This document shows, piece by piece, positions 1-64,000 of a stretch of 64,000 bases of DNA. Within the stretch, counting starts at the first letter, position 1. Every line of letters starts with the position of its first letter. A model generated the notes under the pieces. The model made no database searches. It worked only from the letters and a program-made list of their open reading frames with translations, and was not told the origin of the DNA. The DNA comes from Rhizobium sp. Q54. GTDB taxonomy: Bacteria > Pseudomonadota > Alphaproteobacteria > Rhizobiales > Xanthobacteraceae. A program made the translations under genes and the position numbers. The stretch spans positions 94,653-158,652 of the forward strand of contig CAMDSH010000003.1 of the NCBI GenBank assembly GCA_945907045.1. Direction: 5' to 3'.

Positions 1-2
1 CG

Positions 3-602
3 ACCAAGGGCAACGTCGTTTACAAGGGGACAGTGATCGACGACGTCAACACCGACGTCGGCTACATGACGCAGAAAGACAATCTTCTGCCGTGGCGCAA
101 CGTGCGCGAGAACGTCGCGTTTCCGCTTGAGCTTGCGGGCGTTGCCAAGGCTGAGCGTGCGGATCGGGCCAATCAGGTGATCGAACACGTCGGCCTGCAA
201 GGCTTCGAGGATCGCTTTCCGACCGAGCTTTCCGGCGGCATGCGAAAACGCGCGTGCCTCGCGCGCATGCTGCTCTACGGGGCGGAAACCGCGTTGCTCG
301 ATGAGCCATTTGCCGCGCTCGACGCGCAGCTCAAACTCGCGATGCACGATCTGGTTTTGCGCCTCGCCGCCGAGAATGGGCAGACGGTGGTGCTGGTTAC
401 GCACGATCTGATGGAAGCCGTCACGCTGGCGGACCGCGTGCTCGTGTGCACGCGGCGGCCTGCGACGGTGGCGCTGGAGCAGCGGATCGATCTCAAGCGT
501 CCGCGCGACGTGTTGAACGTGCGCTTCACCAACGAGTTCAAGGAGCTTTACGACACGCTGTGGGAGAGGCTGCGCCTCGAATACCACGAGGAGCGCGTAT
601 GA
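3..602 (+). CDS. ABC transporter ATP-binding protein (nitrate/sulfonate/taurine SsuB-like), 5' end outside window
   Basis: Open frame runs to window start; LSGGMRKRACLARML signature, LLDEPFAALDAQ Walker B, VTHDLMEA. Confidence 0.9.
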   Translation, partial: TKGNVVYKGTVIDDVNTDVGYMTQKDNLLPWRNVRENVAFPLELAGVAKAERADRANQVIEHVGLQGFEDRFPTELSGGMRKRACLARMLLYGAETALLDEPFAALDAQLKLAMHDLVLRLAAENGQTVVLVTHDLMEAVTLADRVLVCTRRPATVALEQRIDLKRPRDVLNVRFTNEFKELYDTLWERLRLEYHEERV

Positions 603-1435
603 CCGCGCCGGAAACCAATCTCGATACGCGCGCGGCGCTGGAGGTTGAGACTCCACGGCGCGCGCAGCCGCAGGAGATGGGCGGCGTCGGCATGTTGCTC
701 TGCCAGACGGCGCTCGGCATCGCGGTGCTGCTCATGTGGCAAGGCGCGTCGGGGCGGCTGGTCGACAACTTCTTCATCTCCAACCCGATTGATGTCGCTT
801 ACCGTCTCGCCGGCTGGACAATGGATGGATCGATTTTCCGCCACATCGGCGCGACCGTGCACGCAACGATGATGGGCTTTGCGATCGGTTCGGTCGGCGG
901 CGCCATTCTCGGCGTCTGGCTTGGCGTATCGCCGCTCGCGAGCCGGCTGCTCAATCCTTACTTGAACGCACTCAATGCGCTTCCCAAAGTCGCTCTGGCT
1001 CCGCTGTTCGTGCTGTGGTTCGGCCTCGGCATCGAATCGAAGATCGCGCTCGCCGCCGTGCTGGTGCTGTTCCTGGTGTTTCTCAACACATTCGCCGGCG
1101 TGCGCGAGGTCGATCAGGATCTGATCGACGGCGCGCGGCTGATGCGCGCGACGCGTGCGCAGGTCATCACCAAGGTCATCATCCCCTCGGCGATGTCGTG
1201 GGTCTTCGCTGGCCTGAAGATATCGGTTCCCTATGCCCTGATCGGCGCCGTGCTGGGCGAGATGATCGCGTCCAACCGCGGGCTTGGCTATCTGGTGCAA
1301 TTTTCCGGTTCGCAATTCGATACCGCCGGCGTGTTTGCAGTTCTGTTCGTGATCGCGCTGCTCGCGGTGGGACTTAATTATCTCGTTGAAATGGTGCAAA
1401 ATCGGATGGAACGCTGGCGGATCGTCAGCCGCTAA
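599..1435 (+). CDS. ABC transporter permease (SsuC/TauC-like)
   Basis: ATGA overlap with upstream CDS; multiple TM segments; BPD_transp EAA-like region (DGARLMRATRAQVITKVIIPSA). Confidence 0.88.
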   Translation: MTAPETNLDTRAALEVETPRRAQPQEMGGVGMLLCQTALGIAVLLMWQGASGRLVDNFFISNPIDVAYRLAGWTMDGSIFRHIGATVHATMMGFAIGSVGGAILGVWLGVSPLASRLLNPYLNALNALPKVALAPLFVLWFGLGIESKIALAAVLVLFLVFLNTFAGVREVDQDLIDGARLMRATRAQVITKVIIPSAMSWVFAGLKISVPYALIGAVLGEMIASNRGLGYLVQFSGSQFDTAGVFAVLFVIALLAVGLNYLVEMVQNRMERWRIVSR

Positions 1436-1461
1436 AACAAGAAACATTGGAGGAGCACGCT

Positions 1462-2454
1462 ATGAGGATCATGCGCATTCCAGTTGCCGCCGTCTGCGGC
1501 GTCCTGGCCTGGAGTCTTTGCAGCGCGGCCAACGCGGAGCCGGTGAAGATCGTCAATATCGGTCACGGCTATTATTCCGGCGCGCTCTATGTCGCCAAGC
1601 AGGAGAAGCTGTTCGAGAAATACGGTCTTGAGCCGGACATTTCATACGTGCAGGGCGGCGCGCTGGCGTTGCAGGCTGCGCTTACCAAGCAGGCGGACGT
1701 GAGCATCGTGAGCTACGAGCACATCCTCACCGCCGCGGTGCAGGGCAAGCGCGTGGTCGGTTTCTTCAATCTGTGCAACCGGCCGGTGAACAACGTCATC
1801 GCCAACGACAATCTCTATAACGGCTCCGAGAAACTCAACGTCGAGCAGAAGATCAAGCGGCTGAAAGGCATGCGCGTCGCGATGCCGTCGGCGAATGGTT
1901 CGGGCGAGAAAATGCTCGGTGTGCTGGCAAAGAAATACGGCCTCACGCTGCCGGGCGATATCAGCAGCGTTTATCTCGGCGCCGAGGCGCCGGCTTACGT
2001 TGCGGCCTTCCAGCGCGAGCTGATCGACGCGGCGCTTCCCTTCGAGCCGGCGGGCGTGCTGGTGCAGCAGGCGGGCAAGGGCAAAATCTACCTCAACATG
2101 ATGAACGGCGAGATTCCCGAATTCCGGGACATTCTCTTCATGGTGCTGGCGACGCACCCCGACATCATGAAGGAAAAACCTGAATTGCTCCGCAAGGTTG
2201 CAATGGTGTTCACGGAAGCCGCGAAGATTCTCAAAACCGACCCGAAGCGCGGCAAGGCGCTTATGGCGAAAGAATATCCGACCATGACGCCGGAAACGAA
2301 CGATCAGGCCTACGCGACGGTCAGCCAGATATGGACGAATAACGGCCGCATCAGCGAAGCGCAGGCAAAGGCGACGTTCGCCTATCTGCAGCCGGAGGGA
2401 ACCGTGCCGGTGAATTTCCCCTCCACCTTCACGAACGAATTCCTGCCGAAATGA
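1462..2454 (+). CDS. ABC transporter substrate-binding protein (NMT1/THI5-like)
   Basis: Signal peptide MRIMRIPVAAVCGVLAWSLCSAANA; follows ATPase and permease; SBP-like sequence. Confidence 0.85.
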   Translation: MRIMRIPVAAVCGVLAWSLCSAANAEPVKIVNIGHGYYSGALYVAKQEKLFEKYGLEPDISYVQGGALALQAALTKQADVSIVSYEHILTAAVQGKRVVGFFNLCNRPVNNVIANDNLYNGSEKLNVEQKIKRLKGMRVAMPSANGSGEKMLGVLAKKYGLTLPGDISSVYLGAEAPAYVAAFQRELIDAALPFEPAGVLVQQAGKGKIYLNMMNGEIPEFRDILFMVLATHPDIMKEKPELLRKVAMVFTEAAKILKTDPKRGKALMAKEYPTMTPETNDQAYATVSQIWTNNGRISEAQAKATFAYLQPEGTVPVNFPSTFTNEFLPK

Positions 2455-3341
2455 ATGCGACCGGAATGAGTTTGTTCAACGTCGGCCAGGCCAGCATCGC
2501 TCGCATCGAGGAGACGTATAAGCCGGTTTATAAACCCGGCGATCTTTTTCCGGAGTGGAGCAACGACATCCTCGCCAAGCACCGGCATTGGCTCGCGCCT
2601 AACCACTATGATGAAGCGAGCGGGCTGATTTATCTGAGCGTGCAAAGCTGGCTGCTGCAGATCGGAAAGAAAAAAATCCTGATCGATTGCTGCTGCGGCA
2701 ATAACAAATCGCGGCCGACGCGCCCGTTCTGGAACATGCTGAACACTCCTTATCTCGACCGGCTCGCCGCCGCCGGCGCGCGGCCGGACGAGATCGACTT
2801 CGTGATGTGCACGCATCTGCATCACGATCACGTGGGGTGGAACACTCAGCTCAAGGATGGCCGCTGGGTGCCGACGTTCCCGAACGCGCGTTACGTATTC
2901 TCGAAACCGGATTTCGATTATTACCACAAACTGGACTCGGAGCCGGGCGCCGAGCCGGTGGAATTCGGCACATTCCGCGAATGCGTGCTGCCCATCGTCG
3001 ATGCAGGCCGCGCCGACCTCGTCACCGGGCCGCATAGGCTCAACGATCATCTTGAGATCATCCCGGCGCCGGGTCATTCGGCGGGGCATGTGGTGTTCAA
3101 GCTGGAAAGCGCCGGCCAGCACGCGATGTTCATTGGCGATGTGTTTCATCACCTCTTGCAGGTCTATTACCCGCACTGGAATTTCCCGAAGAATTCGGAT
3201 GCCGAGCAGGCGCGTGTCAGCCGCCGGATGATTTTGGAGCAATGCGCGTCTTCCGGCGCGCTGGTGTTTCCGGGCCATGTCGGCGCGCCCTTTGCGGGGC
3301 GTATCGAAGCCACAGGAACAGGCTTCGTGCCGCGCTTTTGA
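2451..3341 (+). CDS. MBL-fold metallo-hydrolase
   Basis: HxHxDH motif (CTHLHHDHVGWN), PGHSAGHV; overlaps upstream stop (ATGA). Confidence 0.9.
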   Translation: MNATGMSLFNVGQASIARIEETYKPVYKPGDLFPEWSNDILAKHRHWLAPNHYDEASGLIYLSVQSWLLQIGKKKILIDCCCGNNKSRPTRPFWNMLNTPYLDRLAAAGARPDEIDFVMCTHLHHDHVGWNTQLKDGRWVPTFPNARYVFSKPDFDYYHKLDSEPGAEPVEFGTFRECVLPIVDAGRADLVTGPHRLNDHLEIIPAPGHSAGHVVFKLESAGQHAMFIGDVFHHLLQVYYPHWNFPKNSDAEQARVSRRMILEQCASSGALVFPGHVGAPFAGRIEATGTGFVPRF

Positions 3342-3514
3342 CCGGCGCGGGCCTCTTCAACTCCGCCAGCCAAAATCTCTGAACGATTCCGGTCGCTTAT
3401 GAATCCGTGCGGTGGAACGGGTCTTGCATCCTTTTGAGGCAAGGCTGGCCCCAATCTGCGGCAATCGCCGGGAGCCGGTACGTTCGAGACCGCCGCATGG
3501 ACTTAAAGTAGCGC

Positions 3515-4099
3515 ATGGACCCGGGCATCAAGATCGTCATCGTCGATGAAAGTCCGGTCCGGGCTGCGATCCTGGAGGACGGTCTGCGCGAGGCCGGCTT
3601 TACGCAGGTCGTGCGCATCAGCGAAATGGCGCACCTGCTCGCGCGCATCTACGCCATCGACCCCGACGTCATCCTGATCGACCTCGCCAACCCCAGCCGC
3701 GACGTGCTGGAGCAGATGTTTCAGGTCAGCCGCATCGTCAAGCGTCCGATCGCGATGTTCGTCGACCAGAGCGACACCGCCTCGATTCAGGCGTCGGTCG
3801 ACGCGGGCGTGTCGGCCTACATCGTCGATGGGCTGAAAAAAGAGCGCATGAAGAACATCCTCGATCTGTGCATCTCGCGCTTCAACGCATTTTCCCGATT
3901 ACAGGGCGAACTCGACCGCACCAAGACGGCGCTTGAGGATCGCAAGATCATCGACAGGGCGAAGGGCATTCTCATGAAAGCGAAGAATCTGTCTGAGGAG
4001 GACGCCTACGCGCTGATGCGCAACACGGCGATGAAGGAGAACAAGAAAATCGCCGAAGTCGCGCAGTCGGTCATCACCGCGGCGGAGATGTTCAAATGA
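3515..4099 (+). CDS. nasT: ANTAR-domain response regulator, NasT-like
   Basis: Pseudo-receiver N-terminus and C-terminal ANTAR region (IDRAKGILMKAKNLSEEDAYALMRNTAMKENKKIAEVAQSVI); next to NrtA-like sensor gene. Confidence 0.88.
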   Translation: MDPGIKIVIVDESPVRAAILEDGLREAGFTQVVRISEMAHLLARIYAIDPDVILIDLANPSRDVLEQMFQVSRIVKRPIAMFVDQSDTASIQASVDAGVSAYIVDGLKKERMKNILDLCISRFNAFSRLQGELDRTKTALEDRKIIDRAKGILMKAKNLSEEDAYALMRNTAMKENKKIAEVAQSVITAAEMFK

Positions 4100-5268
4100 G
4101 CACGTCCAACACGCGCCTGCGGATCGGTTTCATTCCGCTGGCGGACGCCACCGCCTTGCTCATCGCGGTCGACAAGGGATTTGCCGCCGCCGAGGGACTC
4201 GATATCGATCTGGTGCGCGAAGTCTCGTGGTCGAACGTGCGCGACAAGCTCAACATCGGCCTGTTCGACGCCGCGCACCTCATCGCGCCGGTCGCCATCG
4301 CCTCCAGCCTCGGCCTCGGCCACGTCAAGGTGCCGATCGTTGCGCCCTTTGGCCTGGGCGTGAATGGCAACGCAATTACTGTGTCGCCAGGCCTTTATGC
4401 GGCGATCGTCGCGGCGGCGGACGGCAACATCATCGATCCGATGGTGTCGGCGCGCGCGCTGGCGCGCGTTGTCGCCAATCGCAAAGCCAAGGGCGAAGAG
4501 CCGCTCACCTTCGGCATGACGTTTCCGTTCTCGACGCACAATTATCATCTGCGCTTCTGGATGGCGGCCGGCGGCGTCGATCCTGACGAGGATGTCCGGC
4601 TGGTGGTGCTGCCGCCGCCTTACATGGTCGAGAGTCTGGCCAACAGGCATGTCGATGGCTTTTGCGTTGGCGCACCGTGGAATTCCGTCGCGGTCGATCT
4701 CGGTATCGGCTTCATCCTGCATTTTGTTTCGGAAATTCTCTCGCGCGCAGTGGAAAAGGTGCTGGGTGTGCGCGGCCGCTGGGCGGAAGAAAATCCGGAT
4801 GTACTCGTCCGGCTTGTACGCGCGCATCATCGCGCTGCGGAGTTCGTCGAAGACCCGGCCAATCTCGACGAAGTCGCGGCGTTGCTCGCCGCGCCAAACC
4901 GGATCGGAGCCACCGCCGAGGTGATCCGCCGCACGCTTGTTGGCCGCATGAAGGTGGCACCCGACGGCACCACGCGCGTGAGCGAGCGTTATCTCCTTAT
5001 CGGGCGTAATGGCGCAGCGCGGCCCGATCCCGCGCAGGCGGCGTGGCTTTACGCGCAGATGGTGCGCTGGGGTCAGGCGCCGCTATCGGACGAATTTCTG
5101 GCGACAGCGAAGGCCGTCTTCCGGCCCGATCTGTATGACGCTGCCGTCGGTCCGGCAGCGCCGCTCCCATCAAGCGAACCTGCCGACGGTATCGGCGCTT
5201 TCACCGGTCCTGCGTTCGATCCAAACGACATCGGCGCGCATCTCGCGGTCTGGAAAATCCGGCGCTGA
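4096..5268 (+). CDS. nasS: CmpA/NrtA-family protein without signal peptide, NasS-like nitrate sensor
   Basis: NrtA/CmpA-like (GFIPLADATALLIAVDKGFAA...), no leader peptide, overlaps nasT by 4 nt. Confidence 0.85.
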   Translation: MSTSNTRLRIGFIPLADATALLIAVDKGFAAAEGLDIDLVREVSWSNVRDKLNIGLFDAAHLIAPVAIASSLGLGHVKVPIVAPFGLGVNGNAITVSPGLYAAIVAAADGNIIDPMVSARALARVVANRKAKGEEPLTFGMTFPFSTHNYHLRFWMAAGGVDPDEDVRLVVLPPPYMVESLANRHVDGFCVGAPWNSVAVDLGIGFILHFVSEILSRAVEKVLGVRGRWAEENPDVLVRLVRAHHRAAEFVEDPANLDEVAALLAAPNRIGATAEVIRRTLVGRMKVAPDGTTRVSERYLLIGRNGAARPDPAQAAWLYAQMVRWGQAPLSDEFLATAKAVFRPDLYDAAVGPAAPLPSSEPADGIGAFTGPAFDPNDIGAHLAVWKIRR

Positions 5269-5427
5269 AAGCCGCTTGGCGTATCCCGCTGTTATCTTGC
5301 ACTGCACAATAATGTGTCAGATGCCACGTCCCGCCGCCGCATTGGCAGGCAAAGCCAAGTTATTAACAGACGCGGCTAAACGGACCATCTTATTGTTTTT
5401 ATTGGTTTTTATTCGATTTCGGCCAAC

Positions 5428-5443
5428 TGGCACGAAGCTTGTA
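5428..5443 (+). promoter_or_regulatory. sigma54-like promoter (-24/-12) upstream of nrtA
   Basis: TGGCACGAAGCTTGTA against consensus TGGCACG-N4-TTGCW; one mismatch at -12 (GT for GC), correct spacing. Confidence 0.65.
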
Positions 5444-5475
5444 ATGAGATGACCAAGGCGCCGGTGGCGCCGAAT

Positions 5476-5508
5476 GTCCAACGACGGGCTGACAGCAACG
5501 CCGCTGTC
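5476..5508 (+). promoter_or_regulatory. Putative ANTAR-responsive dual hexaloop leader RNA
   Basis: P1 gtcc-AACGAC-gggc (5476-5489, one G-U pair) and P2 gacagc-AACGCC-gctgtc (5491-5508); both 6-nt loops have A at position 1 and G at position 4. Confidence 0.75.
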
Positions 5509-5551
5509 CTGGGGAGCACGCAAAAGCGCGCCTCAGGCTGTGGCGTTTTTT
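5498..5551 (+). terminator. Intrinsic terminator/attenuator in nrtA leader, mutually exclusive with P2 hairpin
   Basis: acgccgc..cctgggg / cctcagg..tggcgt stem followed by TTTTTT; 5' arm includes P2 loop and 3' stem. Confidence 0.75.
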
Positions 5552-5632
5552 CATTTGATCAGCCGGCGACGGGGAAACGGCAGGCGGGCGCATCGACCGG
5601 GTCACTCGAATTCCAGAAGGACGAAGACGCAC

Positions 5633-6961
5633 ATGACGAACGTGATCAGCAAGGGAACGAATAAACGCCGCGGCGTCAGCCGCCGCGCATTCCTGAAAGC
5701 CAGCGCAGGGACCGCCGCATTGCTCGGTGCGGTGAACACGCAATTCCCCTTCGGCGCGCACATCGCGCAAGCCGCCGGGCCGGAAGTGACCAAGGCCAAT
5801 CTCGGCTTCATCGCCTTGAGCGATGCAGGCCCGCTCTTCGTTGCCAAGGACAAGGGATTTTTCGCCAAGCACGGCATGCCCGATGTCGAGGTCGCGAAGC
5901 AGGCGTCATGGGGTGCGACACGCGACAATCTTGTGCTCGGCTCGGAAGGCAACGGCATCGACGGCGCGCACATTCTCACGCCGATGCCGTATCTCATCTC
6001 ATCCGGCAAGGTGACGCAGAATAACGTACCGACACCAATGTACATCCTGGCGCGGCTCAATCTCGACAGCCAGTGCATCTCGGTCGCGAAGGAATATGCC
6101 GATCTGAAACTCGGTCTCGATACCAGGCCGTTCAAAGCGGCGCTGGAGAAGAAAAAAGCATCCGGCAAAGCCATCAAGGCCGCCATGACCTTTCCCGGTG
6201 GCACGCATGATCTCTGGCTACGTTACTGGCTCGCCGCCGGCGGTATCGATCCGGACAAGGACATCGAAACGATTGTAGTGCCGCCGCCGCAGATGGTGGC
6301 GAACATGAAAGTTGGCACCATGGATTGCTTCTGCGTCGGTGAACCATGGAACCTGCAACTCATTCATCAGGACATTGGCTATACCGCCGTCAACACGGGC
6401 GAGATCTGGAACAAGCATCCAGAGAAGTCGCTCGGCATGCGCGCCGCCTGGGTGGATAAGTATCCAAATGCGGCGAAGGCGCTGCTGATGGCTGTGATGG
6501 AGGCCCAGCAATGGGCTGACAAGACCGAGAACAAGGTCGAACTCGCGGCCATCATGGGCAAACGGCAATGGATGAATTGCCCGGTCGAGGACGTCTACGA
6601 CCGCACGGCGGGAAAATTCGACTACGGCATTCCCGGCAAGGTGGTCGAGAACTCGCCCCACATCATGAAGTACTGGCGCGATCACGCCTCCTATCCGTTC
6701 CAGAGCCACGAACTCTGGTTCATGACCGAGGATATCCGCTGGGGCAAATACGAAGGCGGTTTCGACTCAAAGGCCCTGATCAAGAAGGTGAACCGCGAAG
6801 ATCTCTGGCGCGAAGCGGCGAAGGAGCTCGGCGTCCCCGCTGCCGATATCCCGACGTCCACCTCGCGCGGCAAGGAGACGTTCTTCGACGGCAAGGTTTT
6901 CGATCCCGAAAATCCGGCCGCTTACCTGAAGAGCCTCTCCATCAAGCGTGTCGAAGTGTGA
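5633..6961 (+). CDS. nrtA: Nitrate ABC transporter substrate-binding protein (CmpA/NrtA family), TAT-exported
   Basis: MTNVISKGTNKRRGVSRRAFLKASAGTAALLGA twin-arginine leader; NrtA-like body; ORF-track start at 5474 lies in the leader/terminator and is rejected. Confidence 0.9.
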   Translation: MTNVISKGTNKRRGVSRRAFLKASAGTAALLGAVNTQFPFGAHIAQAAGPEVTKANLGFIALSDAGPLFVAKDKGFFAKHGMPDVEVAKQASWGATRDNLVLGSEGNGIDGAHILTPMPYLISSGKVTQNNVPTPMYILARLNLDSQCISVAKEYADLKLGLDTRPFKAALEKKKASGKAIKAAMTFPGGTHDLWLRYWLAAGGIDPDKDIETIVVPPPQMVANMKVGTMDCFCVGEPWNLQLIHQDIGYTAVNTGEIWNKHPEKSLGMRAAWVDKYPNAAKALLMAVMEAQQWADKTENKVELAAIMGKRQWMNCPVEDVYDRTAGKFDYGIPGKVVENSPHIMKYWRDHASYPFQSHELWFMTEDIRWGKYEGGFDSKALIKKVNREDLWREAAKELGVPAADIPTSTSRGKETFFDGKVFDPENPAAYLKSLSIKRVEV

Positions 6962-6967
6962 GTCTGC

Positions 6968-6991
6968 GGGCCGCCCTTAACCGGGCGGCCC
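6968..6991 (+). repeat. GC-rich hairpin between nrtA and nrtB
   Basis: GGGCCGCCC-TTAACC-GGGCGGCCC perfect 9-bp stem, no long T tract. Confidence 0.7.
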
Positions 6992-7034
6992 GTCCTTCTC
7001 GATCTCAAGCGCGATCCTTTGGAGACACACTGAA

Positions 7035-7937
7035 ATGAACATGCCGCAAGTCAAAACTGAAAAAGCGAAAGCAGTTGCCATGCCGCAACCGGCGCCGGCA
7101 GTTGTGTTGCCGCTTGAAATCAAGCGCTCGCAATTGGGTGAGAAAATTCTCGCGCGCCTCGGCGATATCGCCGCGCGTGTCATTCCTCCCGTGGTCGTTA
7201 TCGCCATCGCATTGATCGTATGGGAATTGCTGTGCCGCAAAGCCGGGGCCACGCTGCCGCCGCCCTCGCGAGTCTTGAAGGAGACACGGGAACTGATCCT
7301 CGATCCGTTCTTCGATCGCGGCGGTATCGACCGCGGGCTGTTCTGGCATCTCTCGGCGAGCCTGCAGCGCGTGGCGCTGGGCTATGCGCTTGCGTCCATC
7401 GTGGGCGTGGCGCTCGGCACGCTGGTTGGACAATCGATGTGGGCGATGCGCGGCCTCGATCCTATTTTCCAGGTTCTGCGCACGGTTCCGCCGCTCGCCT
7501 GGTTGCCACTTTCTTTGGCGGCATTCCGCGACGGCCAGCCTTCGGCGATCTTCGTCATTTTCATCACCGCGATCTGGCCGGTCATCATCAACACCGCCGT
7601 CGGTATTCGAAACATTCCGCAAGACTATCGCAACGTCGCGAAGGTGCTGCGGCTCAACCAGCTCGAGTTCTTCTGGAAAATCATGGTGCCGTCGGCGGCG
7701 CCGTACATTTTCACTGGATTGCGCATCGGCATCGGCCTGTCGTGGCTCGCGATCGTCGCGGCCGAAATGCTCATCGGCGGCGTCGGCATCGGCTTCTTCA
7801 TCTGGGATGCCTGGAATTCCTCGCACATCAGCGAAATCATCCTGGCGCTGATCTACGTCGGCATCATCGGTTTCGTTCTCGACCGGATGGTCGCGGGCGT
7901 ATCCAGCCTTGTCACCCGTGGCACCGCAGCCAACTGA
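7035..7937 (+). CDS. nrtB: Nitrate ABC transporter permease
   Basis: TM segments and BPD_transp signature; between nrtA-like and ATPase genes. Confidence 0.88.
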   Translation: MNMPQVKTEKAKAVAMPQPAPAVVLPLEIKRSQLGEKILARLGDIAARVIPPVVVIAIALIVWELLCRKAGATLPPPSRVLKETRELILDPFFDRGGIDRGLFWHLSASLQRVALGYALASIVGVALGTLVGQSMWAMRGLDPIFQVLRTVPPLAWLPLSLAAFRDGQPSAIFVIFITAIWPVIINTAVGIRNIPQDYRNVAKVLRLNQLEFFWKIMVPSAAPYIFTGLRIGIGLSWLAIVAAEMLIGGVGIGFFIWDAWNSSHISEIILALIYVGIIGFVLDRMVAGVSSLVTRGTAAN

Positions 7938-7947
7938 GGAACGAAAA

Positions 7948-8742
7948 ATGACGGCCTATCTCAAAATCGATCACGTCGACAAAACTTTCGTTCGCGGTTC
8001 GACGGAAACCGAAGTGCTCAAAGACATCTCGCTCTCCATCGATCACGGCGAGTTCGTCTCCATCATCGGCCACTCCGGTTGCGGCAAGACCACGCTGCTC
8101 AATATCGTCGCCGGCCTGGTTCCGGTGACGGCGGGTTGCGTGTTGCTGGAAAACCGCGAAGTCAACGAACCGGGACCGGATCGCGCGGTGGTGTTCCAGA
8201 ACCACAGCCTGCTGCCGTGGCTCACGGTCTACGACAACGTGAAACTGGCGGTGGACAAAGTGTTCGCCGGCAAGAAATCTCGTGCCGAGCGCCACGCATG
8301 GACGCTGCATAATCTCGACCTCGTGCAGATGACGCATGCCAAGGACAAGCGCCCGGCGGAAATTTCCGGCGGCATGAAACAGCGTGTCGGGCTTGCCCGT
8401 GCGCTCGCGATGGAGCCGAAGGTATTGCTGCTCGATGAGCCGTTCGGAGCGCTCGATGCTCTCACCCGCGCGCATCTGCAGGATTCGGTGATGGCGCTGC
8501 ACCTGAAACTCAAAAACACGGTGCTGATGATCACGCACGACGTCGATGAAGCCGTGCTGCTTTCCGACCGCATCGTGATGATGACGAATGGGCCGTCGGC
8601 GCGCATCGGCGAAGTGCTGGACGTGCCGCTGCCACGCCCGCGCAAGCGGCTGGAATTGGCGGCGAACCAGACTTATCTCAAATGCCGCCAGCGCGTGCTT
8701 GAGTTCCTTTACGAGCGTCACCGCTTCGTCGAAGCGGCGTGA
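7948..8742 (+). CDS. nrtD: Nitrate ABC transporter ATP-binding protein
   Basis: GHSGCGKTTLLN Walker A; ISGGMKQRVGLARALAMEPKVLLLDEPFGALDALTRAHLQD. Confidence 0.88.
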   Translation: MTAYLKIDHVDKTFVRGSTETEVLKDISLSIDHGEFVSIIGHSGCGKTTLLNIVAGLVPVTAGCVLLENREVNEPGPDRAVVFQNHSLLPWLTVYDNVKLAVDKVFAGKKSRAERHAWTLHNLDLVQMTHAKDKRPAEISGGMKQRVGLARALAMEPKVLLLDEPFGALDALTRAHLQDSVMALHLKLKNTVLMITHDVDEAVLLSDRIVMMTNGPSARIGEVLDVPLPRPRKRLELAANQTYLKCRQRVLEFLYERHRFVEAA

Positions 8743-8755
8743 GCGGCGCAGCGCC

Positions 8756-9970
8756 ATGAGCGAACCGCTCATCGTCATCGGCAACGGCATGGCCGCTGCG
8801 AAGTTCGTGGAAGAACTCGCCGCGCGCGCGCTTGGCCGTTACGCGGTGGCGGTGATCGGCGAGGAACCGCGGCTTGCCTATAACCGCGTGTTGCTGTCCT
8901 CGCTGTTGGCCGATGAAATCGGCGCATCCGATGTCGAAATGAAATCCGCGCAATGGTGGCAGGATCGCGGCGTCACGCTGCTTTATGGGCATGGCGCGAC
9001 TGCGATCGATACCTCGATCCGCCGCGTGCGGTTGGCCAGCGGCGCGACGCTTCCTTTCACCAAGCTCGTGCTCGCCACAGGCTCCAATCCGATCCGTCTC
9101 AATACGCCGGGGATGGGACTTCCCGGCGTTCTCACGTTCCGCAATCTCGGCGACGTTGCCGCCATTCGCAGCGCAGCCGGCAAAGGCAAACGCGCGGTCG
9201 TCATTGGCGGCGGGCTGCTCGGCCTCGAAGCCGCGCATGGGCTCGCCAAAACCGGCGCCAAAGTGACGCTGGTGCATCTGATGGACCGGCTGATGGAGCG
9301 CCAGCTCGACAAGCCGGCGGCGGAGATGCTCAAGCGCGACGTGGAGGCGAGGGGCGTCAATGTGCTGCTGGCGGCGGAGACGGCGCGCATTGGCGGGCGC
9401 CGCAAAGTTGAATCGGTCACGCTCACCGACGGTCGCATTATCCCCGCCGACATCGTCGTGGTCGCGGTCGGCGTTCGTCCGAATACCGAGCTTGCGCGTG
9501 CCGGCGGGCTCAACGTCAATCGCGGCATTGTCGTTGACGATGGAATGATGACGAGCATCGCCGGCATTCACGCCATCGGCGAATGCGCCGAACATCGCGC
9601 GCAGTGCTACGGCATCGTCGAGCCGGCCTATGAACAGGCGAAATTGCTGGCGCAGCGTTTCGCGGGCGAAGACGTTCGCTATGGCGGCAGCGTGCAGGCG
9701 ACAAATCTCAAAGTGTCCGGCGTCAATGTGTTTTCCGCCGGAGATTTTCTTGGAGTGGAAGGGACCGAGTCCGTCGTCTTGTCCGACCCCGGCTTCGGTA
9801 CTTACAAGAAAATCGTCATCCGCGACGGCCGCCTCATCGGCGCAGTGCTGTTCGGCGATACCGCCGATGGACTCTGGTATCTCGATCTCATCCGCACGGG
9901 AACGTCGGTGGAACACTTCCGCGACGACATCTTGTTCGGTCGAAAATTCGCCGAACGCGCGGCGGCCTGA
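8756..9970 (+). CDS. FAD-dependent NAD(P) oxidoreductase resembling the N-terminal half of NirB
   Basis: GNGMAAAKFVEELA and VVIGGGLLGLEAAHGL dinucleotide-binding motifs; next to nirA. Confidence 0.85.
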   Translation: MSEPLIVIGNGMAAAKFVEELAARALGRYAVAVIGEEPRLAYNRVLLSSLLADEIGASDVEMKSAQWWQDRGVTLLYGHGATAIDTSIRRVRLASGATLPFTKLVLATGSNPIRLNTPGMGLPGVLTFRNLGDVAAIRSAAGKGKRAVVIGGGLLGLEAAHGLAKTGAKVTLVHLMDRLMERQLDKPAAEMLKRDVEARGVNVLLAAETARIGGRRKVESVTLTDGRIIPADIVVVAVGVRPNTELARAGGLNVNRGIVVDDGMMTSIAGIHAIGECAEHRAQCYGIVEPAYEQAKLLAQRFAGEDVRYGGSVQATNLKVSGVNVFSAGDFLGVEGTESVVLSDPGFGTYKKIVIRDGRLIGAVLFGDTADGLWYLDLIRTGTSVEHFRDDILFGRKFAERAAA

Positions 9971-9977
9971 GGTATCC

Positions 9978-11744
9978 ATGTCCGGGGATTTCTCATCAGA
10001 ACAAAAAAGATACCTCGAAGGTTTCATGTCGGGGCTCAACGCAGCGCGCGCCGCGCGCGGTACGCTGGCGGGGGGCCAAGGCGCTTCGCAGCCTTCGGGA
10101 CCTGACGCGCCGCACATCGCCGCGCAGGATCGTGTCATCGCATCGGGACAAAAGCTGTCCGATCCGGAAAAGTTCAAACGCGAACAGCATCCGTTCGATG
10201 CCTATGAGCGGCTCAAAAGCCAGGCGGAAAAGAACGAAGCGCCGAAGCCCGCCGACAATTTCCGCTGGCGCTATTTCGGCCTGTTTTATGTTGCGCCCGC
10301 GCAGACCTCGTATATGTGCCGGCTGCGAATTCCAAACGGCATTCTCACGCACGCGCAATTCGCCGGCGTCGCCGATCTGGCCGAGCGCTACGGCGGCGGC
10401 TATTCGCACGTCACCACGCGCGCCAATCTGCAGATCCGCGAGGTCGAGCCGAAAAACGCGGCGGCTGTGGTTGAGACTATCCAGGATTTGGGCCTGTGCT
10501 CGCGCGGCTCCGGCGCCGACAATATCCGCAACGTTACCGGCACGCCGACTGCGGGAATTGACCGCCAAGAGTTGATCGACACGCGGCCCTATGCGCGCGA
10601 ATGGCATTTTCACATTCTCAACGAGCGCGTGCTGTACGGCTTGCCGCGCAAATTCAACGTCGCGTTCGACGGGGCGGGGATAATCCCGGTGCTGGAAGAC
10701 ACCAACGACATCGGCTTTCAGGCGGTCGAGGTGCGCGAGGGCTTCGGGCTTGCGCCTGGCGTTTGGTTTCGTCTGGCGCTTGGCGGCATTACCGGCCATC
10801 GCGATTTCGCGCGCGATACCGGCATCGTGGTCCGGCCGGAAGAAGCAACCCATGTTGCTGATGCCGTTGTTCGCGTCTTCATCGACCACGGCAACCGCAC
10901 CGACCGCAACAAGGCGCGGCTCAAATACGTGCTCGATCAATTCGGCATGGAAAAGTTCGTCACGCATGTCGAAGAGAAGCTGGGACGCAAACTCGACCGC
11001 GCGCCGGCCGAGGCGTTGGTGCCGCGCCCCCGTTTCGACCGCAGCGCGCATATCGGCGTGCATGCGCAGAAGCAGAAAGGTTTGAACTGGATCGGCGTCG
11101 TGCTGCCGGTTGGCAAGCTCACCGCCGAGCAGATGCGCGGGCTGGCGAAAATTTCACACGATCTTGGCGATGGCGATATCCGTCTCACCGTCTGGCAAAA
11201 TCTGCTGATCTCCGGCGTGGCGGACGCGCAGGTGAAAGTGGCGAAAGCCGCCATCGCGGCGCTCGGCCTCACCACGCAGGCAACGTCAATTCGTGCCGGG
11301 CTGGTGGCCTGCACCGGCAATGTCGGCTGCCGCTTTTCGGCCTCCGATACCAAGCGCCATGCCGAGGAAATCGCGCGCTGGTGCGAGGCGCGCGTGCAGC
11401 TCGACGGGCCGGTGAATATCCATCTCACCGGCTGCCATCATTCTTGCGCGCAGCATTACATCGGCGACATCGGATTGCTTGCCTGCAAAGTAGAGGTCAC
11501 GCCCGAGAGCGATCCGGTGGAGGGCTATCATGTGCTGGTCGGCGGTGGCTTCGGCCATGAAGCCGGGCTTGCGCGCGAGATTTATCGCGATGTGAAGGCG
11601 GAAGACGCGCCGAAAACCATCGAGCGCATGCTGTCGTCCTATCTCGTCAATCGCGCTGCGCCTGACGAAACATTCCTCGCTTTTTCCCGGCGGCATGAGA
11701 TCGACGCGCTTAAAACGATTTTCGCGGTGGAGGGCGAAGCATGA
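9978..11744 (+). CDS. nirA: NirA-family ferredoxin-type nitrite/sulfite reductase
   Basis: Two-repeat sirohaem reductase; C-terminal CTGNVGCRFSASDTKRHA..LTGCHHSCAQHYIGDIGL. Confidence 0.88.
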   Translation: MSGDFSSEQKRYLEGFMSGLNAARAARGTLAGGQGASQPSGPDAPHIAAQDRVIASGQKLSDPEKFKREQHPFDAYERLKSQAEKNEAPKPADNFRWRYFGLFYVAPAQTSYMCRLRIPNGILTHAQFAGVADLAERYGGGYSHVTTRANLQIREVEPKNAAAVVETIQDLGLCSRGSGADNIRNVTGTPTAGIDRQELIDTRPYAREWHFHILNERVLYGLPRKFNVAFDGAGIIPVLEDTNDIGFQAVEVREGFGLAPGVWFRLALGGITGHRDFARDTGIVVRPEEATHVADAVVRVFIDHGNRTDRNKARLKYVLDQFGMEKFVTHVEEKLGRKLDRAPAEALVPRPRFDRSAHIGVHAQKQKGLNWIGVVLPVGKLTAEQMRGLAKISHDLGDGDIRLTVWQNLLISGVADAQVKVAKAAIAALGLTTQATSIRAGLVACTGNVGCRFSASDTKRHAEEIARWCEARVQLDGPVNIHLTGCHHSCAQHYIGDIGLLACKVEVTPESDPVEGYHVLVGGGFGHEAGLAREIYRDVKAEDAPKTIERMLSSYLVNRAAPDETFLAFSRRHEIDALKTIFAVEGEA

Positions 11745-13360
11745 CGCAAGCCCCGCGCCCGCCGCTGCCGATGCTGGTTCCGGAAACCGCGCCGTTCAAC
11801 GAGGAACAGCGCACGTGGCTGAACGGTTTCTTCGCCGGTCTGGTTTCACTCGATACAGCGGGCGGGGTGACCGCGCTATCTCCCGAACAGTCCGCCTCGC
11901 TGCTGTCCGGCAACGCAAGCGCCGCGCAGGACGATGACGATGGCGCGCCCTGGCACGACCAGACGTTGCCGTTAGCCGAGCGCATGAAGCTTGCCGAAGG
12001 CCATCCGCTGCAACGGCGGATGATGGCAGCAATGGCGCAGCAGGATTGCGGCCAGTGCGGCTACGATTGCCACAACTATTCCAGTCTGATCGCGACCAAG
12101 AAAGAAGAGCGGCTGAATCTCTGCGTGCCGGGCGGCAAGGAAACCGCCCGCATGCTGAAAAAACTTTACGAGGAAGTTGGCGCTGCGCCGCCGCCGGCCC
12201 CCGCGATTTCATCTCCGGTTTCGGCGCCCGCCGCTGCGGTCTCCGCGCCGGGCCGCTCCCGCGATAATCCTGTCGAGGCGAAGCTGCTCTCCTGCACACT
12301 CTTGAACAAACCGGGTTCGGAGAAAGAAACCTGGCACGTCGAGTTCGATCTGTCGCAATGCGGACTGGACTACTCCGTTGGAGATTCTTTCGGCATTTTT
12401 CCGCGCAACGATCCGGTGCTGGTGGAAGCCGTCATCAAGGCAATCGGTGCGCCGCCGGAATTTCCCATCGGCGGGCGTACGCTGCGCGAGGTGCTCACCG
12501 ACGGTGCGTCGCTTAGCCCTGCGCCAGATATGCTGTTTCAGTTGATCTCCTACATCACCGGCGGCGAGCGCCGGAAAAAAGCAAGAGCATTCGCCGCCGG
12601 GGAAGACCCGGATGGAGACGCTGAAACGCTCGATGTGCTCGCGGCGCTGGAAAAATTCTCCTGCGTGCGGCCCGACCCGGAGGCTTTCGTCGAGGCACTT
12701 GATCCGTTGCAGCCGCGGCTCTATTCGATTTCATCGTCGCCCAAGGCGCATCCGGGGCGGCTATCGACGACGGTCGATACGGTTCGCTACACGATCGACG
12801 ATCGCACGCGGCTCGGCGTTGCGTCCACGTTTCTCGCCGAGCGCATCAAGCCCGGCGACACGTTGAAAATCTACGTGCAGAAGGCACACGCTTTCGGTCT
12901 GCCCGCCGATCCCTCGGTGCCGATCATCATGATCGGTCCCGGCACCGGCGTCGCACCGTTCCGTGCCTTTCTATATGAGCGCATGGCCACGAAGGCACCG
13001 GGCCGCAATTGGCTGTTCTTCGGCCATCAACGCCGGAATTGCGATTTCTTCTATGAGGACGAACTCGCCGGCATGAAAGCCGCCGGTGTGCTCACGCGTC
13101 TCTCGCTCGCATGGTCGCGCGACGACGTGCAGAAATTCTACGTGCAGGATCGCATGCGTGAAGTTGGCCGCGACCTGTGGTCGTGGCTTGCCGACGGCGC
13201 ACATATTTATGTCTGTGGCGATGCCAAGCGCATGGCGAAGGACGTGGAAGGCGCGCTGATCGAGATCGTCGCCGCGCACGGAGCGCGCTCCACCGATGAG
13301 GCGATTGCTTTCGTCACCGATCTCAAAAAACGCGGCCGCTATCAGCAGGACGTTTACTGA
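11741..13360 (+). CDS. Flavoprotein reductase (CysJ-like FAD/NAD half) with cysteine-rich domain instead of flavodoxin
   Basis: RLYSISSSPKAHPG, GPGTGVAPFRAFLYER, YVCGDAKRMAKDVE; N-terminal CGQCGYDCHNYSS...LCVPGG. Confidence 0.82.
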   Translation: MTQAPRPPLPMLVPETAPFNEEQRTWLNGFFAGLVSLDTAGGVTALSPEQSASLLSGNASAAQDDDDGAPWHDQTLPLAERMKLAEGHPLQRRMMAAMAQQDCGQCGYDCHNYSSLIATKKEERLNLCVPGGKETARMLKKLYEEVGAAPPPAPAISSPVSAPAAAVSAPGRSRDNPVEAKLLSCTLLNKPGSEKETWHVEFDLSQCGLDYSVGDSFGIFPRNDPVLVEAVIKAIGAPPEFPIGGRTLREVLTDGASLSPAPDMLFQLISYITGGERRKKARAFAAGEDPDGDAETLDVLAALEKFSCVRPDPEAFVEALDPLQPRLYSISSSPKAHPGRLSTTVDTVRYTIDDRTRLGVASTFLAERIKPGDTLKIYVQKAHAFGLPADPSVPIIMIGPGTGVAPFRAFLYERMATKAPGRNWLFFGHQRRNCDFFYEDELAGMKAAGVLTRLSLAWSRDDVQKFYVQDRMREVGRDLWSWLADGAHIYVCGDAKRMAKDVEGALIEIVAAHGARSTDEAIAFVTDLKKRGRYQQDVY

Positions 13361-13564
13361 TGACGGCCTCAATGCACACGCCGCGCCTGTTGGAGGCCGA
13401 AAAACGGCGCGGGAGGCATTCTCCCGGCCCGCGGCAAAATAGGCAAGAAAACACCTCGTTTTGGCCATTAAAGGAAGAAAGTTCTTATTTTTTCAATGTT
13501 ATTGCCTTTAAAGGGAACAATATTCTAGTTGAGAGGATTGCGTCATTTTACGGGAGTCCTCTCC

Positions 13565-13690
13565 ATGTCCGATCAATCGCCGCATCAGCCTGGCGCGCGG
13601 CTGTTCACCCTCGACAGCTGGGCGGTGGCCGCCGCCGCCGTCTTCATTCTTCTGATTGTCGCCGGCGTATTGCCGCGCGTTCCCTGGTAA
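13565..13690 (+). CDS. 41-aa small membrane protein upstream of yeiH (below ORF-track cutoff)
   Basis: Translates MSDQSPHQPGARLFTLDSWAVAAAAVFILLIVAGVLPRVPW*; single TM; 6 nt before yeiH ATG; GGGAG upstream. Confidence 0.6.
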   Translation: MSDQSPHQPGARLFTLDSWAVAAAAVFILLIVAGVLPRVPW

Positions 13691-13696
13691 CGCGCC

Positions 13697-14776
13697 ATGT
13701 CCATTTCAATCACCGCCGACGAACGCTTCTCGCTCCCCCGCCGCCTTGTCGAGTTGCTGCCCGGCATAGCGCTACTGTTTGTCATCGGCTTTCTCGGCAA
13801 GCTGATCGAGAACAGCATCGACGTTTACGGCAAGACGCATCATCTCGCGCTGCCCAAGATCGAATACGTGCTGTGGGCGATTTTGATCGGGTTGATCATC
13901 GCCAACACCGTCGGCGTGCCACGCATCTTCCGCGCCGGCGTCGACACTTACGAATTCTGGCTCAAAATTGGAATCGTGCTGCTGGGCGTGCGTTTCCTGC
14001 TGGGCGATGTACTCAAGCTCGGCGGCATCAGCCTGTTCGCGGTCGTCATGGAGTTGGGCATCGCCATCGGTTTGATGCTCTGGCTCGGCAATCTGTTCAA
14101 GCTCTCGCCCAAGCTCACCAGCCTGCTGGCGATAGGTTCCTCGATCTGCGGCGTGTCGGCGATCATCGCCGGCCGCGGCGCGATCAACGCGCGCGACGAG
14201 GATGCTTCGTTCGCGATCGCCGCGATTTTGGCGCTCGGCGCATTCGGCTTGTTCACCTATCCGCTGATTGCCGCAGCACTGGGAATGAACGATCACGCTT
14301 ATGGCCTGTGGGTGGGTCTTGCCATCGACAACACCGCGGAAGCGGCGGCGGCGGGCGCGCTATGGTCGGACGAAGCCGGCAAGGTCGCCGTGCTGGCGAA
14401 GACCACGCGCAACGCAATGATCGGCTTCGTGGTGCTCGGTTTCGCGCTCTATTGGGCGACGCGCGGCCAGGCTGCGAAAATCGAGAACAAGGCGCTTTTC
14501 CTGTGGGAGAAGTTTCCGAAGTTCGTGCTCGGCTTCCTCGTCGTCTCGCTCGCCGCGACCTTCGGCGCCTTCAGCAAGGAGCAGTCGGCCGACATCGCGA
14601 ACCTTTCGCGCTGGGCTTTCCTGCTGACCTTCGCGGGCGTCGGGCTGCGGACCGACTTTCGCGAGATGCGCAAGCAGGGCTTCTACCCGTTCGTCGTCGG
14701 CGCGATTGCGGAAATCGTGGTGACCATCGCGACGCTCATCATGGTTCTGCTGTTGCAGCCCTGGCTGCCGGCCTGA
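13697..14776 (+). CDS. YeiH-family putative sulfate exporter
   Basis: Polytopic membrane protein; SICGVSAIIAGRGAI, WVGLAIDNTAEAAAAGA typical of family. Confidence 0.85.
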   Translation: MSISITADERFSLPRRLVELLPGIALLFVIGFLGKLIENSIDVYGKTHHLALPKIEYVLWAILIGLIIANTVGVPRIFRAGVDTYEFWLKIGIVLLGVRFLLGDVLKLGGISLFAVVMELGIAIGLMLWLGNLFKLSPKLTSLLAIGSSICGVSAIIAGRGAINARDEDASFAIAAILALGAFGLFTYPLIAAALGMNDHAYGLWVGLAIDNTAEAAAAGALWSDEAGKVAVLAKTTRNAMIGFVVLGFALYWATRGQAAKIENKALFLWEKFPKFVLGFLVVSLAATFGAFSKEQSADIANLSRWAFLLTFAGVGLRTDFREMRKQGFYPFVVGAIAEIVVTIATLIMVLLLQPWLPA

Positions 14777-14796
14777 GGGGCGATCGTGAAACGAAC

Positions 14797-16545
14797 ATGA
14801 CCATCTCCACGATCCCGAAGACCGCTCCTTTCGGCGAGGAGGAGATCGCCATCCTCAACCGCGTGGTGGGGCCCGCGAATGCAACGCAACGTGCGTGGCT
14901 CGCGGGCTTCCTCGCGGGTCTTGATGCATCCACCGCGACGTTGCAGCCGGCGGCTCCAGCGCGTCCGGCAAAACCGCTGACGATTTTGTATGCCAGCGAG
15001 TCCGGGAATTGTGAGGGGCTCGCCGCTGACATGGCGAAGGCCGCACGCAAACAGGGTTTCAAGCCTTCACTCGTAGATTTCGCCGATCTCGATGTGTCGA
15101 CGTTGTCCGGCATGCGTCACCTCATCGTCATCGCGGCGACCTGGGGCGAGGGCGAAGCGCCTGCGCGTGCTGTGAACGCTTACGCCGATCTGATGAGCGA
15201 GAAGGCGCCGCGTCTCGATGGCGTCGAATACGGCGTGCTCGCGCTCGGCGACACCGCTTACGTGCAATTCTGCGCAATCGGCAAGGCAATCGACGAACGG
15301 CTCGCGGCGCTCGGTGCCAAACGCGTTGTCAATCGCATCGACTGCGATCTGGATTTCGCGGAGCCTGCGAAGCAATGGATCGATGCCGCGCTGGTAACGC
15401 TTGCGCCCGCCCCAGACCCGAATGCCGGCAGGGTGATCGAGGTCGATTTCGGCGCGAAGCTGGCAAGCGTTCAAAGTCTTGAGCCGATTGAGGCCGAGAT
15501 CATCGAGCGCATCAATCTCAACTCGTCGCGCTCGGACAAGGAAACTTTCCATCTCGAACTTGGCTTCGATGGCGAAGCGCCGGCCTACAAACCGGGAGAT
15601 TCGCTCGACCTTTATGCGCCGAACGATCCGGTTTACGTGGACGAACTATTGAAAATCACCGGTCTGACAGCGGATGCCACGTTGCGCGCGGAGCTGACAA
15701 AATCGCGCGACATCACGACGCTCTCGCTCAAGACCGTGGAAAGCTACGCCGCCGCCACCGGCCATCAATATGTGAAGACGCTGATCGAATCCGGCGAAGC
15801 TCCGGCCTGGATCGTTGGGCGGCAGCTTATCGATCTGCTTGCGATGTATCCGATTTCACTGACGGCCGAGCAGTTGCTCGGCGTCACGCGGCCACTCGCG
15901 CCGCGGGCCTATTCGATTGCGTCCTCGCGCCGCGAAGTTGGCGAGGAGGCGCATCTGCTTATCGCCGCCGTGCGTTACGAAAGTCATGGCCGCGCGCGCA
16001 AGGGCGTGGCGTCGATCTTTGTCGCCGAGCGGCTGAAAAAAGGCGACCGCGTGCGCGTGAAACTCAAGCCCAACAAGCATTTCGCGCTGCCGGCGCCAGA
16101 GCGCGACATCATCATGGTCGGTCCCGGCACCGGCGTTGCGCCGTTTCGCGCCTTTGTGCAGGAGCGGCGCGCGGCCGGCGCTTCGGGCCGCAGCTGGCTG
16201 TTCTTCGGCGATCGCCATTACACGCACGATTTTCTCTATCAGCTTGAGTGGCAGGACGCGCTCAAGGACGGCGGATTGACGCGGATGGATGTCGCGTTCT
16301 CGCGCGACACGCTGGAAAAGAATTACGTGCAGCACCGCATCTGGGATCGCCGCCGCGATCTCGTCGAATGGCTCGACGACGGCGCACACATTTATGTCTG
16401 CGGCGATGCGAAAGCGATGGCGAAAGACGTGCGTGCGATGCTGGTGCGCGCCATTGGTGACGTGAAGGGCCTCACGCCGGAAGCCGCCGAGGAGGCCGTG
16501 CGAACAATCGAAAAAGAACGGCGTTACCAGCAGGACGTTTACTAA
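14797..16545 (+). CDS. cysJ: Sulfite reductase (NADPH) flavoprotein alpha subunit
   Basis: Flavodoxin domain (ILYASESGNCEGLA), FAD and NAD domains, C-term ERRYQQDVY; start taken at 14797, not the ORF-track start 13360. Confidence 0.87.
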   Translation: MTISTIPKTAPFGEEEIAILNRVVGPANATQRAWLAGFLAGLDASTATLQPAAPARPAKPLTILYASESGNCEGLAADMAKAARKQGFKPSLVDFADLDVSTLSGMRHLIVIAATWGEGEAPARAVNAYADLMSEKAPRLDGVEYGVLALGDTAYVQFCAIGKAIDERLAALGAKRVVNRIDCDLDFAEPAKQWIDAALVTLAPAPDPNAGRVIEVDFGAKLASVQSLEPIEAEIIERINLNSSRSDKETFHLELGFDGEAPAYKPGDSLDLYAPNDPVYVDELLKITGLTADATLRAELTKSRDITTLSLKTVESYAAATGHQYVKTLIESGEAPAWIVGRQLIDLLAMYPISLTAEQLLGVTRPLAPRAYSIASSRREVGEEAHLLIAAVRYESHGRARKGVASIFVAERLKKGDRVRVKLKPNKHFALPAPERDIIMVGPGTGVAPFRAFVQERRAAGASGRSWLFFGDRHYTHDFLYQLEWQDALKDGGLTRMDVAFSRDTLEKNYVQHRIWDRRRDLVEWLDDGAHIYVCGDAKAMAKDVRAMLVRAIGDVKGLTPEAAEEAVRTIEKERRYQQDVY

Positions 16546-16549
16546 GGCC

Positions 16550-18265
16550 ATGCCGCAAGAACTCTCGCGCAACGAACGAATTAAAGAAGCGAGCGATTAT
16601 CTGCGCGGTACGCTGGCCGAAGGCTTGGCCGAAGACATCACCGGCTCCATCGTCGAGGACGATGCGCAACTGGTGAAATTCCACGGCATGTATCTGCAGG
16701 ACGACCGCGACCTGCGCTCGGAACGCACGCGCAAGAAACTCGAGAAGGCGTTCGCCTTCATGATCCGCGTGCGAATTTCCGGCGGCGTGCTCACACCGCA
16801 GCAATGGCTCGCGCTCGACCGCGTCGCGCGTGTTTATGGCAACGGCACCATGCGCCTTACCACGCGGCAGACGGTTCAATTGCACGGCATCATCAAGTCG
16901 AATCTGAAATCGACCATGAAGGCCATCGACGCGGCGCTGTTGGGATCGATCGCGGCTTGTGGCGATGTCAACCGCAACGTGATGTGCAATCCCAATCCGT
17001 TCCAGTCGCGCGCGCATGCAGCGGCGCTGGAACTGGCGCGCGCCGTCTCCGATCATCTGACGCCGCGCACGCCCGCCTATCGCGAAATCTGGCTCGACGG
17101 CGAACGCATCGCCGGCGGCGAAGACGAAGTGATTGAGCCGATCTACGGCAAGACGTATCTGCCGCGAAAATTCAAAACCGTGGTAGCGGTGCCGCCGCAC
17201 AATGACGTGGATGTGTTCGCGCACGATCTTGGCTTCATCGCCATTCTCGATAATGAGGGCCATGTCGAAGGTTGGAACGTCACCGTCGGCGGCGGCATGG
17301 GCATGACGCACGGCGAGCCCGACACTTACCCGCGCACGGCCGACGTGATGGGTTTTTGCCGGACGCGCGATGCGCTTTCGATAGCGGAATCGGTTGTTAC
17401 CGTGCAGCGTGACTGGGGTGACCGCGCCAACCGCAAGCATGCGCGGCTTAAATATACCATCGAGGATCGCGGGCTGGCCGCGTTCCGTGCTGAGGTCGAG
17501 CGCCGCGCGGGCGTGTTGCTCGATGCATCACGGCCCTTCAAGTTCACCTCCACCTGCGATCGTTATGGCTGGAGCGCGGGCGAGAACGGGCGCGGCCATC
17601 TCACGTTGTTCGTCGAGAACGGGCGCATCTCTGACGTGAAAGGCGGCGCGCAGCAGCTCGCGGTTTTGCGAAAGATCGCCGAGAGCCATAGCGGCGACAT
17701 TCGCATCACCGCCAATCAGAATCTTATCATCGCCAATGTGCCGGTTGAGCGGCAGGCGGAAATCGAAAAACTCGCGGCGGATGCCGGATTGCTCGCGCCC
17801 TGGTCTGGCCTGCGCCGTAACGCGATGGCCTGCGTCGCGCTGCCGACCTGCGGTCTCGCGCTCGCCGAGAGCGAACGCTATCTGCCGGATCTGATCGGCG
17901 CGCTCGACGAGCGGCTGGCGGCGCATGGTCTTTCCGCCGACGACATCGTCATCCGCATGACTGGCTGCCCGAACGGTTGTGCGCGGCCTTATCTCGCCGA
18001 GATCGGTTTGGTCGGAAAAGGCCCCGGCCGCTACAATCTTTATCTCGGCGCGGCGTTCGATGGTTCGCGGCTTTCAAAACTCTATGCGGAAGACCTCGAT
18101 CACAAGGCGATCGTCGCCGCGCTCGATCCGCTGTTTGCCGCATATGCGGGACAACGGAACGCAGGCGAACGCTTCGGCGATTTCTGCATCCGCGCGGGAT
18201 TTATCGCGGCCACCACAAATGGCCGCGACTTCCACGCCAACGTCAAAGCGGGAACCGCGGCATGA
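16550..18265 (+). CDS. cysI: Sulfite reductase haemoprotein beta subunit
   Basis: TTRQTVQLHGI, CGDVNRNVMC, MTGCPNGCARPYLAEIGLVG sirohaem/4Fe-4S motif. Confidence 0.9.
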   Translation: MPQELSRNERIKEASDYLRGTLAEGLAEDITGSIVEDDAQLVKFHGMYLQDDRDLRSERTRKKLEKAFAFMIRVRISGGVLTPQQWLALDRVARVYGNGTMRLTTRQTVQLHGIIKSNLKSTMKAIDAALLGSIAACGDVNRNVMCNPNPFQSRAHAAALELARAVSDHLTPRTPAYREIWLDGERIAGGEDEVIEPIYGKTYLPRKFKTVVAVPPHNDVDVFAHDLGFIAILDNEGHVEGWNVTVGGGMGMTHGEPDTYPRTADVMGFCRTRDALSIAESVVTVQRDWGDRANRKHARLKYTIEDRGLAAFRAEVERRAGVLLDASRPFKFTSTCDRYGWSAGENGRGHLTLFVENGRISDVKGGAQQLAVLRKIAESHSGDIRITANQNLIIANVPVERQAEIEKLAADAGLLAPWSGLRRNAMACVALPTCGLALAESERYLPDLIGALDERLAAHGLSADDIVIRMTGCPNGCARPYLAEIGLVGKGPGRYNLYLGAAFDGSRLSKLYAEDLDHKAIVAALDPLFAAYAGQRNAGERFGDFCIRAGFIAATTNGRDFHANVKAGTAA

Positions 18266-20967
18266 ACGCGCCCGCACAGCATCCGCCCGCCGTTCGTACG
18301 ACATGCCCTTATTGCGGCGTCGGTTGCGGCGTGCTGGCCAAGCCGGACGGCCGCGGCGGCGCGGTGATTGCCGGCGACCCCGCGCATCCGGCGAACTACG
18401 GCCGGTTGTGTTCGAAGGGTTCGGCGCTCGGCGAGACGCTCGGACTTGAAAGCCGTTTGCTGCATCCGATGCTTCGCCAAGCTGACGGCGCTTATGCGAA
18501 AGCCAGTTGGCCGGGCGCGCTCGATACGGTCGCCGATGGTTTCCGCCGGATCGTCGAGCGCGACGGGCCTAGCGCGGTCGCCTTCTATCTGTCGGGCCAG
18601 TTGCTGACGGAGGATTATTACGTCGCCAACAAGCTGATGAAGGGCTTCATCGGCAGCGCGAATGTCGACACCAATTCGCGCCTGTGCATGGCGTCTTCGG
18701 TTGCGGGCCATCGCCGCGCTTTCGGCGCCGACACCGTGCCGGGCATCTACGCCGACCTCGACGAGGCCGATTTGATCGTGCTCGTCGGCTCCAATGCCGC
18801 GTGGTGTCACCCCGTGCTGTTCCAGCGCATGGTGAAAAACCGGCAGGAACGCGGCGCGAAAATCGTGGTGATCGATCCGCGCCGCACGGCGACCGGCGAT
18901 GAGGCCGATCTTTTTCTCTCCGTCACGCCCGGCATGGATACAGCGTTGTTTAGTGGGCTGCTGGTGCATCTCGCGGAACATGGCGCGCTGGATGATAAAT
19001 ATATCGCCGCGTACACGGTCGGCTTTGATGCAGCTATCGCGCGCGCGCGCGAGATTGCGCCGGATGCCGCTGCCGCCGCCAAAGCCACCGGTCTCGCCGA
19101 ATCCGATGTCATCCGTTTCTTTGAATTGTTCCGGGCGACGCCGCGCGTTGTCACCTGTTTTTCGCAGGGCGTGAACCAGTCGGCGCAAGGCACCGACAAG
19201 GTCAACGCCATCATCAATTGTCATCTTGCGACGGGACGCATCGGCAAGCCCGGCATGGGCCCGTTTTCGCTCACCGGACAACCGAACGCGATGGGCGGCC
19301 GCGAGGTCGGCGGGCTTGCCAATCAGCTCGCCGCGCACATGGGATTTTCGCAAGAGGAAATCGACCGCGTTGGGTGCTTCTGGCATGCGCCGCGCATGGT
19401 GGCGGGCGAGGGCCTCAAGGCCGTGCAGATGTTCGATGCGATCGAGCGCGGAGAGATCAAGGCGCTGTGGGTGATGGCGACCAATCCGGCGGTATCGCTT
19501 CCGCGCGCCGGCGCCGTTCGCGAAGCACTGGGAAAGCTGGAACTTTTCGTCGTGTCCGAGAACGTGCTCTCCAACGACACGATGAACGCCGGGGCGCATG
19601 TGCTGCTCCCTGCAAGTGCGTGGGGCGAGAAGGACGGCACGGTGACAAATTCCGAGCGGTGCATATCTCGCCAGCGGCCATTTCTCCCGGCGCCTGGCGA
19701 GGCGAAGCCTGACTGGTGGATCGTCGCGCAAGTCGCGCGCCGCATGGGTTTTATCGAAGCGTTTGATTATCGAACCGCGGCGGACGTGTTCCGCGAACAC
19801 GCGGCGCTGTCAATGTTTGAAAACGATGGCGCGCGCGATTTCGACATTGGCGCCCTTGCGGCGATCCCGGATGAGAAATTCGATGCGCTCGATCCGGTGC
19901 TGTGGCCGTTGCGCGCTGGAGTGGAGAAGCAAAAGACGCGGTTTTTTGCGGATGGCGGCTTCTTCACGTCTGATCGCAAGGCCCGCTTCATCGCGCCGGA
20001 GCGCCCGTCGCCGCAGTCGGATACTTCCGCTGAATATTCATTGCGTCTGAACACTGGCCGCGTACGCGATCAGTGGCATACGATGACGCGTTCAGGCTTG
20101 AGCCCCCGCCTCGGCGCACATTCGCCGGAACCGTTTGTCGAGGTGAACCCTGCGGATGCAGATGCTGCGAATCTCATCAATGGTGAATTCGCGCAGGTGA
20201 CGACGCCGTATGGAAGCTGCCTGCTTAAGGTGATCGTCAGCGAAGGCCAGCAACGCGGTTCGCTGTTTGCGCCGATCCACTGGAGCGGCGAGACCGCTTC
20301 ATCGGCGCGCGTCGGTGAACTGGTGATGCCGACGACCGATCCGTTCTCCGGTCAGCCCGAAGCAAAGGCGACGCCGGTTTCCATTTCGCCGGTTGCGTTC
20401 CGTTATCGCGGCTTTGCGCTGGCGCGGGAAAAAGTTTCGTTTCCGTCAGGCACATGGTGGTCGCGCGTGGCGGTCTCGGGCGGCATCGGTTTCCTGTTCG
20501 CGACTGACGAGGCTCCCGCCGCCTGGAGCGCGCATGCCCGCGCCATGTTGGGCGCGGAAACGGAACTTGCCGAATACACGGATGTGCCGCGCGGGCTTTA
20601 TCGCGCGGCGGCGTTTAATGAAGGCCGGCTCGATGGATGTCTTTTCCTCGCGCCGTCCGGTTCCGCGCCAAACTGGGATGTGGTTCGCGCGCTGTTCGAG
20701 AGCGAAACGCTGGGCGAGACCGAGCGCCGCGTTCTTTTGTCGGGACGTTCGGCCGAAGGTTTAGTCGAATCCGGCCCTGTGATCTGCGCCTGCTTCGGTG
20801 TTGGGCTCGCCGTCATTCGCGACGCTATCTCAAGCGGAGCCGCATCGAGTGTCGAGGACATCGGCCGCGCGCTGAAAGCCGGAACGAATTGCGGTTCTTG
20901 TTTGCCGGAGCTTAAAAAGATTGTCGCCCAAAGGAAAAGCCATGAGCATCTCGCGCACGCCGTCTGA
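18262..20967 (+). CDS. nasA: Assimilatory molybdopterin nitrate reductase catalytic subunit with C-terminal BFD-like [2Fe-2S]
   Basis: TTCPYCGVGCGVLA 4Fe-4S motif; GQPNAMGGREVGGLANQLAAH; C-term CACFGVG...GTNCGSCLPELKKIV. Confidence 0.9.
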   Translation: MNAPAQHPPAVRTTCPYCGVGCGVLAKPDGRGGAVIAGDPAHPANYGRLCSKGSALGETLGLESRLLHPMLRQADGAYAKASWPGALDTVADGFRRIVERDGPSAVAFYLSGQLLTEDYYVANKLMKGFIGSANVDTNSRLCMASSVAGHRRAFGADTVPGIYADLDEADLIVLVGSNAAWCHPVLFQRMVKNRQERGAKIVVIDPRRTATGDEADLFLSVTPGMDTALFSGLLVHLAEHGALDDKYIAAYTVGFDAAIARAREIAPDAAAAAKATGLAESDVIRFFELFRATPRVVTCFSQGVNQSAQGTDKVNAIINCHLATGRIGKPGMGPFSLTGQPNAMGGREVGGLANQLAAHMGFSQEEIDRVGCFWHAPRMVAGEGLKAVQMFDAIERGEIKALWVMATNPAVSLPRAGAVREALGKLELFVVSENVLSNDTMNAGAHVLLPASAWGEKDGTVTNSERCISRQRPFLPAPGEAKPDWWIVAQVARRMGFIEAFDYRTAADVFREHAALSMFENDGARDFDIGALAAIPDEKFDALDPVLWPLRAGVEKQKTRFFADGGFFTSDRKARFIAPERPSPQSDTSAEYSLRLNTGRVRDQWHTMTRSGLSPRLGAHSPEPFVEVNPADADAANLINGEFAQVTTPYGSCLLKVIVSEGQQRGSLFAPIHWSGETASSARVGELVMPTTDPFSGQPEAKATPVSISPVAFRYRGFALAREKVSFPSGTWWSRVAVSGGIGFLFATDEAPAAWSAHARAMLGAETELAEYTDVPRGLYRAAAFNEGRLDGCLFLAPSGSAPNWDVVRALFESETLGETERRVLLSGRSAEGLVESGPVICACFGVGLAVIRDAISSGAASSVEDIGRALKAGTNCGSCLPELKKIVAQRKSHEHLAHAV

Positions 20968-22417
20968 AACGCGTCCTCCCCGCATGGAAACGCTGGCGCG
21001 CTTGCCGGTGTTCTTCGCGCTTGAGGGCAAACGCGCCGTGGTCGCGGGCAACAGCGCGGCGGTCGCCTGGAAGGCGGAACTGCTGGCGGCGGCGGGCGCG
21101 GCGATCGATCTTTATGCGCCCCTCGCGAGTGAGGAACTTCGTGCGGTCGCGCGTGAATTCGATTTGATTCGTCTCAATCCACGTTCGTGGCAGGCTGGCG
21201 ATTTTGCAGGCGCGGCCATCGCGGTCGGCGGCTGCGACGATGAAGACGAGGCTGCCCGCTTCGCGGCTGCCGCGCGCGCTGCCGGGGTGCCGGTCAACGT
21301 CATCGACAAACCGGCGTTCTGCGATTTCGCTTTCGGCTCCATCGTCAATCGTTCTCCCCTGGTCATTAGCATCTCGACCGACGGTGCCGCGCCGGTTTTC
21401 GCGCAGGCGATCCGTGCCAAGCTCGAGGCAATGCTGCCGCACGGTTTCGCGTTGTGGGCGAAGGCCGCGCGCCGCTGGCGGGCAGGGGTGCAATCGTCCG
21501 GTTTGTCTTTCGCGGGCCGCCGCCGGTTCTGGCAGATTTTCACCGCGCATGCTTTGCGTAATCCCGGCAATGCGCCAACCGAATCCGACTTCGATTCGTT
21601 CGCGGGCGTTGCGCGGGCGGAAGGCGTTGCGGTGGACAGCGGTTCGGTCGTGCTTGTGGGCGCCGGCCCCGGCGATCCCGAATTGCTCACGCTGCGTGCC
21701 GTGCGCGCGCTGCAATCCGCCGACGTCATTCTGTTCGACGATCTCGTCGCGCCGGAAGTGCTCGACTTTGCCCGCCGTGAGGCGAAGAAAATGTTGGTCG
21801 GAAAAACCGGCGGCGGCCCGTCGTGCAAGCAGGCGGATATCAACGCGCTGATGGTCTCGCTCGCCAAAGGCGGCAAACGCGTCGTGCGCCTCAAGGGGGG
21901 CGACCCGATGATTTTCGGCCGGGCGGGGGAGGAGATCGCGGCCTGCCGCGCCGCCGGAATTTCCGTTGAAGTCGTGCCGGGCATCAGCGCCGCGCAAGGC
22001 GTCGCCAGCCGCCTCGGCGTCTCCCTCACCCATCGCCGCTACGCACGCCGTCTTCAATATGTCACCGGCCACGCCGAAAATGGTGGCCTGCCTGCGGATC
22101 TTGATTGGAAAAGTCTCGCCGATCCCGCCGCGACCACCGCCATCTATATGCCGAAAAAGACACTGGCCGAATTCGCCGCGAAGGCTATCGCGCATGGTCT
22201 CGATGCATCGACGCCGGCGATCGCAGTTTCGAAAGCAACGCGGCCCGATGAGACGATCGTTACCGGAACGCTCGGCAACCTGCCGGAGCGGCTTGTGGCT
22301 GCGGGCTTGAGCGGTCCGGTTATGGTATTGGTCGGCCGCGTTGCCGCCGATTACGCCGCGGATGCCACGCTCACAGCGCCGCGGTCGTCTGCACCTCGAC
22401 GAGAAATGCTTCGTTGA
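20942..22417 (+). CDS. cysG: Sirohaem synthase / uroporphyrinogen-III C-methyltransferase
   Basis: N-terminal dehydrogenase-like domain; VGAGPGDPELLTLRAVRALQSADVILFDDLV, VRLKGGDPMIFGRAGEE. Confidence 0.9.
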   Translation: MSISRTPSETRPPRMETLARLPVFFALEGKRAVVAGNSAAVAWKAELLAAAGAAIDLYAPLASEELRAVAREFDLIRLNPRSWQAGDFAGAAIAVGGCDDEDEAARFAAAARAAGVPVNVIDKPAFCDFAFGSIVNRSPLVISISTDGAAPVFAQAIRAKLEAMLPHGFALWAKAARRWRAGVQSSGLSFAGRRRFWQIFTAHALRNPGNAPTESDFDSFAGVARAEGVAVDSGSVVLVGAGPGDPELLTLRAVRALQSADVILFDDLVAPEVLDFARREAKKMLVGKTGGGPSCKQADINALMVSLAKGGKRVVRLKGGDPMIFGRAGEEIAACRAAGISVEVVPGISAAQGVASRLGVSLTHRRYARRLQYVTGHAENGGLPADLDWKSLADPAATTAIYMPKKTLAEFAAKAIAHGLDASTPAIAVSKATRPDETIVTGTLGNLPERLVAAGLSGPVMVLVGRVAADYAADATLTAPRSSAPRREMLR

Positions 22418-22778
22418 CCAGACGGTCAACCATCAGCAGCGTGTTCGGCGGATAGACGCCGTTCGGAAACATTTTCGGAAATTCACGCAGACGGTATTTC
22501 ATGAATTTGGGAATGTCCTGCGAGTGCACGAGATAGGTCGTGAACTGCGCGACATTGCCCCATCCGGCGCCGACCGCACGCAACGCAGCCTCGATGTTGG
22601 CGAACACCTGCACGCATTGCGCGTCGAAGTCGTCGGCGCCGACGATCTTGCCGTCCTTGTCGGCCGAGAGCTGTCCGGCGATGAAGGCGAACTCGGACGC
22701 CTTCACCCGCGTTATATGGGAGTACTGCCCCATCGGCTTTGCGAGCGTGTCGGGATTGAAAATCTTCAGCTCGGCCAT
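22371..22778 (-). CDS. RidA-family protein
   Basis: FIAGQLSADKDG, QVFANIEAALRAVGAGWGNVAQFTTYLV; convergent, overlaps cysG 3' end by 47 bp. Confidence 0.85.
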   Translation of the reverse strand: MAELKIFNPDTLAKPMGQYSHITRVKASEFAFIAGQLSADKDGKIVGADDFDAQCVQVFANIEAALRAVGAGWGNVAQFTTYLVHSQDIPKFMKYRLREFPKMFPNGVYPPNTLLMVDRLVNEAFLVEVQTTAAL

Positions 22779-22807
22779 AGGGCAGTTTCCGTTTTGCGCG
22801 GTTGCGG

Positions 22808-23785
22808 CTAGTCGGCGGTCACGCCACTCGCCTTGATCGGCGCTTCCCACTTCTTGATTTCGCTGACCACAAACTTGCCGAGATATTCCGGGCTCTGCCG
22901 GTCTGGCGTCGCAACCGTGGCGCCGAGACCCTGCAGCTTTTCACGAACCGCCGGGGTTGTGATGGCGGCGACTGCGGCGGCATTAAGTTTTTTCACGATT
23001 GCGGCCGGCGCGCCTTTCGGCAGGAACAGTGAGCTCCAGGTATAAGCCTCGAGATTGTTGACGCCCTGCTCGCGGGCGGTCGGCAGATTCGGCAGCACCG
23101 GCGAGCGTTCCTTGGTCATGATCGCGAGCGCCTTGATGGTGCCGGCGTCGATCTGCGGCTTCGCGGTCGCGATGATCTCGCACAGGAAATCGATGCGGCC
23201 CGCATGCAGGTCCTGCATCGCCGGTCCGGTGCCGCGATACGGTACGTGGGTGATATTGGTGCCCATCGCGGTGTTGAGTACGACGCAGCCGAGATGCGTG
23301 GCCGAGCCCGCGCCGGCGGAGCCGAACTGCATCTTTGTTTGGTTTTCTTTGGCGTAAGCGATGAATTCTTTCAGATTGTTCGCTGGCAAGTCCTTGCGCA
23401 CGGTGAGCGCGATCGGCGTCTCGGCGAGGAAAGCAACGGGCGTGAAGTCTGTCGCCGCGTTATAGGCGGGCTTCTTGTAAAGCGTCTGGTTCTGCGCGTG
23501 CGTTCCGACGCTGCCGAGCACCATCGTGTAACCATCGGGTGCCGCATCGGCCACGCGCTTGGAGCCGGTCATGCCGCCGGCACCGCCGACGTTCTCGATC
23601 ACGATCTGCTGGCCCAGTACTTCGCCCATGCGCTGGGCGATGATGCGGCCGAGCGTGTCTTGCGGGCCGCCCGCCGCGAACGGGACCACCAGAGTCACCG
23701 GGCGGTTGGGGTAGTCTTGCCCGAAGGCGTTGGCGGTGAGCGCCAGCATGCCAGCGAGCGCGATACCGATGATTTTTTTCAGCAT
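22808..23785 (-). CDS. Bug/TctC-family tripartite tricarboxylate transporter substrate-binding protein
   Basis: YPNRPVTLVVPFAAGGPQDTLGRIIAQRM with signal peptide. Confidence 0.9.
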   Translation of the reverse strand: MLKKIIGIALAGMLALTANAFGQDYPNRPVTLVVPFAAGGPQDTLGRIIAQRMGEVLGQQIVIENVGGAGGMTGSKRVADAAPDGYTMVLGSVGTHAQNQTLYKKPAYNAATDFTPVAFLAETPIALTVRKDLPANNLKEFIAYAKENQTKMQFGSAGAGSATHLGCVVLNTAMGTNITHVPYRGTGPAMQDLHAGRIDFLCEIIATAKPQIDAGTIKALAIMTKERSPVLPNLPTAREQGVNNLEAYTWSSLFLPKGAPAAIVKKLNAAAVAAITTPAVREKLQGLGATVATPDRQSPEYLGKFVVSEIKKWEAPIKASGVTAD

Positions 23786-23887
23786 GGTTTCCTCCACATA
23801 AACATGAGTATTTTTGATCTGTTGGAGCGCAGATTCGCCCCCTTGCGGGCGGCGGTCAAGCCGTCAAAAGCGGCACTTTAGTGCAAC

Positions 23888-25081
23888 TTAGCCAACTTCG
23901 ACGACTTCTTCCGGGAATTGATGCAGCCGGTCGCCGGGCCCGTTGCCGCCGATAATGTAATTGTCGCACAGCCAGTTGAGGTAACCGGCGTGGATATAAG
24001 TCGGGTGCACGACGATGTTCATGTTCTTCTCGATCATCATCGGCTCGTCGTGGCGCACCAGCGGCCGCTCGACCAGATCGTAGCCCTGGCCATGGCAATA
24101 AAGCCGCGCCTCGGCCGGACGGCCGTTCTTGCTCATGAATGTGTTGAACGCGTCCCAGATGTCCTTGCACGACGCGCCGGGCTTGAGCAGGTCGAGCGTC
24201 ATGCGGCGCGCTTCCATGCAGAAGGCGAGTTCGTCCTTCATCGCCTGCGGCACCTTGCCGACCACGCAGGAACGGCCGAGTTCGGTGTACATGCCGCCGG
24301 GGCCGTTGTCCTCGACGAGCAGCGCGATCTGGTCGCCCTTCTGGATGACGCGGTTTTGCAGATGGCGATTTGAAAATTTCGACGGCTTGCCGAGCGGCAT
24401 CGAGGCGCAAAGATAAATGCCGTTCTCGCTGCCGTGAGTTTGGCTGTAGAGTTGCGCAACAGCGGCGACTTCGACGTCGCGCATGCCGGGTTTCACGGCG
24501 GCGAACGCCGCGCGCATCGCGCCGTCCTGCATCAGCGCAGCGCGCTTGACCAGTTCCAGTTCTTCCGGACTTTTGATGACTTTAATTCTATCGACCATCT
24601 CTGAGGCATCGACGATGCGCGCGTTCGGGAATTTGCGTTTGACGTAATCCACCAGCGCGAACGACATCTGGTAGGTGCCGAGAATGCCGATGGTCGCTTT
24701 TGCAAACGGCTCCAGCGCCGTGGCGGCGAGTTCGGGATCGTAGTCCTTGGTGTAGTGCGCTGAGGCATAGCTCGGCGTGGTCAGCAGCCGCTTGACGCCG
24801 CGCCATGACTGATCGCCTTGCGCCGTCGCCTCGCTGCCGCCGAACGGACCCTGACAGACCACCGTCATCTCGTCGTCGCGCGGAAACACCACCGTGTTGG
24901 GATAGCCGTTGGTCGCCGGCATGTCGGTGAAATATTTGACGTAGCCGCCCATGTGATCGTTGTTGTTCTGCATCAGCAGAACGTCGATCTTTTCCTTTTG
25001 CATGGCGGTGCGCACCGCGGTCCAGCGGCGCTCGAGTTCGCCGGTCGAGACCGGCGTGTTCAATCGTTCCGACAAGGCCAT
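23888..25081 (-). CDS. M24-family metallopeptidase (Xaa-Pro peptidase-like)
   Basis: Creatinase/M24 N-terminal and C-terminal domains; HGQGYDLVERPLV. Confidence 0.85.
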   Translation of the reverse strand: MALSERLNTPVSTGELERRWTAVRTAMQKEKIDVLLMQNNNDHMGGYVKYFTDMPATNGYPNTVVFPRDDEMTVVCQGPFGGSEATAQGDQSWRGVKRLLTTPSYASAHYTKDYDPELAATALEPFAKATIGILGTYQMSFALVDYVKRKFPNARIVDASEMVDRIKVIKSPEELELVKRAALMQDGAMRAAFAAVKPGMRDVEVAAVAQLYSQTHGSENGIYLCASMPLGKPSKFSNRHLQNRVIQKGDQIALLVEDNGPGGMYTELGRSCVVGKVPQAMKDELAFCMEARRMTLDLLKPGASCKDIWDAFNTFMSKNGRPAEARLYCHGQGYDLVERPLVRHDEPMMIEKNMNIVVHPTYIHAGYLNWLCDNYIIGGNGPGDRLHQFPEEVVEVG

Positions 25082-25085
25082 GCTG

Positions 25086-26057
25086 TTAAACTCCCCAGGA
25101 GGCGGGCTTGCGCACGATGTTGATCATAGCTTTGGGATCGCCGCCAAGAAACTTGCCCATATTGCCCGCGATGGTCGGCATCGCGCGGTCTTCGTAGCCA
25201 TGCGAATAGCCGCCGAGATGCGAAAAGATCATCAGGTTCTTGGTCTTCCATAACGGATTGTCGGCGGGAAGCGGCTCCTGCGCGAACACATCAAGCGCGG
25301 CGCCGGCGATTTCCCCAGCTTCGAGCGCCTTGATCAGCGCCGGCTCATCGACGACGCCACCGCGCGCGACATTCACGAGGTATGCAGAAGGCTTCATCGC
25401 GGCGAATACCTTGCCGCCGATGATGCCGCGCGTCTCGGCGGTGAGCGGCGTGAGCGCCACCAGATAATCGAGTTCGCCAGCTATTTTCACGAGATCGTCG
25501 CGATGCACCATGCGGTCAAAGTCAGTCGCGCTGCGCAACGAGGAACTTATGCCGATGACGGTCATGCCGAATTGCTTGCAGATCGGCGCGATATATTCCG
25601 CGATCAGGCCGACGCCGAGAATGCCGGCGGTTTTGCCATCGAGCAGGTTCGCCGGCCAGCGCTCCCACGCGCTCTTGCCTTGCGCGTGCGTGGCGCGCGG
25701 CAGGTCGCGTGCGAGCGAAAGCATGTAGGAGATGGCGGCTTCCGACACCGGCGGGCCGTGGATGCCGCGCACGTTGGTGACCAGCACCTCTTTGCCGAGC
25801 GAGGGCAGATCGACGATGTTATCGACGCCGGTGCCAAGGGCCTGGATCCATTTCAGCTTTGGCGCGTCGCGCACCACATGGTCGGCCATCGGCGGCGAAA
25901 AGCACAACAGGATGTCGGTTTCGGCAATGTAGGGCCCGACATCGTTATGATGTCCGACCACATTGATGGTCAGTTGCGGGTAACGCTCCAGCAGCATGGC
26001 CTTGTAACGGGCCCGCATCGCTTCCTGGACTTCGGTGAGGATCAGCACGTTTGGCAT
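25086..26057 (-). CDS. D-isomer-specific 2-hydroxyacid dehydrogenase
   Basis: GILGVGLIAEYIAPICKQFG, VNVARGGVVDEPALIKAL. Confidence 0.88.
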   Translation of the reverse strand: MPNVLILTEVQEAMRARYKAMLLERYPQLTINVVGHHNDVGPYIAETDILLCFSPPMADHVVRDAPKLKWIQALGTGVDNIVDLPSLGKEVLVTNVRGIHGPPVSEAAISYMLSLARDLPRATHAQGKSAWERWPANLLDGKTAGILGVGLIAEYIAPICKQFGMTVIGISSSLRSATDFDRMVHRDDLVKIAGELDYLVALTPLTAETRGIIGGKVFAAMKPSAYLVNVARGGVVDEPALIKALEAGEIAGAALDVFAQEPLPADNPLWKTKNLMIFSHLGGYSHGYEDRAMPTIAGNMGKFLGGDPKAMINIVRKPASWGV

Positions 26058-26188
26058 GGAGGCGCACGTATAGTGGCAAATCAGGTATGAGGAAATAACC
26101 GTCATGCGCAGGTGACCCGCATTGTGGGTCTGCGCTAATATCGGTGGAGCCCGCGCCTGAAGGCGCCCTGTGAGAAGGATGAATTGCC

Positions 26189-26401
26189 ATGCAGAACCTG
26201 CCGATCGATTTTGCGACCGTGAACTGGGTGTATGTCGGGGTTCTGGCGGTGTTCGCCTTCTTCGCTACCGTGGTCGGAAACCTGCTCTCGTTCAATCATC
26301 GCGGGTTGGCGGCCATCCTTGCAGCGGTGATTTTCGCCGCAATTTTCATCGCCTGGACATATTTTCCGCACGGCCTGCCGCTCCCGACCCGTCTGGGGTG
26401 A
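26189..26401 (+). CDS. Small hypothetical membrane protein (70 aa)
   Basis: Two predicted TM helices; ORF in intergenic space. Confidence 0.55.
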   Translation: MQNLPIDFATVNWVYVGVLAVFAFFATVVGNLLSFNHRGLAAILAAVIFAAIFIAWTYFPHGLPLPTRLG

Positions 26402-26504
26402 TCCTTGGCTGATTTTGCGGCGGGGCCTTTTGCATAGGCCGGTTGACCTTTTGCGAGGTCCGGCTATGCAAGATGATCGTTGCCGGGATTTTTAGTGGTG
26501 TTGG

Positions 26505-27206
26505 ATGAAGAAAGTTTATCCCGACGCGCGTGCCGCGTTGTCAGGCCTGCTCAAGGACGGGATGCTGATCATGGCCGGAGGTTTCGGCCTGTGCGGCATT
26601 CCTGAAGCCTTGATCCTCGCCATTCGCGACTCCGGGGTGAAAAATCTCACGATCGTGTCCAACAACGCGGGCGTGGACGGCGCAGGCCTCGGCCTGCTGC
26701 TGGAGACGCGGCAGGTGAAGAAGATGATCTCGTCCTATGTGGGCGAGAACAAATTGTTCGCGCAGCAATACCTCGCCAAGGAACTGGAAATCGAATTCAA
26801 CCCGCAAGGCACGCTGGCCGAGCGCATCCGCGCGGGCGGCGCGGGCATTCCCGCCTTCTTCACGCGCACCGGCGCCGGCACGCTGATCGCCGAAGGCAAG
26901 GAAGAGCGCGAGTTCGACGGCGAGAAATACATCATGGAACGCGGGATCGTCGCGGACTTGTCGGTCGTGCATGCCTGGAAGGGCGATACCGAAGGCAATC
27001 TCGTTTACCGCAAGACCGCGCGCAATTTTAATCCGATGATGGCGACGGCCGGCAAGGTGACGGTCGCCGAGGTGGAAAATCTGGTGGAGCCCGGAAACGT
27101 CGATCCCGACCTCATCATCACGCCGGGTGTCTACGTCAAGCGCATCGTTCATGTGCCGGATGCTGTGAAGCACATCGAGCAGCGCACCGTGCGCAAGCGC
27201 GCGTGA
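26505..27206 (+). CDS. 3-oxoacid CoA-transferase subunit A
   Basis: [35 protein letters not shown]. Confidence 0.9.
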
Positions 27207-27219
27207 AGGGAGATTAGGA

Positions 27220-27873
27220 ATGCCCTGGACCCGTGAGCAGATGGCCGAGCGCGCCGCGAAGGAATTGCGCGACGGCTTTTACGTCAATCTCGGCATCGGC
27301 ATTCCGACGCTGGTGTCGAATTACATTCCCGACGGCATGAGCGTGCAGCTGCAAAGCGAGAACGGCATGCTTGGGTTCGGCCCGTTTCCTTACGAAGGCG
27401 ACGAGGACCCCGACCTCATCAACGCCGGCAAGCAGACGATCACGGAATTGCCGACCACGAGCTTTTTCTCGTCAGCCGATTCATTTGCCATGATCCGCGG
27501 CGGCCACATCGACCTTTCCATCCTTGGCGCCATGCAGGTGGCGGAGAACGGCGATCTCGCCAACTGGATGATCCCCGGCAAGATGGTCAAGGGAATGGGC
27601 GGTGCGATGGACCTCGTCGCCGGCGTTAAAAAAGTCGTCGTGGTGATGGAGCACACCGCCAAGGACGATCCCAAACTATTGCAGAAATGCAATCTGCCGC
27701 TCACTGGAGCTGGCGTCGTCGATATGGTGGTCACCGATCTGGGCGTCTTCACCATCGACAAGAAGAACGCTGGTGGGATGACGCTGATCGAGCTTGCGCC
27801 CGACGTGACGCTCGACGAGATCAGGAAAAAGACTCAGGCGAAGTTCAAGGTCGACGCCAAGCTCAAGCACTAA
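27220..27873 (+). CDS. 3-oxoacid CoA-transferase subunit B
   Basis: [28 protein letters not shown]. Confidence 0.9.
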
Positions 27874-29282
27874 CGTGGCGCGGCGAGCGGCGATTTTGCG
27901 CGGCTGACGTACGAACCTGCGCCGGGCGCGCCGACCAGCGCACCATCGCGCACCACGAACTTGCCGCGCAGTATAGTCGAGACCGGCCAGCCTTTGACGC
28001 TGAGCCCTTCATACGGCGTGTAGTCGCATCCGCCGTGCATCAGCTTTTGCGAAATCGTCACCTCGCGCTCCGGATCCCAGATCGCAATGTCGGCATCGCT
28101 TCCCGCCGCTATCGCGCCCTTCTGCGGATAGAGTCCGTAGGTCTTGGCGTGGTTGGTGGATGTGAGCGCGACGAATTCGTTCAGGCTGATGCGGCCTTTG
28201 CCGACGCCTTCCGAGAACAAAATGGGCAGTCGTGTTTCAATGCCGGGAATTCCGTTCGGCACCCAGCGGAACGACGTGCGCCCTTTCGGGTGCAGCTTGC
28301 CGTGCGGATCGTCGTAGCGGAAAGGGCAGTGGTCGGACGAGAACAGCGAAAAAATGCCCTGCTGCAATCCCTCCCAGCACGCTTGCTGGCTTGGCTCGTC
28401 GCGCGGCGGCGGCGAGCAGACGTATTTCGCGCCCTCCATGTTGAGGCCGCCCAAATCTTTTTCGGTCAGCACCAGATATTGCGGGCAGGTCTCGCCGTAG
28501 ATTTTCAGGCCGCGCGCCTGCGCTCGCGCGATCTCCTCCATCGCCGCGCGGTTAGAAACGTGCACGATCATGATCGGCACATCGACAATTTCCGCGAGCG
28601 AGATGGCGCGGTGCGTCGCCTCGCGCTCAACCGGAATAGGCCGCGACGCGGCGTGGAATTTCGGCGCGGTGTTGCCGGCGCGCTCCAGCCGGTCGGTAAG
28701 GAAGCGGATGGCATCGTAGTTTTCCGCGTGCACCATCACCAGCGCGCCGGTCTCGCGCGCCACGCTCATGACGTTGAGCATTTCCAGATCGGAAAGCGCG
28801 AGGCCCTCGTATGTCATGAACACCTTGAACGAGGTGTAGCCATCTTCCACTAGCGCGGGTAGTTCCTGACCCAGCACACGCTCGGTGGCGTCCGCGATGA
28901 TGAGATGGAAAGAGACATCGACGTAACATTTGCCGTCGGCCTTGGCGTGATAGTCCTTCACCACCTGACGCAATGACTCGCCCTTCTGCTGAAGTGCGAA
29001 GGGGAGCACCATTGTGTTGCCGCCGAATGCCGCCGCGCGCGTGCCCGAGGCAAAATCGTCCGCCATGACGATGCCGGGCGCAGAGGGCTGCGCGAGATGC
29101 ACGTGTGAATCGATGCCACCCGGCATCACCAGTTTGCCGGCCGCGTCCACCACCTCGCGCGCGTCGCTTAAGTTCTCGCCGAGTTCAGCGACTTTTCCGC
29201 CGCTGATGCCGACATCGCATTGCAACGTCTCGGTGTCGGTAACGACCGTGCCGCCGCGAATGATGGTGTCGAAGGTAATCAT
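27870..29282 (-). CDS. Dihydropyrimidinase/hydantoinase
   Basis: [21 protein letters not shown]; amidohydrolase family. Confidence 0.87.
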
Positions 29283-29300
29283 GCCGATGTCTTTTTACCT

Positions 29301-29388
29301 GTCATCACCGGGCTTGTCCCGGTGATCCCGCTTAGGAGGGGATGTGCCTTCCCGATCGGGATGGCCGGAACAAGTCCGGCCATGACGG
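29301..29388. repeat. Bipartite palindromic intergenic element (REP-like)
   Basis: ATCACCGGG-cttgt-CCCGGTGAT; TCCCGATCGGGA; ATGGCCGGA-acaag-TCCGGCCAT. Confidence 0.7.
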
Positions 29389-29407
29389 ACTCAGTTTATT
29401 GCCGTGA

Positions 29408-29917
29408 TTACATCCCGCTGCCGAGGAAATCCCGCTTGCCGAGTTCGATGCCGTTGTGACGCAGGATGGCGTAGGTGGTGGCGAGATGGAAATAGAAATT
29501 CGGCAGTGCGAAACCAATCAGATAAGCCTGCCCCTTGAACGTCATCGGCTTGCCGCCGATGGGGAGCGTGATCTCGCGCTCTTCCGAGCCGTCGATCTGC
29601 GCCGGCTTGATGCTTTTCACGAATTCCACCGTCTTGGCGATGCGCGCCTGAAATTCATCGAAGCTGGTCTCGGTATCGGCGAATTTCGGAACCTCGACGC
29701 CGGCCAGCCGCGCCGTGGTGTTCTTGGCAAAATCGGCGGCGATTTGAATCTGCTTGGTCAGCGGCAGCATGTCGGGCGCAATCCGTGAGTTCAGAAACAC
29801 AGCGGGCTCGATCTTGCGTGCGGCGGCATTGGCCGCGGCCTTCTCGAGGATGGCGGAAAGCACGGCGAGCATTTGCAGGAACGCCGGAACCGACGCCTGG
29901 TACATGGAAAGCGGCAT
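29408..29917 (-). CDS. DUF1993-like protein
   Basis: MPLSMYQASVPAFLQMLAVLSAILEKA..., HLATTYAILRHNG. Confidence 0.72.
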   Translation of the reverse strand: MPLSMYQASVPAFLQMLAVLSAILEKAAANAAARKIEPAVFLNSRIAPDMLPLTKQIQIAADFAKNTTARLAGVEVPKFADTETSFDEFQARIAKTVEFVKSIKPAQIDGSEEREITLPIGGKPMTFKGQAYLIGFALPNFYFHLATTYAILRHNGIELGKRDFLGSGM

Positions 29918-29979
29918 GATGGTTTTGATCCGATACTGTTGTGAGATGCGTTTATAGCAGGGCCTTGTGGCCGCCGCGA

Positions 29980-30861
29980 TCAACTTCCGCGGTAGGTGGT
30001 GTAGCTCCACGGTGTGACGATGAGTGGCACATGGTAATGCCCTTCCGGTTCGGCAAGGGCGAAGCGCACCGATACGATACCGAGAAATTTTTCCATATCG
30101 CCGAAATAGTGGCCGATGTTGAATTGCAGCTCATAAGTCCCGATGCGCAGCGGCTCGTCCGCGATCAGCGGGTTGTCCGTACGGCCTTGGGCATTGGTGG
30201 TGCTGTCCGCCAGTAATCCGCGCGCGCTGACGCCCACCTCATACAGTGCGACACGAACGCCTTGCGCCGGGCGCCCCCGCATTATGTCGAGCACATGCGT
30301 GGAAAGCCGCCCATCGGTTTGCGGCTTGCCCGGTCCATCCACTTTTGCGTTCAGCCGCAGCCGCGTGATCAGCGCGATTTCATCCAGCGCTGTGCCGCGC
30401 TCGGCGGCGATGCCGTTCGCCAACCGCCGCTCGAACTGCCGCAATATGGAATCGCGCGTGTGCCGCCGCACGCAAATGATGAAGGGAAATCCGAATTTCG
30501 CGCCATAAGCCGCATTCAACTTCTCGAAACGGGCAAACTCATCCGCGCTCAAGCGGTCAAGGCCGAGGCTGCCTTGTTCGGCCTGCGAGTCCTTCGTCAA
30601 TTCCGCGCGGGCAACCTTGCTGCCGAGTTCCGGGTGGTTGCGGATGAAACCTAGCTGTGCGTCCGGCGTCGCCGTGTGCACCGCCGCCATCATCGCGTCG
30701 TGCATCGCGGCGACGGTGGTGAATGGGCGCGATCCCAACGCGGCCTCGGCGACCCAGGGCGCGTGTTCGAACACATCGGCCAGCGCCGCCACAAAGCCGC
30801 TGCGCGGCAGCGCGTTCAGGCGGTCGAGCGTCATGTCCGGGGATGCCATCTTTTTGAGCAT
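29980..30861 (-). CDS. Bifunctional OHCU decarboxylase (UraD) - 5-hydroxyisourate hydrolase (HiuH) fusion
   Basis: N-terminal UraD (HPELGSKVARAELTKDSQAEQGSLGLDRLS); C-terminal HiuH (LSTHVLDIMRGRPAQGVRVALYE ... YHVPLIVTPWSYTTYRGS). Confidence 0.88.
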   Translation of the reverse strand: MLKKMASPDMTLDRLNALPRSGFVAALADVFEHAPWVAEAALGSRPFTTVAAMHDAMMAAVHTATPDAQLGFIRNHPELGSKVARAELTKDSQAEQGSLGLDRLSADEFARFEKLNAAYGAKFGFPFIICVRRHTRDSILRQFERRLANGIAAERGTALDEIALITRLRLNAKVDGPGKPQTDGRLSTHVLDIMRGRPAQGVRVALYEVGVSARGLLADSTTNAQGRTDNPLIADEPLRIGTYELQFNIGHYFGDMEKFLGIVSVRFALAEPEGHYHVPLIVTPWSYTTYRGS

Positions 30862-30970
30862 AAACGATTTTTGGCCTGCGTTGATTTGCTTTGCCGTATA
30901 AGGCTTTAGTGGCGCTGGACGGGCCGCGAAAACATGCAGACAATGCATTCCGTTGGGGAACACAAGCGTA

Positions 30971-31726
30971 ATGAGTGCTGACATCATCCTCGAAACCGAG
31001 GATCTCACAAAGGAATTCGCCGGTTTCGTCGCGGTCAATGGCGTCGGCCTGAAGGTCGAGCGCGGGACGATTCACGCGCTGATCGGACCCAACGGCGCGG
31101 GCAAAACCACCTGCTTCAATCTGCTGACGAAGTTTTTGAGTCCGACGCGCGGGCGCATTCTGTTCAAGGGCCGCGATATCACTTCATTACCACCGGCGGA
31201 CGTCGCGCAGCTTGGCCTGGTGCGCTCGTTTCAAATCTCGGCGGTATTTCTGCACATGAGCGTGCTGGAAAACGTGCGCATCGCCTTGCAGCGCAAGCGC
31301 GGCGGCTCGTTCGATTTCTGGCGTTCGGCTGCCTCGCTGGATGAATTCAATGACCGTGCGATGACGCTGATCGCCGATGTCGGTCTTGCATCATTCGTGA
31401 ATTGGATGGCTGTGGAGCTGCCCTATGGCCGCAAGCGCGCGCTGGAGATCGCGACGACGCTGGCGCTCGATCCGGAGATGATGCTTCTGGACGAGCCGAC
31501 CGCCGGCATGGGGCATGAGGATATCGAGCGCATCAGCGCACTGATCAAGACGGTCGCTGCCGACCGCACTGTGCTGATGGTCGAACATAATCTCTCGGTG
31601 GTGGAGAATTTGTGCGACCGCATTACCGTGCTCACGCGCGGCCGCGTGCTCGCCGAGGGCAATTACGACACGGTGTCCAAAAACGCCGAGGTGCGCGAAG
31701 CCTATATGGGGGTGGGGCATGCTTGA
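30971..31726 (+). CDS. LivG-type ABC transporter ATP-binding protein
   Basis: GPNGAGKTTCFNLLTKF; LPYGRKRALEIATTLALDPEMMLLDEP. Confidence 0.9.
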   Translation: MSADIILETEDLTKEFAGFVAVNGVGLKVERGTIHALIGPNGAGKTTCFNLLTKFLSPTRGRILFKGRDITSLPPADVAQLGLVRSFQISAVFLHMSVLENVRIALQRKRGGSFDFWRSAASLDEFNDRAMTLIADVGLASFVNWMAVELPYGRKRALEIATTLALDPEMMLLDEPTAGMGHEDIERISALIKTVAADRTVLMVEHNLSVVENLCDRITVLTRGRVLAEGNYDTVSKNAEVREAYMGVGHA

Positions 31727-32435
31727 TACCCACTCGCCCCTTCTCGCGATCAAGGAGTTGCAGGCTTGGTACGGCGAGTCGCACATCCTGCATGGCGTGA
31801 ATTTCGACGTGCAGCCGGGCGAAGTCGTCACGCTGCTCGGGCGCAATGGCGCGGGCAAGACCACGACGCTGAAATCGGTGATGGGCATTGTCGCGCGGCG
31901 CACCGGCTCGATCCGTTTCGAGGGACAAGAGCAGATCGCGCGCTCGTCGGATCAGATCGCCCGCGCCGGCATCGCCTTCTGTCCGGAAGAGCGCGGCATC
32001 TTTGCGAGCCTGGACGTGCAGGAAAACCTGTTGCTGCCGCCGGTGATCCGGCCGGGCGGGCTATCGCTCGATCGCATTTTTGAATTGTTCCCGAATCTGA
32101 AGGAGCGGCTCGGTTCCAGCCAAGGAACGAAATTATCCGGCGGCGAGCAGCAGATGCTGGCGATCGGCCGTATTTTACGCACCGGCGCGCGGCTTTTGCT
32201 GCTGGACGAGCCGACTGAGGGTCTCGCGCCCGTCATAATTCAGCAAATCGGCAAGACCATCCGCACGCTCAAGGAGCAGGGCTTTACCATCTTGCTGGTG
32301 GAGCAGAATTTCCGCTTCGCCGCCACGGTTGCGGACCGGTACTATGTGATGGAACATGGGCGTATTATCGACCAGTTCGCCAATTCGGAACTGGACGCCA
32401 ATGTGGAGAAGCTCCACGACTATCTCGGAGTCTAA
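31719..32435 (+). CDS. LivF-type ABC transporter ATP-binding protein
   Basis: GRNGAGKTTTLKSVMG; LSGGEQQMLAIGRIL. Confidence 0.9.
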   Translation: MLDTHSPLLAIKELQAWYGESHILHGVNFDVQPGEVVTLLGRNGAGKTTTLKSVMGIVARRTGSIRFEGQEQIARSSDQIARAGIAFCPEERGIFASLDVQENLLLPPVIRPGGLSLDRIFELFPNLKERLGSSQGTKLSGGEQQMLAIGRILRTGARLLLLDEPTEGLAPVIIQQIGKTIRTLKEQGFTILLVEQNFRFAATVADRYYVMEHGRIIDQFANSELDANVEKLHDYLGV

Positions 32436-32476
32436 GTAAAAGTGCCCGCAGGGTGCACAAACAAGGAGGAATGCCA

Positions 32477-33688
32477 ATGAAACGTTTCTTAGGTACGGCC
32501 GCGCTGGCAGTCGTGCTGGCCGCCGGCACCGCGCAAGCGCAACAGGTTACCGTCAAGATCGGCGTGCTCAGCGACATGTCGAGCCTCTATGCCGACATCG
32601 GCGGCCCGGGCTCGGTTGCCTCGGCCAAGATGGCGATCGCCGACTTCGCCGCAAAGAACAAGGACATCAAAGTCGAGCTCGTTTCCGGCGATCATCAGAA
32701 CAAGCCCGACATCGGCTCGCAGATTGCGAACCAGTGGGCCGACGTCGATAAGGTCGATCTGATCATCGACACGCCGAACTCCGGCGTGGCGCTGGCGGTG
32801 AGCCAGGTCGTGGCCACCAAGAACAAGCTCTTCATCGTGTCCGGCGCGGCTGCTTCCGATCTCACCGGTCCGAAGTGCAACGCCAACACCATTCACTGGA
32901 CCTACGATACCTGGATGCTCGCCAACGGCACCGGCAAGGCGCTGGTGAAGACCGGCGGCGATAGCTGGTTCTTCCTCACCGCCGACTACGCCTTCGGTCA
33001 CGCGCTTGAGCGCGACACGATGGCGGTTGTCGAAAAGAACGGCGGCAAGGTGCTCGGCAAGGTCCGTCACCCGCTCAACACCAACGACTTCTCGTCGTTC
33101 CTGCTGCAGGCTCAGGCGTCGAAGGCCAAGGTCATCGGCCTTGCCAACGCCGGCGGCGACACCATCAACTCGATCAAGCAGGCGGCCGAATTCGGTATCG
33201 TCAAGGGCGGACAGAGCCTCGCAGGCCTGCTCGTGTTCTCGAGCGACGTGAACGCACTCGGCTTGCAGACCGCGCAAGGTCTGGTGCTGACCGAGACCTG
33301 GTACTGGGATGCGAATGATATCAATCGCGCCTGGACCAAGCGCTGGCAGACGGAGCGTGGCGCGGCGGGTAAGTTCCCGACCATGATCCACGCCGGCGTC
33401 TATTCCGGCATCACGCATTACCTCAAGGCTGTCGCGGCTCTCAAGAGCGCCGCTGACGGCAAGGCGGTGGCTGCGAAAATGAAGGAAATGCCGACCGACG
33501 ATCCGCTGTTCGGCAAGGGAACCGTTCGCGCCGATGGCCGCAAGATCCACGACGCGTATTTGTTCGAGGTGAAGAAGCCGGCGGAATCCAAGTATCCGGG
33601 CGACTTCTACAAGCTGCGCGCCACCATCCCGGCGGCGGAAGCTTTCCGTCCGCTCAAGGAAGGCAACTGCCCGCTGGTTGGCAGCTGA
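32477..33688 (+). CDS. LivK-type ABC transporter substrate-binding protein
   Basis: Signal peptide; VKIGVLSDMSSLYADIGGPGSVASAKMAIADF; AGGAGG upstream. Confidence 0.9.
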   Translation: MKRFLGTAALAVVLAAGTAQAQQVTVKIGVLSDMSSLYADIGGPGSVASAKMAIADFAAKNKDIKVELVSGDHQNKPDIGSQIANQWADVDKVDLIIDTPNSGVALAVSQVVATKNKLFIVSGAAASDLTGPKCNANTIHWTYDTWMLANGTGKALVKTGGDSWFFLTADYAFGHALERDTMAVVEKNGGKVLGKVRHPLNTNDFSSFLLQAQASKAKVIGLANAGGDTINSIKQAAEFGIVKGGQSLAGLLVFSSDVNALGLQTAQGLVLTETWYWDANDINRAWTKRWQTERGAAGKFPTMIHAGVYSGITHYLKAVAALKSAADGKAVAAKMKEMPTDDPLFGKGTVRADGRKIHDAYLFEVKKPAESKYPGDFYKLRATIPAAEAFRPLKEGNCPLVGS

Positions 33689-33705
33689 TAAGCACGTAAC
33701 ACGGC

Positions 33706-33735
33706 AAGGGGCGGGCTTCGGCCCGCCCCTTTTTC
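33706..33735 (+). terminator. Intrinsic terminator between SBP and permease genes
   Basis: GGGGCGGGC-TTCG-GCCCGCCCC-TTTTT. Confidence 0.85.
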
Positions 33736-33751
33736 CGGGCGGAGTAGACGC

Positions 33752-34639
33752 GTGTTCGAAATCTTCGGCATCCCCTCGCAGGCGCTGTTTGGGCAGCTGT
33801 TAATCGGCCTGATTAACGGCTCATTCTATGCGCTGCTGAGTCTGGGTCTCGCCGTCATCTTCGGCATGCTCAACATCATCAATTTCACGCATGGCGCCCA
33901 ATACATGATGGGTGCCTTCGCGGCGTATCTTCTGCTGCAGCACACCGGGATCGGCTATTGGCCGGCGCTGATCGTGGCGCCGATCCTGGTCGGCATCACC
34001 GGCATGATCGTTGAGCGCACGATGCTGCAGTGGCTCTACAAGCTGGACCATCTCTACGGGCTGCTGCTCACCTTTGGCCTCGCACTCATCATTGAGGGTG
34101 TCGCCCGCAATTATTACGGCTCCGCCGGTCTGCCTTATACCGTGCCGGAATCTCTGCAGGGCGGGCGTAATCTCGGTTTCATGTTTCTTCCTAATTACCG
34201 GGCATGGGTCGTCGTGGCTTCACTGACGATCTGCCTTGGCACCTGGTTCGTGATCGAGCGCACCCGGCTTGGCGCCAACCTGCGCGCCGCGACGGAAAAT
34301 CCGACGCTGGTGCGGGCCTTCGGCATCAACGTGCCGCGCATGATTACGCTCACTTACGGTTTTGGCGTCGCGCTTGCCGCCTTCGCCGGCGTGATGGCCG
34401 CGCCGATCTATAACGTTTCGCCGCAGATGGGCGCCGAGTTGATCATCGTGGTGTTCGCGGTGGTCGTCATCGGAGGCATGGGCTCTATCCTTGGCGCCAT
34501 CATCACCGGCTTCGGCCTTGGCGTGATCGAGGGTCTGACGAAGGTGTTCTTCCCGGAAGCTTCCAACACCGTGATCTTCGTCATCATGGCGATCGTGTTG
34601 CTGGTGCGTCCCGCTGGCCTGTTCGGGCGGAGGGCGTGA
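33752..34639 (+). CDS. LivH-type permease
   Basis: Polytopic; GLAVIFGMLNIINFTHGAQYM. Confidence 0.9.
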   Translation: MFEIFGIPSQALFGQLLIGLINGSFYALLSLGLAVIFGMLNIINFTHGAQYMMGAFAAYLLLQHTGIGYWPALIVAPILVGITGMIVERTMLQWLYKLDHLYGLLLTFGLALIIEGVARNYYGSAGLPYTVPESLQGGRNLGFMFLPNYRAWVVVASLTICLGTWFVIERTRLGANLRAATENPTLVRAFGINVPRMITLTYGFGVALAAFAGVMAAPIYNVSPQMGAELIIVVFAVVVIGGMGSILGAIITGFGLGVIEGLTKVFFPEASNTVIFVIMAIVLLVRPAGLFGRRA

Positions 34640-35607
34640 TGGAGCGCCTGGTAGATCCCACCATTCGCGCCGAATCGGCGTGGCGCGCAAACAGCGAGAA
34701 AATCGCATTCGCTGTCATGGTGGCGGCGCTGATCGTTGCGCCGTTTTTCGCCTATCCGCTGTTCCTGATGCAGGCGCTATGCTTCGCGTTGTTCGCCTGC
34801 GCTTTCAACGTGCTGATCGGTTATGTCGGCCTGTTGTCGTTCGGGCATGCCCTCTATTTCGGTTGGGCCAGCTATCTGGCGGCCCATGCCGCGAAGGTGT
34901 GGGGGTTCACGCCGGAGCTTGCGATTCTCACGGGCACATTCGCGGCTGCTGCGCTGGGTCTCGTCGCAGGATCGCTCGCCATTCGCCGCCAGGGCATTTA
35001 TTTCGCGATGGTAACGTTGGCGTTGGCGCAGATGATGTATTTCGTCGCGCTGCAGGCGAAATTCACCGGTGGCGAAGACGGAATCCAGGCGGTGCCGCGC
35101 GGCAAACTGTTCGGACTCATCGATCTTACCAACGTGATGACGATGTACGTCGTCGTGGTTGTCATTTTCCTCGCTGGTTTCGTGTTCATCTATCGCATCA
35201 TCCACTCGCCGTTCGGCGAGGTGCTCAAGGCGATCCGCGAAAACGAAGCGCGCGCGATTTCGCTCGGCTACAAGACCGACCGTTACAAGCTTTTGGCCTT
35301 CGTGCTTTCGGCAACGCTTGCTGGCGTCGCCGGCTCCACCAAGGCGATCGTGTTCCAGATTGCTTCGCTCACGGACGTGTATTGGACGATGTCTGGCGAA
35401 GTCGTGCTGATGACTCTGGTGGGCGGCCTCGGAACTATTTTTGGGCCGGTCGCCGGTGCGTTCATTATCATCGCGATGCAGAACTACCTCAACGACCTCG
35501 ATCAGTGGGTGCTGGTGATCCAGGGCGTGATCTTCGTCGCCTGCGTGTTGCTGTTCCGCCGCGGCATCGTCGGCGAGATTGCGCATCTGCTGCGCATCAA
35601 GCTGTAA
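34639..35607 (+). CDS. LivM-type permease
   Basis: Polytopic; YVGLLSFGHALYFGWASYLAAHAAK. Confidence 0.9.
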   Translation: MERLVDPTIRAESAWRANSEKIAFAVMVAALIVAPFFAYPLFLMQALCFALFACAFNVLIGYVGLLSFGHALYFGWASYLAAHAAKVWGFTPELAILTGTFAAAALGLVAGSLAIRRQGIYFAMVTLALAQMMYFVALQAKFTGGEDGIQAVPRGKLFGLIDLTNVMTMYVVVVVIFLAGFVFIYRIIHSPFGEVLKAIRENEARAISLGYKTDRYKLLAFVLSATLAGVAGSTKAIVFQIASLTDVYWTMSGEVVLMTLVGGLGTIFGPVAGAFIIIAMQNYLNDLDQWVLVIQGVIFVACVLLFRRGIVGEIAHLLRIKL

Positions 35608-35654
35608 CCGCCTACGTCATTCAATAATCTGACGAAACTGCAAGGCCCGCGCGG

Positions 35655-35676
35655 GTTATGCACACGTGTGCATAAC
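35655..35676. promoter_or_regulatory. Perfect 22-bp palindrome, candidate operator
   Basis: GTTATGCACAC|GTGTGCATAAC, intergenic. Confidence 0.55.
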
Positions 35677-35748
35677 CTTGATTGCCGTGGCCGAGCGCGC
35701 GGATGACGATCCGCGCTGCCGGATTCCGGCGCTTCTCGCGGACCATCC

Positions 35749-35985
35749 ATGCCAGGGCCATGCCAGCCTCCCTATGACGCGATTGCGCGTAAATGGTGCG
35801 CACTCGCGCTGCGGCGGCGCGCGCATTTCGTCGATCTTTACCGGACCGGCCGCTGGACGCGTTACTACGGCAAGGAGCAGTTCTTCGTGCAGTTGCGCAG
35901 CGCGTTCGTGAATGCCGATGCCTGGGCCGCGCTCGCCGGCATTGAGCTTACCGACCGCGAGCTGGAAGCGCAGATGGTGCCATGA
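35749..35985 (+). CDS. Small conserved protein (TIGR03809-like by recollection)
   Basis: DAIARKWCALALRRRAHFVDLYRTGRWTRYY; ATGA overlap with downstream cytochrome. Confidence 0.55.
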   Translation: MPGPCQPPYDAIARKWCALALRRRAHFVDLYRTGRWTRYYGKEQFFVQLRSAFVNADAWAALAGIELTDRELEAQMVP

Positions 35986-36299
35986 GATTTGTGTTTGCCG
36001 CGTTGTTCTGCTTCGCAGCGGCGGGCTATGCCGTGGCTGCCGATGGCGATGTCAAACGCGGGGAGACGCTGCTCACGCGCCACTGCGCCACCTGCCATGC
36101 CGTGGGCCGCGTGGGAGCGGGGCTCAATCCGCAGGCGCCGCCGTTTCGCTCGCTTGGGACCCGCTATCCGATTGACGCTCTGGAAGAAGCGCTGGGTGAG
36201 GGCCTAATGACCGGTCATCCCGACATGCCGGAATTTCAATTCTCCGCGCCGGACGTGGGCGCCATTATCGCCTATCTGAAATCGATCCAGCAGCGCTGA
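35982..36299 (+). CDS. Small c-type cytochrome
   Basis: Signal peptide and CATCH haem-binding motif (LTRHCATCHAVG). Confidence 0.88.
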   Translation: MRFVFAALFCFAAAGYAVAADGDVKRGETLLTRHCATCHAVGRVGAGLNPQAPPFRSLGTRYPIDALEEALGEGLMTGHPDMPEFQFSAPDVGAIIAYLKSIQQR

Positions 36300-36372
36300 G
36301 AGGAAGGGTTGCCGCGCCAGCGCGGGGCTCTATGATCCGCCTCCCGCCGCATTTGAACCCTCACGGTTTCCC

Positions 36373-37470
36373 ATGAGTGTCTTGTTTTCGCCGACCCGGC
36401 TTGCCGGTCTGGAGCTTGCCAACCGCATCGTCGTCTCGCCGATGTGCCAGTACAGCGCCGACGACGGCTGCGCCAACGAATGGCATCTCGTTCATCTCGG
36501 CATGCTTGCGAATTCCGGCGCCTCGTTGCTGGTGGTGGAAGCGACCCATGTCGAGCGGCAAGGCCGCATCACGCACGGCTGCCTCGGGCTTTACTCAGAT
36601 GCGTGCGAAGCAGCACTCGGCCGTGTGCTGGCGCAGGCGCGCCGCATGGGGAGCGCGAAGTTTGCCATTCAGCTCGCGCATTCGGGCCGCAAGGGTTCGG
36701 CGCAGAAACCCTGGGACGGCGGGCAGGCGCTCAAGGCCGCCGGCGATCCGTGGGAGACGATCGCGGCCTCTAGCATTCCATTCGGAGACGGATGGCATAC
36801 CCCGCGCGAGGTCACTGAAGCAGACATGGCGCGCGTGACGGAGGCTTTCGTGTCGGCTGTAAAACGTGCGTTGCGCATCGGCTTTGAGGCCATCGAACTG
36901 CACATGGCGCATGGCTATTTGTTGCACGGTTTTATCTCGCCGATTTCCAACAAGCGCACCGACGGCTATGGCGGCTCCTTTGAAAATCGCCTGCGTTTCC
37001 CATTGCAGGTTTTCAAAGCGGTGCGCGCCGCGGTCCCGAAGGGTACGCCGCTCGGCGCGCGGATCACGGGAAGCGATTGGCGCGAGGGCGGGCTTGGCCC
37101 GGCGGACGCCGTCACCACCGCCAAGGCGCTCAAAGCCGCGGGTCTCGATTATGTCTGCGTCTCTTCGGGCGGCGTCACCGCCGACACCCGCAATCCCAGC
37201 GAGCCCGGCTACAACGTTCCGCTCGCGGAGCAAGTCCGCCGCGAGACAGGTCTTGCGACGCGCACGGTCGGGTTGATCCTCAAGCCGGAGCAGGCCGAAG
37301 CTATTGTCGCGGAGAACAAGGCAGACATGGTGTCGCTGGCGCGCGCGTTGCTCGACGATCCGCACTGGGGCTGGCATGCGGCCAAAGCGCTCGGTGCCGA
37401 GGTGGCCCGTCCGCCGCAATATCAACGCGTCGGACCGAAGTTGTGGGCGCCCGCGGCGGCGAAAGGCTGA
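36373..37470 (+). CDS. NADH:flavin oxidoreductase, Old Yellow Enzyme family (YqjM-like)
   Basis: RIVVSPMCQYSADDGCANEWHLVHLG; HMAHGYLLHGFISPISNKRTDGYGGSFENRLRF. Confidence 0.92.
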   Translation: MSVLFSPTRLAGLELANRIVVSPMCQYSADDGCANEWHLVHLGMLANSGASLLVVEATHVERQGRITHGCLGLYSDACEAALGRVLAQARRMGSAKFAIQLAHSGRKGSAQKPWDGGQALKAAGDPWETIAASSIPFGDGWHTPREVTEADMARVTEAFVSAVKRALRIGFEAIELHMAHGYLLHGFISPISNKRTDGYGGSFENRLRFPLQVFKAVRAAVPKGTPLGARITGSDWREGGLGPADAVTTAKALKAAGLDYVCVSSGGVTADTRNPSEPGYNVPLAEQVRRETGLATRTVGLILKPEQAEAIVAENKADMVSLARALLDDPHWGWHAAKALGAEVARPPQYQRVGPKLWAPAAAKG

Positions 37471-37479
37471 TCGCGCGCG

Positions 37480-38325
37480 ATGGATACATTTGTCTTCGTT
37501 GCCGTGCTGTTCGCCGCCGCATGTCATGCCGGCTGGAACGCGCTCATTAAAGTCGGCCTCGATCCGCTCTCGACAACGACTCTCATTTCAATTGGCGCTG
37601 CCGCTGTCGCGCTGCCGTTCATTCCCTATTTCGGCATGCCGGCTGCCGCTGCCTGGCCGTGGCTGATCGCCTCGGTGGTCATCCACCTGTTTTATTTTGC
37701 CTCGCTGATCGAGAGCTACCGCACCGGCGATCTGGGGCAGGTCTATCCGATTGCGCGCGGCTCGGCGCCTTTGATGACCGCGAGCGTTACGACACTCTAT
37801 ATCGGCGAGCAACTCAGTCTGATTGGCTGGGCCGGCATCCTCGCGCTCGTCGCCGGGGTGTTCCTTCTGTCAGCGCGCGGCGGGCGCGAACTCGCCAAGC
37901 TCGACCGCCGCTCTATTGGCTTCGCGCTGTTCACGGCGCTCACCATCTGCGCCTATTCGGTTGTCGATGGCATTGGCGGGCGGCTCGCGGGAAATCCGCA
38001 CGCCTATTCGCTGTCGCTGTTCGTTGGCATGGCGGCGATCATGGTTCCGTACGCATTGTACCGGAACGGCGTTGCGGTCATTCCGGTGATGCAAAAAAAC
38101 TGGACGCGCGGCCTGCTCGGCGGCGCGATGCAATTGTTTTCTTACGGCATTGCGATCTGGGCGATGACGGTGGCGCCGATTGCGATCATCGCGGCGTTGC
38201 GCGAAACCAGCGTGCTGTTCGGCGCGGCGATCGCGGTGGTGGTGCTGAAAGAACCGCTGCGCCCCGCGCGCATCTTCGCGGCGATACTGATTGTGTGCGG
38301 GCTAACGATGATCCGGGTTCAGTAG
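37480..38325 (+). CDS. EamA/DMT-family transporter
   Basis: ~10 TM; two EamA-like repeats. Confidence 0.85.
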   Translation: MDTFVFVAVLFAAACHAGWNALIKVGLDPLSTTTLISIGAAAVALPFIPYFGMPAAAAWPWLIASVVIHLFYFASLIESYRTGDLGQVYPIARGSAPLMTASVTTLYIGEQLSLIGWAGILALVAGVFLLSARGGRELAKLDRRSIGFALFTALTICAYSVVDGIGGRLAGNPHAYSLSLFVGMAAIMVPYALYRNGVAVIPVMQKNWTRGLLGGAMQLFSYGIAIWAMTVAPIAIIAALRETSVLFGAAIAVVVLKEPLRPARIFAAILIVCGLTMIRVQ

Positions 38326-38397
38326 CGCATGATCCCGAAAAGCATGCCCTCGGACTTGGTCCGTGGGTGGAACCGGTTTTCGGATAAGATCATGCGC
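38325..38397. repeat. Rhizobiales-type intergenic palindromic repeat
   Basis: gcgcatgatcccgaaaa ... ttttcggataagatcatgcgc imperfect terminal inverted repeat. Confidence 0.6.
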
Positions 38398-38404
38398 CAG
38401 AAAA

Positions 38405-39232
38405 TTAACGCGCGAGCGCGCTTGGCACCAATGCCTCAGCGCCGATGCGCCCGAAGCCTGGCAGCTTCACGCCGGGATTGCGCAGATCGAGTCCGGCGAC
38501 GAGGCCGAGCAGGTTGAACTCGACGCCTTCGACCCAGCCGATCTTCACGCCGGCAAAACCCCACAAATTAAGCTCGACGCCGGTGCGGCTGTCGGTCAGT
38601 CCCGCATAGAAACCCTCGCGGAAATCGCGGCCGATGGCGTTGGGCGGCAACGCTGCGCCAAGCTCCGGCACCGCGCGCAGCACGGCGGCGGTGAAGCTGT
38701 TGCTGTTCGGCCCCGGCCAGATGCGGTAGTCGCCCGCGTGGCTAAATCTATAGCCGGTGATGGTGGCCTCGATTTTCGGAATGATAGCGGCGGCCTGCGC
38801 GCCACGCACGTCTACGACGACCTTTGGGCTGTCGCCGAACCAGCGCCCGTCCGGCGCCCAGCCGTTGGTGCGAACCGGATTGCCCCAGCCGACCACATCG
38901 TAGCGCGTCCAGGTCTTCGCGTTCTCGCGCTTGATGACGGCCCAGCTGTGAACCGCGATCACGCCTTTCCAGCCGCCGGTGCGGCCGGAAAATACGATGA
39001 CGCGCGCCTCGGGGTGTTGTGTCGCGGGCGGAAGCGAACCGATGCTCGACCAGTCGGCATCGCGCCAGCTATGCGGGCCGCCGCTATAGGCGAACAGCGC
39101 GGCGCGCGCGGCGACCGGCAACAGGAATAAACAGAGAATGGTGAGCATGAGGGTCTTGCGGCGGGTGCGGGTTTGCGGGGCGGGCTGCATGGTGTGACGA
39201 CTATAGATGGCTTCCGGGCCGAATCGTGGCAA
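38405..39232 (-). CDS. DUF3750-like protein
   Basis: YSGGPHSWRDADWSSIG, VIVFSGRTGGWKGVIAVHSWAVIKRE; DNA-level start uncertain. Confidence 0.7.
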   Translation of the reverse strand: MPRFGPEAIYSRHTMQPAPQTRTRRKTLMLTILCLFLLPVAARAALFAYSGGPHSWRDADWSSIGSLPPATQHPEARVIVFSGRTGGWKGVIAVHSWAVIKRENAKTWTRYDVVGWGNPVRTNGWAPDGRWFGDSPKVVVDVRGAQAAAIIPKIEATITGYRFSHAGDYRIWPGPNSNSFTAAVLRAVPELGAALPPNAIGRDFREGFYAGLTDSRTGVELNLWGFAGVKIGWVEGVEFNLLGLVAGLDLRNPGVKLPGFGRIGAEALVPSALAR

Positions 39233-39243
39233 GGCCGCGCCGG

Positions 39244-39897
39244 CTAATTCTTTGCAGCATTAACATTCGGCAATGCACGCGCCGCGGCTGTGAGCGCGAC
39301 AAGCAGCGCGCTGCCGGTGCGAACGAGATCGGCCTGCGCGAGCTTGCGTCTCTTTCCCCGCCTGCGGGACGCGCCGCGCAGCTTGGGCACATGGATGAAG
39401 GCCGCAAGCGAGGGCCCGACTGCGCCGCAAATTTCGACCGCTCGCCAGCAAAGGTAATTGCACAGATAGCTTCCCGCATCGCGCGAGAGCTTCGCCGGCC
39501 CGCGCGCCGTCCGCGCCGCCGCCAGCAGCCTCTGCGCCGGAAATGGCAGCATGAGCGATGATGCGCCGTTGAGCGCGATGGCGCGCTGCTTTGGCGCGGC
39601 GCGATCCGCACCTGCGAGGAGGGCTATCGCATTGCGCGCGCGGGTTTCGATGCGGATATGCGGCGTTCGAGTGGCGAGCCCGAACATCAGCAGGGCGTCC
39701 GGTTTGTGTTCTTTAACAAGTGCGGGCAGGTCACGATCGACCGCGGCGTAACTGGTGCGGAACACATGCGCGATCAGCCGCGCATCTGCCAGCGCCGGAC
39801 GCCGCAACTTTGCGAGGCGCTGCGCCAGCGGTCCGGTCGGATTGATCGCCGCGCCGGGAAACGGCCCGAAGCCGGTGATGAGGACGGTGACGCCCAT
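39244..39897 (-). CDS. pcp: Pyroglutamyl-peptidase I (C15)
   Basis: VLITGFGPFPGAAINPT; GSYLCNYLCWRA; FIHVP. Confidence 0.82.
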   Translation of the reverse strand: MGVTVLITGFGPFPGAAINPTGPLAQRLAKLRRPALADARLIAHVFRTSYAAVDRDLPALVKEHKPDALLMFGLATRTPHIRIETRARNAIALLAGADRAAPKQRAIALNGASSLMLPFPAQRLLAAARTARGPAKLSRDAGSYLCNYLCWRAVEICGAVGPSLAAFIHVPKLRGASRRRGKRRKLAQADLVRTGSALLVALTAAARALPNVNAAKN

Positions 39898-40886
39898 CAA
39901 ACGCCCAGCATCTGCGCGATCTGCTCGACCGCGAGCGAAGGCGCGAGCTTGCCGGCGGCGACGGCGCTTTCCATTTGCTTGAGTTTGGATTTCACCGATG
40001 CATCGCTGCGCAGCCGCGCGGTGAGGCGCTCTTCGAGCATCGTCCACATCCATTTCACCTGCTGCTCGCGCCGCCGCGTGGCAAGTTCGCCAGCGCCCGT
40101 CATCTTTTCGCGGTGCACGAGAATTTGCTCCCACAGCGCGCCGATGCCGTCACCCGTGAGCGCCGAATAGGTCATCACCGGCGGCGTCCACACCGCCGAG
40201 TGCGGCATCAGAATGCTCAGCGCCGCGCGATATTCGGCAGCAGCTTGCGTGGCGCGCTTGATGTTGTCTCCGTCCGCCTTGTTCACCGCGATCATGTCGG
40301 CGAGTTCGACGATGCCTTTTTTCAGGCCCTGCAATTCATCGCCGGCACCCGGCAGCATCAGCACCAGGAAAAAATCCGTCATGTCCGCGACCGCGGTTTC
40401 CGACTGGCCGATGCCGACGGTTTCCACCAGCACCACGTCGTATCCCGCCGCTTCGCAAATCAGCATGGTCTCGCGCGTCTTGGCGGCAACGCCGCCGAGC
40501 GTGCCGGAAGCGGGCGAGGGGCGCACGAAGGCAGCCTCATCCATCGCGAGCCGGGCCATGCGCGTCTTGTCGCCGAGGATGGAGCCGCCGGTGCGCGTCG
40601 AGGACGGATCGACCGCCAGCACCGCGACCTTGTGGCCCTTGCCTGTCAAATAAGTGCCGAGCGCATCGATGGTGGTGGATTTGCCGGCGCCCGGCGCTCC
40701 CGTGATGCCGACGCGCACGGCCTTGCCCGTGAGCGGCAGCAGTTCCTGCACGAGATGATGCGCGCTGCTGCGGTGGTCGGCGCGTTTGCTCTCGATCAGG
40801 GTGATGGCGCGCGCGAGCGTCGCCCGGTCGCCCGCCCGGATGCCGCGGGCGATGTCAGCATGCGGCGATGGCGCAGGCCGCGCCAC
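39897..40886 (-). CDS. meaB: Methylmalonyl-CoA mutase-associated GTPase MeaB
   Basis: VGITGAPGAGKSTTIDALG; LAVDPSSTRTGGSILGDKTRM; VETVGIGQSE. Confidence 0.92.
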   Translation of the reverse strand: MARPAPSPHADIARGIRAGDRATLARAITLIESKRADHRSSAHHLVQELLPLTGKAVRVGITGAPGAGKSTTIDALGTYLTGKGHKVAVLAVDPSSTRTGGSILGDKTRMARLAMDEAAFVRPSPASGTLGGVAAKTRETMLICEAAGYDVVLVETVGIGQSETAVADMTDFFLVLMLPGAGDELQGLKKGIVELADMIAVNKADGDNIKRATQAAAEYRAALSILMPHSAVWTPPVMTYSALTGDGIGALWEQILVHREKMTGAGELATRRREQQVKWMWTMLEERLTARLRSDASVKSKLKQMESAVAAGKLAPSLAVEQIAQMLGV

Positions 40887-41458
40887 TAGCGCCGCCGGGG
40901 CGGCGGGGCGCTGCGGTCGGGCTCGCTGCGGCCGGTGCCAACCCGCAACGCGATCGCGCCGCGCTGATGCGAACGCGCCGCCGTAGCGCGCGCAAATGCC
41001 AACAGCTGATCGCGCGTCTCGATGCGGCAGAGGACGCCGGACGCTTTCTTGCAGTAGTCGGTGCGGGTCGCCTCGTCCGCGTCGGCTTCGTCGATGGCGA
41101 CGACGAAAAATACGCCGTCCATCAATTTATGCGCCAGCGCGTATTCGGTGATTTGCGGGCGCTTGACCGACACCGTCTGAATGATGAAATCGCCGTTCTC
41201 GAAGGGATGGAAACTGAGCGCGCTGAGATCGCGTAAGCCACCGCCGCCGGCATGCACATAGAGCCCGCCGTTCCATTGCAATGTGAGCGTCTGCGGATCG
41301 CGCACCGCGCCGTCGCGCAGGCTGTAAAGTTGAAACTGCACGCGCTCGCCAAATTCCGGCTGCGGGGTCGGGAGAATTGGCGCGCTGGATTCGATGCAGC
41401 CCGCCAGCGTAAAAGCAGCAAGGCAGATCGCAGCGATGCGGACGGACAAGTGCTTCAC
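40886..41458 (-). CDS. Putative lipoprotein in methylmalonyl-CoA mutase operon
   Basis: Lipobox AAFTLAGC; overlaps mutase stop (4 nt) and meaB start. Confidence 0.7.
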
Positions 41459-43611
41459 TCCGCCGCCTCTTTGCCGTGGCCGAGCCGCTTGGTGAGCTTG
41501 GTGAGCAGCGATGACGCGGCGTCCGCGATCACCGTGCCGGGCGGGAAGATCGCCTCCGCGCCGGCTTTGAGCAGCGTGTCATAATCCTGCGATGGCACGA
41601 CGCCGCCGACGACGATCATGATGTCGCCGCGGCCCTGCTTCGTCAGTTCGGTTTTCAGCTCCGGCACCAGCGTGAGATGCGCCGCCGCAAGCGAGGACAC
41701 GCCGAGAATGTGCACGTCATTCTCCACCGCCTGCCGCGCGGCCTCCGAAGGCGTTGCGAACAGCGGCCCGATATCCACATCGAAGCCCAGATCGGCGAAA
41801 GCCGAAGCGATCACCTTCTGCCCGCGGTCGTGGCCGTCCTGGCCGATCTTGGCGACCAGCAGGCGCGGCCTGCGGCCCTCCGCGGCTTCAAACGCCTCGA
41901 CCTGAACGCGTACACGCTCGACGGCGCCGGTCATGCCGACCTCCCGCTTGTAGACGCCGGAGATCGCCTTGATCTCCGCGCGGTGGCGCCCGAATATTTT
42001 TTCCAGCGCCATTGAGATTTCGCCCACCGTGGCTTTTGCACGCGCAGCATCAATCGCCAAGGCCAGCAGGTTGCCGTTGCCGCCGTCGGCGGCGCGCGTG
42101 AGCGCAGCGAGCGCCTCGTCCACCGCGCTCTGGCTGCGCTCCGCCTTGAGCCGCTTGAGCTTGTCGATCTGCATCTGCCGCACGGCGGAGTTGTCGACCT
42201 TGAGCACGTCGATCGGGGCTTCGCTCTCGGGCCGGTATTTGTTGACGCCGATCATCGATTGCACGCCTGCGTCGATGCGCGCCTGCGTCTTCGCGGCGGC
42301 TTCCTCGATGCGGAGTTTTGGGATGCTGGCCTCAATGGCTTTGGCCATTCCGCCGAGTTCCTCGACTTCCTCGATGTGGCCCCAGGCCTTGCGCGCAAGC
42401 TCGTATGTGAGCCGCTCGACGTAGAACGAGCCGCCCCACGGGTCGACGATGCGCGTTGCGCCGGCTTCCTGCTGCAGGACAATTTGCGTATTGCGCGCGA
42501 TGCGGGCGGAAAAGTCCGTCGGCAGCGCCAGCGCCTCGTCGAGCGCGTTGGTGTGCAGCGATTGCGTCTGACCCTGCACCGCGGCCATCGCCTCGATCAT
42601 GGTGCGCGGCACGTTGTTGAACACATCCTGCGCCGCGAGCGACCAGCCCGACGTCTGGCAATGCGTGCGTAATGAAAGCGAGCGCGCGTCCTGCGGGTTG
42701 AACGGTTTCATCAGTTTCGCCCACAACAGGCGGGCCGCGCGCAGCTTGGCGACCTCCATGAAATAATTCATTCCGATCGCCCAGAAGAACGACACGCGCG
42801 GCGCAAACTGGTCGATGGTCAGGCCCGCCTTCAATCCTGCGCGCACATATTCGACGCCGTCGGCGAGCGTGTAGGCAAGCTCGAGGTCCTGCGTCGCGCC
42901 CGCCTCCTGCATGTGATAGCCGGAGACCGAAATCGAATTGAACTTCGGCATGTGCTCGGAGGTGTAGGCGAAGATGTCGGAGATGATGCGCAGGCTGGGG
43001 CTGGGCGGATAAATGTAGGTGTTGCGCACCATGAATTCTTTGAGGATGTCGTTCTGAATCGTGCCGGAGAGCTGTTCCGGCTTCACGCCCTGTTCTTCCG
43101 CAGCGACAACATACAGCGCGAGGATGGGCAGCACCGCGCCGTTCATGGTCATCGACACGCTCATCTTGTCGAGCGGGATGCCGGAGAACAGCGTGCGCAT
43201 GTCGTAGATGGAATCGATCGCCACGCCCGCCATGCCGACGTCGCCCGACACGCGCGGATGATCGGAATCGTAGCCGCGATGGGTGGCGAGATCGAAGGCG
43301 ATGGAAAGGCCCTTCTGCCCGGCGGCGAGGTTGCGGCGGTAGAAGGCGTTGGAATCCTCCGCCGTCGAGAACCCGGCATATTGCCGGATGGTCCAGGGCT
43401 GCGTTGCGTACATCGCCGGGTAAGGCCCGCGCAGGTAGGGGGCCTTGCCGGGATAGGTGTCGAGGAAATCGAGCCCGGCCATGTCGGCCTCGCCATAGGA
43501 AGGCTTCACGGGAATGCCTTCCGGCGTCATCCACGGCGTAGCGGCGCCTTCCGCCGGGGCTGGCGGGGCCTCGGCGAATTCGACCTTGGCGAAGTTGGGA
43601 ATCTGACTCAT
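41455..43611 (-). CDS. scpA: Methylmalonyl-CoA mutase large subunit (B12-binding)
   Basis: [70 protein letters not shown]. Confidence 0.95.
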
Positions 43612-45473
43612 TTCACGCCCAGAATATCATGTGCCGCGTTCAACGTCGCCAGCACATCACAGCCTGTAAATATGAAAGTTTTTACACCGGCGGCCTGCCA
43701 GGCCGCCTCGTGGTCGCCCGGCCGCCCTGCGAGATGCGCGGTTGCGCCCGCAGCCGAGAGCGCCTTGGCGGCGCCGGCGGCTTCTGTTTCATAGATCTTA
43801 TCCGAGGAGCAAATGCAGGCGAGCTTGGCGCCTGACTTCTTGTATGCGGCGATCATGTCATCGCGGTTTTTGAAACCATCGCTGGTCACCGCCTCGATGC
43901 CGCCGGCTTCGTAGAAATTCCGCGCGAAACTAGCGCGTGCGGTGAATTCGGAAAGCTTGCCCAGGTTGGCAAGGAAGACTTTTGGCCGTGAGCCGGTTTT
44001 CGCCAGAACGCGGTCGGACGCATCGCGCAGCTTTTCGAAAGGCTCGGCGAGGCGGTGACTGCTGAGCGCCGGGAACGTGATCGCAGCGGGCAGTGGCGGA
44101 ACATTGACGCACGGCACATCGAGCACAGCCGCCGGTGCTTCGGTGAGATGCGCATAATCGCTGGTGCCGGTGAGCGTCTCCTTGCGGCGTGCGATGGCGG
44201 CTTCGTGCGCAGCGCGGGTGGCCGCGACTTTGTTCTGGATGAGGCCTGCTTCGAGCGCGGCGGAGGCGCCGCCTGCGGCTTCGATCTCCTGAAACAGCGC
44301 CCAGGCGGAATGACAAATTTTATCGGTGAGGTCCTCAATGCCGCCGGAACCTGCCGCCGGATCCATGACTCGCGCCAGATTGGATTCTTCCAGCAAAATG
44401 AGCTGCGTGTTGCGCGCGGTGCGTCGTGCGAAGCGCTCGGGCAAGCCAAGCGCCATCGTGAAGGGCAAAGTAGTGATGGCGTCGGCGCCACCGAGTCCTG
44501 CGGCGGTCACCGCGATCGTCGTGCGCAGCATATTCACGTGCGGGTCGCGCCGCGTCATCATCCGCCATGCAGTCTCGGCGGAGACGAAGGCGCGTTCCGG
44601 TTTGAGGCCGCAGGCTTCTTCGACACGCGCCCATAATTTCCGAAGGCTGCGGAACTTGGCGATGGTGAGGAACAAATCGGCGTCGGCGGCCAATTTGAAA
44701 AAGATCATCCGCCGCGCATCGTCGAGCTTGATGCCGGCGCCGGTAAACACACGCAGATAAGCCACCGCGCAGGCCAGCGCGAAGGCAAGCTCCGGCGCTT
44801 CCGAGCCGCCCGCGGCGTGGATCAGCCGCCCGTTCGGGGCCGCGAACGGCCCCTTGAAACCTTGCCCGAGCAAGCCGGTGACGATGACGCCGAAAATCTT
44901 GTCGATCTCGGCCGCGGGCAGCGGCGAGGAACCGGCGGCGGCTTTCGCGCCGATGGGATCATAACCGAAACGAATTTGCGTATCGGCGGGCGCAATGCCG
45001 CGTTGCTTGATCAGCGCTGCAAGAATATGTCCTGCATCTTTGTGCTGCGCGCTCAAGTCCAATTCGACGGCCACGCCCGCTTCGAGATAGACGCCATCGA
45101 ATACGCGCGCGACGGCGGCTTCCGATCCAGCGAGGCCATAGCCGTAAGAATTGGGCGCGCCGGCAAAGATGACCGCGAGGCCTGTCGCGCCGTTTTGCAA
45201 TTCGTGCAGTGCCTCGGCATTCGCGGCGGCAGGACCGGGATGATCAACGCGCGCCATGATTTGCCACGGCGCGGCGGTTCGCCCGGCGACTGGCTTGGCG
45301 CCTGCGGCGCGGGGATACAGCGGCTCGATGCGCAGGCCGTCGTAGCTCTGGCTCACCAGCCGCTTGTCGAATGGCGCGCCTTTAAGCGCGGCATCGACAA
45401 GCTTGCGCCATTCCGCGGCATCGGTGGGCGGAAACTCGGCGGCGAGGACAAGTGGATCGAAGGGTTCGGTCAT
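43608..45473 (-). CDS. Methylmalonyl-CoA mutase small subunit
   Basis: MCM-like fold; [34 protein letters not shown] overlap with large subunit. Confidence 0.88.
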
Positions 45474-45491
45474 TGCCTGCAAAGTAGCAAA

Positions 45492-45989
45492 TTACACGCC
45501 AACACGCGCTGGCAGGTGTTCGATACCGGCGGCATCGATCTTGGCCGCAGCCTCTCGTACAAGGCGGCCGCCGATCATGCGCTCCGGCGCGATTTCGGCC
45601 AGCGGCAGCAGCACGAAGGCGCGCTCGAACAAAAGCGGGTGCGGCAGCGTCAGGCCGGGCTCATTCAGGGCGAGATCGTCATAGGCGATGATGTCGATGT
45701 CCGCCGTGCGCGGCCCCCAGCGCTGCTCCTTGGCGCGGTTGCGCCCGAGGGCGTATTCCACGCCTTGCGCGCGATGGAGCAACGCTCGCGGATCGAGCGA
45801 GGTTTCGGCCGAGATGCACAAATTGATGAAGGGCGGCTGGTCCGTAACGCCCCAGGCGGGGGTGCGGTAATCGGATGAGCGCGCCAGCAATCGCACGTCC
45901 AGCCCGTCGCACAACATCGCGACCGCGCGGGCGAGAATAGAGCGGCTGTCGCCGACATTGCCGCCGAGCGCCAGCAGCGCCTGCGCCAT
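45492..45989 (-). CDS. folK: HPPK, 2-amino-4-hydroxy-6-hydroxymethyldihydropteridine diphosphokinase
   Basis: ALLALGGNVGDS; RWGPRTADIDIIAYDD; LTLPHPLLFERAFVLLPL. Confidence 0.93.
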   Translation of the reverse strand: MAQALLALGGNVGDSRSILARAVAMLCDGLDVRLLARSSDYRTPAWGVTDQPPFINLCISAETSLDPRALLHRAQGVEYALGRNRAKEQRWGPRTADIDIIAYDDLALNEPGLTLPHPLLFERAFVLLPLAEIAPERMIGGRLVREAAAKIDAAGIEHLPARVGV

Positions 45990-45992
45990 CGC

Positions 45993-46361
45993 TCAAGCCT
46001 TGCGCGTGCGCACCAGCGTTACGCCGACGTCCTGGAAGATGGCGGCGATGGGCGCATGCGGCTTGTGAATGGTGACGTGAACAACGCGGATGCGGGGGAA
46101 CCGCGCGAGGATGGCGTCGGCCACCGCGCCGGCCGCGGCTTCGATCAGCCGGTAGCGTTGCGCGTTGAACGCCTTGCTCGCGGCATCGACAACCTGATCG
46201 TAGGACACGGTATCGACTACCTTGTCCGAGCGCGCGGAGGCAGCAAGGTCGATATCCAGTTGCAGGTCGATGGTGAACGACTGCCCGACCTTCGCTTCGT
46301 GCGGCATTACGCCGTGGTAGGCGTGCAGCGCCAGGCCTTTGACGAAAATACTGTCGCTCAT
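45993..46361 (-). CDS. folB: Dihydroneopterin aldolase
   Basis: IFVKGLALHAYHGVMPHEAKVGQSFTIDLQLDID. Confidence 0.92.
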   Translation of the reverse strand: MSDSIFVKGLALHAYHGVMPHEAKVGQSFTIDLQLDIDLAASARSDKVVDTVSYDQVVDAASKAFNAQRYRLIEAAAGAVADAILARFPRIRVVHVTIHKPHAPIAAIFQDVGVTLVRTRKA

Positions 46362-47218
46362 CGGGAACCCTTGATGGCGGCGGCGACGCGCAGTGCCTGC
46401 ACGGTCTCGGCCACGTCGTGCGCGCGGATGATCGCCGCGCCGCCTTCCACTGCCAGCACGTGCGCGGCAATCGATCCGGCGAGCCGTTCGTCCGGCTGCG
46501 AAGGGATGACCGTGCTGATGAATTTCTTGCGTGAGGCGCCGACGAGCAGCGGCAGGCCGAAACTTTTGAACGCGTCGAGCCGCGCGATGCAGGTCATGCT
46601 TTGCTCCGGCGTCTTGCCGAAGCCGATGCCGGGATCGAGCACGATGTTCTCGCGCTTTATTCCGGCGCGCGCTGCGATCTCCAGCGAGCGGGAAAAGAAC
46701 GCGGTCACGTCCATAACAATGTCGATTGCAGGATCGGCCGCCTCACGATTGTGCATGACAATGACGGGCGCGCCGTAATCGGCGGCGACCCGCGCCATGT
46801 CGGGATCGCGCTGCAATCCCCACACATCGTTCATGACCGAAGCACCTAGTTCGAGCGCCCAGGCGGCCATTTTCGCTTTAATCGTGTCGATCGATACCGG
46901 AACGTCCATCGCCAGCACGGCGGGCAACACGGGCGCGAGCCGCGACTTTTCGTCGTCCAGCGAGACCGGCGTCGCGCCGCCATAGGGCCGCGTCGATTCC
47001 GCGCCGATGTCGAGGATATCCGCGCCTTCATCCGCCATGCGGCGGGCATGCGCGATGGCGATTGCGGGATCGAGGAACTGCCCGCCATCGGAAAAGGAAT
47101 CCGGCGTGACGTTGAGAATGCCCATCACCAGCGGGCGGCCTTTTGCGAGCAAGGCGGCGAGCGGCGCGGCGCCGGGCGCTGCGGCAAGGGGCTTTTGAGC
47201 GGGACGGGCGGGGCTCAT
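46358..47218 (-). CDS. folP: Dihydropteroate synthase
   Basis: VMGILNVTPDSFSDGG; DIGAESTRPYG; DPGIGFGKT. Confidence 0.93.
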   Translation of the reverse strand: MSPARPAQKPLAAAPGAAPLAALLAKGRPLVMGILNVTPDSFSDGGQFLDPAIAIAHARRMADEGADILDIGAESTRPYGGATPVSLDDEKSRLAPVLPAVLAMDVPVSIDTIKAKMAAWALELGASVMNDVWGLQRDPDMARVAADYGAPVIVMHNREAADPAIDIVMDVTAFFSRSLEIAARAGIKRENIVLDPGIGFGKTPEQSMTCIARLDAFKSFGLPLLVGASRKKFISTVIPSQPDERLAGSIAAHVLAVEGGAAIIRAHDVAETVQALRVAAAIKGSR

Positions 47219-47274
47219 GCGGTCGCTTTGCGCGGTCGGCGCGATGCTGTCAAGCGTCCGGAATAACAGGGGTT

Positions 47275-47682
47275 TTAGTAGCTGATCTTGAGCTGAAGCT
47301 TTTTGGCGTGGTCGATCCAGCGCACCACGACCTTCTCGGAGGGCAGCAAACGCACCAATTTGCGCTTCTTGTTGGCTTCCGCCATCGCCTGCGCGAGCTT
47401 GCCCGGATTGCGGAACTTGAGTTCCTTCACCGTATCGACGCCGGCGGCCTGCAACAGCTCGGCGTATTCCTTGCCCATGCCCTTGATGCGCATGCGATCG
47501 GCCTGGTTGGCCCAGCACAAAATGCGTTTTTCCTCCAAGCCGGTCTTGGCGGCGAGCGTTTTGCGGTCCTTCGGGCTTTTCGCGCGCTCCAAAAGCTTGT
47601 GCGTCGACCGGATTCCCTCCGACTTGAGCGCGCTGGCCACCGCCGCGTCGATGCCTTCAATGTCAGTGAGGGGGTAGGACAT
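47275..47682 (-). CDS. DUF4332-like (helix-hairpin-helix type) protein
   Basis: LTDIEGIDAAVASALKSEGIRSTHKLLERAKSPKDRKTLAAKTG. Confidence 0.7.
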   Translation of the reverse strand: MSYPLTDIEGIDAAVASALKSEGIRSTHKLLERAKSPKDRKTLAAKTGLEEKRILCWANQADRMRIKGMGKEYAELLQAAGVDTVKELKFRNPGKLAQAMAEANKKRKLVRLLPSEKVVVRWIDHAKKLQLKISY

Positions 47683-47742
47683 GAACTTCTCTGACTTCGC
47701 TTTTCTTTTCTTCTAACCCTCTCCGCCGCGGCGGAGCAACAC

Positions 47743-48105
47743 TCAAACGAACTGGCTCAGGCCCGGAATCGCGCCGACGATTTCGCCAAGAGCGTCTTCG
47801 CCCGCCTTTTCGCGTGCGTAACCGATGACTTCGCGCGTAACGCCTTGCACCTGACCCATACTCAATCCCGCGGCCATCATCTTCGTGCCGGCGCCCATCA
47901 GGCCGCCCATGCTGAACATGCCGCCGCCGGTGTCTCCATGCGCCTGCAACAATGCCTCGGCGCCGGGTAACAAGGCGAGCAACGCTTGCACTTTGTCGGG
48001 AGGACCTTCTTTGCGCAGGAAGTCGAGGATGATGCCGACGGCTTTCTCGGCGACTCCCCGCTCGATCCCTACGTTGGCGACGAGGCGCCCCAGCAACTCG
48101 TCCAT
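47743..48105 (-). CDS. DUF2267-like small protein
   Basis: MDELLGRLVANVGIERGVAEKAVGIILDFLRKEGPPDKVQALLALLPGAE. Confidence 0.6.
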   Translation of the reverse strand: MDELLGRLVANVGIERGVAEKAVGIILDFLRKEGPPDKVQALLALLPGAEALLQAHGDTGGGMFSMGGLMGAGTKMMAAGLSMGQVQGVTREVIGYAREKAGEDALGEIVGAIPGLSQFV

Positions 48106-48685
48106 TGACCCCTCGCTTGTCCCGCACTGTTGGCGGGTTGCAGATATATTGAACGTGAGTTTTGCAGAAGACAAGCGTGTCGATGCATGTACAGTTGAAC
48201 TTGATGCGCTCTCGCGCGCTTTTTGCACCGTGGTGTCAAGCAAAAACTTTTCCGCGTGCATCGGCGAGAGCAATCGTGCGCGCCGCGTCGCGCGAAAATG
48301 CCGCGCTGCATCTCGTTAGCTAGGTAAATCGATGATCGCCGCTGGTCTTGCGGCAAGATTGGGACTTTTCCAAATCAATTCACGAACAACTTGAGCAAAG
48401 TTCATAGAAAAACCATCAGTACTCTTCCCGCTGCACGATGGTTGAGCACTGCTATGCTTCAAAAGTTGTGAATCGAAAAACAAAAATCGTCCGAACAGGC
48501 TTGCCGCCGGTTTTTCAACTCAACGATGCGGATGGGTGGCCTGTGCGTCTCGTGAGGGTTGTCGCGGCGCGTGAATGCCATCGAGCGGCTGTGCCGCTGT
48601 CCGCCAGGTTATGCGCCATAACTTCTGCGTTAACATTTGTTCCGGGCGTTGCTAGGTTGTCCGTCTGCCAACAAGGAGCCGGAGC

Positions 48686-50080
48686 ATGAGCACGCTTGAG
48701 GCGGTGCTAAGCCGCATCGACCAGGATATCGACAAGAGCCTCGAGCGGTTGTTCGCGCTGTTGCGCATCGCCTCGGTCTCCACCGATCCCGCCTACAAGG
48801 ACCAGTGCCGGGCAGCCGCCGAGTATATGGCGGCGGACTTGGCTACCATCGGTTTTGCCACCGAAGTCCGCCCGACTGCCGGCCACCCCGTCGTGGTGGG
48901 CAAGGCCAATGGTCATGCCGCCGCCAAGACGCCGCGCGTGTTGTTTTACGGGCATTACGACGTGCAGCCGGTGGACCCGCTCGACCTCTGGAAGACGCCG
49001 CCGTTTGAACCGCGCATCGAAACGCTCCCCGGCGGGCGCAAGATCATCATCGCGCGCGGCGCCTGCGACGATAAAGGGCAGGCGATGACCTTCGTCGAGG
49101 CCTGCCGTGCCTACCATGCGGTCACCGGCAAGCTGCCGCTGCCGATCACCATGATGATCGAGGGCGAGGAAGAATGCGGCTCGATGAATCTGTTCAAGTT
49201 CGTTCGCGACAACGCCGAGGAATTCAAGCTCGACCTTGCGCTGGTGTGCGACACCGCCATGTGGGACGCCGAGACGCCGTCGGTGACGACCTCGCTGCGC
49301 GGGCTCGTCTATGAGGATGTAAAACTCACCTGCGCCGACCGCGACCTGCATTCCGGGGTGTTCGGCGGCGCCGCGCAAAATCCGATCCGGATCTTGACGA
49401 AAATCCTCTCCGCCATGTGGGACGACAATGGCCGCGTCACCATTCCCGGTTTCTATGACGGCGTGAAGGAATTGCCCGCCGACATCAAATCCGACCTCAA
49501 GGGGCTCAATCTCACGGCAGACAAGTTCCTCGGCCAGGTCGGCTTGAAAGTTCCGGCCGGCGAGAAGGACCGCATGCTGATCGAGCAGATCACCACGCGG
49601 CCGACCGCCGAGATCAATGGCATCGTCGGTGGCTACACCGGCGAGGGCGCGAAGACCGTCATCCCCGGACAGGCGTCCGGCAAAGTGTCGTTCCGGCTCG
49701 TTGGCGCGCAGGACCCGGTGAAAATCCGCGACGCCTTCCATGCCTTCGTGCGTGCGCGCCTGCCGGCGGACTGCCAGGTTGAATTCGCCAGCTTTGCCGG
49801 CTCGCCTGCGGTTCAACTCTCGTTCGACAATCCGGCGCTCAACAAGGCGCGTAATGCGCTCGCCGAAGAATGGGGCAAGAAGGCACTGGCGGTCGGCGCC
49901 GGCGGCTCGATCCCGATTGTCGATGACTTCAAGCGCGTGCTGGGAATGGATTCATTGCTGGTCGGCTTCGCGCTCGACGACGACCGCGTGCATTCGCCGA
50001 ACGAGAAGTTCGATCTCAAATGCTTCCACAAGGGCATCCGCTCGTGGGCGCGGATTTTGGATGCGCTGTCGCGAGCGTGA
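48686..50080 (+). CDS. M20/M25-family dipeptidase
   Basis: VLFYGHYDVQPVDPLDLWKTPPFEP; GACDDKGQ; IEGEEECGS. Confidence 0.92.
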   Translation: MSTLEAVLSRIDQDIDKSLERLFALLRIASVSTDPAYKDQCRAAAEYMAADLATIGFATEVRPTAGHPVVVGKANGHAAAKTPRVLFYGHYDVQPVDPLDLWKTPPFEPRIETLPGGRKIIIARGACDDKGQAMTFVEACRAYHAVTGKLPLPITMMIEGEEECGSMNLFKFVRDNAEEFKLDLALVCDTAMWDAETPSVTTSLRGLVYEDVKLTCADRDLHSGVFGGAAQNPIRILTKILSAMWDDNGRVTIPGFYDGVKELPADIKSDLKGLNLTADKFLGQVGLKVPAGEKDRMLIEQITTRPTAEINGIVGGYTGEGAKTVIPGQASGKVSFRLVGAQDPVKIRDAFHAFVRARLPADCQVEFASFAGSPAVQLSFDNPALNKARNALAEEWGKKALAVGAGGSIPIVDDFKRVLGMDSLLVGFALDDDRVHSPNEKFDLKCFHKGIRSWARILDALSRA

Positions 50081-50109
50081 ACTTATGGCGATGGCGCCGG
50101 CGCGCGCTC

Positions 50110-50625
50110 TTATTGTTTCACAGCCGTGAAAGTGCAGCCGCCGCTGAACGATCCCTGCATCCTCGAACCTCTTACCGTCGCAGTCCAGGTTCGCGCATAC
50201 ATGTAGTAGCTCTCGAAGGTCACGCTATCGCCATCGAATTTTCCATTTGAGATCGTGCCGCGATCCCAGCTGTTGGTATTGCCGAAGGCGCCAGCAAATT
50301 CGCCAGGGGAGGTCTCTCTCAAGGTGAACAGGCCGTTGCCCGGTCCGCCGGTGCAGGCCGCATCCCAGCGCCATGTCCCGACGAGAGATCGGAGTGAGCC
50401 TGTCGTGGCCGAGCTCGTCGCGACATTTCTGTTGGGCCGCTGCTGGCGCGGCTGGGTGGAAGGGGGCGGACTATTATCCGAACCGGAAGCGGATTTCCCC
50501 TGTTTGCCGATGTTGCCGCCGACCGAACCGGCCTGACCGAGCGCCGGGGCGCCTGCCATGAACAATGCAAGCATCGCCGAGGCCGCGGTTATTAAATTCA
50601 AAGTCTTTGTCCGGCTCACGTTCAT
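50110..50625 (-). CDS. Hypothetical secreted protein
   Basis: Signal peptide-like N-terminus; C-terminal beta-rich domain. Confidence 0.6.
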   Translation of the reverse strand: MNVSRTKTLNLITAASAMLALFMAGAPALGQAGSVGGNIGKQGKSASGSDNSPPPSTQPRQQRPNRNVATSSATTGSLRSLVGTWRWDAACTGGPGNGLFTLRETSPGEFAGAFGNTNSWDRGTISNGKFDGDSVTFESYYMYARTWTATVRGSRMQGSFSGGCTFTAVKQ

Positions 50626-50689
50626 TCCCCATCCTTTGCAAGCTGCGTTTCAAGAGTAACCGCTGCCTTACCGGTTGCAACCGTAGGCC

Positions 50690-51349
50690 CTATCCAAAAG
50701 ACGACGCCAAGCCGCCGAGATCGCCGATTGCCTCTAGCGGCGCCTGATCGGGATATTCCTCCGGCATCTTGCCGCGATTGACCCAGAGCGCACGAAAGCC
50801 GAACGACATCGCGCCCATCACATCCCAGCGGTTGGACGAGACGAACGTCACATCGGCGGGCGCGCATTTGAAGCGGTCGGTCACCAGCGCGTAAACCTCC
50901 GGGCGCGGCTTATACATGCGCAGCACATCGACCGAGAGCGAGGCGTCGAGATCGCCGCCGATGCCGGCGCCATCGACCGCGCCCTTGAGCATGGCGGGCG
51001 AGCCGTTGGACAGGATCGCGGTTTTGTGGCCGCGCTCTTTTAGCTGGCGCAGCACCGCGCGCGCATCCGGAAATGCGTCGAGCTTGAAATAGGCGTCGAG
51101 CAGTTTGGGCCTGAGCGCCTTGTCGATTGAAGGCGTGCAGGCGAGCGCGAAATCGAGTGCGCGCCCGGTCAACTCCCAAAAATCCGCGTAATGGCCGGCG
51201 AGCGTCAGCGTCCAGGTATATTCGAGTTGTTTTGTCCGCCAGATATCCGACATGCGCTCGGCGTCGGGGCCCGTGCTGTATCGCCGGATCGCCGCATGCA
51301 CATCGAACAGCGTGCCATAGGCGTCGAAGACAAAAATTTTGGACGGCAT
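50690..51349 (-). CDS. Haloacid dehalogenase type II
   Basis: FVFDAYGTLFDVHAAI; ILSNGSPAML; VSSNRWDVMGAMSFGFRALWVNR. Confidence 0.9.
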   Translation of the reverse strand: MPSKIFVFDAYGTLFDVHAAIRRYSTGPDAERMSDIWRTKQLEYTWTLTLAGHYADFWELTGRALDFALACTPSIDKALRPKLLDAYFKLDAFPDARAVLRQLKERGHKTAILSNGSPAMLKGAVDGAGIGGDLDASLSVDVLRMYKPRPEVYALVTDRFKCAPADVTFVSSNRWDVMGAMSFGFRALWVNRGKMPEEYPDQAPLEAIGDLGGLASSFG

Positions 51350-51399
51350 TGGCGAAATCTCCCGGCGGCGCTAAAGAATGGTCGCAAAGAGCCAGTTGA

Positions 51400-52281
51400 G
51401 TGACAAGGGTGAGTGAAATGGCAGCCGGACAGGGGTGGTCGAAAACCTGGACATTTTTCGAGGGCGATTGGCACGAGGGCAACATCCCGATCATGGGCGT
51501 GCGCTCGCATGCCGCCTGGCTGTGCTCCTCGGTGTTCGACGGCGCGCGCGCGTTCGAGGGCGTAACCCCGGATCTCGATTTGCATAGCGCGCGGGTGAAT
51601 GCGTCGGCCACAACCATGCATCTCAAGCCGGCGGTGTCCGCCGAGCAATGGATGGCGCTCACGCTGGACGGCATCAAGCGCTTCGACAAGAACGCGCCGC
51701 TTTACATCCGGCCGATGTACTGGGCCGAGCAGAGCGGCGCGCTGCTGGTCGCGCCCGATCCGGAATCGACGCGCTGGTGCCTGTCGCTTTACGAAGCGCC
51801 GATGCGCACGCCGGAAGGCTTTTCCATCACGCTCTCGCCGTATCGCAAGCCGAGCAAGGAGTGCATGCCGGTCGATGCGAAAGCCGGCTGCCTCTACCCC
51901 AACAACGCGCGAGCGCTGATCGAGGCGAATTCGCGCGGCTTTGCCAACGCCGCGGTGCTTGATCTGCTTGGCAACGTCGCGGAACTCGCCACAGCCAATT
52001 TGTTCATCGGCAGGGACGGCGTCGTGTTCACGCCGGCGCCGAACGGCACGTTTCTCAACGGCATCACGCGCCAGCGCGTCATCAAGCTGTTGCGTAATGC
52101 GGGCGTCAGCGTGATCGAGACCACGCTGCAATACAGCGACCTGGAAACCGCCGACGAAATTTTCTCGTCCGGCAATTATTCCAAGGTCATGCCGGTCAAT
52201 CGCATCGACGAGCGCTCATTGCAGCCGGGGCCGCTCTATCGCAAGGCGCGTGAGCTTTACTGGGCCTTCGCGCATTCCTGA
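51400..52281 (+). CDS. Branched-chain aminotransferase-like (class IV); start may be 51418
   Basis: SVFDGARAFEGV; Lys in AGCLYPNNARA region; GNVAELATANLFIGRDGVVFTP. Confidence 0.82.
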   Translation: MTRVSEMAAGQGWSKTWTFFEGDWHEGNIPIMGVRSHAAWLCSSVFDGARAFEGVTPDLDLHSARVNASATTMHLKPAVSAEQWMALTLDGIKRFDKNAPLYIRPMYWAEQSGALLVAPDPESTRWCLSLYEAPMRTPEGFSITLSPYRKPSKECMPVDAKAGCLYPNNARALIEANSRGFANAAVLDLLGNVAELATANLFIGRDGVVFTPAPNGTFLNGITRQRVIKLLRNAGVSVIETTLQYSDLETADEIFSSGNYSKVMPVNRIDERSLQPGPLYRKARELYWAFAHS

Positions 52282-52284
52282 GCG

Positions 52285-52992
52285 CTACCGGTTCGGCACC
52301 AGGTTCTCGCTGGCCCTGCCGTTGGCCCACTTGCCTCGTAGCGTGCCATCGTCGCCGACCTGATAGATGACGGGGTATTGTTGTCCCCAATCCACAGAGA
52401 GCGTTTTGCCGCGCAGCCTGCCCTTGCCTCTGTAGGTGTCGCCGTTGGAAATCCGCCAGCGAAAATCATAAACGCCGCCATCGACCGTGATGTTCACCTC
52501 GCCGCCGTAGGTGGAGCCGTTAGGGTTGGCGCCCTCGATCGAATACCGGCCAGCAATATTATCCGTTGGAGATGCCGGGCTGACCGCCGAGCTGGATGAG
52601 CCGCCGGACTTTTCAGAGGAAGCCGGCCCGCTTGGCGCCGCCGCGGCGGGAGCGGCGCCGCTCAGAGAAGCCGTGAAGCTGTCCCTGATCGCATTCATAT
52701 AACGGCTGGCTTCCTTGCCTATCGGACCGGCAATGACGACGTAAGCCATGCCCTTGTCCGCTGCGCAGCGCAGCAAGGCCGTGTAGTCGCCAAGCTCGCC
52801 GTAGATCGACGAGTTTCCCAGCGTCTCGAACCGGGTGGTAAAGCTGTTCCCCCGCACGGCAGCTTCGCCGCGCCGTACGCATTCGTCCTGATCGATGGTG
52901 ATGGAGGACCATGCCGAACTCATGCTCGGCCCGGCGGCGGCGGCGATTAGCATTGCGAGATAAAACGGAAGCGCGACCAAAGCGCGAAGCAT
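52285..52992 (-). CDS. Hypothetical secreted protein
   Basis: Signal peptide; Ser/Ala/Pro linker; C-terminal beta domain. Confidence 0.6.
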   Translation of the reverse strand: MLRALVALPFYLAMLIAAAAGPSMSSAWSSITIDQDECVRRGEAAVRGNSFTTRFETLGNSSIYGELGDYTALLRCAADKGMAYVVIAGPIGKEASRYMNAIRDSFTASLSGAAPAAAAPSGPASSEKSGGSSSSAVSPASPTDNIAGRYSIEGANPNGSTYGGEVNITVDGGVYDFRWRISNGDTYRGKGRLRGKTLSVDWGQQYPVIYQVGDDGTLRGKWANGRASENLVPNR

Positions 52993-53100
52993 GACATGTC
53001 CCCCCAGACGATGAATTAGTGCAGCAAGCATTAGACAAACGGCGAAGGATCAGTTTTTCAAACTATTCGCGTCTGTCAATGGCGTCCGGGGGCGTAGCGC

Positions 53101-54765
53101 TCAGGGCGGCGGTTCGGTCAGCAATTTCGGCACCGGGCCGCCGCGGATGTCGTAGACGCGGGCATAATCGATACCCTCGCGCGTGATCTCGATCAGCAGC
53201 GGCGCTTTCAAGTCGCGGCAATAATAAGTACCGAGCATCATCGCAAAATCCGCGCGTTTGCGGTCCCAGGTGGTTTCGAAATCGGGTCCGAGCGCCAATT
53301 CGGCCGGGCGTTGCGGCCCGCAGATTTCGATAATCCAGCGCCTGCCCGGCGGCGGCTTGAGCGGGATGGCATCGAGCCGCGCGCGCAACGCTTCGCCCGC
53401 CTGTTTGAACGCGAGGCCCCAATAATCGAGCATGTATTTGTCGTGCGCCATCTGCACGCCGCCGGAGGCCCAGTTGAACGTTGTGTATTGGTATGGATGC
53501 AGCCGCACCATGTCGCTCACCGGCAGCGCAATGCAGCCTGCGAAAGCTACGGCGAGGGCCGCGGGCGCTGCTTTGCCGTACACGCGCAGGCGTTCGGCGA
53601 GCCAGCCGCAGGCGATGCCGCCGAGCACCGCGAATGGCGGAACCACGAAAATAAAATGGCGCACGCCGTTATAGAGCGCAGGGCGCATCAACATGGCGAT
53701 GACGATGGGGAGCAGCGCAGCCAGCGTCACCGCCAGCAGGCTGGCGCGCCGGTTAAGCGGCACATTGGCGCGCGTCACGGCAACGAATGCGCCGGCGGCG
53801 CCGGAGAGCCCCAGCAGCAGCATGATTTCCGGCAGCTTGAGCGAGAAGAGATGCGGCAGGTAACTCGCCGGCATGTCCGGCACCGAAATCAGCCGGCCCT
53901 GGTACAATTCGCGCCACGGTTTTTCGAAAAAGTTGGAGAAATATTCGGTGGCATAGACCGGATTGAGCGGCGAGAGGATCGACCACGGCCACAGCAGCCC
54001 CATGATCAGGTATCCGACCAGCACAGCCGGCAGCATCAGCCAGACGAAGCGCACCAGCCGCGTCAAAGCCGGGCGCAAGCGGTTCGCGCTGCTGTCCTCC
54101 GCCAGGATCAGCAACATGCCGGCCACCGTATAAAGCACGGCGACGCCGGCCAGAATGCGCGAGCCGAAGGCGATGCCGATGCCCACGCCGACGAACAGCA
54201 CAGTGCGCCGGCCGGGGTTGGGATACTCATCGAGCGCGTGCACAATCGCCCACAGCAGCACGATCATCGCCACCGCGAAGGGCGCGTCCTTCGGGTTCAT
54301 GAACATGTGCCCGTAGTAGAGCGGGCAGGTTGCCAGCAGGACTAGCGCGGCGAGGCCGGCAATAGGGCCGCCCAGACGCCGGCCCAGCCGCCAGGTTGCG
54401 ATCAGGCCGATCAGCCCCACCCCAGCGCCGATGAGACGCCGCGTTTCGAACAGGTCGAAGGGCAGCACTTTGGCGGCAAGCGCCGCCGCCATGTCGAAGC
54501 CGCCGCCGTAGAAATAGAGATTGACGAAGGAGAGCGCGCGCTGGTCCTTGAAACCGGAGGCGTAGAGCGCGAGCAACAGCTCGCCATATTGCGAATGGGT
54601 GTAGTCGTCCCAGCTCAGCCCGTAGTCGCGGAATGTCATGACCGCGATCAGCGCGACCAGCACCAATACGCAGATAGCAATGCGATCGGCCAATGGGCTG
54701 GCCGATCGCATGGCGCGGGTCGCCTTTTTGGAGGCCGCGCGGCGGTTACTTCGCCGCCGCTTCAT
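53101..54765 (-). CDS. Membrane glycosyltransferase-like protein (GT39/ArnT-like)
   Basis: ~11 TM; DYGLSWDDYTHSQYGE near N-term; LVLLATCPLYYGHMFMNPKDAPFA. Confidence 0.7.
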   Translation of the reverse strand: MKRRRSNRRAASKKATRAMRSASPLADRIAICVLVLVALIAVMTFRDYGLSWDDYTHSQYGELLLALYASGFKDQRALSFVNLYFYGGGFDMAAALAAKVLPFDLFETRRLIGAGVGLIGLIATWRLGRRLGGPIAGLAALVLLATCPLYYGHMFMNPKDAPFAVAMIVLLWAIVHALDEYPNPGRRTVLFVGVGIGIAFGSRILAGVAVLYTVAGMLLILAEDSSANRLRPALTRLVRFVWLMLPAVLVGYLIMGLLWPWSILSPLNPVYATEYFSNFFEKPWRELYQGRLISVPDMPASYLPHLFSLKLPEIMLLLGLSGAAGAFVAVTRANVPLNRRASLLAVTLAALLPIVIAMLMRPALYNGVRHFIFVVPPFAVLGGIACGWLAERLRVYGKAAPAALAVAFAGCIALPVSDMVRLHPYQYTTFNWASGGVQMAHDKYMLDYWGLAFKQAGEALRARLDAIPLKPPPGRRWIIEICGPQRPAELALGPDFETTWDRKRADFAMMLGTYYCRDLKAPLLIEITREGIDYARVYDIRGGPVPKLLTEPPP

Positions 54766-55348
54766 ACATCTCCGCGACGTAGTCCCAGTTCACGAGATGA
54801 TCGAGGAAGGCCTTGAGATAATCGGGACGGCGATTGCGGTAATCGATGTAATAGGAGTGCTCCCACACATCGCAGCCGAGGATCGGCTTGGCGCCATGCA
54901 CCAGCGGGCTCTCGCCGTTGGCGGTTTTGGTGATGACGATCTTGCCGTCCTTCACCGCGAGCCAGCACCAGCCGGAACCGAACTGGGTGACGCCGGCATT
55001 GGCGAAGTCTTCCTTCATCTTCGCCACGCCGCCGAGATCGGAATCTATTTTTTTCTGCAGGGCGCCCGGAATCTTGTCGCCGCCGCCGTTCGGCTTCATC
55101 CATTTCCAAAAGTGCATGTGGTTGTAGTGCTGGCCGGCATTGTTGAAGAGCCCGGCGTTCTTGCCGAACGAGGCTTTCACGATCTCTTCCAGCGGCTTGC
55201 CTTCCAGCCCGCTGCCTTCCAGCAGCTTGTTGCCGTTATTCACGTAAGCGAGGTGATGCTTGTCGTGGTGATATTCGAGCGTCTCGCGCGACATGTAAGG
55301 GGCGAGGGCGTCGTGGGCGTAGGGCAGGTCGGGCAGCTTGAACGTCAT
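54746..55348 (-). CDS. sodB: Superoxide dismutase (Fe/Mn)
   Basis: DALAPYMSRETLEYHHDKHHLAYVNNGNKLL; DVWEHSYYIDYRNRRPDYLKAFLDHLVNWDYV. Confidence 0.96.
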   Translation of the reverse strand: MTFKLPDLPYAHDALAPYMSRETLEYHHDKHHLAYVNNGNKLLEGSGLEGKPLEEIVKASFGKNAGLFNNAGQHYNHMHFWKWMKPNGGGDKIPGALQKKIDSDLGGVAKMKEDFANAGVTQFGSGWCWLAVKDGKIVITKTANGESPLVHGAKPILGCDVWEHSYYIDYRNRRPDYLKAFLDHLVNWDYVAEMYEAAAK

Positions 55349-55757
55349 TGGTGTTCTCCTGGAACGACAAAAGACTGGACGAATTGAGTGTCACTGATGC
55401 AACCGGCGGGCGCTGAACGAGTTCCATTTTATTAGGCCCTGGCGGGGGACGGGGCAACGGCTCGATAAGGCCTGCTGCCACGGGTTTTGCGGCGAGGGGC
55501 GGCTTAACGCAGGGGTTGAGTACGTGATAGGTATAGCGGCGCTGGCTTTAGCGTAATGCCGCAATGCCCCATAACAGAACGCAATATAGAGGTATGTTAC
55601 TACGGGCACCGCTCCAGCAGCGTTAATCAAGTTTGAATGAGCTTGGCGGTAGTTTTAACTTTAATTCTTGCGGCAGACCGCACGAGAGGCCAAAGTTCTT
55701 GGCCAATCGCGTGTCTCCGCGACGGCAAGTCTCGGCGAGGAGAGGATTTTGACGCGT

Positions 55758-56792
55758 ATGTCTCTTGTGTTGTTTGTACTTGGTTTCATCGGCGTCATAG
55801 CGGGCCTCGCCATGATCGGGTTCGGCATCCCGATCAACGAATTCAGCCTCGGAAACACACTTATATTCGCCGGCACCACCGCTCTCACGGGCGGGTTTAT
55901 CCTGATCGGGCTTGGCGCGGCGGTTGCCCAGCTCCAGCGCATCGTCGATGCGCTGGCGGCGCGCCCGATGCCGCGTGCCGGCCGGACTGAACCCGCCGAG
56001 CCGCAGGTGTCCGGCGGCAGCCGTTCGTCCGGCCAGGGCGGCGGGCGAAACTTCCCACCAAAGACAACCCCCGGCTGGCCCGGCAACGAAGCGCAATCGA
56101 TGGATCCGCATTACTCCGGCGCGCCGTCTTACGATGCCGGCTACGACCAGCACGACCGCCCGGCGTCGAATTACGCGCCGATGCCGCGTCATCCGAACGA
56201 CCCGCAGGCTTACGCGCCCGAATACGACGAGGCGCCGCTCGCACCGGCGCGGCAGATACCTGCGCAGGCGCAAGCCTACGCGCCGCAGTCCTATGCGCCC
56301 CAATCTCATGCGCCGCAGTCTTACGCGCCGCAGCGTCACAACGAAATTCCCGAGGACACGTATCGCGCGCCCAATGCAACGCCGCGCGCGCACGGGCTGA
56401 ACGGATCGGGCGCACGGCATGAGCCCAGTCTCGATGCCGCCGCGTGGCGCGCCGCGCCGCCGCTCGACCGTCCGCCGCATGCGGCCAACTTCGACGCCAT
56501 GTATCCGGGCGAGCCGCGCCAGAACGAACCGCGGCAGGCAAAAGCGCCCGAGCCCGCCGCGCGCCAGCAAAAGCAGCCTGAGCCGGCCGCCGAGCCGAGA
56601 CGCAGCGAGCAGGTCGCGGCCTTACGCCCGAGCAGCGAGCCGCGCGCGGTCGCCGTTCTCAAAACCGGCGTCGTCGATGGCATGAATTACACGCTCTACG
56701 TCGACGGCTCGATCGAAGCCGACCTGCCGCAAGGCATGTTGCGGTTCGCGTCGATCAACGATCTTCGCAACCACCTCGAAAAGAATCCGTAA
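55758..56792 (+). CDS. Hypothetical protein: two TM helices and Pro/Ala/Gln/Tyr-rich region
   Basis: N-terminal TM pair; low-complexity with YAPQS repeats; conserved C-term (GVVDGMNYTLYVDGSIEADLPQGMLRFASINDLRNHLEK). Confidence 0.7.
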   Translation: MSLVLFVLGFIGVIAGLAMIGFGIPINEFSLGNTLIFAGTTALTGGFILIGLGAAVAQLQRIVDALAARPMPRAGRTEPAEPQVSGGSRSSGQGGGRNFPPKTTPGWPGNEAQSMDPHYSGAPSYDAGYDQHDRPASNYAPMPRHPNDPQAYAPEYDEAPLAPARQIPAQAQAYAPQSYAPQSHAPQSYAPQRHNEIPEDTYRAPNATPRAHGLNGSGARHEPSLDAAAWRAAPPLDRPPHAANFDAMYPGEPRQNEPRQAKAPEPAARQQKQPEPAAEPRRSEQVAALRPSSEPRAVAVLKTGVVDGMNYTLYVDGSIEADLPQGMLRFASINDLRNHLEKNP

Positions 56793-57072
56793 CGCGAACG
56801 CGTGAAGCGCGTCGCGGGCGCCCCTGACGCGGGCGCTCGTGCCGGCGCGCGCGTTTTCCGGTGCGGCAAATGGCGGCGGCGGGCTGGCTTTGGATGCTCT
56901 TGATCGTCCCAAAGTATACAGCAATATTACAATAATCGGCGCGGCTGCATTCAAAGAACTTCTTGCCGTCATTGAACGACATCAGTACAGTTTAAGGAAT
57001 TTCAGGCTTTCGCGCTCTTGTTCACGTTACTTGGCTATTGTCCGCAGCGTTCAGATCAGGGGTTCCCGTCCG

Positions 57073-57492
57073 ATGGCCGACACTCCCGTAAGCGGAAACT
57101 TTATCGAGCTGACGGCGGAAATCGTCTCGGCCTATGTGAGCAACAACACGGTGCCGGCGAGCGACATCCCTGCGCTGATCAGTCAGGTGCATGGCGCGCT
57201 GGCGCGCGTTTCCGGCGGCTTGAGCGATACGCCGAGCGAGCCGCTAAAGCCCGCGGTGTCGGTGAAGAAGTCGATCACGCCGGAACACATCGTCTGCCTT
57301 GAGGACGGAAAGAAATTCAAGTCGCTCAAGCGCCATCTGCGCACGCAATACAACATGACGCCGGAGCAGTATCGCGACAAATGGAGCCTCGGCGCGGACT
57401 ATCCGATGGTGGCGCCGAATTACGCCGCCGCGCGCTCCCAGCTCGCCAAGCAGATGGGCCTCGGCCAGCAGCGCAGGCGCAGGGCGAAGTAA
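57073..57492 (+). CDS. MucR/Ros-family transcriptional regulator
   Basis: [51 protein letters not shown]. Confidence 0.92.
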
Positions 57493-57635
57493 GGCGCAAT
57501 CGAAGTTTCTTTGACTCGGTCCGCGGCCGTGATTGGTTATTTGGAAAACGCTCCAGCGATTAATATCAGCGTAGTTTTATCGAAATTTGATATCTCTGAG
57601 TTTAATGAGGGCCCGCCGACAGGTAGGAAAATTTG

Positions 57636-58115
57636 ATGGCTGCGTCTAACCACCCTAAACAGCAGCTCGCCGACCGCGCGAAAATAAGCGGCCTAAATAA
57701 ACTTGGACAGTTTCGGTTCGCTCGCTGGGCAAACCGCCGTCAAATCGAATGGAAAATTTCGGCATCTGTGTGGGCGTTTCTCGTGGCCATATCTTCGGCA
57801 ATGGCATTCAAAAACCTCAGCGCTCCACTGTGTCCTTTGGCAGCTTTTTTGCTGTTCATTGTTGTCGGTCATTTTTGGTGGGTACACCAAAATTGGGTGC
57901 GAAACCGGGAGGACATCAAGGTGGCCTTCGATTATTTTGAGGAGATTCATAATCTAGCGTCGTCAACCTCACTGCCGAAAAGACAAAGGCAGGATCCGCG
58001 ATTTATGTTTCAGGACGCAGTGCCGACACTTGAATTCGGAATCACGGTGCTGCTGTCGATCGGAGTGCTCTACTTGGCCCACGCCCTGCCAATTGCGGCA
58101 GCCACCTCAAAGTAA
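57636..58115 (+). CDS. Hypothetical membrane protein
   Basis: Two TM segments; intact ORF at start of lower-GC region. Confidence 0.5.
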   Translation: MAASNHPKQQLADRAKISGLNKLGQFRFARWANRRQIEWKISASVWAFLVAISSAMAFKNLSAPLCPLAAFLLFIVVGHFWWVHQNWVRNREDIKVAFDYFEEIHNLASSTSLPKRQRQDPRFMFQDAVPTLEFGITVLLSIGVLYLAHALPIAAATSK

Positions 58116-58159
58116 TCTTATAGCTTTTTCCTTTTGCCAGTTTTCATTTCTGAGTGCGA

Positions 58160-58456
58160 CTAAAGCGGACTTAAGAGCATCTTCCGCATAATACTGTCAC
58201 GCGGCTGAGCTACCTTGGGGCAAGATTCAATCTCGGCCTCGATCCGTTCGCGGGTATGCTTCTGAAGCGCGATTATAAATGCGGATAAAAATCCTATTTC
58301 TGTGGACAAGTATTCCCGCTTCAGGCGGTCTTCGCGACCAAATATATGAGAATTCAACAACTTAGTCTGGCAGCGAGGATTTATCCCCGCTGCCCTGATT
58401 TCGGCGAAGATGTAGGTAATTAATCCTATATATATCGTTGACACCCCAAACCTCAA
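58160..58456 (-). other. Chimeric ORF: N-terminus encoded by IS inverted repeat, remainder in flank
   Basis: MRFGVSTIYIGLITY is the complement of the IS1595-like left end; likely fortuitous. Confidence 0.4.
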
Positions 58457-58466
58457 ATGCTAGTAT
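58438..58466 (+). promoter_or_regulatory. Transposase promoter element A
   Basis: TTGACA-17 nt-TAGTAT. Confidence 0.65.
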
Positions 58467-58486
58467 CTGGCCATTGGATAGGAACG

Positions 58487-59431
58487 ATGGTCATGAAAAG
58501 CACATTCGCTGCCACACACTTCCAGAACGATGAGGACGCGAGGAAGGTTCTAGAGGCGGTCCTATGGCCGGAAGGCCCGATCTGCGCTCACTGCGGCGTT
58601 ATCAACCACGCCTACCCTACCAAGCGCGCGGGTGTTTGGCGCTGTGCGGAGTCGAAGTGCCGCAAAGATTTCAGCGTGACCATGAAGACGGTCATGGAGC
58701 GTTCCCATATTGCCTTGCACAAGTGGCTACAAGCGTTCCACCTGATGACTAGCAGCAAGAAGGGCGTGAGCGCTCACCAGCTACACCGCACGTTGAATAT
58801 TACTTATCGGTCCGCATGGTTCATGGCCCATCGCGTTCGCGAAGCTATGCGCGCTGGCGGTCTTGGCCCGCTTGGCGGCGAAGGCAAGATTGTGGAAGCG
58901 GATGAAACTTATTTCGGCCCAACTGAAAAGCCGCGTCCGTCTAAGCAGCGCGGCAATCGCCCGTACAAAGTTGGTTCGCGCGGGCCTCGTGATAAGCGAC
59001 CCATAGTTTCACTCGTTGAGCGCGGTGGTAACGTGCGCTCATTCCATGTTCCAGTTGCTGACAAGGCGACTGTCTCGCAGATCGTGGTCGATAACATTCT
59101 GCGCGAGAGCCGTTTGCACACCGATGAAAGTCGCCTCTATCACGGCGCGGACACGCACTTTGCTTCGCATGAAACCGTGAAGCACAGCGCGAAGGAATAT
59201 GTGCGCGGTGACGTTCACACGAACTCAGCCGAAGGATATTTCTCGATTTTCAAGCGCGGAATGCGCGGTGTTTATCAGCATTGCAAAGAGAAACATTTGC
59301 ATCGGTATCTGGCCGAATACGATTTTCGTTACAACCACCGCTCCGCGCTCGGTATCGAGGACGGGGAACGTGCGACACTCGCCATTGTAAATGCGTCTGG
59401 CAAGCGTCTCACGTACCGTTGCACTCACTAA
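58487..59431 (+). CDS. IS1595-family (ISXO2-like) transposase
   Basis: N-terminal zinc ribbon CAHCG...CAESKCRKDFSV; KIVEADETYFGP; NSAEGYFSIFKRGMRG. Confidence 0.9.
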   Translation: MVMKSTFAATHFQNDEDARKVLEAVLWPEGPICAHCGVINHAYPTKRAGVWRCAESKCRKDFSVTMKTVMERSHIALHKWLQAFHLMTSSKKGVSAHQLHRTLNITYRSAWFMAHRVREAMRAGGLGPLGGEGKIVEADETYFGPTEKPRPSKQRGNRPYKVGSRGPRDKRPIVSLVERGGNVRSFHVPVADKATVSQIVVDNILRESRLHTDESRLYHGADTHFASHETVKHSAKEYVRGDVHTNSAEGYFSIFKRGMRGVYQHCKEKHLHRYLAEYDFRYNHRSALGIEDGERATLAIVNASGKRLTYRCTH

Positions 59432-59484
59432 CCCAACCTTCAAATATCAGGCGGCTCGTTTCGTGCGGTGGCGGAAGAAACAAT

Positions 59485-59673
59485 CTAAGCGGAAGCCGTA
59501 GTTTTCTTACGCAGCTTTCGTTTCAATTTTGGCCGTTTAGGAATCATGCCTTTAAACGGTTGTGCTTGGGCTAATTTTGCGCCGCGTAAAGCAGCTTCAA
59601 AGCGCTGAGCCGCTTCATTCACGGGGTATTGGTCTTCCATTTTTTTCTTCGTCGCGCGCGTCATACTGGCCAT
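59485..59673 (-). CDS. Small basic passenger protein of element A
   Basis: MASMTRATKKKMEDQYPVNEAAQRFEAALRGAKLAQAQPFKGMIPKRPKLKRKLRKKTTASA; resembles protein at 63207-63368. Confidence 0.5.
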   Translation of the reverse strand: MASMTRATKKKMEDQYPVNEAAQRFEAALRGAKLAQAQPFKGMIPKRPKLKRKLRKKTTASA

Positions 59674-59690
59674 GTCATTCGTTATATGTG

Positions 59691-60423
59691 TCAGGCGCTT
59701 TCGACACCTTCGCAAAAAGCCTTCAACTCTTCCGCCAGAGGCTTAAAAACATCATCCCCGATATCAATGGCAGCGGGTTTATTTTTTGCTTTAGAAAAGG
59801 CGGTTCCTGTTGATCTTGAAGGATCTGGTTCATAGGTCGCCGCTATCATGCAACGTAAACGCGCCTTGTCATAACGCTCTGTTTTCCACTTTGCAAAATC
59901 GGTAGGGCAACATTTGAAAAAACTCTCCATGCACTTTGCCTCGGCATCAAATTTCTTAGCCATTGCCTCAACACATAAGCTTTCCAAGCTGCCTTTTTTT
60001 CCATCGGCAGAAACAACGATAATAGATAGCGCTGGCCGAGTAGAGCTTTTTGCAATCTCTTGCGGCTTGTTTGGGACGCCAAACTCGCCGGCATCCGCGA
60101 CCTGTTTTTTTACAGCTTGAAATGTTTCGTCGGCATTTTCGGCAGCATCAACTGCAAGAAGTATTCCTTTCATTCTGGCATTAAGTTCTGGAACTAATTT
60201 GAAATAGTCATTTAACCTCGTGAGCATATTGATAAAGCCATCCCTTCCATGAAGGGCAGGTGCTCCGTCAACGACAAATTTGGGGTGAGGGGGAAATGGA
60301 AAAGAGAAGGGTGGGAGTTTATTTTTTTCTATTAGCCGTTCAAAAAATTCATTATCAGATGCCCCCCTCACAGAGCATCACCAAATTTGCTTCTAGGCGA
60401 TGAGGCTCTGGTAGCTCAACCAT
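59691..60423 (-). pseudogene. TOPRIM-like (DUF3226/RloB-like) passenger gene, frameshifted at G6 tract (60362-60367)
   Basis: Two frames join as MVELPEPHRLEANLVMLCEG|ASDNEFFERLIEKNK...GILLAVDAAENADETF...; one G excess. Confidence 0.65.
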
Positions 60424-60426
60424 TTT

Positions 60427-61488
60427 TTACACTCTTAACTCAAGCCCAGCTTCAATGAGTTCAACGCCCTTTGCTCCATCAATTATTGCAGCTTTACCAA
60501 CCTCGTTTTCTTGAAAAATTCGTATAAATGTAAAATCCTGCGGATGTTTTTTGATCACCGGCACTACGGATTTTAAAAATTCTGAACTATGTGTGGAAGC
60601 AAATACTTGAGTGTTATATTCGCGTGCAAAAGTCAAAATCTGTTCAGCCATTTTTTCGTGACGAGAAAAATGGATTCCGTTTTCTAACTCATCGACATAT
60701 GTTGCCGTCCGTTCAGAATGGGCAATGTGCAAAAGAATTGTGAGTATTTTATTCATCCCTTCGGACACTAAATTTATTGGTATCCTTCTTTTGGCCTTTT
60801 TATATTTAATGAATACCGTGTTTTTTCCCAACTCAATTTCTGTTCGAACATCTTCAATTTCAGGAAATTGCTCCTGCAAGGATTTTATAAATCGCCCCTC
60901 ATTGGTCTGCTTGCTCATATCCGAAAACCACTTCGCATTTTCGGATGAATTGAACGGCGACCGCGCTGCCAAGAATGTTGGGTCAACTCCGCGCGGCGGG
61001 GTTGGACTGCTCGCAAGTGTCCCATTAGGTTGAGTTTGCAGCATTGATTTTGTTGTCTTGCCTGTCGAGTCTGTCCACTCAAAAGCTACGGGGGAATATA
61101 ATTGACCAAGTTGCGGCGGCAGATTCTGATCTGTGAGAGGCAATAAGACAGGAGCGCCCGTATCGTAGTAAAATTTCAAAGTCCGCGTGTCTTCTTCTGA
61201 CCCCTTGAGAATAATTGAACCGACACGTCCTCGTTCAAAATTATGAAATAGGCTCAGATACAGCCCGTCATATAATTCTTGCGGCGATCCAGGCCCCATT
61301 TCCATGCTACGCCACACACGAAACCGTGCGCCTATTTCAGCATTGCTCACGCCAGCCACAAACAGTGCTTCTAAAAAACTAGTTTTCCCAGCGCCGTTGT
61401 CTCCGACAACTAAGTTGACGCGCCGGAAGCCCTTCAGGCTTAGACTTTCAAACAGTCTGAAATTCTGAATCTCGGCAGACTCAATCAT
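60427..61488 (-). CDS. AAA (ABC/OLD/RecF-like) ATPase passenger
   Basis: MIESAEIQNFRLFESLSLKGFRRVNLVVGDNGAGKTSFLEALF (Walker A); YVDELENGIHFSRHEK; VFASTHSSEFLK. Confidence 0.88.
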   Translation of the reverse strand: MIESAEIQNFRLFESLSLKGFRRVNLVVGDNGAGKTSFLEALFVAGVSNAEIGARFRVWRSMEMGPGSPQELYDGLYLSLFHNFERGRVGSIILKGSEEDTRTLKFYYDTGAPVLLPLTDQNLPPQLGQLYSPVAFEWTDSTGKTTKSMLQTQPNGTLASSPTPPRGVDPTFLAARSPFNSSENAKWFSDMSKQTNEGRFIKSLQEQFPEIEDVRTEIELGKNTVFIKYKKAKRRIPINLVSEGMNKILTILLHIAHSERTATYVDELENGIHFSRHEKMAEQILTFAREYNTQVFASTHSSEFLKSVVPVIKKHPQDFTFIRIFQENEVGKAAIIDGAKGVELIEAGLELRV

Positions 61489-61642
61489 TAGATATTCGGA
61501 CCGATGAGCCGGGCCTCCCTTTTTTGTTGGGAGAGTCATAGCACACCCCCAAAGCCTCTAGCGCCGCCCTGTCGGACAGAATCTAGCCCTAGCGGGCTGT
61601 GGTGTAAACAATATATATAGGTAATTAATCCCAATTCTATGG

Positions 61643-61671
61643 TTGACACCACAAGCCACAAATGCTAGTAT
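61643..61671 (+). promoter_or_regulatory. Transposase promoter element B
   Basis: TTGACA-17 nt-TAGTAT. Confidence 0.65.
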
Positions 61672-61698
61672 CTGACCATCAGATAGGGATTGGTGGTC

Positions 61699-62634
61699 AT
61701 GGACCGTTTCAGCGAAACCCGATTTCACGACGATGTCGCCGCTAGGGATTACCTAGAAGCGGTGCTGTGGCCTGATGGCCCGGTATGCGCTCATTGCGGC
61801 GTGATCGGCCATGCCTACAAGACGAAACGCCCCGGCGTGTTCCGCTGTGCCGAACCCAAGTGCCGCAAAGATTTCAGCGTCACCATGAACACGGTTATGG
61901 AGCGCTCCAAGATCGCCCTGCATAAATGGATGCAGGCTTTCCACCTGATGTGTTCAAGCAAGAAGGGCATCAGCGCGCATCAGATGCACCGCACGATGGA
62001 CATTACTTACGAAGCCGCGTGGTTCATGGCTATGCGTATCCGTAAGGCGATGGAAGCTGGGGGCCTCAGCCCTCTGGGCGGTGAAGGCAAGATCGTTGAG
62101 GCGGACGAAACCTATTTCGGCCCGACTGAAAAACCGCGCGTCTCAAAACAGCGCAAGGGTCGTCCTTACAAAGTCGGCTCCCGTGGCCCGCGTGACAAGC
62201 GCCCGATTGTTTCGCTTGTCGAACGCGGCGGTAACGTGCGTTCCTTTCATGTGGCCGTGGCCGACAAAGTGAACGTGCAGGCAATCGTCGCCGCGAACAT
62301 TGCGAAAGAGAGCCGCCTGCATACGGACGAAAGCCGTCTTTACACTGGCGCTGACACTTACTTTGCTTCGCATGAAACCGTGAAGCACAGCGCGAAAGAG
62401 TACGTGCGCGGCGATGTACATACGAATAGCGCGGAAGGTTATTTCTCAATCTTCAAACGCGGCATGAAAGGCACTTATCAGTTTTGCAAAGAGAAACACC
62501 TGCATCGGTATCTCGCGGAATTTGATTTCCGTTACAATCACCGAATCGCGCTTGGCTTTAGTGATGGCGAACGTGCCGCGCTTGCTGTGAAGGCTTCGGC
62601 TGGCAAGCGTCTCACGTATCGGGGGTCTCACTAG
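61699..62634 (+). CDS. IS1595-family (ISXO2-like) transposase
   Basis: CAHCG...CAEPKCRKDFSV; KIVEADETYFGP; NSAEGYFSIFKRGMKG; close homologue of 58487-59431. Confidence 0.9.
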   Translation: MDRFSETRFHDDVAARDYLEAVLWPDGPVCAHCGVIGHAYKTKRPGVFRCAEPKCRKDFSVTMNTVMERSKIALHKWMQAFHLMCSSKKGISAHQMHRTMDITYEAAWFMAMRIRKAMEAGGLSPLGGEGKIVEADETYFGPTEKPRVSKQRKGRPYKVGSRGPRDKRPIVSLVERGGNVRSFHVAVADKVNVQAIVAANIAKESRLHTDESRLYTGADTYFASHETVKHSAKEYVRGDVHTNSAEGYFSIFKRGMKGTYQFCKEKHLHRYLAEFDFRYNHRIALGFSDGERAALAVKASAGKRLTYRGSH

Positions 62635-62689
62635 TCCCGCTTTCAAACATCAGGCCGCGCGGTTTATGCGGTGGCGCAAGCGGAATAGG

Positions 62690-63148
62690 TCACGCACCTA
62701 GATTATCAAGCGCGCGAGCAAGAGATTCTCGCAATTCGTTTTTGACGGGTGTGTGACCATTCCCGTGGCGCTCAATTAGTCCGTCTCCCGTAAACTGGCT
62801 CAAGAATGGGTCAGAAATTGAATTTGGATTGCGTGTATTCAACAGCCGGCGAAGCGCCGCACGCGTTTCAATCGTATACTTGGCCACAATGCCGTGAATG
62901 TGTTTGTCTAGTTCTAGATCACGAGGAGATAAGACCAAATCAATCTGCGCCAATCCCTGCAACAGAAAGCCCCCCGCAGGCAGCCGCCCAATAAATGCCT
63001 CGGTGCCTTTAGGAGCGCGGCCCCAAACAATAAAAAATAGTGCCAAGATGGCCAAAGGAAATTGCAGCCAAATGTATTCCCTGGCGCTCACGGCCAACAT
63101 CGCCACGATAAGTCCGATCCCCAATGTCGTTCTGTCGCGGCTAGCCAT
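62690..63148 (-). CDS. Hypothetical membrane protein, passenger of element B
   Basis: N-terminal TM helices; intact ORF. Confidence 0.5.
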   Translation of the reverse strand: MASRDRTTLGIGLIVAMLAVSAREYIWLQFPLAILALFFIVWGRAPKGTEAFIGRLPAGGFLLQGLAQIDLVLSPRDLELDKHIHGIVAKYTIETRAALRRLLNTRNPNSISDPFLSQFTGDGLIERHGNGHTPVKNELRESLARALDNLGA

Positions 63149-63206
63149 ATGTGCAGGCTAGTGCCACCGCAGTACATAGGGCGAGTCATTTTTAGGTCTA
63201 CGCCGG

Positions 63207-63368
63207 TCACTTGGCTTTCTTAATTTTAGGCCGTTGTGCCTTAGGCCGCTTCGGAGTCAGACTTTCTTTGTGCTGTGGTCCAGCAATGCGAGCGCCCAGC
63301 AGCGCGGAGCGCATGCGGGCATTTGTTTCTTTTGCGTTGTAATCGTCAGACGATTTGGATTTTGTCAT
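63207..63368 (-). CDS. Small basic passenger protein of element B
   Basis: MTKSKSSDDYNAKETNARMRSALLGARIAGPQHKESLTPKRPKAQRPKIKKAK; resembles 59485-59673. Confidence 0.45.
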   Translation of the reverse strand: MTKSKSSDDYNAKETNARMRSALLGARIAGPQHKESLTPKRPKAQRPKIKKAK

Positions 63369-63903
63369 GAAAGCAAAAACCTTATTAGGGACGATCACCA
63401 CAGCCGAAGGGAAGAAATTTCCGGTTTACACTTTAAGCCGCTCAGAAGCCATGGCGACTTTTCGTCCCTATGGAGCCGCACTAGGCCAACTCGCTTTTTC
63501 TTGGAATACTCTTCATGACGCGCTTTCTGGAATTTTCAAATTTGTTGTTCTTTCGCCTAACATAAAAATTCCGTCAGCAATTTGGTTTTCATCTGATAGT
63601 GACTTCGCGCAACGAAAAATGCTTCGAGAAGCCCTACAAGTCGCTGACCACCTACCCAAAAAGCAATCAGACGATCTCATGTGGCTGCTCAATAAAATTG
63701 ACGAGTCGCTCAGGCATAAACGGAATGACGTTATTCACGTCCCAGTTAGCATCACCCGGGGTGTTCTTAATGATAAACTGCGCGCATGGGTGACAGCAAA
63801 CATGCAGTCCGACAATCCGCGTGCCAAACGATTTTTCACAAATGGGGCGAACAGAGCCGGTCCCGGGAATCTGCACAGGACGATAAGTGGAATTTCTGCC
63901 TGA
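63367..63903 (+). CDS. Hypothetical protein with HEPN-like RNDVIH motif, possibly 3'-truncated by IS3 insertion
   Basis: SLRHKRNDVIHVPV fits Rx4-6H HEPN motif; atypical C-terminus abutting IS3-like sequence. Confidence 0.5.
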   Translation: MKAKTLLGTITTAEGKKFPVYTLSRSEAMATFRPYGAALGQLAFSWNTLHDALSGIFKFVVLSPNIKIPSAIWFSSDSDFAQRKMLREALQVADHLPKKQSDDLMWLLNKIDESLRHKRNDVIHVPVSITRGVLNDKLRAWVTANMQSDNPRAKRFFTNGANRAGPGNLHRTISGISA

Positions 63904-63940
63904 CGGCGGGCACGCTGTGCCCTGCGAATCAGGAGAGACC

Positions 63941-64000
63941 ATGACAAGACGACCCCGTCGGAACCACACACCGGCCTTCAAGGCTAAGGTGGTGCTTGCC
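63941..64000 (+). CDS. IS3-family transposase OrfA N-terminus (truncated by window end)
   Basis: MTRRPRRNHTPAFKAKVVLA; AGGAGAG ribosome-binding site upstream. Confidence 0.75.
   Translation, partial: MTRRPRRNHTPAFKAKVVLA

Follow-up and report, generated by a model that had tools for sequence, protein, structure and literature searches.

A cargo-carrying IS1595-family transposon from an alphaproteobacterial clade and its probable target palindrome, TAGG-N8-CCTA

Introduction

Members of the IS1595 family that carry cargo, termed transporter IS, are already known (Siguier 2009, cited in PMC3129680 and PMC7986276). Insertion at a set distance from a protein-binding site has been reported from a different family: members of the ISAjo2 group (IS1202 family) insert 5 bp away from the XerC site of dif/pdif (PMC10132070). 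With respect to possible cargo, a comparable pair is PARIS; its ATPase AriA senses infection and releases AriB, a TOPRIM tRNase (PMC12409363; also PMC10568477). The routes by which defence genes pass between genomes are mostly unmapped.

The locus examined here contains an element, designated A, which shares with the known cargo-carrying IS1595 members a transposase with a Zn ribbon and an ISXO2-like DDE domain, an 8-bp duplication, inverted repeats of about 24 bp and passengers downstream of the transposase. Its size and passenger content would fit the ISNwi1-type subgroup of cargo-carrying IS1595 elements.

Methods

The transposase was used to gather relatives in the genome collection as well as in whole genomes of the genus and the order. 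A script which sought only inverted ends and an 8-bp duplication accepted 106 elements; six of these score 29-31, i.e., inside the random range, and were retained for their recognisable end sequences. As a random control, the search for ends was repeated with 300 randomly chosen starting points in the window, the whole 64-kb stretch of DNA that was analysed.

Boundaries and genes of element A

The original prediction, an IS1595-like element with an exact 8-bp target-site duplication and matching end repeats, is borne out. Pfam and NCBIfam both assign the transposase to the IS1595 family, and the two structural hallmarks of the family are present: inverted repeats which match at 21 of 24 positions and a duplicated octamer, TAATTAAT, which is exact (8/8) on both sides. 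Element A thus delimited spans 58425-61621 (3,197 bp). The octamer occurs twice in the 64-kb window, both times at the ends of A. The end score is 34.5 against a best value of 31.0 in the random control (mean 27.2, sd 1.0). Element A can be described as a transposon of the IS1595 family which carries cargo and belongs to an alphaproteobacterial clade; all bounded elements of this clade have passengers.

The gene content is also as predicted (Table 1): a transposase on the forward strand and, on the reverse strand, an AAA ATPase, a TOPRIM-like gene assigned here to DUF3226 and a small basic protein. The cargo was said to be AT-richer, and its G+C content is indeed 0.45 compared with 0.55 in the transposase part. 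The transposases of A and of a neighbouring element B both possess the ISXO2-like DDE domain and the N-terminal Zn ribbon, with matches to PF12762, PF12760 and NF033547 far above the cut-offs; the homology of the A transposase to that of B begins at residue 11.

Table 1. Features of the two IS1595 elements and their junctions (positions in the window; E-values as given by the respective models)
Feature	Position	Strand	Evidence or remark
TAGG, left half of pre-existing palindrome TAGG-N8-CCTA	58413..58416	.	identical TAGG in G005 site
Left 8-bp target duplication, TAATTAAT	58417..58424	.	repeat exact at other end
Left terminal inverted repeat, element A	58425..58448	+	end comparison
IS1595 transposase of A	58457..59431 (likely start 58487)	+	PF12762 7e-35, PF12760, NF033547 7e-61
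Small basic accessory protein, type 1, 51 aa from ATG	59485..59640	-	open frame to 59715
DUF3226 (putative TOPRIM) gene	59691..60423	-	PF11536 7.5e-12; PADLOC PDC-M38B 5.5e-5
ABC/OLD-type AAA ATPase, cargo	60427..61539	-	PF13175, PF13304; PADLOC AbiLi 1.7e-47, PDC-M38A 1.3e-37, AriA 6e-23
Right terminal inverted repeat, element A	61598..61621	-	end comparison
TAATTAAT, common to right end of A and left end of B	61622..61629	.	
Left end of element B, CCCAATTCTATGGTTGACACCACA	61630..61653	+	
IS1595 transposase of B	61690..62634	+	NF033547 5.5e-60; 80% identical to A
152-aa ORF, passenger of B	62690..63148	-	no family found
Small basic accessory of B	63207..63401	-	BLASTP 2e-9 to A accessory, 42% over 45 residues
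Passenger ORF of B, HEPN-like RNDVIH motif (by reading)	63355..63903	+	probably cut by IS3-family insertion

The motifs of the ATPase in element A are intact. A search of 397 genomes of the order at E <= 1e-25 retrieved its own copy and no other; viral contigs gave no match and phages a single partial one. A PDB sequence search matched the ATPase to Rad50 only (E 0.009) and the DUF3226 protein to no entry.

The DUF3226 gene starts with an ATG at 60423 and is frameshifted within six consecutive G (60362-60367), which leaves 59691-60371 open. In this part of the gene (60355-60423) the frameshift falls right at the first TOPRIM motif, and the second acidic motif reads D-A-A in place of the D-x-D of its relatives. 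Judged by its sequence this copy probably has no activity, provided that the assembly is correct at the frameshift. The run of six G may be a variable homopolymer, as in phase variation, or a product of the assembly; either is possible.

Element B, the uninterrupted site and the layout of the locus

A second IS1595 element, B, of which the original prediction made no mention, begins at 61630 and directly abuts the right TAATTAAT. The array order is TSD-A-TSD-B. A search of the whole assembly that tolerated 3 mismatches did not retrieve the right end of B, and B's own duplication is thus unseen. The contig of the window stops at the window edge, within an apparent IS3-family orfA (63900-64000). 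Another contig of the same genome opens in the C-terminus of an apparent IS3-type orfB, followed by a 5'-truncated DnaA_C-type HTH gene. Most simply, the two contigs would form a single locus and be joined through the IS3 element, in the order TAGG-TAATTAAT-A-TAATTAAT-B(truncated)-IS3-DnaA_C(truncated). Together, window positions 63900-64000 and the end of contig C8 (L212) suggest an IS3-linked deletion at this locus.

A search for an empty site in related strains had been proposed, and a relative of the site without the element does exist in G005, a genome of the same genus. There the left flank runs on as TATGTAGG-TAATTAAT-CCTAGAGG-TAATTAAT-CCTAGAGGAATTCGCCCC-ATG, and the gene which follows belongs to Bac_DnaA_C (PF08299, 9e-13). 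This uninterrupted site fixes the left boundary of A and demonstrates that TAGG and CCTA pre-exist. The G005 site is not pristine; it contains a perfect 16-bp tandem repeat, TAATTAATCCTAGAGG (L203, G005:C70 at about 5169-5184), either a product of slippage or the footprint of a lost element. Upstream of element A lies a MucR/Ros regulator gene (56839-57492), and in genome G020 a TAGG-N8-CCTA site follows the end of a gene that reads as mucR.

The original prediction carried the caveat that part of the 14-bp block common to both junctions, TAGGTAATTAATCC, could be element sequence. This holds for the terminal CC alone, which is the start of A in the left copy and the start of B in the right copy; TAGG is pre-existing target and TAATTAAT is the duplication.

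Relatives, accessory proteins and passengers

All 106 bounded relatives are 1.6-7.1 kb long. Since a transposase needs about 1 kb, no bare IS is present among them. The 7.1-kb element (L158, 2013-9113) holds a nested, divergent IS1595 transposase and its outer boundary is less certain.

The small basic protein had been counted as cargo. This does not hold: it is an accessory of the transposase clade, a small charged protein which occurs in two types and, taking either type, in 93 of the 106 elements. Type 1, searched with a profile built from the two small proteins of the window against six-frame peptides downstream of the transposase, is present in 54 elements. In flanking control DNA the same profile gave four matches; all of them are at tandem loci, so that the flanking DNA belongs to the adjacent element. 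Type 2 is encoded on the sense strand (RFxEAARELGxDES), and its profile reached 46 elements; six ORFs match both profiles. The accessory type switches once on the transposase tree, which indicates that the accessory is inherited together with the transposase. Example members could be assigned to no family of Pfam, NCBIfam, PADLOC or PHROGs at the thresholds applied; a single match, to Pfam, fell below its cut-off. At a guess, the accessory is a transposition cofactor or a nucleic-acid-binding protein. The comparison was widened to the class with 27 bounded elements, almost all of which come from other orders; every element of this class-wide sample is cargo-sized and 22 possess an accessory.

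The passengers are diverse. Among 142 passenger ORFs of at least 150 aa there are 19 DUF3800 and three RelA/SpoT proteins, and two each of DNA methylase, SocA/Panacea, PIN and the AAA-DUF3226 pair. Of 161 passenger ORFs of at least 120 aa, 30 contain a HEPN-type RNx3-4H motif, compared with 5.15 in shuffles. The two AAA-DUF3226 pairs are those of the window element and of L173, the transposase of which belongs to another subclade; cargo therefore moves between elements. The pair is also carried by an E. coli ColE1-type plasmid without an annotated transposase, and related ATPases are found on similar small plasmids. Cargo without IS ends had been named as an observation that would speak against the element. 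It does occur, on small E. coli plasmids, and demonstrates that the cargo is modular; the element is not disproved by it.

Target sites and tandem pairs

When the outward flanks of the 40 elements with CC ends are aligned, both sides read C (0.99), C (0.88), T (0.85) and A (0.76), with no signal beyond. Without the tandem elements, and with a slightly different CC grouping, the frequencies are 0.95, 0.86, 0.83 and 0.68. A near-fixed outward CCTA on both sides means that the target is a palindrome, TAGG-N8-CCTA. Among 104 targets, roughly 62% have G at positions -1/-2; within the CC-end group the share exceeds 85%. The palindrome often coincides with the promoter of an operon for a DnaA_C/DUF6456 regulator: DnaA_C and/or DUF6456 genes adjoin 16 of the 106 sites, 14 of which are among the 39 CCT-type targets. 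TAGGW8CCTA is present in four of 41 genomes of the genus, at one site each; the window junction and the G005 site account for two of these, and a DUF6456-type gene follows the remaining two. The palindrome is absent from some sites, 33 of the 106 having neither a CCT flank nor one of the boxes described below. In the class-wide sample, CCT targets were seen with the two transposases of highest similarity.

Ends and targets are associated (Fisher test, 1.9e-7). Over phylogenetically independent pairs the count is 3 to 0, which is not significant, and for this reason we treat end mimicry as a hypothesis. Three elements with GGCG ends use targets of the TAGG-N8-CCTA type, so mimicry is not required.

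Five tandem pairs, i.e., the window pair and those at L014, L129, L135 and L023, lie exactly 8 bp apart and have one octamer in common each. In a sixth, L224, from another order, the octamers are offset by 1 bp. Tandem pairs are arranged head-to-tail as well as head-to-head, and some join different subclades. At L154 (near 8262) and in the outer flank of L184, lone IS1595 ends abut the duplication and no transposase was detected; these are probably remnants of former tandem partners.

Six elements (L017, L124, L126, L129, L148, L153) sit directly upstream of a recurrent promoter-like CCTTGACAGCGTGACG...GGGTAGG. Targeting to tRNA genes was rejected, with two tRNAs within 600 bp of the 106 sites. 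It was likewise rejected that the accessory type dictates the target; a type-2 subclade shares the CCTA targets of the type-1 clade.

A sister group at GAACN7GAAC boxes

A different picture is seen in a sister group. In 14 of the 106 elements, mainly those with GG ends, a GAACN7GAAC motif adjoins the duplication, always oriented outward, and 13 of the 14 motifs are centred 15-16 bp from the centre of the octamer. The background of GAACN7GAAC is 21 in 1.27 Mb. We take this motif to be the alphaproteobacterial LexA (SOS) box. The loci concerned are L048, L160, L047, L144, L046, L050, L187, L200, L061, L171, L169, L041, L170 and L008. Nine of these elements lie between apparent comM/yifB and gshB genes, one beside ssb and the others elsewhere (gene names by reading); with nine elements in a single comM-gshB intergenic region, the SOS sites are not all independent. 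The exact spacing was not found in the 27 class-wide elements, nearly all of which stem from other orders.

Discussion

We consider it very probable, on the strength of these sequence comparisons, that element A is a cargo IS1595 member whose clade targets TAGG-N8-CCTA and whose ends recreate this target, such that tandems arise. Element A combines a transposase, the clade-conserved small basic accessory and a two-gene module of a PDC-M38/PARIS-like type, consisting of an ATPase and a DUF3226 protein, a putative TOPRIM nuclease. The transposase clade would make an 8-bp staggered cut in the AT-rich centre of the operator-like palindrome, at this locus probably in the promoter of the DnaA_C-type HTH gene. 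As the ends start with CCTA or CCCA and hence resemble a target half-site, insertion would regenerate the target, with a near-perfect TAGG-N8-CC remade at each junction. The next element could then enter the same octamer, and arrays such as A-B would be formed. Regeneration of the target would explain both the 14-bp block and the tandems which share an octamer. The transposase itself may read the target, and the ends may have been selected to mimic it.

Could the target bias be a matter of survival? Insertion might be broad in AT-rich DNA, with only the intergenic promoter copies persisting and the tandems generated by recombination. Many duplications are AT-rich and several sites are located in promoters, as such a scenario would have it. 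Yet survival yields neither the near-fixed CCTA which flanks the octamer on both sides, nor the fixed distance of 15-16 bp to the SOS boxes, nor elements of different subclades with exactly one octamer in common, and we regard this explanation as improbable. Even less can be said for A and B as one larger composite which moves as a unit with TAATTAAT internal. They are adjacent, have the same orientation and encode related transposases, but A by itself already possesses inverted ends that match and a complete duplication. Moreover, other pairs are also head-to-head, mix subclades and have a different octamer per pair. We hardly give this any credence.

The assignment of the cargo is a different matter. 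Homology suggests that it is defensive, and by analogy with PARIS the ATPase-DUF3226 pair would likely act through abortive defence. The defence module of the original prediction is a matter of homology: both genes match the PADLOC candidate PDC-M38, and the DUF3226 gene of this copy is frameshifted. It is quite possible, if not the reading which we favour, that the pair is a housekeeping or addiction module or simply dead cargo: besides the frameshift, one acidic TOPRIM position is altered. Such a role sits less well with the intact ATPase motifs, with the recurrence of the pair in another subclade (L173) and on small enterobacterial plasmids, and with the PDC-M38 matches of both halves.

A wider proposal may be ventured, to which we would assign just short of an even chance. 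The alphaproteobacterial IS1595 cargo elements may be homing carriers. Their transposase, perhaps together with the accessory, would recognise operators bound by regulators, i.e., the palindrome of DnaA_C/DUF6456 operons and, in another clade, LexA boxes. It would regenerate the target and so build, at fixed sites, tandem mini-islands of exchangeable defence and toxin genes. If true, minimal elements with a single transposase find specific regulatory sites by homing, need no Tn7-like targeting proteins for it and restore the site with their own ends. Such elements would provide a simple and testable model both for targeted transposition and for the growth of small defence arrays. Further, the fixed LexA-box spacing of the sister group raises the question of whether the transposase reads the DNA or the bound repressor.

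In the open literature we found no relevant report of an IS1595 element with target specificity or with a connection to LexA or comM. The nearest precedent for the SOS-box group is the ISAjo2 group, which likewise inserts close to a protein-binding site, at a set distance and in one orientation towards it. It differs in its transposase family, its 5-bp duplication, the absence of passengers and its site, dif, as opposed to a LexA box or a regulator promoter.

As in PARIS, the ABC ATPase and its putative TOPRIM partner are encoded by two genes which lie next to each other. In contrast to PARIS, the ATPase scores higher against AbiLi and PDC-M38A than against AriA and its partner is a frameshifted DUF3226; no AriB model in PADLOC gave a match at E up to 1. 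In PDC-M38, too, the two genes are adjacent, and those of element A match its A (1.3e-37) and, weakly, its B component (5.5e-5). Here, however, an IS harbours the pair and the frame of the B gene is disrupted, and PDC-M38 itself is listed as a candidate system only. By sequence, the pair resembles PDC-M38 more closely than PARIS.

For operator targeting, tandems with a shared octamer and a co-inherited accessory in IS1595 no report was found in the open-access literature. Element A departs from the described cargo-carrying IS1595 elements in its operator-like TAGG-N8-CCTA target, its shared-octamer tandem and an accessory family inherited with the transposase. Thus, it is a further member of the known cargo-carrying IS1595 group, and what sets it apart is targeting with regenerated sites, the tandems and the co-inherited accessory.

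Follow-up and report, generated by a model that had tools for sequence, protein, structure and literature searches.

An ATPase-DUF3226 gene pair with a frameshifted nuclease gene on an IS1595-family element: a candidate anti-phage module

The window analysed here, a stretch of 64,000 nucleotides in its whole length, carries two adjacent genes, one for an ABC/RecF/OLD-type ATPase and one for a DUF3226 protein, which are passengers of a single 3,197-bp IS1595-family element (58425-61621; Table 1). The original prediction had described this location as insertion-sequence cargo, and the description is borne out more strongly than it was put, as the pair lies inside one element and not merely near insertion-sequence copies. 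Up to the target-site duplication, the left flank of the element is 73% identical to an element-free site in a genome of the same genus (L176). The host DNA at the insertion site (58281-58424; L176:1497-1645) contains GGTAATTAATCC, which is found twice, 16 bp apart, in L176, and a DnaA-box-like TTATCCACAG lies nearby; the site is possibly a replication-origin or regulatory region. No PHROG match was found for the small basic ORF of the element.

Table 1. Coordinates of the features of the IS1595-family element, its passengers and the abutting element in the window
Feature	Position	Strand	Remarks
Left target-site duplication TAATTAAT	58417-58424	.	perfect 8-bp repeat of 61622-61629
Left terminal inverted repeat CCTATATATATCGTTGACACCCCA	58425-58448	+	20/24 positions match right end
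IS1595-family transposase	58457-59431	+	NF033547 6.9e-61; PF12762 7e-35; PF12760 2.8e-12
Small basic ORF, at most 76 aa	59485-59715	-	relatives suggest start at internal Met
DUF3226 TOPRIM-type nuclease gene, one-base frameshift	59691-60423	-	PF11536 7.5e-12
Six-G run, site of frame change	60362-60367	-	right behind catalytic Glu motif LCEG
ATPase ORF, ABC/RecF/OLD-type, intact	60427-61539	-	370 aa
Right terminal inverted repeat	61598-61621	-	pairs with left end
Right target-site duplication TAATTAAT	61622-61629	.	next element begins directly after
Second IS1595-family element, abutting the first	61630-64000	+	transposase 61690-62634; right end not seen

The best start of the ATPase is the Met at 61488, which is where its relatives begin and where the start had been predicted. 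The Walker A (GDNGAGKTS), Walker B (YVDELENG) and H-loop (ASTHS) motifs are all kept, and 12 positions are invariant across 39 relatives, including G46, G51, K52, D283, E284, Q311 and H317. Pfam assigns the protein to AAA_15 (PF13175, 5e-21) and AAA_21 (PF13304, 4e-20), and among the PADLOC profiles it is matched best by AbiLi (160.7 bits) and also by PDC-M38A (128.3 bits, 1.3e-37). The motifs and the Pfam matches agree with the OLD/RecF-like ATPase ending at 60427 that had been proposed from GDNGAGKTS and ASTHSSEF. The predicted structure retrieved Rad50, SMC, PtuA, GajA, OLD and AriA in Foldseek, the fold being nearest to the Rad50/SMC heads.

The ATG of the partner gene at 60423 lies 3 nt past the ATPase stop. 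The opening frame reads MVELPEPHRLEANLVMLCEG and then meets a stop three codons on; past the six-G run, the +1 frame stays open for 226 codons down to 59691, and the original frame is interrupted by many stops. The segment LCEGASDNEFFERL to which the original prediction pointed in the partner is present, but it spans the frameshift at the six G, which had been mentioned only indirectly, in the words "repaired partner gene". The searches with the partner used either a single frame or a read-through translation, the gene sequence itself being left unmended; the PDC-M38B model matches the read-through protein at 27.4 bits (6e-07), which is weak for the window protein. Since the nuclease gene is frameshifted, the local copy is most likely an inactive, decayed passenger, and it is probably inactive through the frameshift unless the latter is an assembly error. 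That the frameshift is unreal or not final, i.e., an assembly or sequencing error of the MAG, or a phase-variable or slippage-read site that would leave the module active, is an appreciable though lesser possibility: a six-G homopolymer is error-prone, and the remaining frame is open over its 226 codons, with conservation extending to its end, so that the frameshift is either recent or artefactual. However, six G are short for efficient slippage, and broken nuclease genes are found in other relatives too, including a nonsense mutation in a Planktothrix chromosome record (L068). Programmed frameshifting at a run this short is a minor possibility, and we do not adopt it.

Only E19 and D92 are invariant across 48 DUF3226 sequences; G144, E147 and K186 are conserved in at least 90% of them, and most relatives have an acid at E+4. 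Two-metal cleavage by the TOPRIM domain of the Burkholderia pseudomallei OLD protein (BpOLD) involves E400, E404, D455, D457, T506, E508 and K562 (PMC6755086). The DUF3226 residues E19, D92, E147 and K186 and the acid at E+4 fit E400, D455, E508, K562 and E404 in order, the equivalence of E147 and K186 to E508 and K562 being one of order along the chain and not of superposition. At the level of sequence, the positions of an OLD-type TOPRIM active site are recognisable in the partner except for the second Asp of the DxD, which is Ala in the window and is changed to Thr, Asn, Gly or Ala in L026, L036, L040 and L041. This Ala alone need not mean an inactive enzyme, because the equivalent single change in BpOLD, D457A, did not discernibly affect cleavage (PMC6755086). 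Degeneration of the DxD was rejected as proof of inactivity, close relatives with undisrupted ORFs sharing the loss and the BpOLD single mutant being active.

The AlphaFold2 model of the nuclease, which was read through the frameshift with the last 21 residues left off, is confident, with a pLDDT of 88.9 and a pTM of 0.85. Its best PDB match in Foldseek is retron Eco2, at a weak E of 5e-3 and a probability of 0.91, with the BpOLD TOPRIM further down. The effector domain of retron Eco2 is a TOPRIM. The predicted structure thus favours a TOPRIM fold weakly to moderately. The sole convincing sequence relative of known structure for the partner is 2p62, an uncharacterised protein. The defence TOPRIM models AriB, mad4, AbiLii and GajA match some DUF3226 relatives at 1e-5 to 1e-7, and the sequence families support a TOPRIM reading of the partner. 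The TOPRIM-like partner of the original prediction is supported by the DUF3226 match, the active-site residues and the matches to defence TOPRIM models.

A scan with an ATPase profile, with one genome per species, yielded 80 loci from many phyla, which were fetched irrespective of the partner. A DUF3226 profile, seeded from loci found with PF11536, was then run downstream of the ATPase relatives: the DUF3226 gene directly follows the ATPase gene with no visible disruption in 70 of the 80, is broken or missing in 8 and is cut by the contig end in 2. In the reverse direction, a PF11536 search of 399 genomes from the phylum found an ATPase adjoining DUF3226 at nearly every strong match. The spacing between the two genes in 19 relatives runs from -26 to +22 nt, with a median of 0 and most values between -4 and +9 nt. 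The pairing of the ATPase with DUF3226 is strictly conserved. The adjacent, co-directional arrangement that had been described for the window, with the partner starting 3 nt after the ATPase, is seen, and it is not due to chance, for the same order recurs in nearly every relative.

The distribution of the pair is very patchy. It was found in 1 of 398 and 1 of 385 genomes sampled from the order and the class of the window, respectively, and no other genome sampled there has it. DUF3226 is widespread among cyanobacteria, Chloroflexota, Pseudomonadota and Bacillota and occurs in one archaeal control genome. The closest relative, in L026, is 47% identical and is flanked by 135-bp direct repeats, which suggests insertion as a cassette. 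No relatives of the partner were found in viral contigs or in phage and plasmid collections, and none of the ATPase in viral contigs; the plasmid collection gave eight matches covering most of the ATPase, all less than 25% identical.

In the 8 loci with a broken or missing nuclease gene, the lesions are nonsense mutations (L042, L068), a frameshift (L069), truncations (L048, L080, L082) and absence of the gene (L087, L101). The nonsense, frameshift and truncation cases are independent disruptions beside an intact ATPase gene, several of them within the first ~50 codons. Retention of the ATPase with loss of the nuclease is what would be expected of a costly effector, and together with the strict pairing and the selfish carrier element it could be taken to mean that the pair is a toxin-antitoxin-like addiction module stabilising the transposon, with the ATPase restraining a TOPRIM toxin and defence being a by-product or absent. 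We regard this as unlikely, since an abortive-infection effector predicts an equal loss pattern and the tally of broken nucleases is itself biased, the loci having been picked by a good ATPase match.

The surroundings of the pair lend little to its association with defence islands. The 114 proteins encoded next to the pair in its 20 closest relatives include many of housekeeping families and few with matches to defence profiles (a type III methyltransferase, HEC-01A, a kinase model and mad6). In this neighbourhood survey of homologues, by which the original prediction was to be checked, the association is weak, and the pair usually travels alone. These neighbours, the likeness of the ATPase to Rad50/SMC heads and the case of the archaeal OLD-family ATPase Cran1, which according to PMC12796447 acts in the cell cycle and not in defence, would be consistent with a housekeeping or genome-maintenance nuclease of the RecF/Rad50-like repair kind in place of an immune function. 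We consider such a role very improbable, however, because the extremely patchy distribution, the carriage on a transposon and the repeated loss of the nuclease are ill-suited to a core function.

The interpretation that we favour, and hold to be fairly probable, is that of a DUF3226/PDC-M38 ATPase-TOPRIM nuclease module on an IS1595 transposon, in which the ATPase would sense phage and license the nuclease, with the result that infection is stopped, the local copy being most likely inactive. Both proteins would be made from one coupled transcript and may assemble into a complex, as PARIS does or as a split OLD nuclease would. In it, the ABC ATPase would hold the nuclease and respond to a phage-derived signal, whereupon the TOPRIM subunit would cut nucleic acid by means of two metal ions and the conserved Lys. 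The substrate may be DNA, as in OLD and Gabija, or tRNA, as in AriB, and its cleavage would halt infection, probably at the expense of the cell.

The context inside an IS1595 element is the most informative new point, and the carrier may outweigh the pair in importance, as an insertion sequence of 3 kb by which an entire two-gene effector module would be moved. The transposase of the second, abutting element is 80% identical to that of the first, and the contig ends with the window, within an IS3-like ORF near this element (the start of the IS3-like transposase ORF was placed by eye at 63942-64000). Its cargo includes a 182-aa ORF (63355-63903, + strand) with an RNDVIH motif, resembling an ORF in ~13 sister elements; it has no Pfam match and is possibly a HEPN-type nuclease. 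Each of the two elements of the window has a short ORF rich in lysine (59485-59715 and 63207-63401, the latter likewise on the - strand). The two ORFs seem to belong to one family, members of which are also found in several sister elements whose cargo differs; the short ORF is often oriented divergently from the HEPN-like gene. In two cases, two different IS1595 elements adjoin each other and have an 8-bp duplication in common, TAATTAAT in the window (61622-61637) and ATAAAATT in L142 (L142:4126-9556), as if elements were stacked at a single target site.

In the same bacterial family, 28 sister IS1595 elements with clear ends were delimited, 2.0-4.6 kb in length. Their cargo comprises an N6/N4 methyltransferase with DUF3800 (L141), a restriction-like three-gene set of a C5 methyltransferase, a HATPase-domain protein and a Vsr nickase (L172:2903-6207), a RelA/SpoT protein with a PDC-S33 match of 3e-98 (L142), DUF3800 (L139, L149, L166, L173) and, in ~13 elements, an ORF of ~190-290 aa with the RN/RDxxxH motif of HEPN nucleases, the putative HEPN label being a reading of this motif. 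We tentatively suggest, as something less likely than not, that the IS1595 elements found in this bacterial family serve generally as carriers of miniature conflict or defence cassettes. Such elements would combine a constant transposase end with exchangeable cargo (ATPase-TOPRIM, methyltransferase-Vsr, RelA/SpoT, DUF3800 or HEPN-like), and by stacking head to tail at a common target site they would build up small defence arrays with no need of a classical defence island. If sister elements do carry other conflict-type genes in this manner, this would illustrate how defence genes can travel in the absence of large islands.

Tn7-like transposons are known to carry defence genes (PMC8649781), and passenger genes are known in the IS1595 family (Siguier et al. 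2009, as cited in PMC3129680). The element of the window resembles IS1595-family insertion sequences with passengers in its transposase, AT-rich 8-bp duplication, terminal inverted repeats and possession of passenger genes, and differs from them in that its passenger is an ATPase-nuclease pair; a literature search found no description of IS1595 with ATPase-nuclease cargo or of defence-type cargo as a general trait of the family.

The original prediction had left the exact subfamily of the pair unassigned. An assignment can be made: PADLOC lists an ATPase with DUF3226 as PDC-M38, and the window pair is therefore, as judged by matches to profile models and not by the PADLOC system definition, a divergent member of this already catalogued candidate, which is itself only a prediction of phage defence. 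The PDC-M38A model matches all 39 ATPase relatives, and PDC-M38B matches 40 of 48 partner sequences. The window pair is like PDC-M38 in its ATPase, its partner and the two adjacent co-directional genes, but differs in the 27-bit score of the partner, the higher score of AbiLi over PDC-M38A on the ATPase, the frameshifted nuclease gene, the reduced DxD and the carriage on an IS1595 element. A literature search found no paper on DUF3226 or PDC-M38, no described function of DUF3226 and no proven anti-phage activity for any member.

The kinship with PARIS, AbiL, Gabija and class 2 OLD that had been proposed holds as far as the combination of an ATPase with a TOPRIM protein goes, but the named subfamilies fail on the partners. 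The pair resembles AbiL in that the best PADLOC match of its ATPase is AbiLi, a model that is not specific here because it matches all 39 relatives; the partner has no match to AbiLii (RloB) at E 0.1. PARIS likewise consists of separate genes for an ABC ATPase and a TOPRIM nuclease, and the window ATPase can be aligned to AriA, but the partner belongs to DUF3226 and not to the AriB family, and an AriB match at E 0.1 is absent. Gabija and class 2 OLD were rejected on account of two separate ORFs without fusion and the absence of a helicase within the element. OLD proteins of class 1, class 2 (Gabija GajA) and class 3 (retron Eco8) share both domains and almost the whole set of active-site positions with the window pair, whose domains, however, lie on two proteins, in an element with neither a UvrD-like helicase nor a reverse transcriptase. 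If the pair functions, it would do so in the manner of PARIS or of an OLD nuclease divided between two proteins; our data predict an OLD-type nuclease split in this way, with a defined active site.
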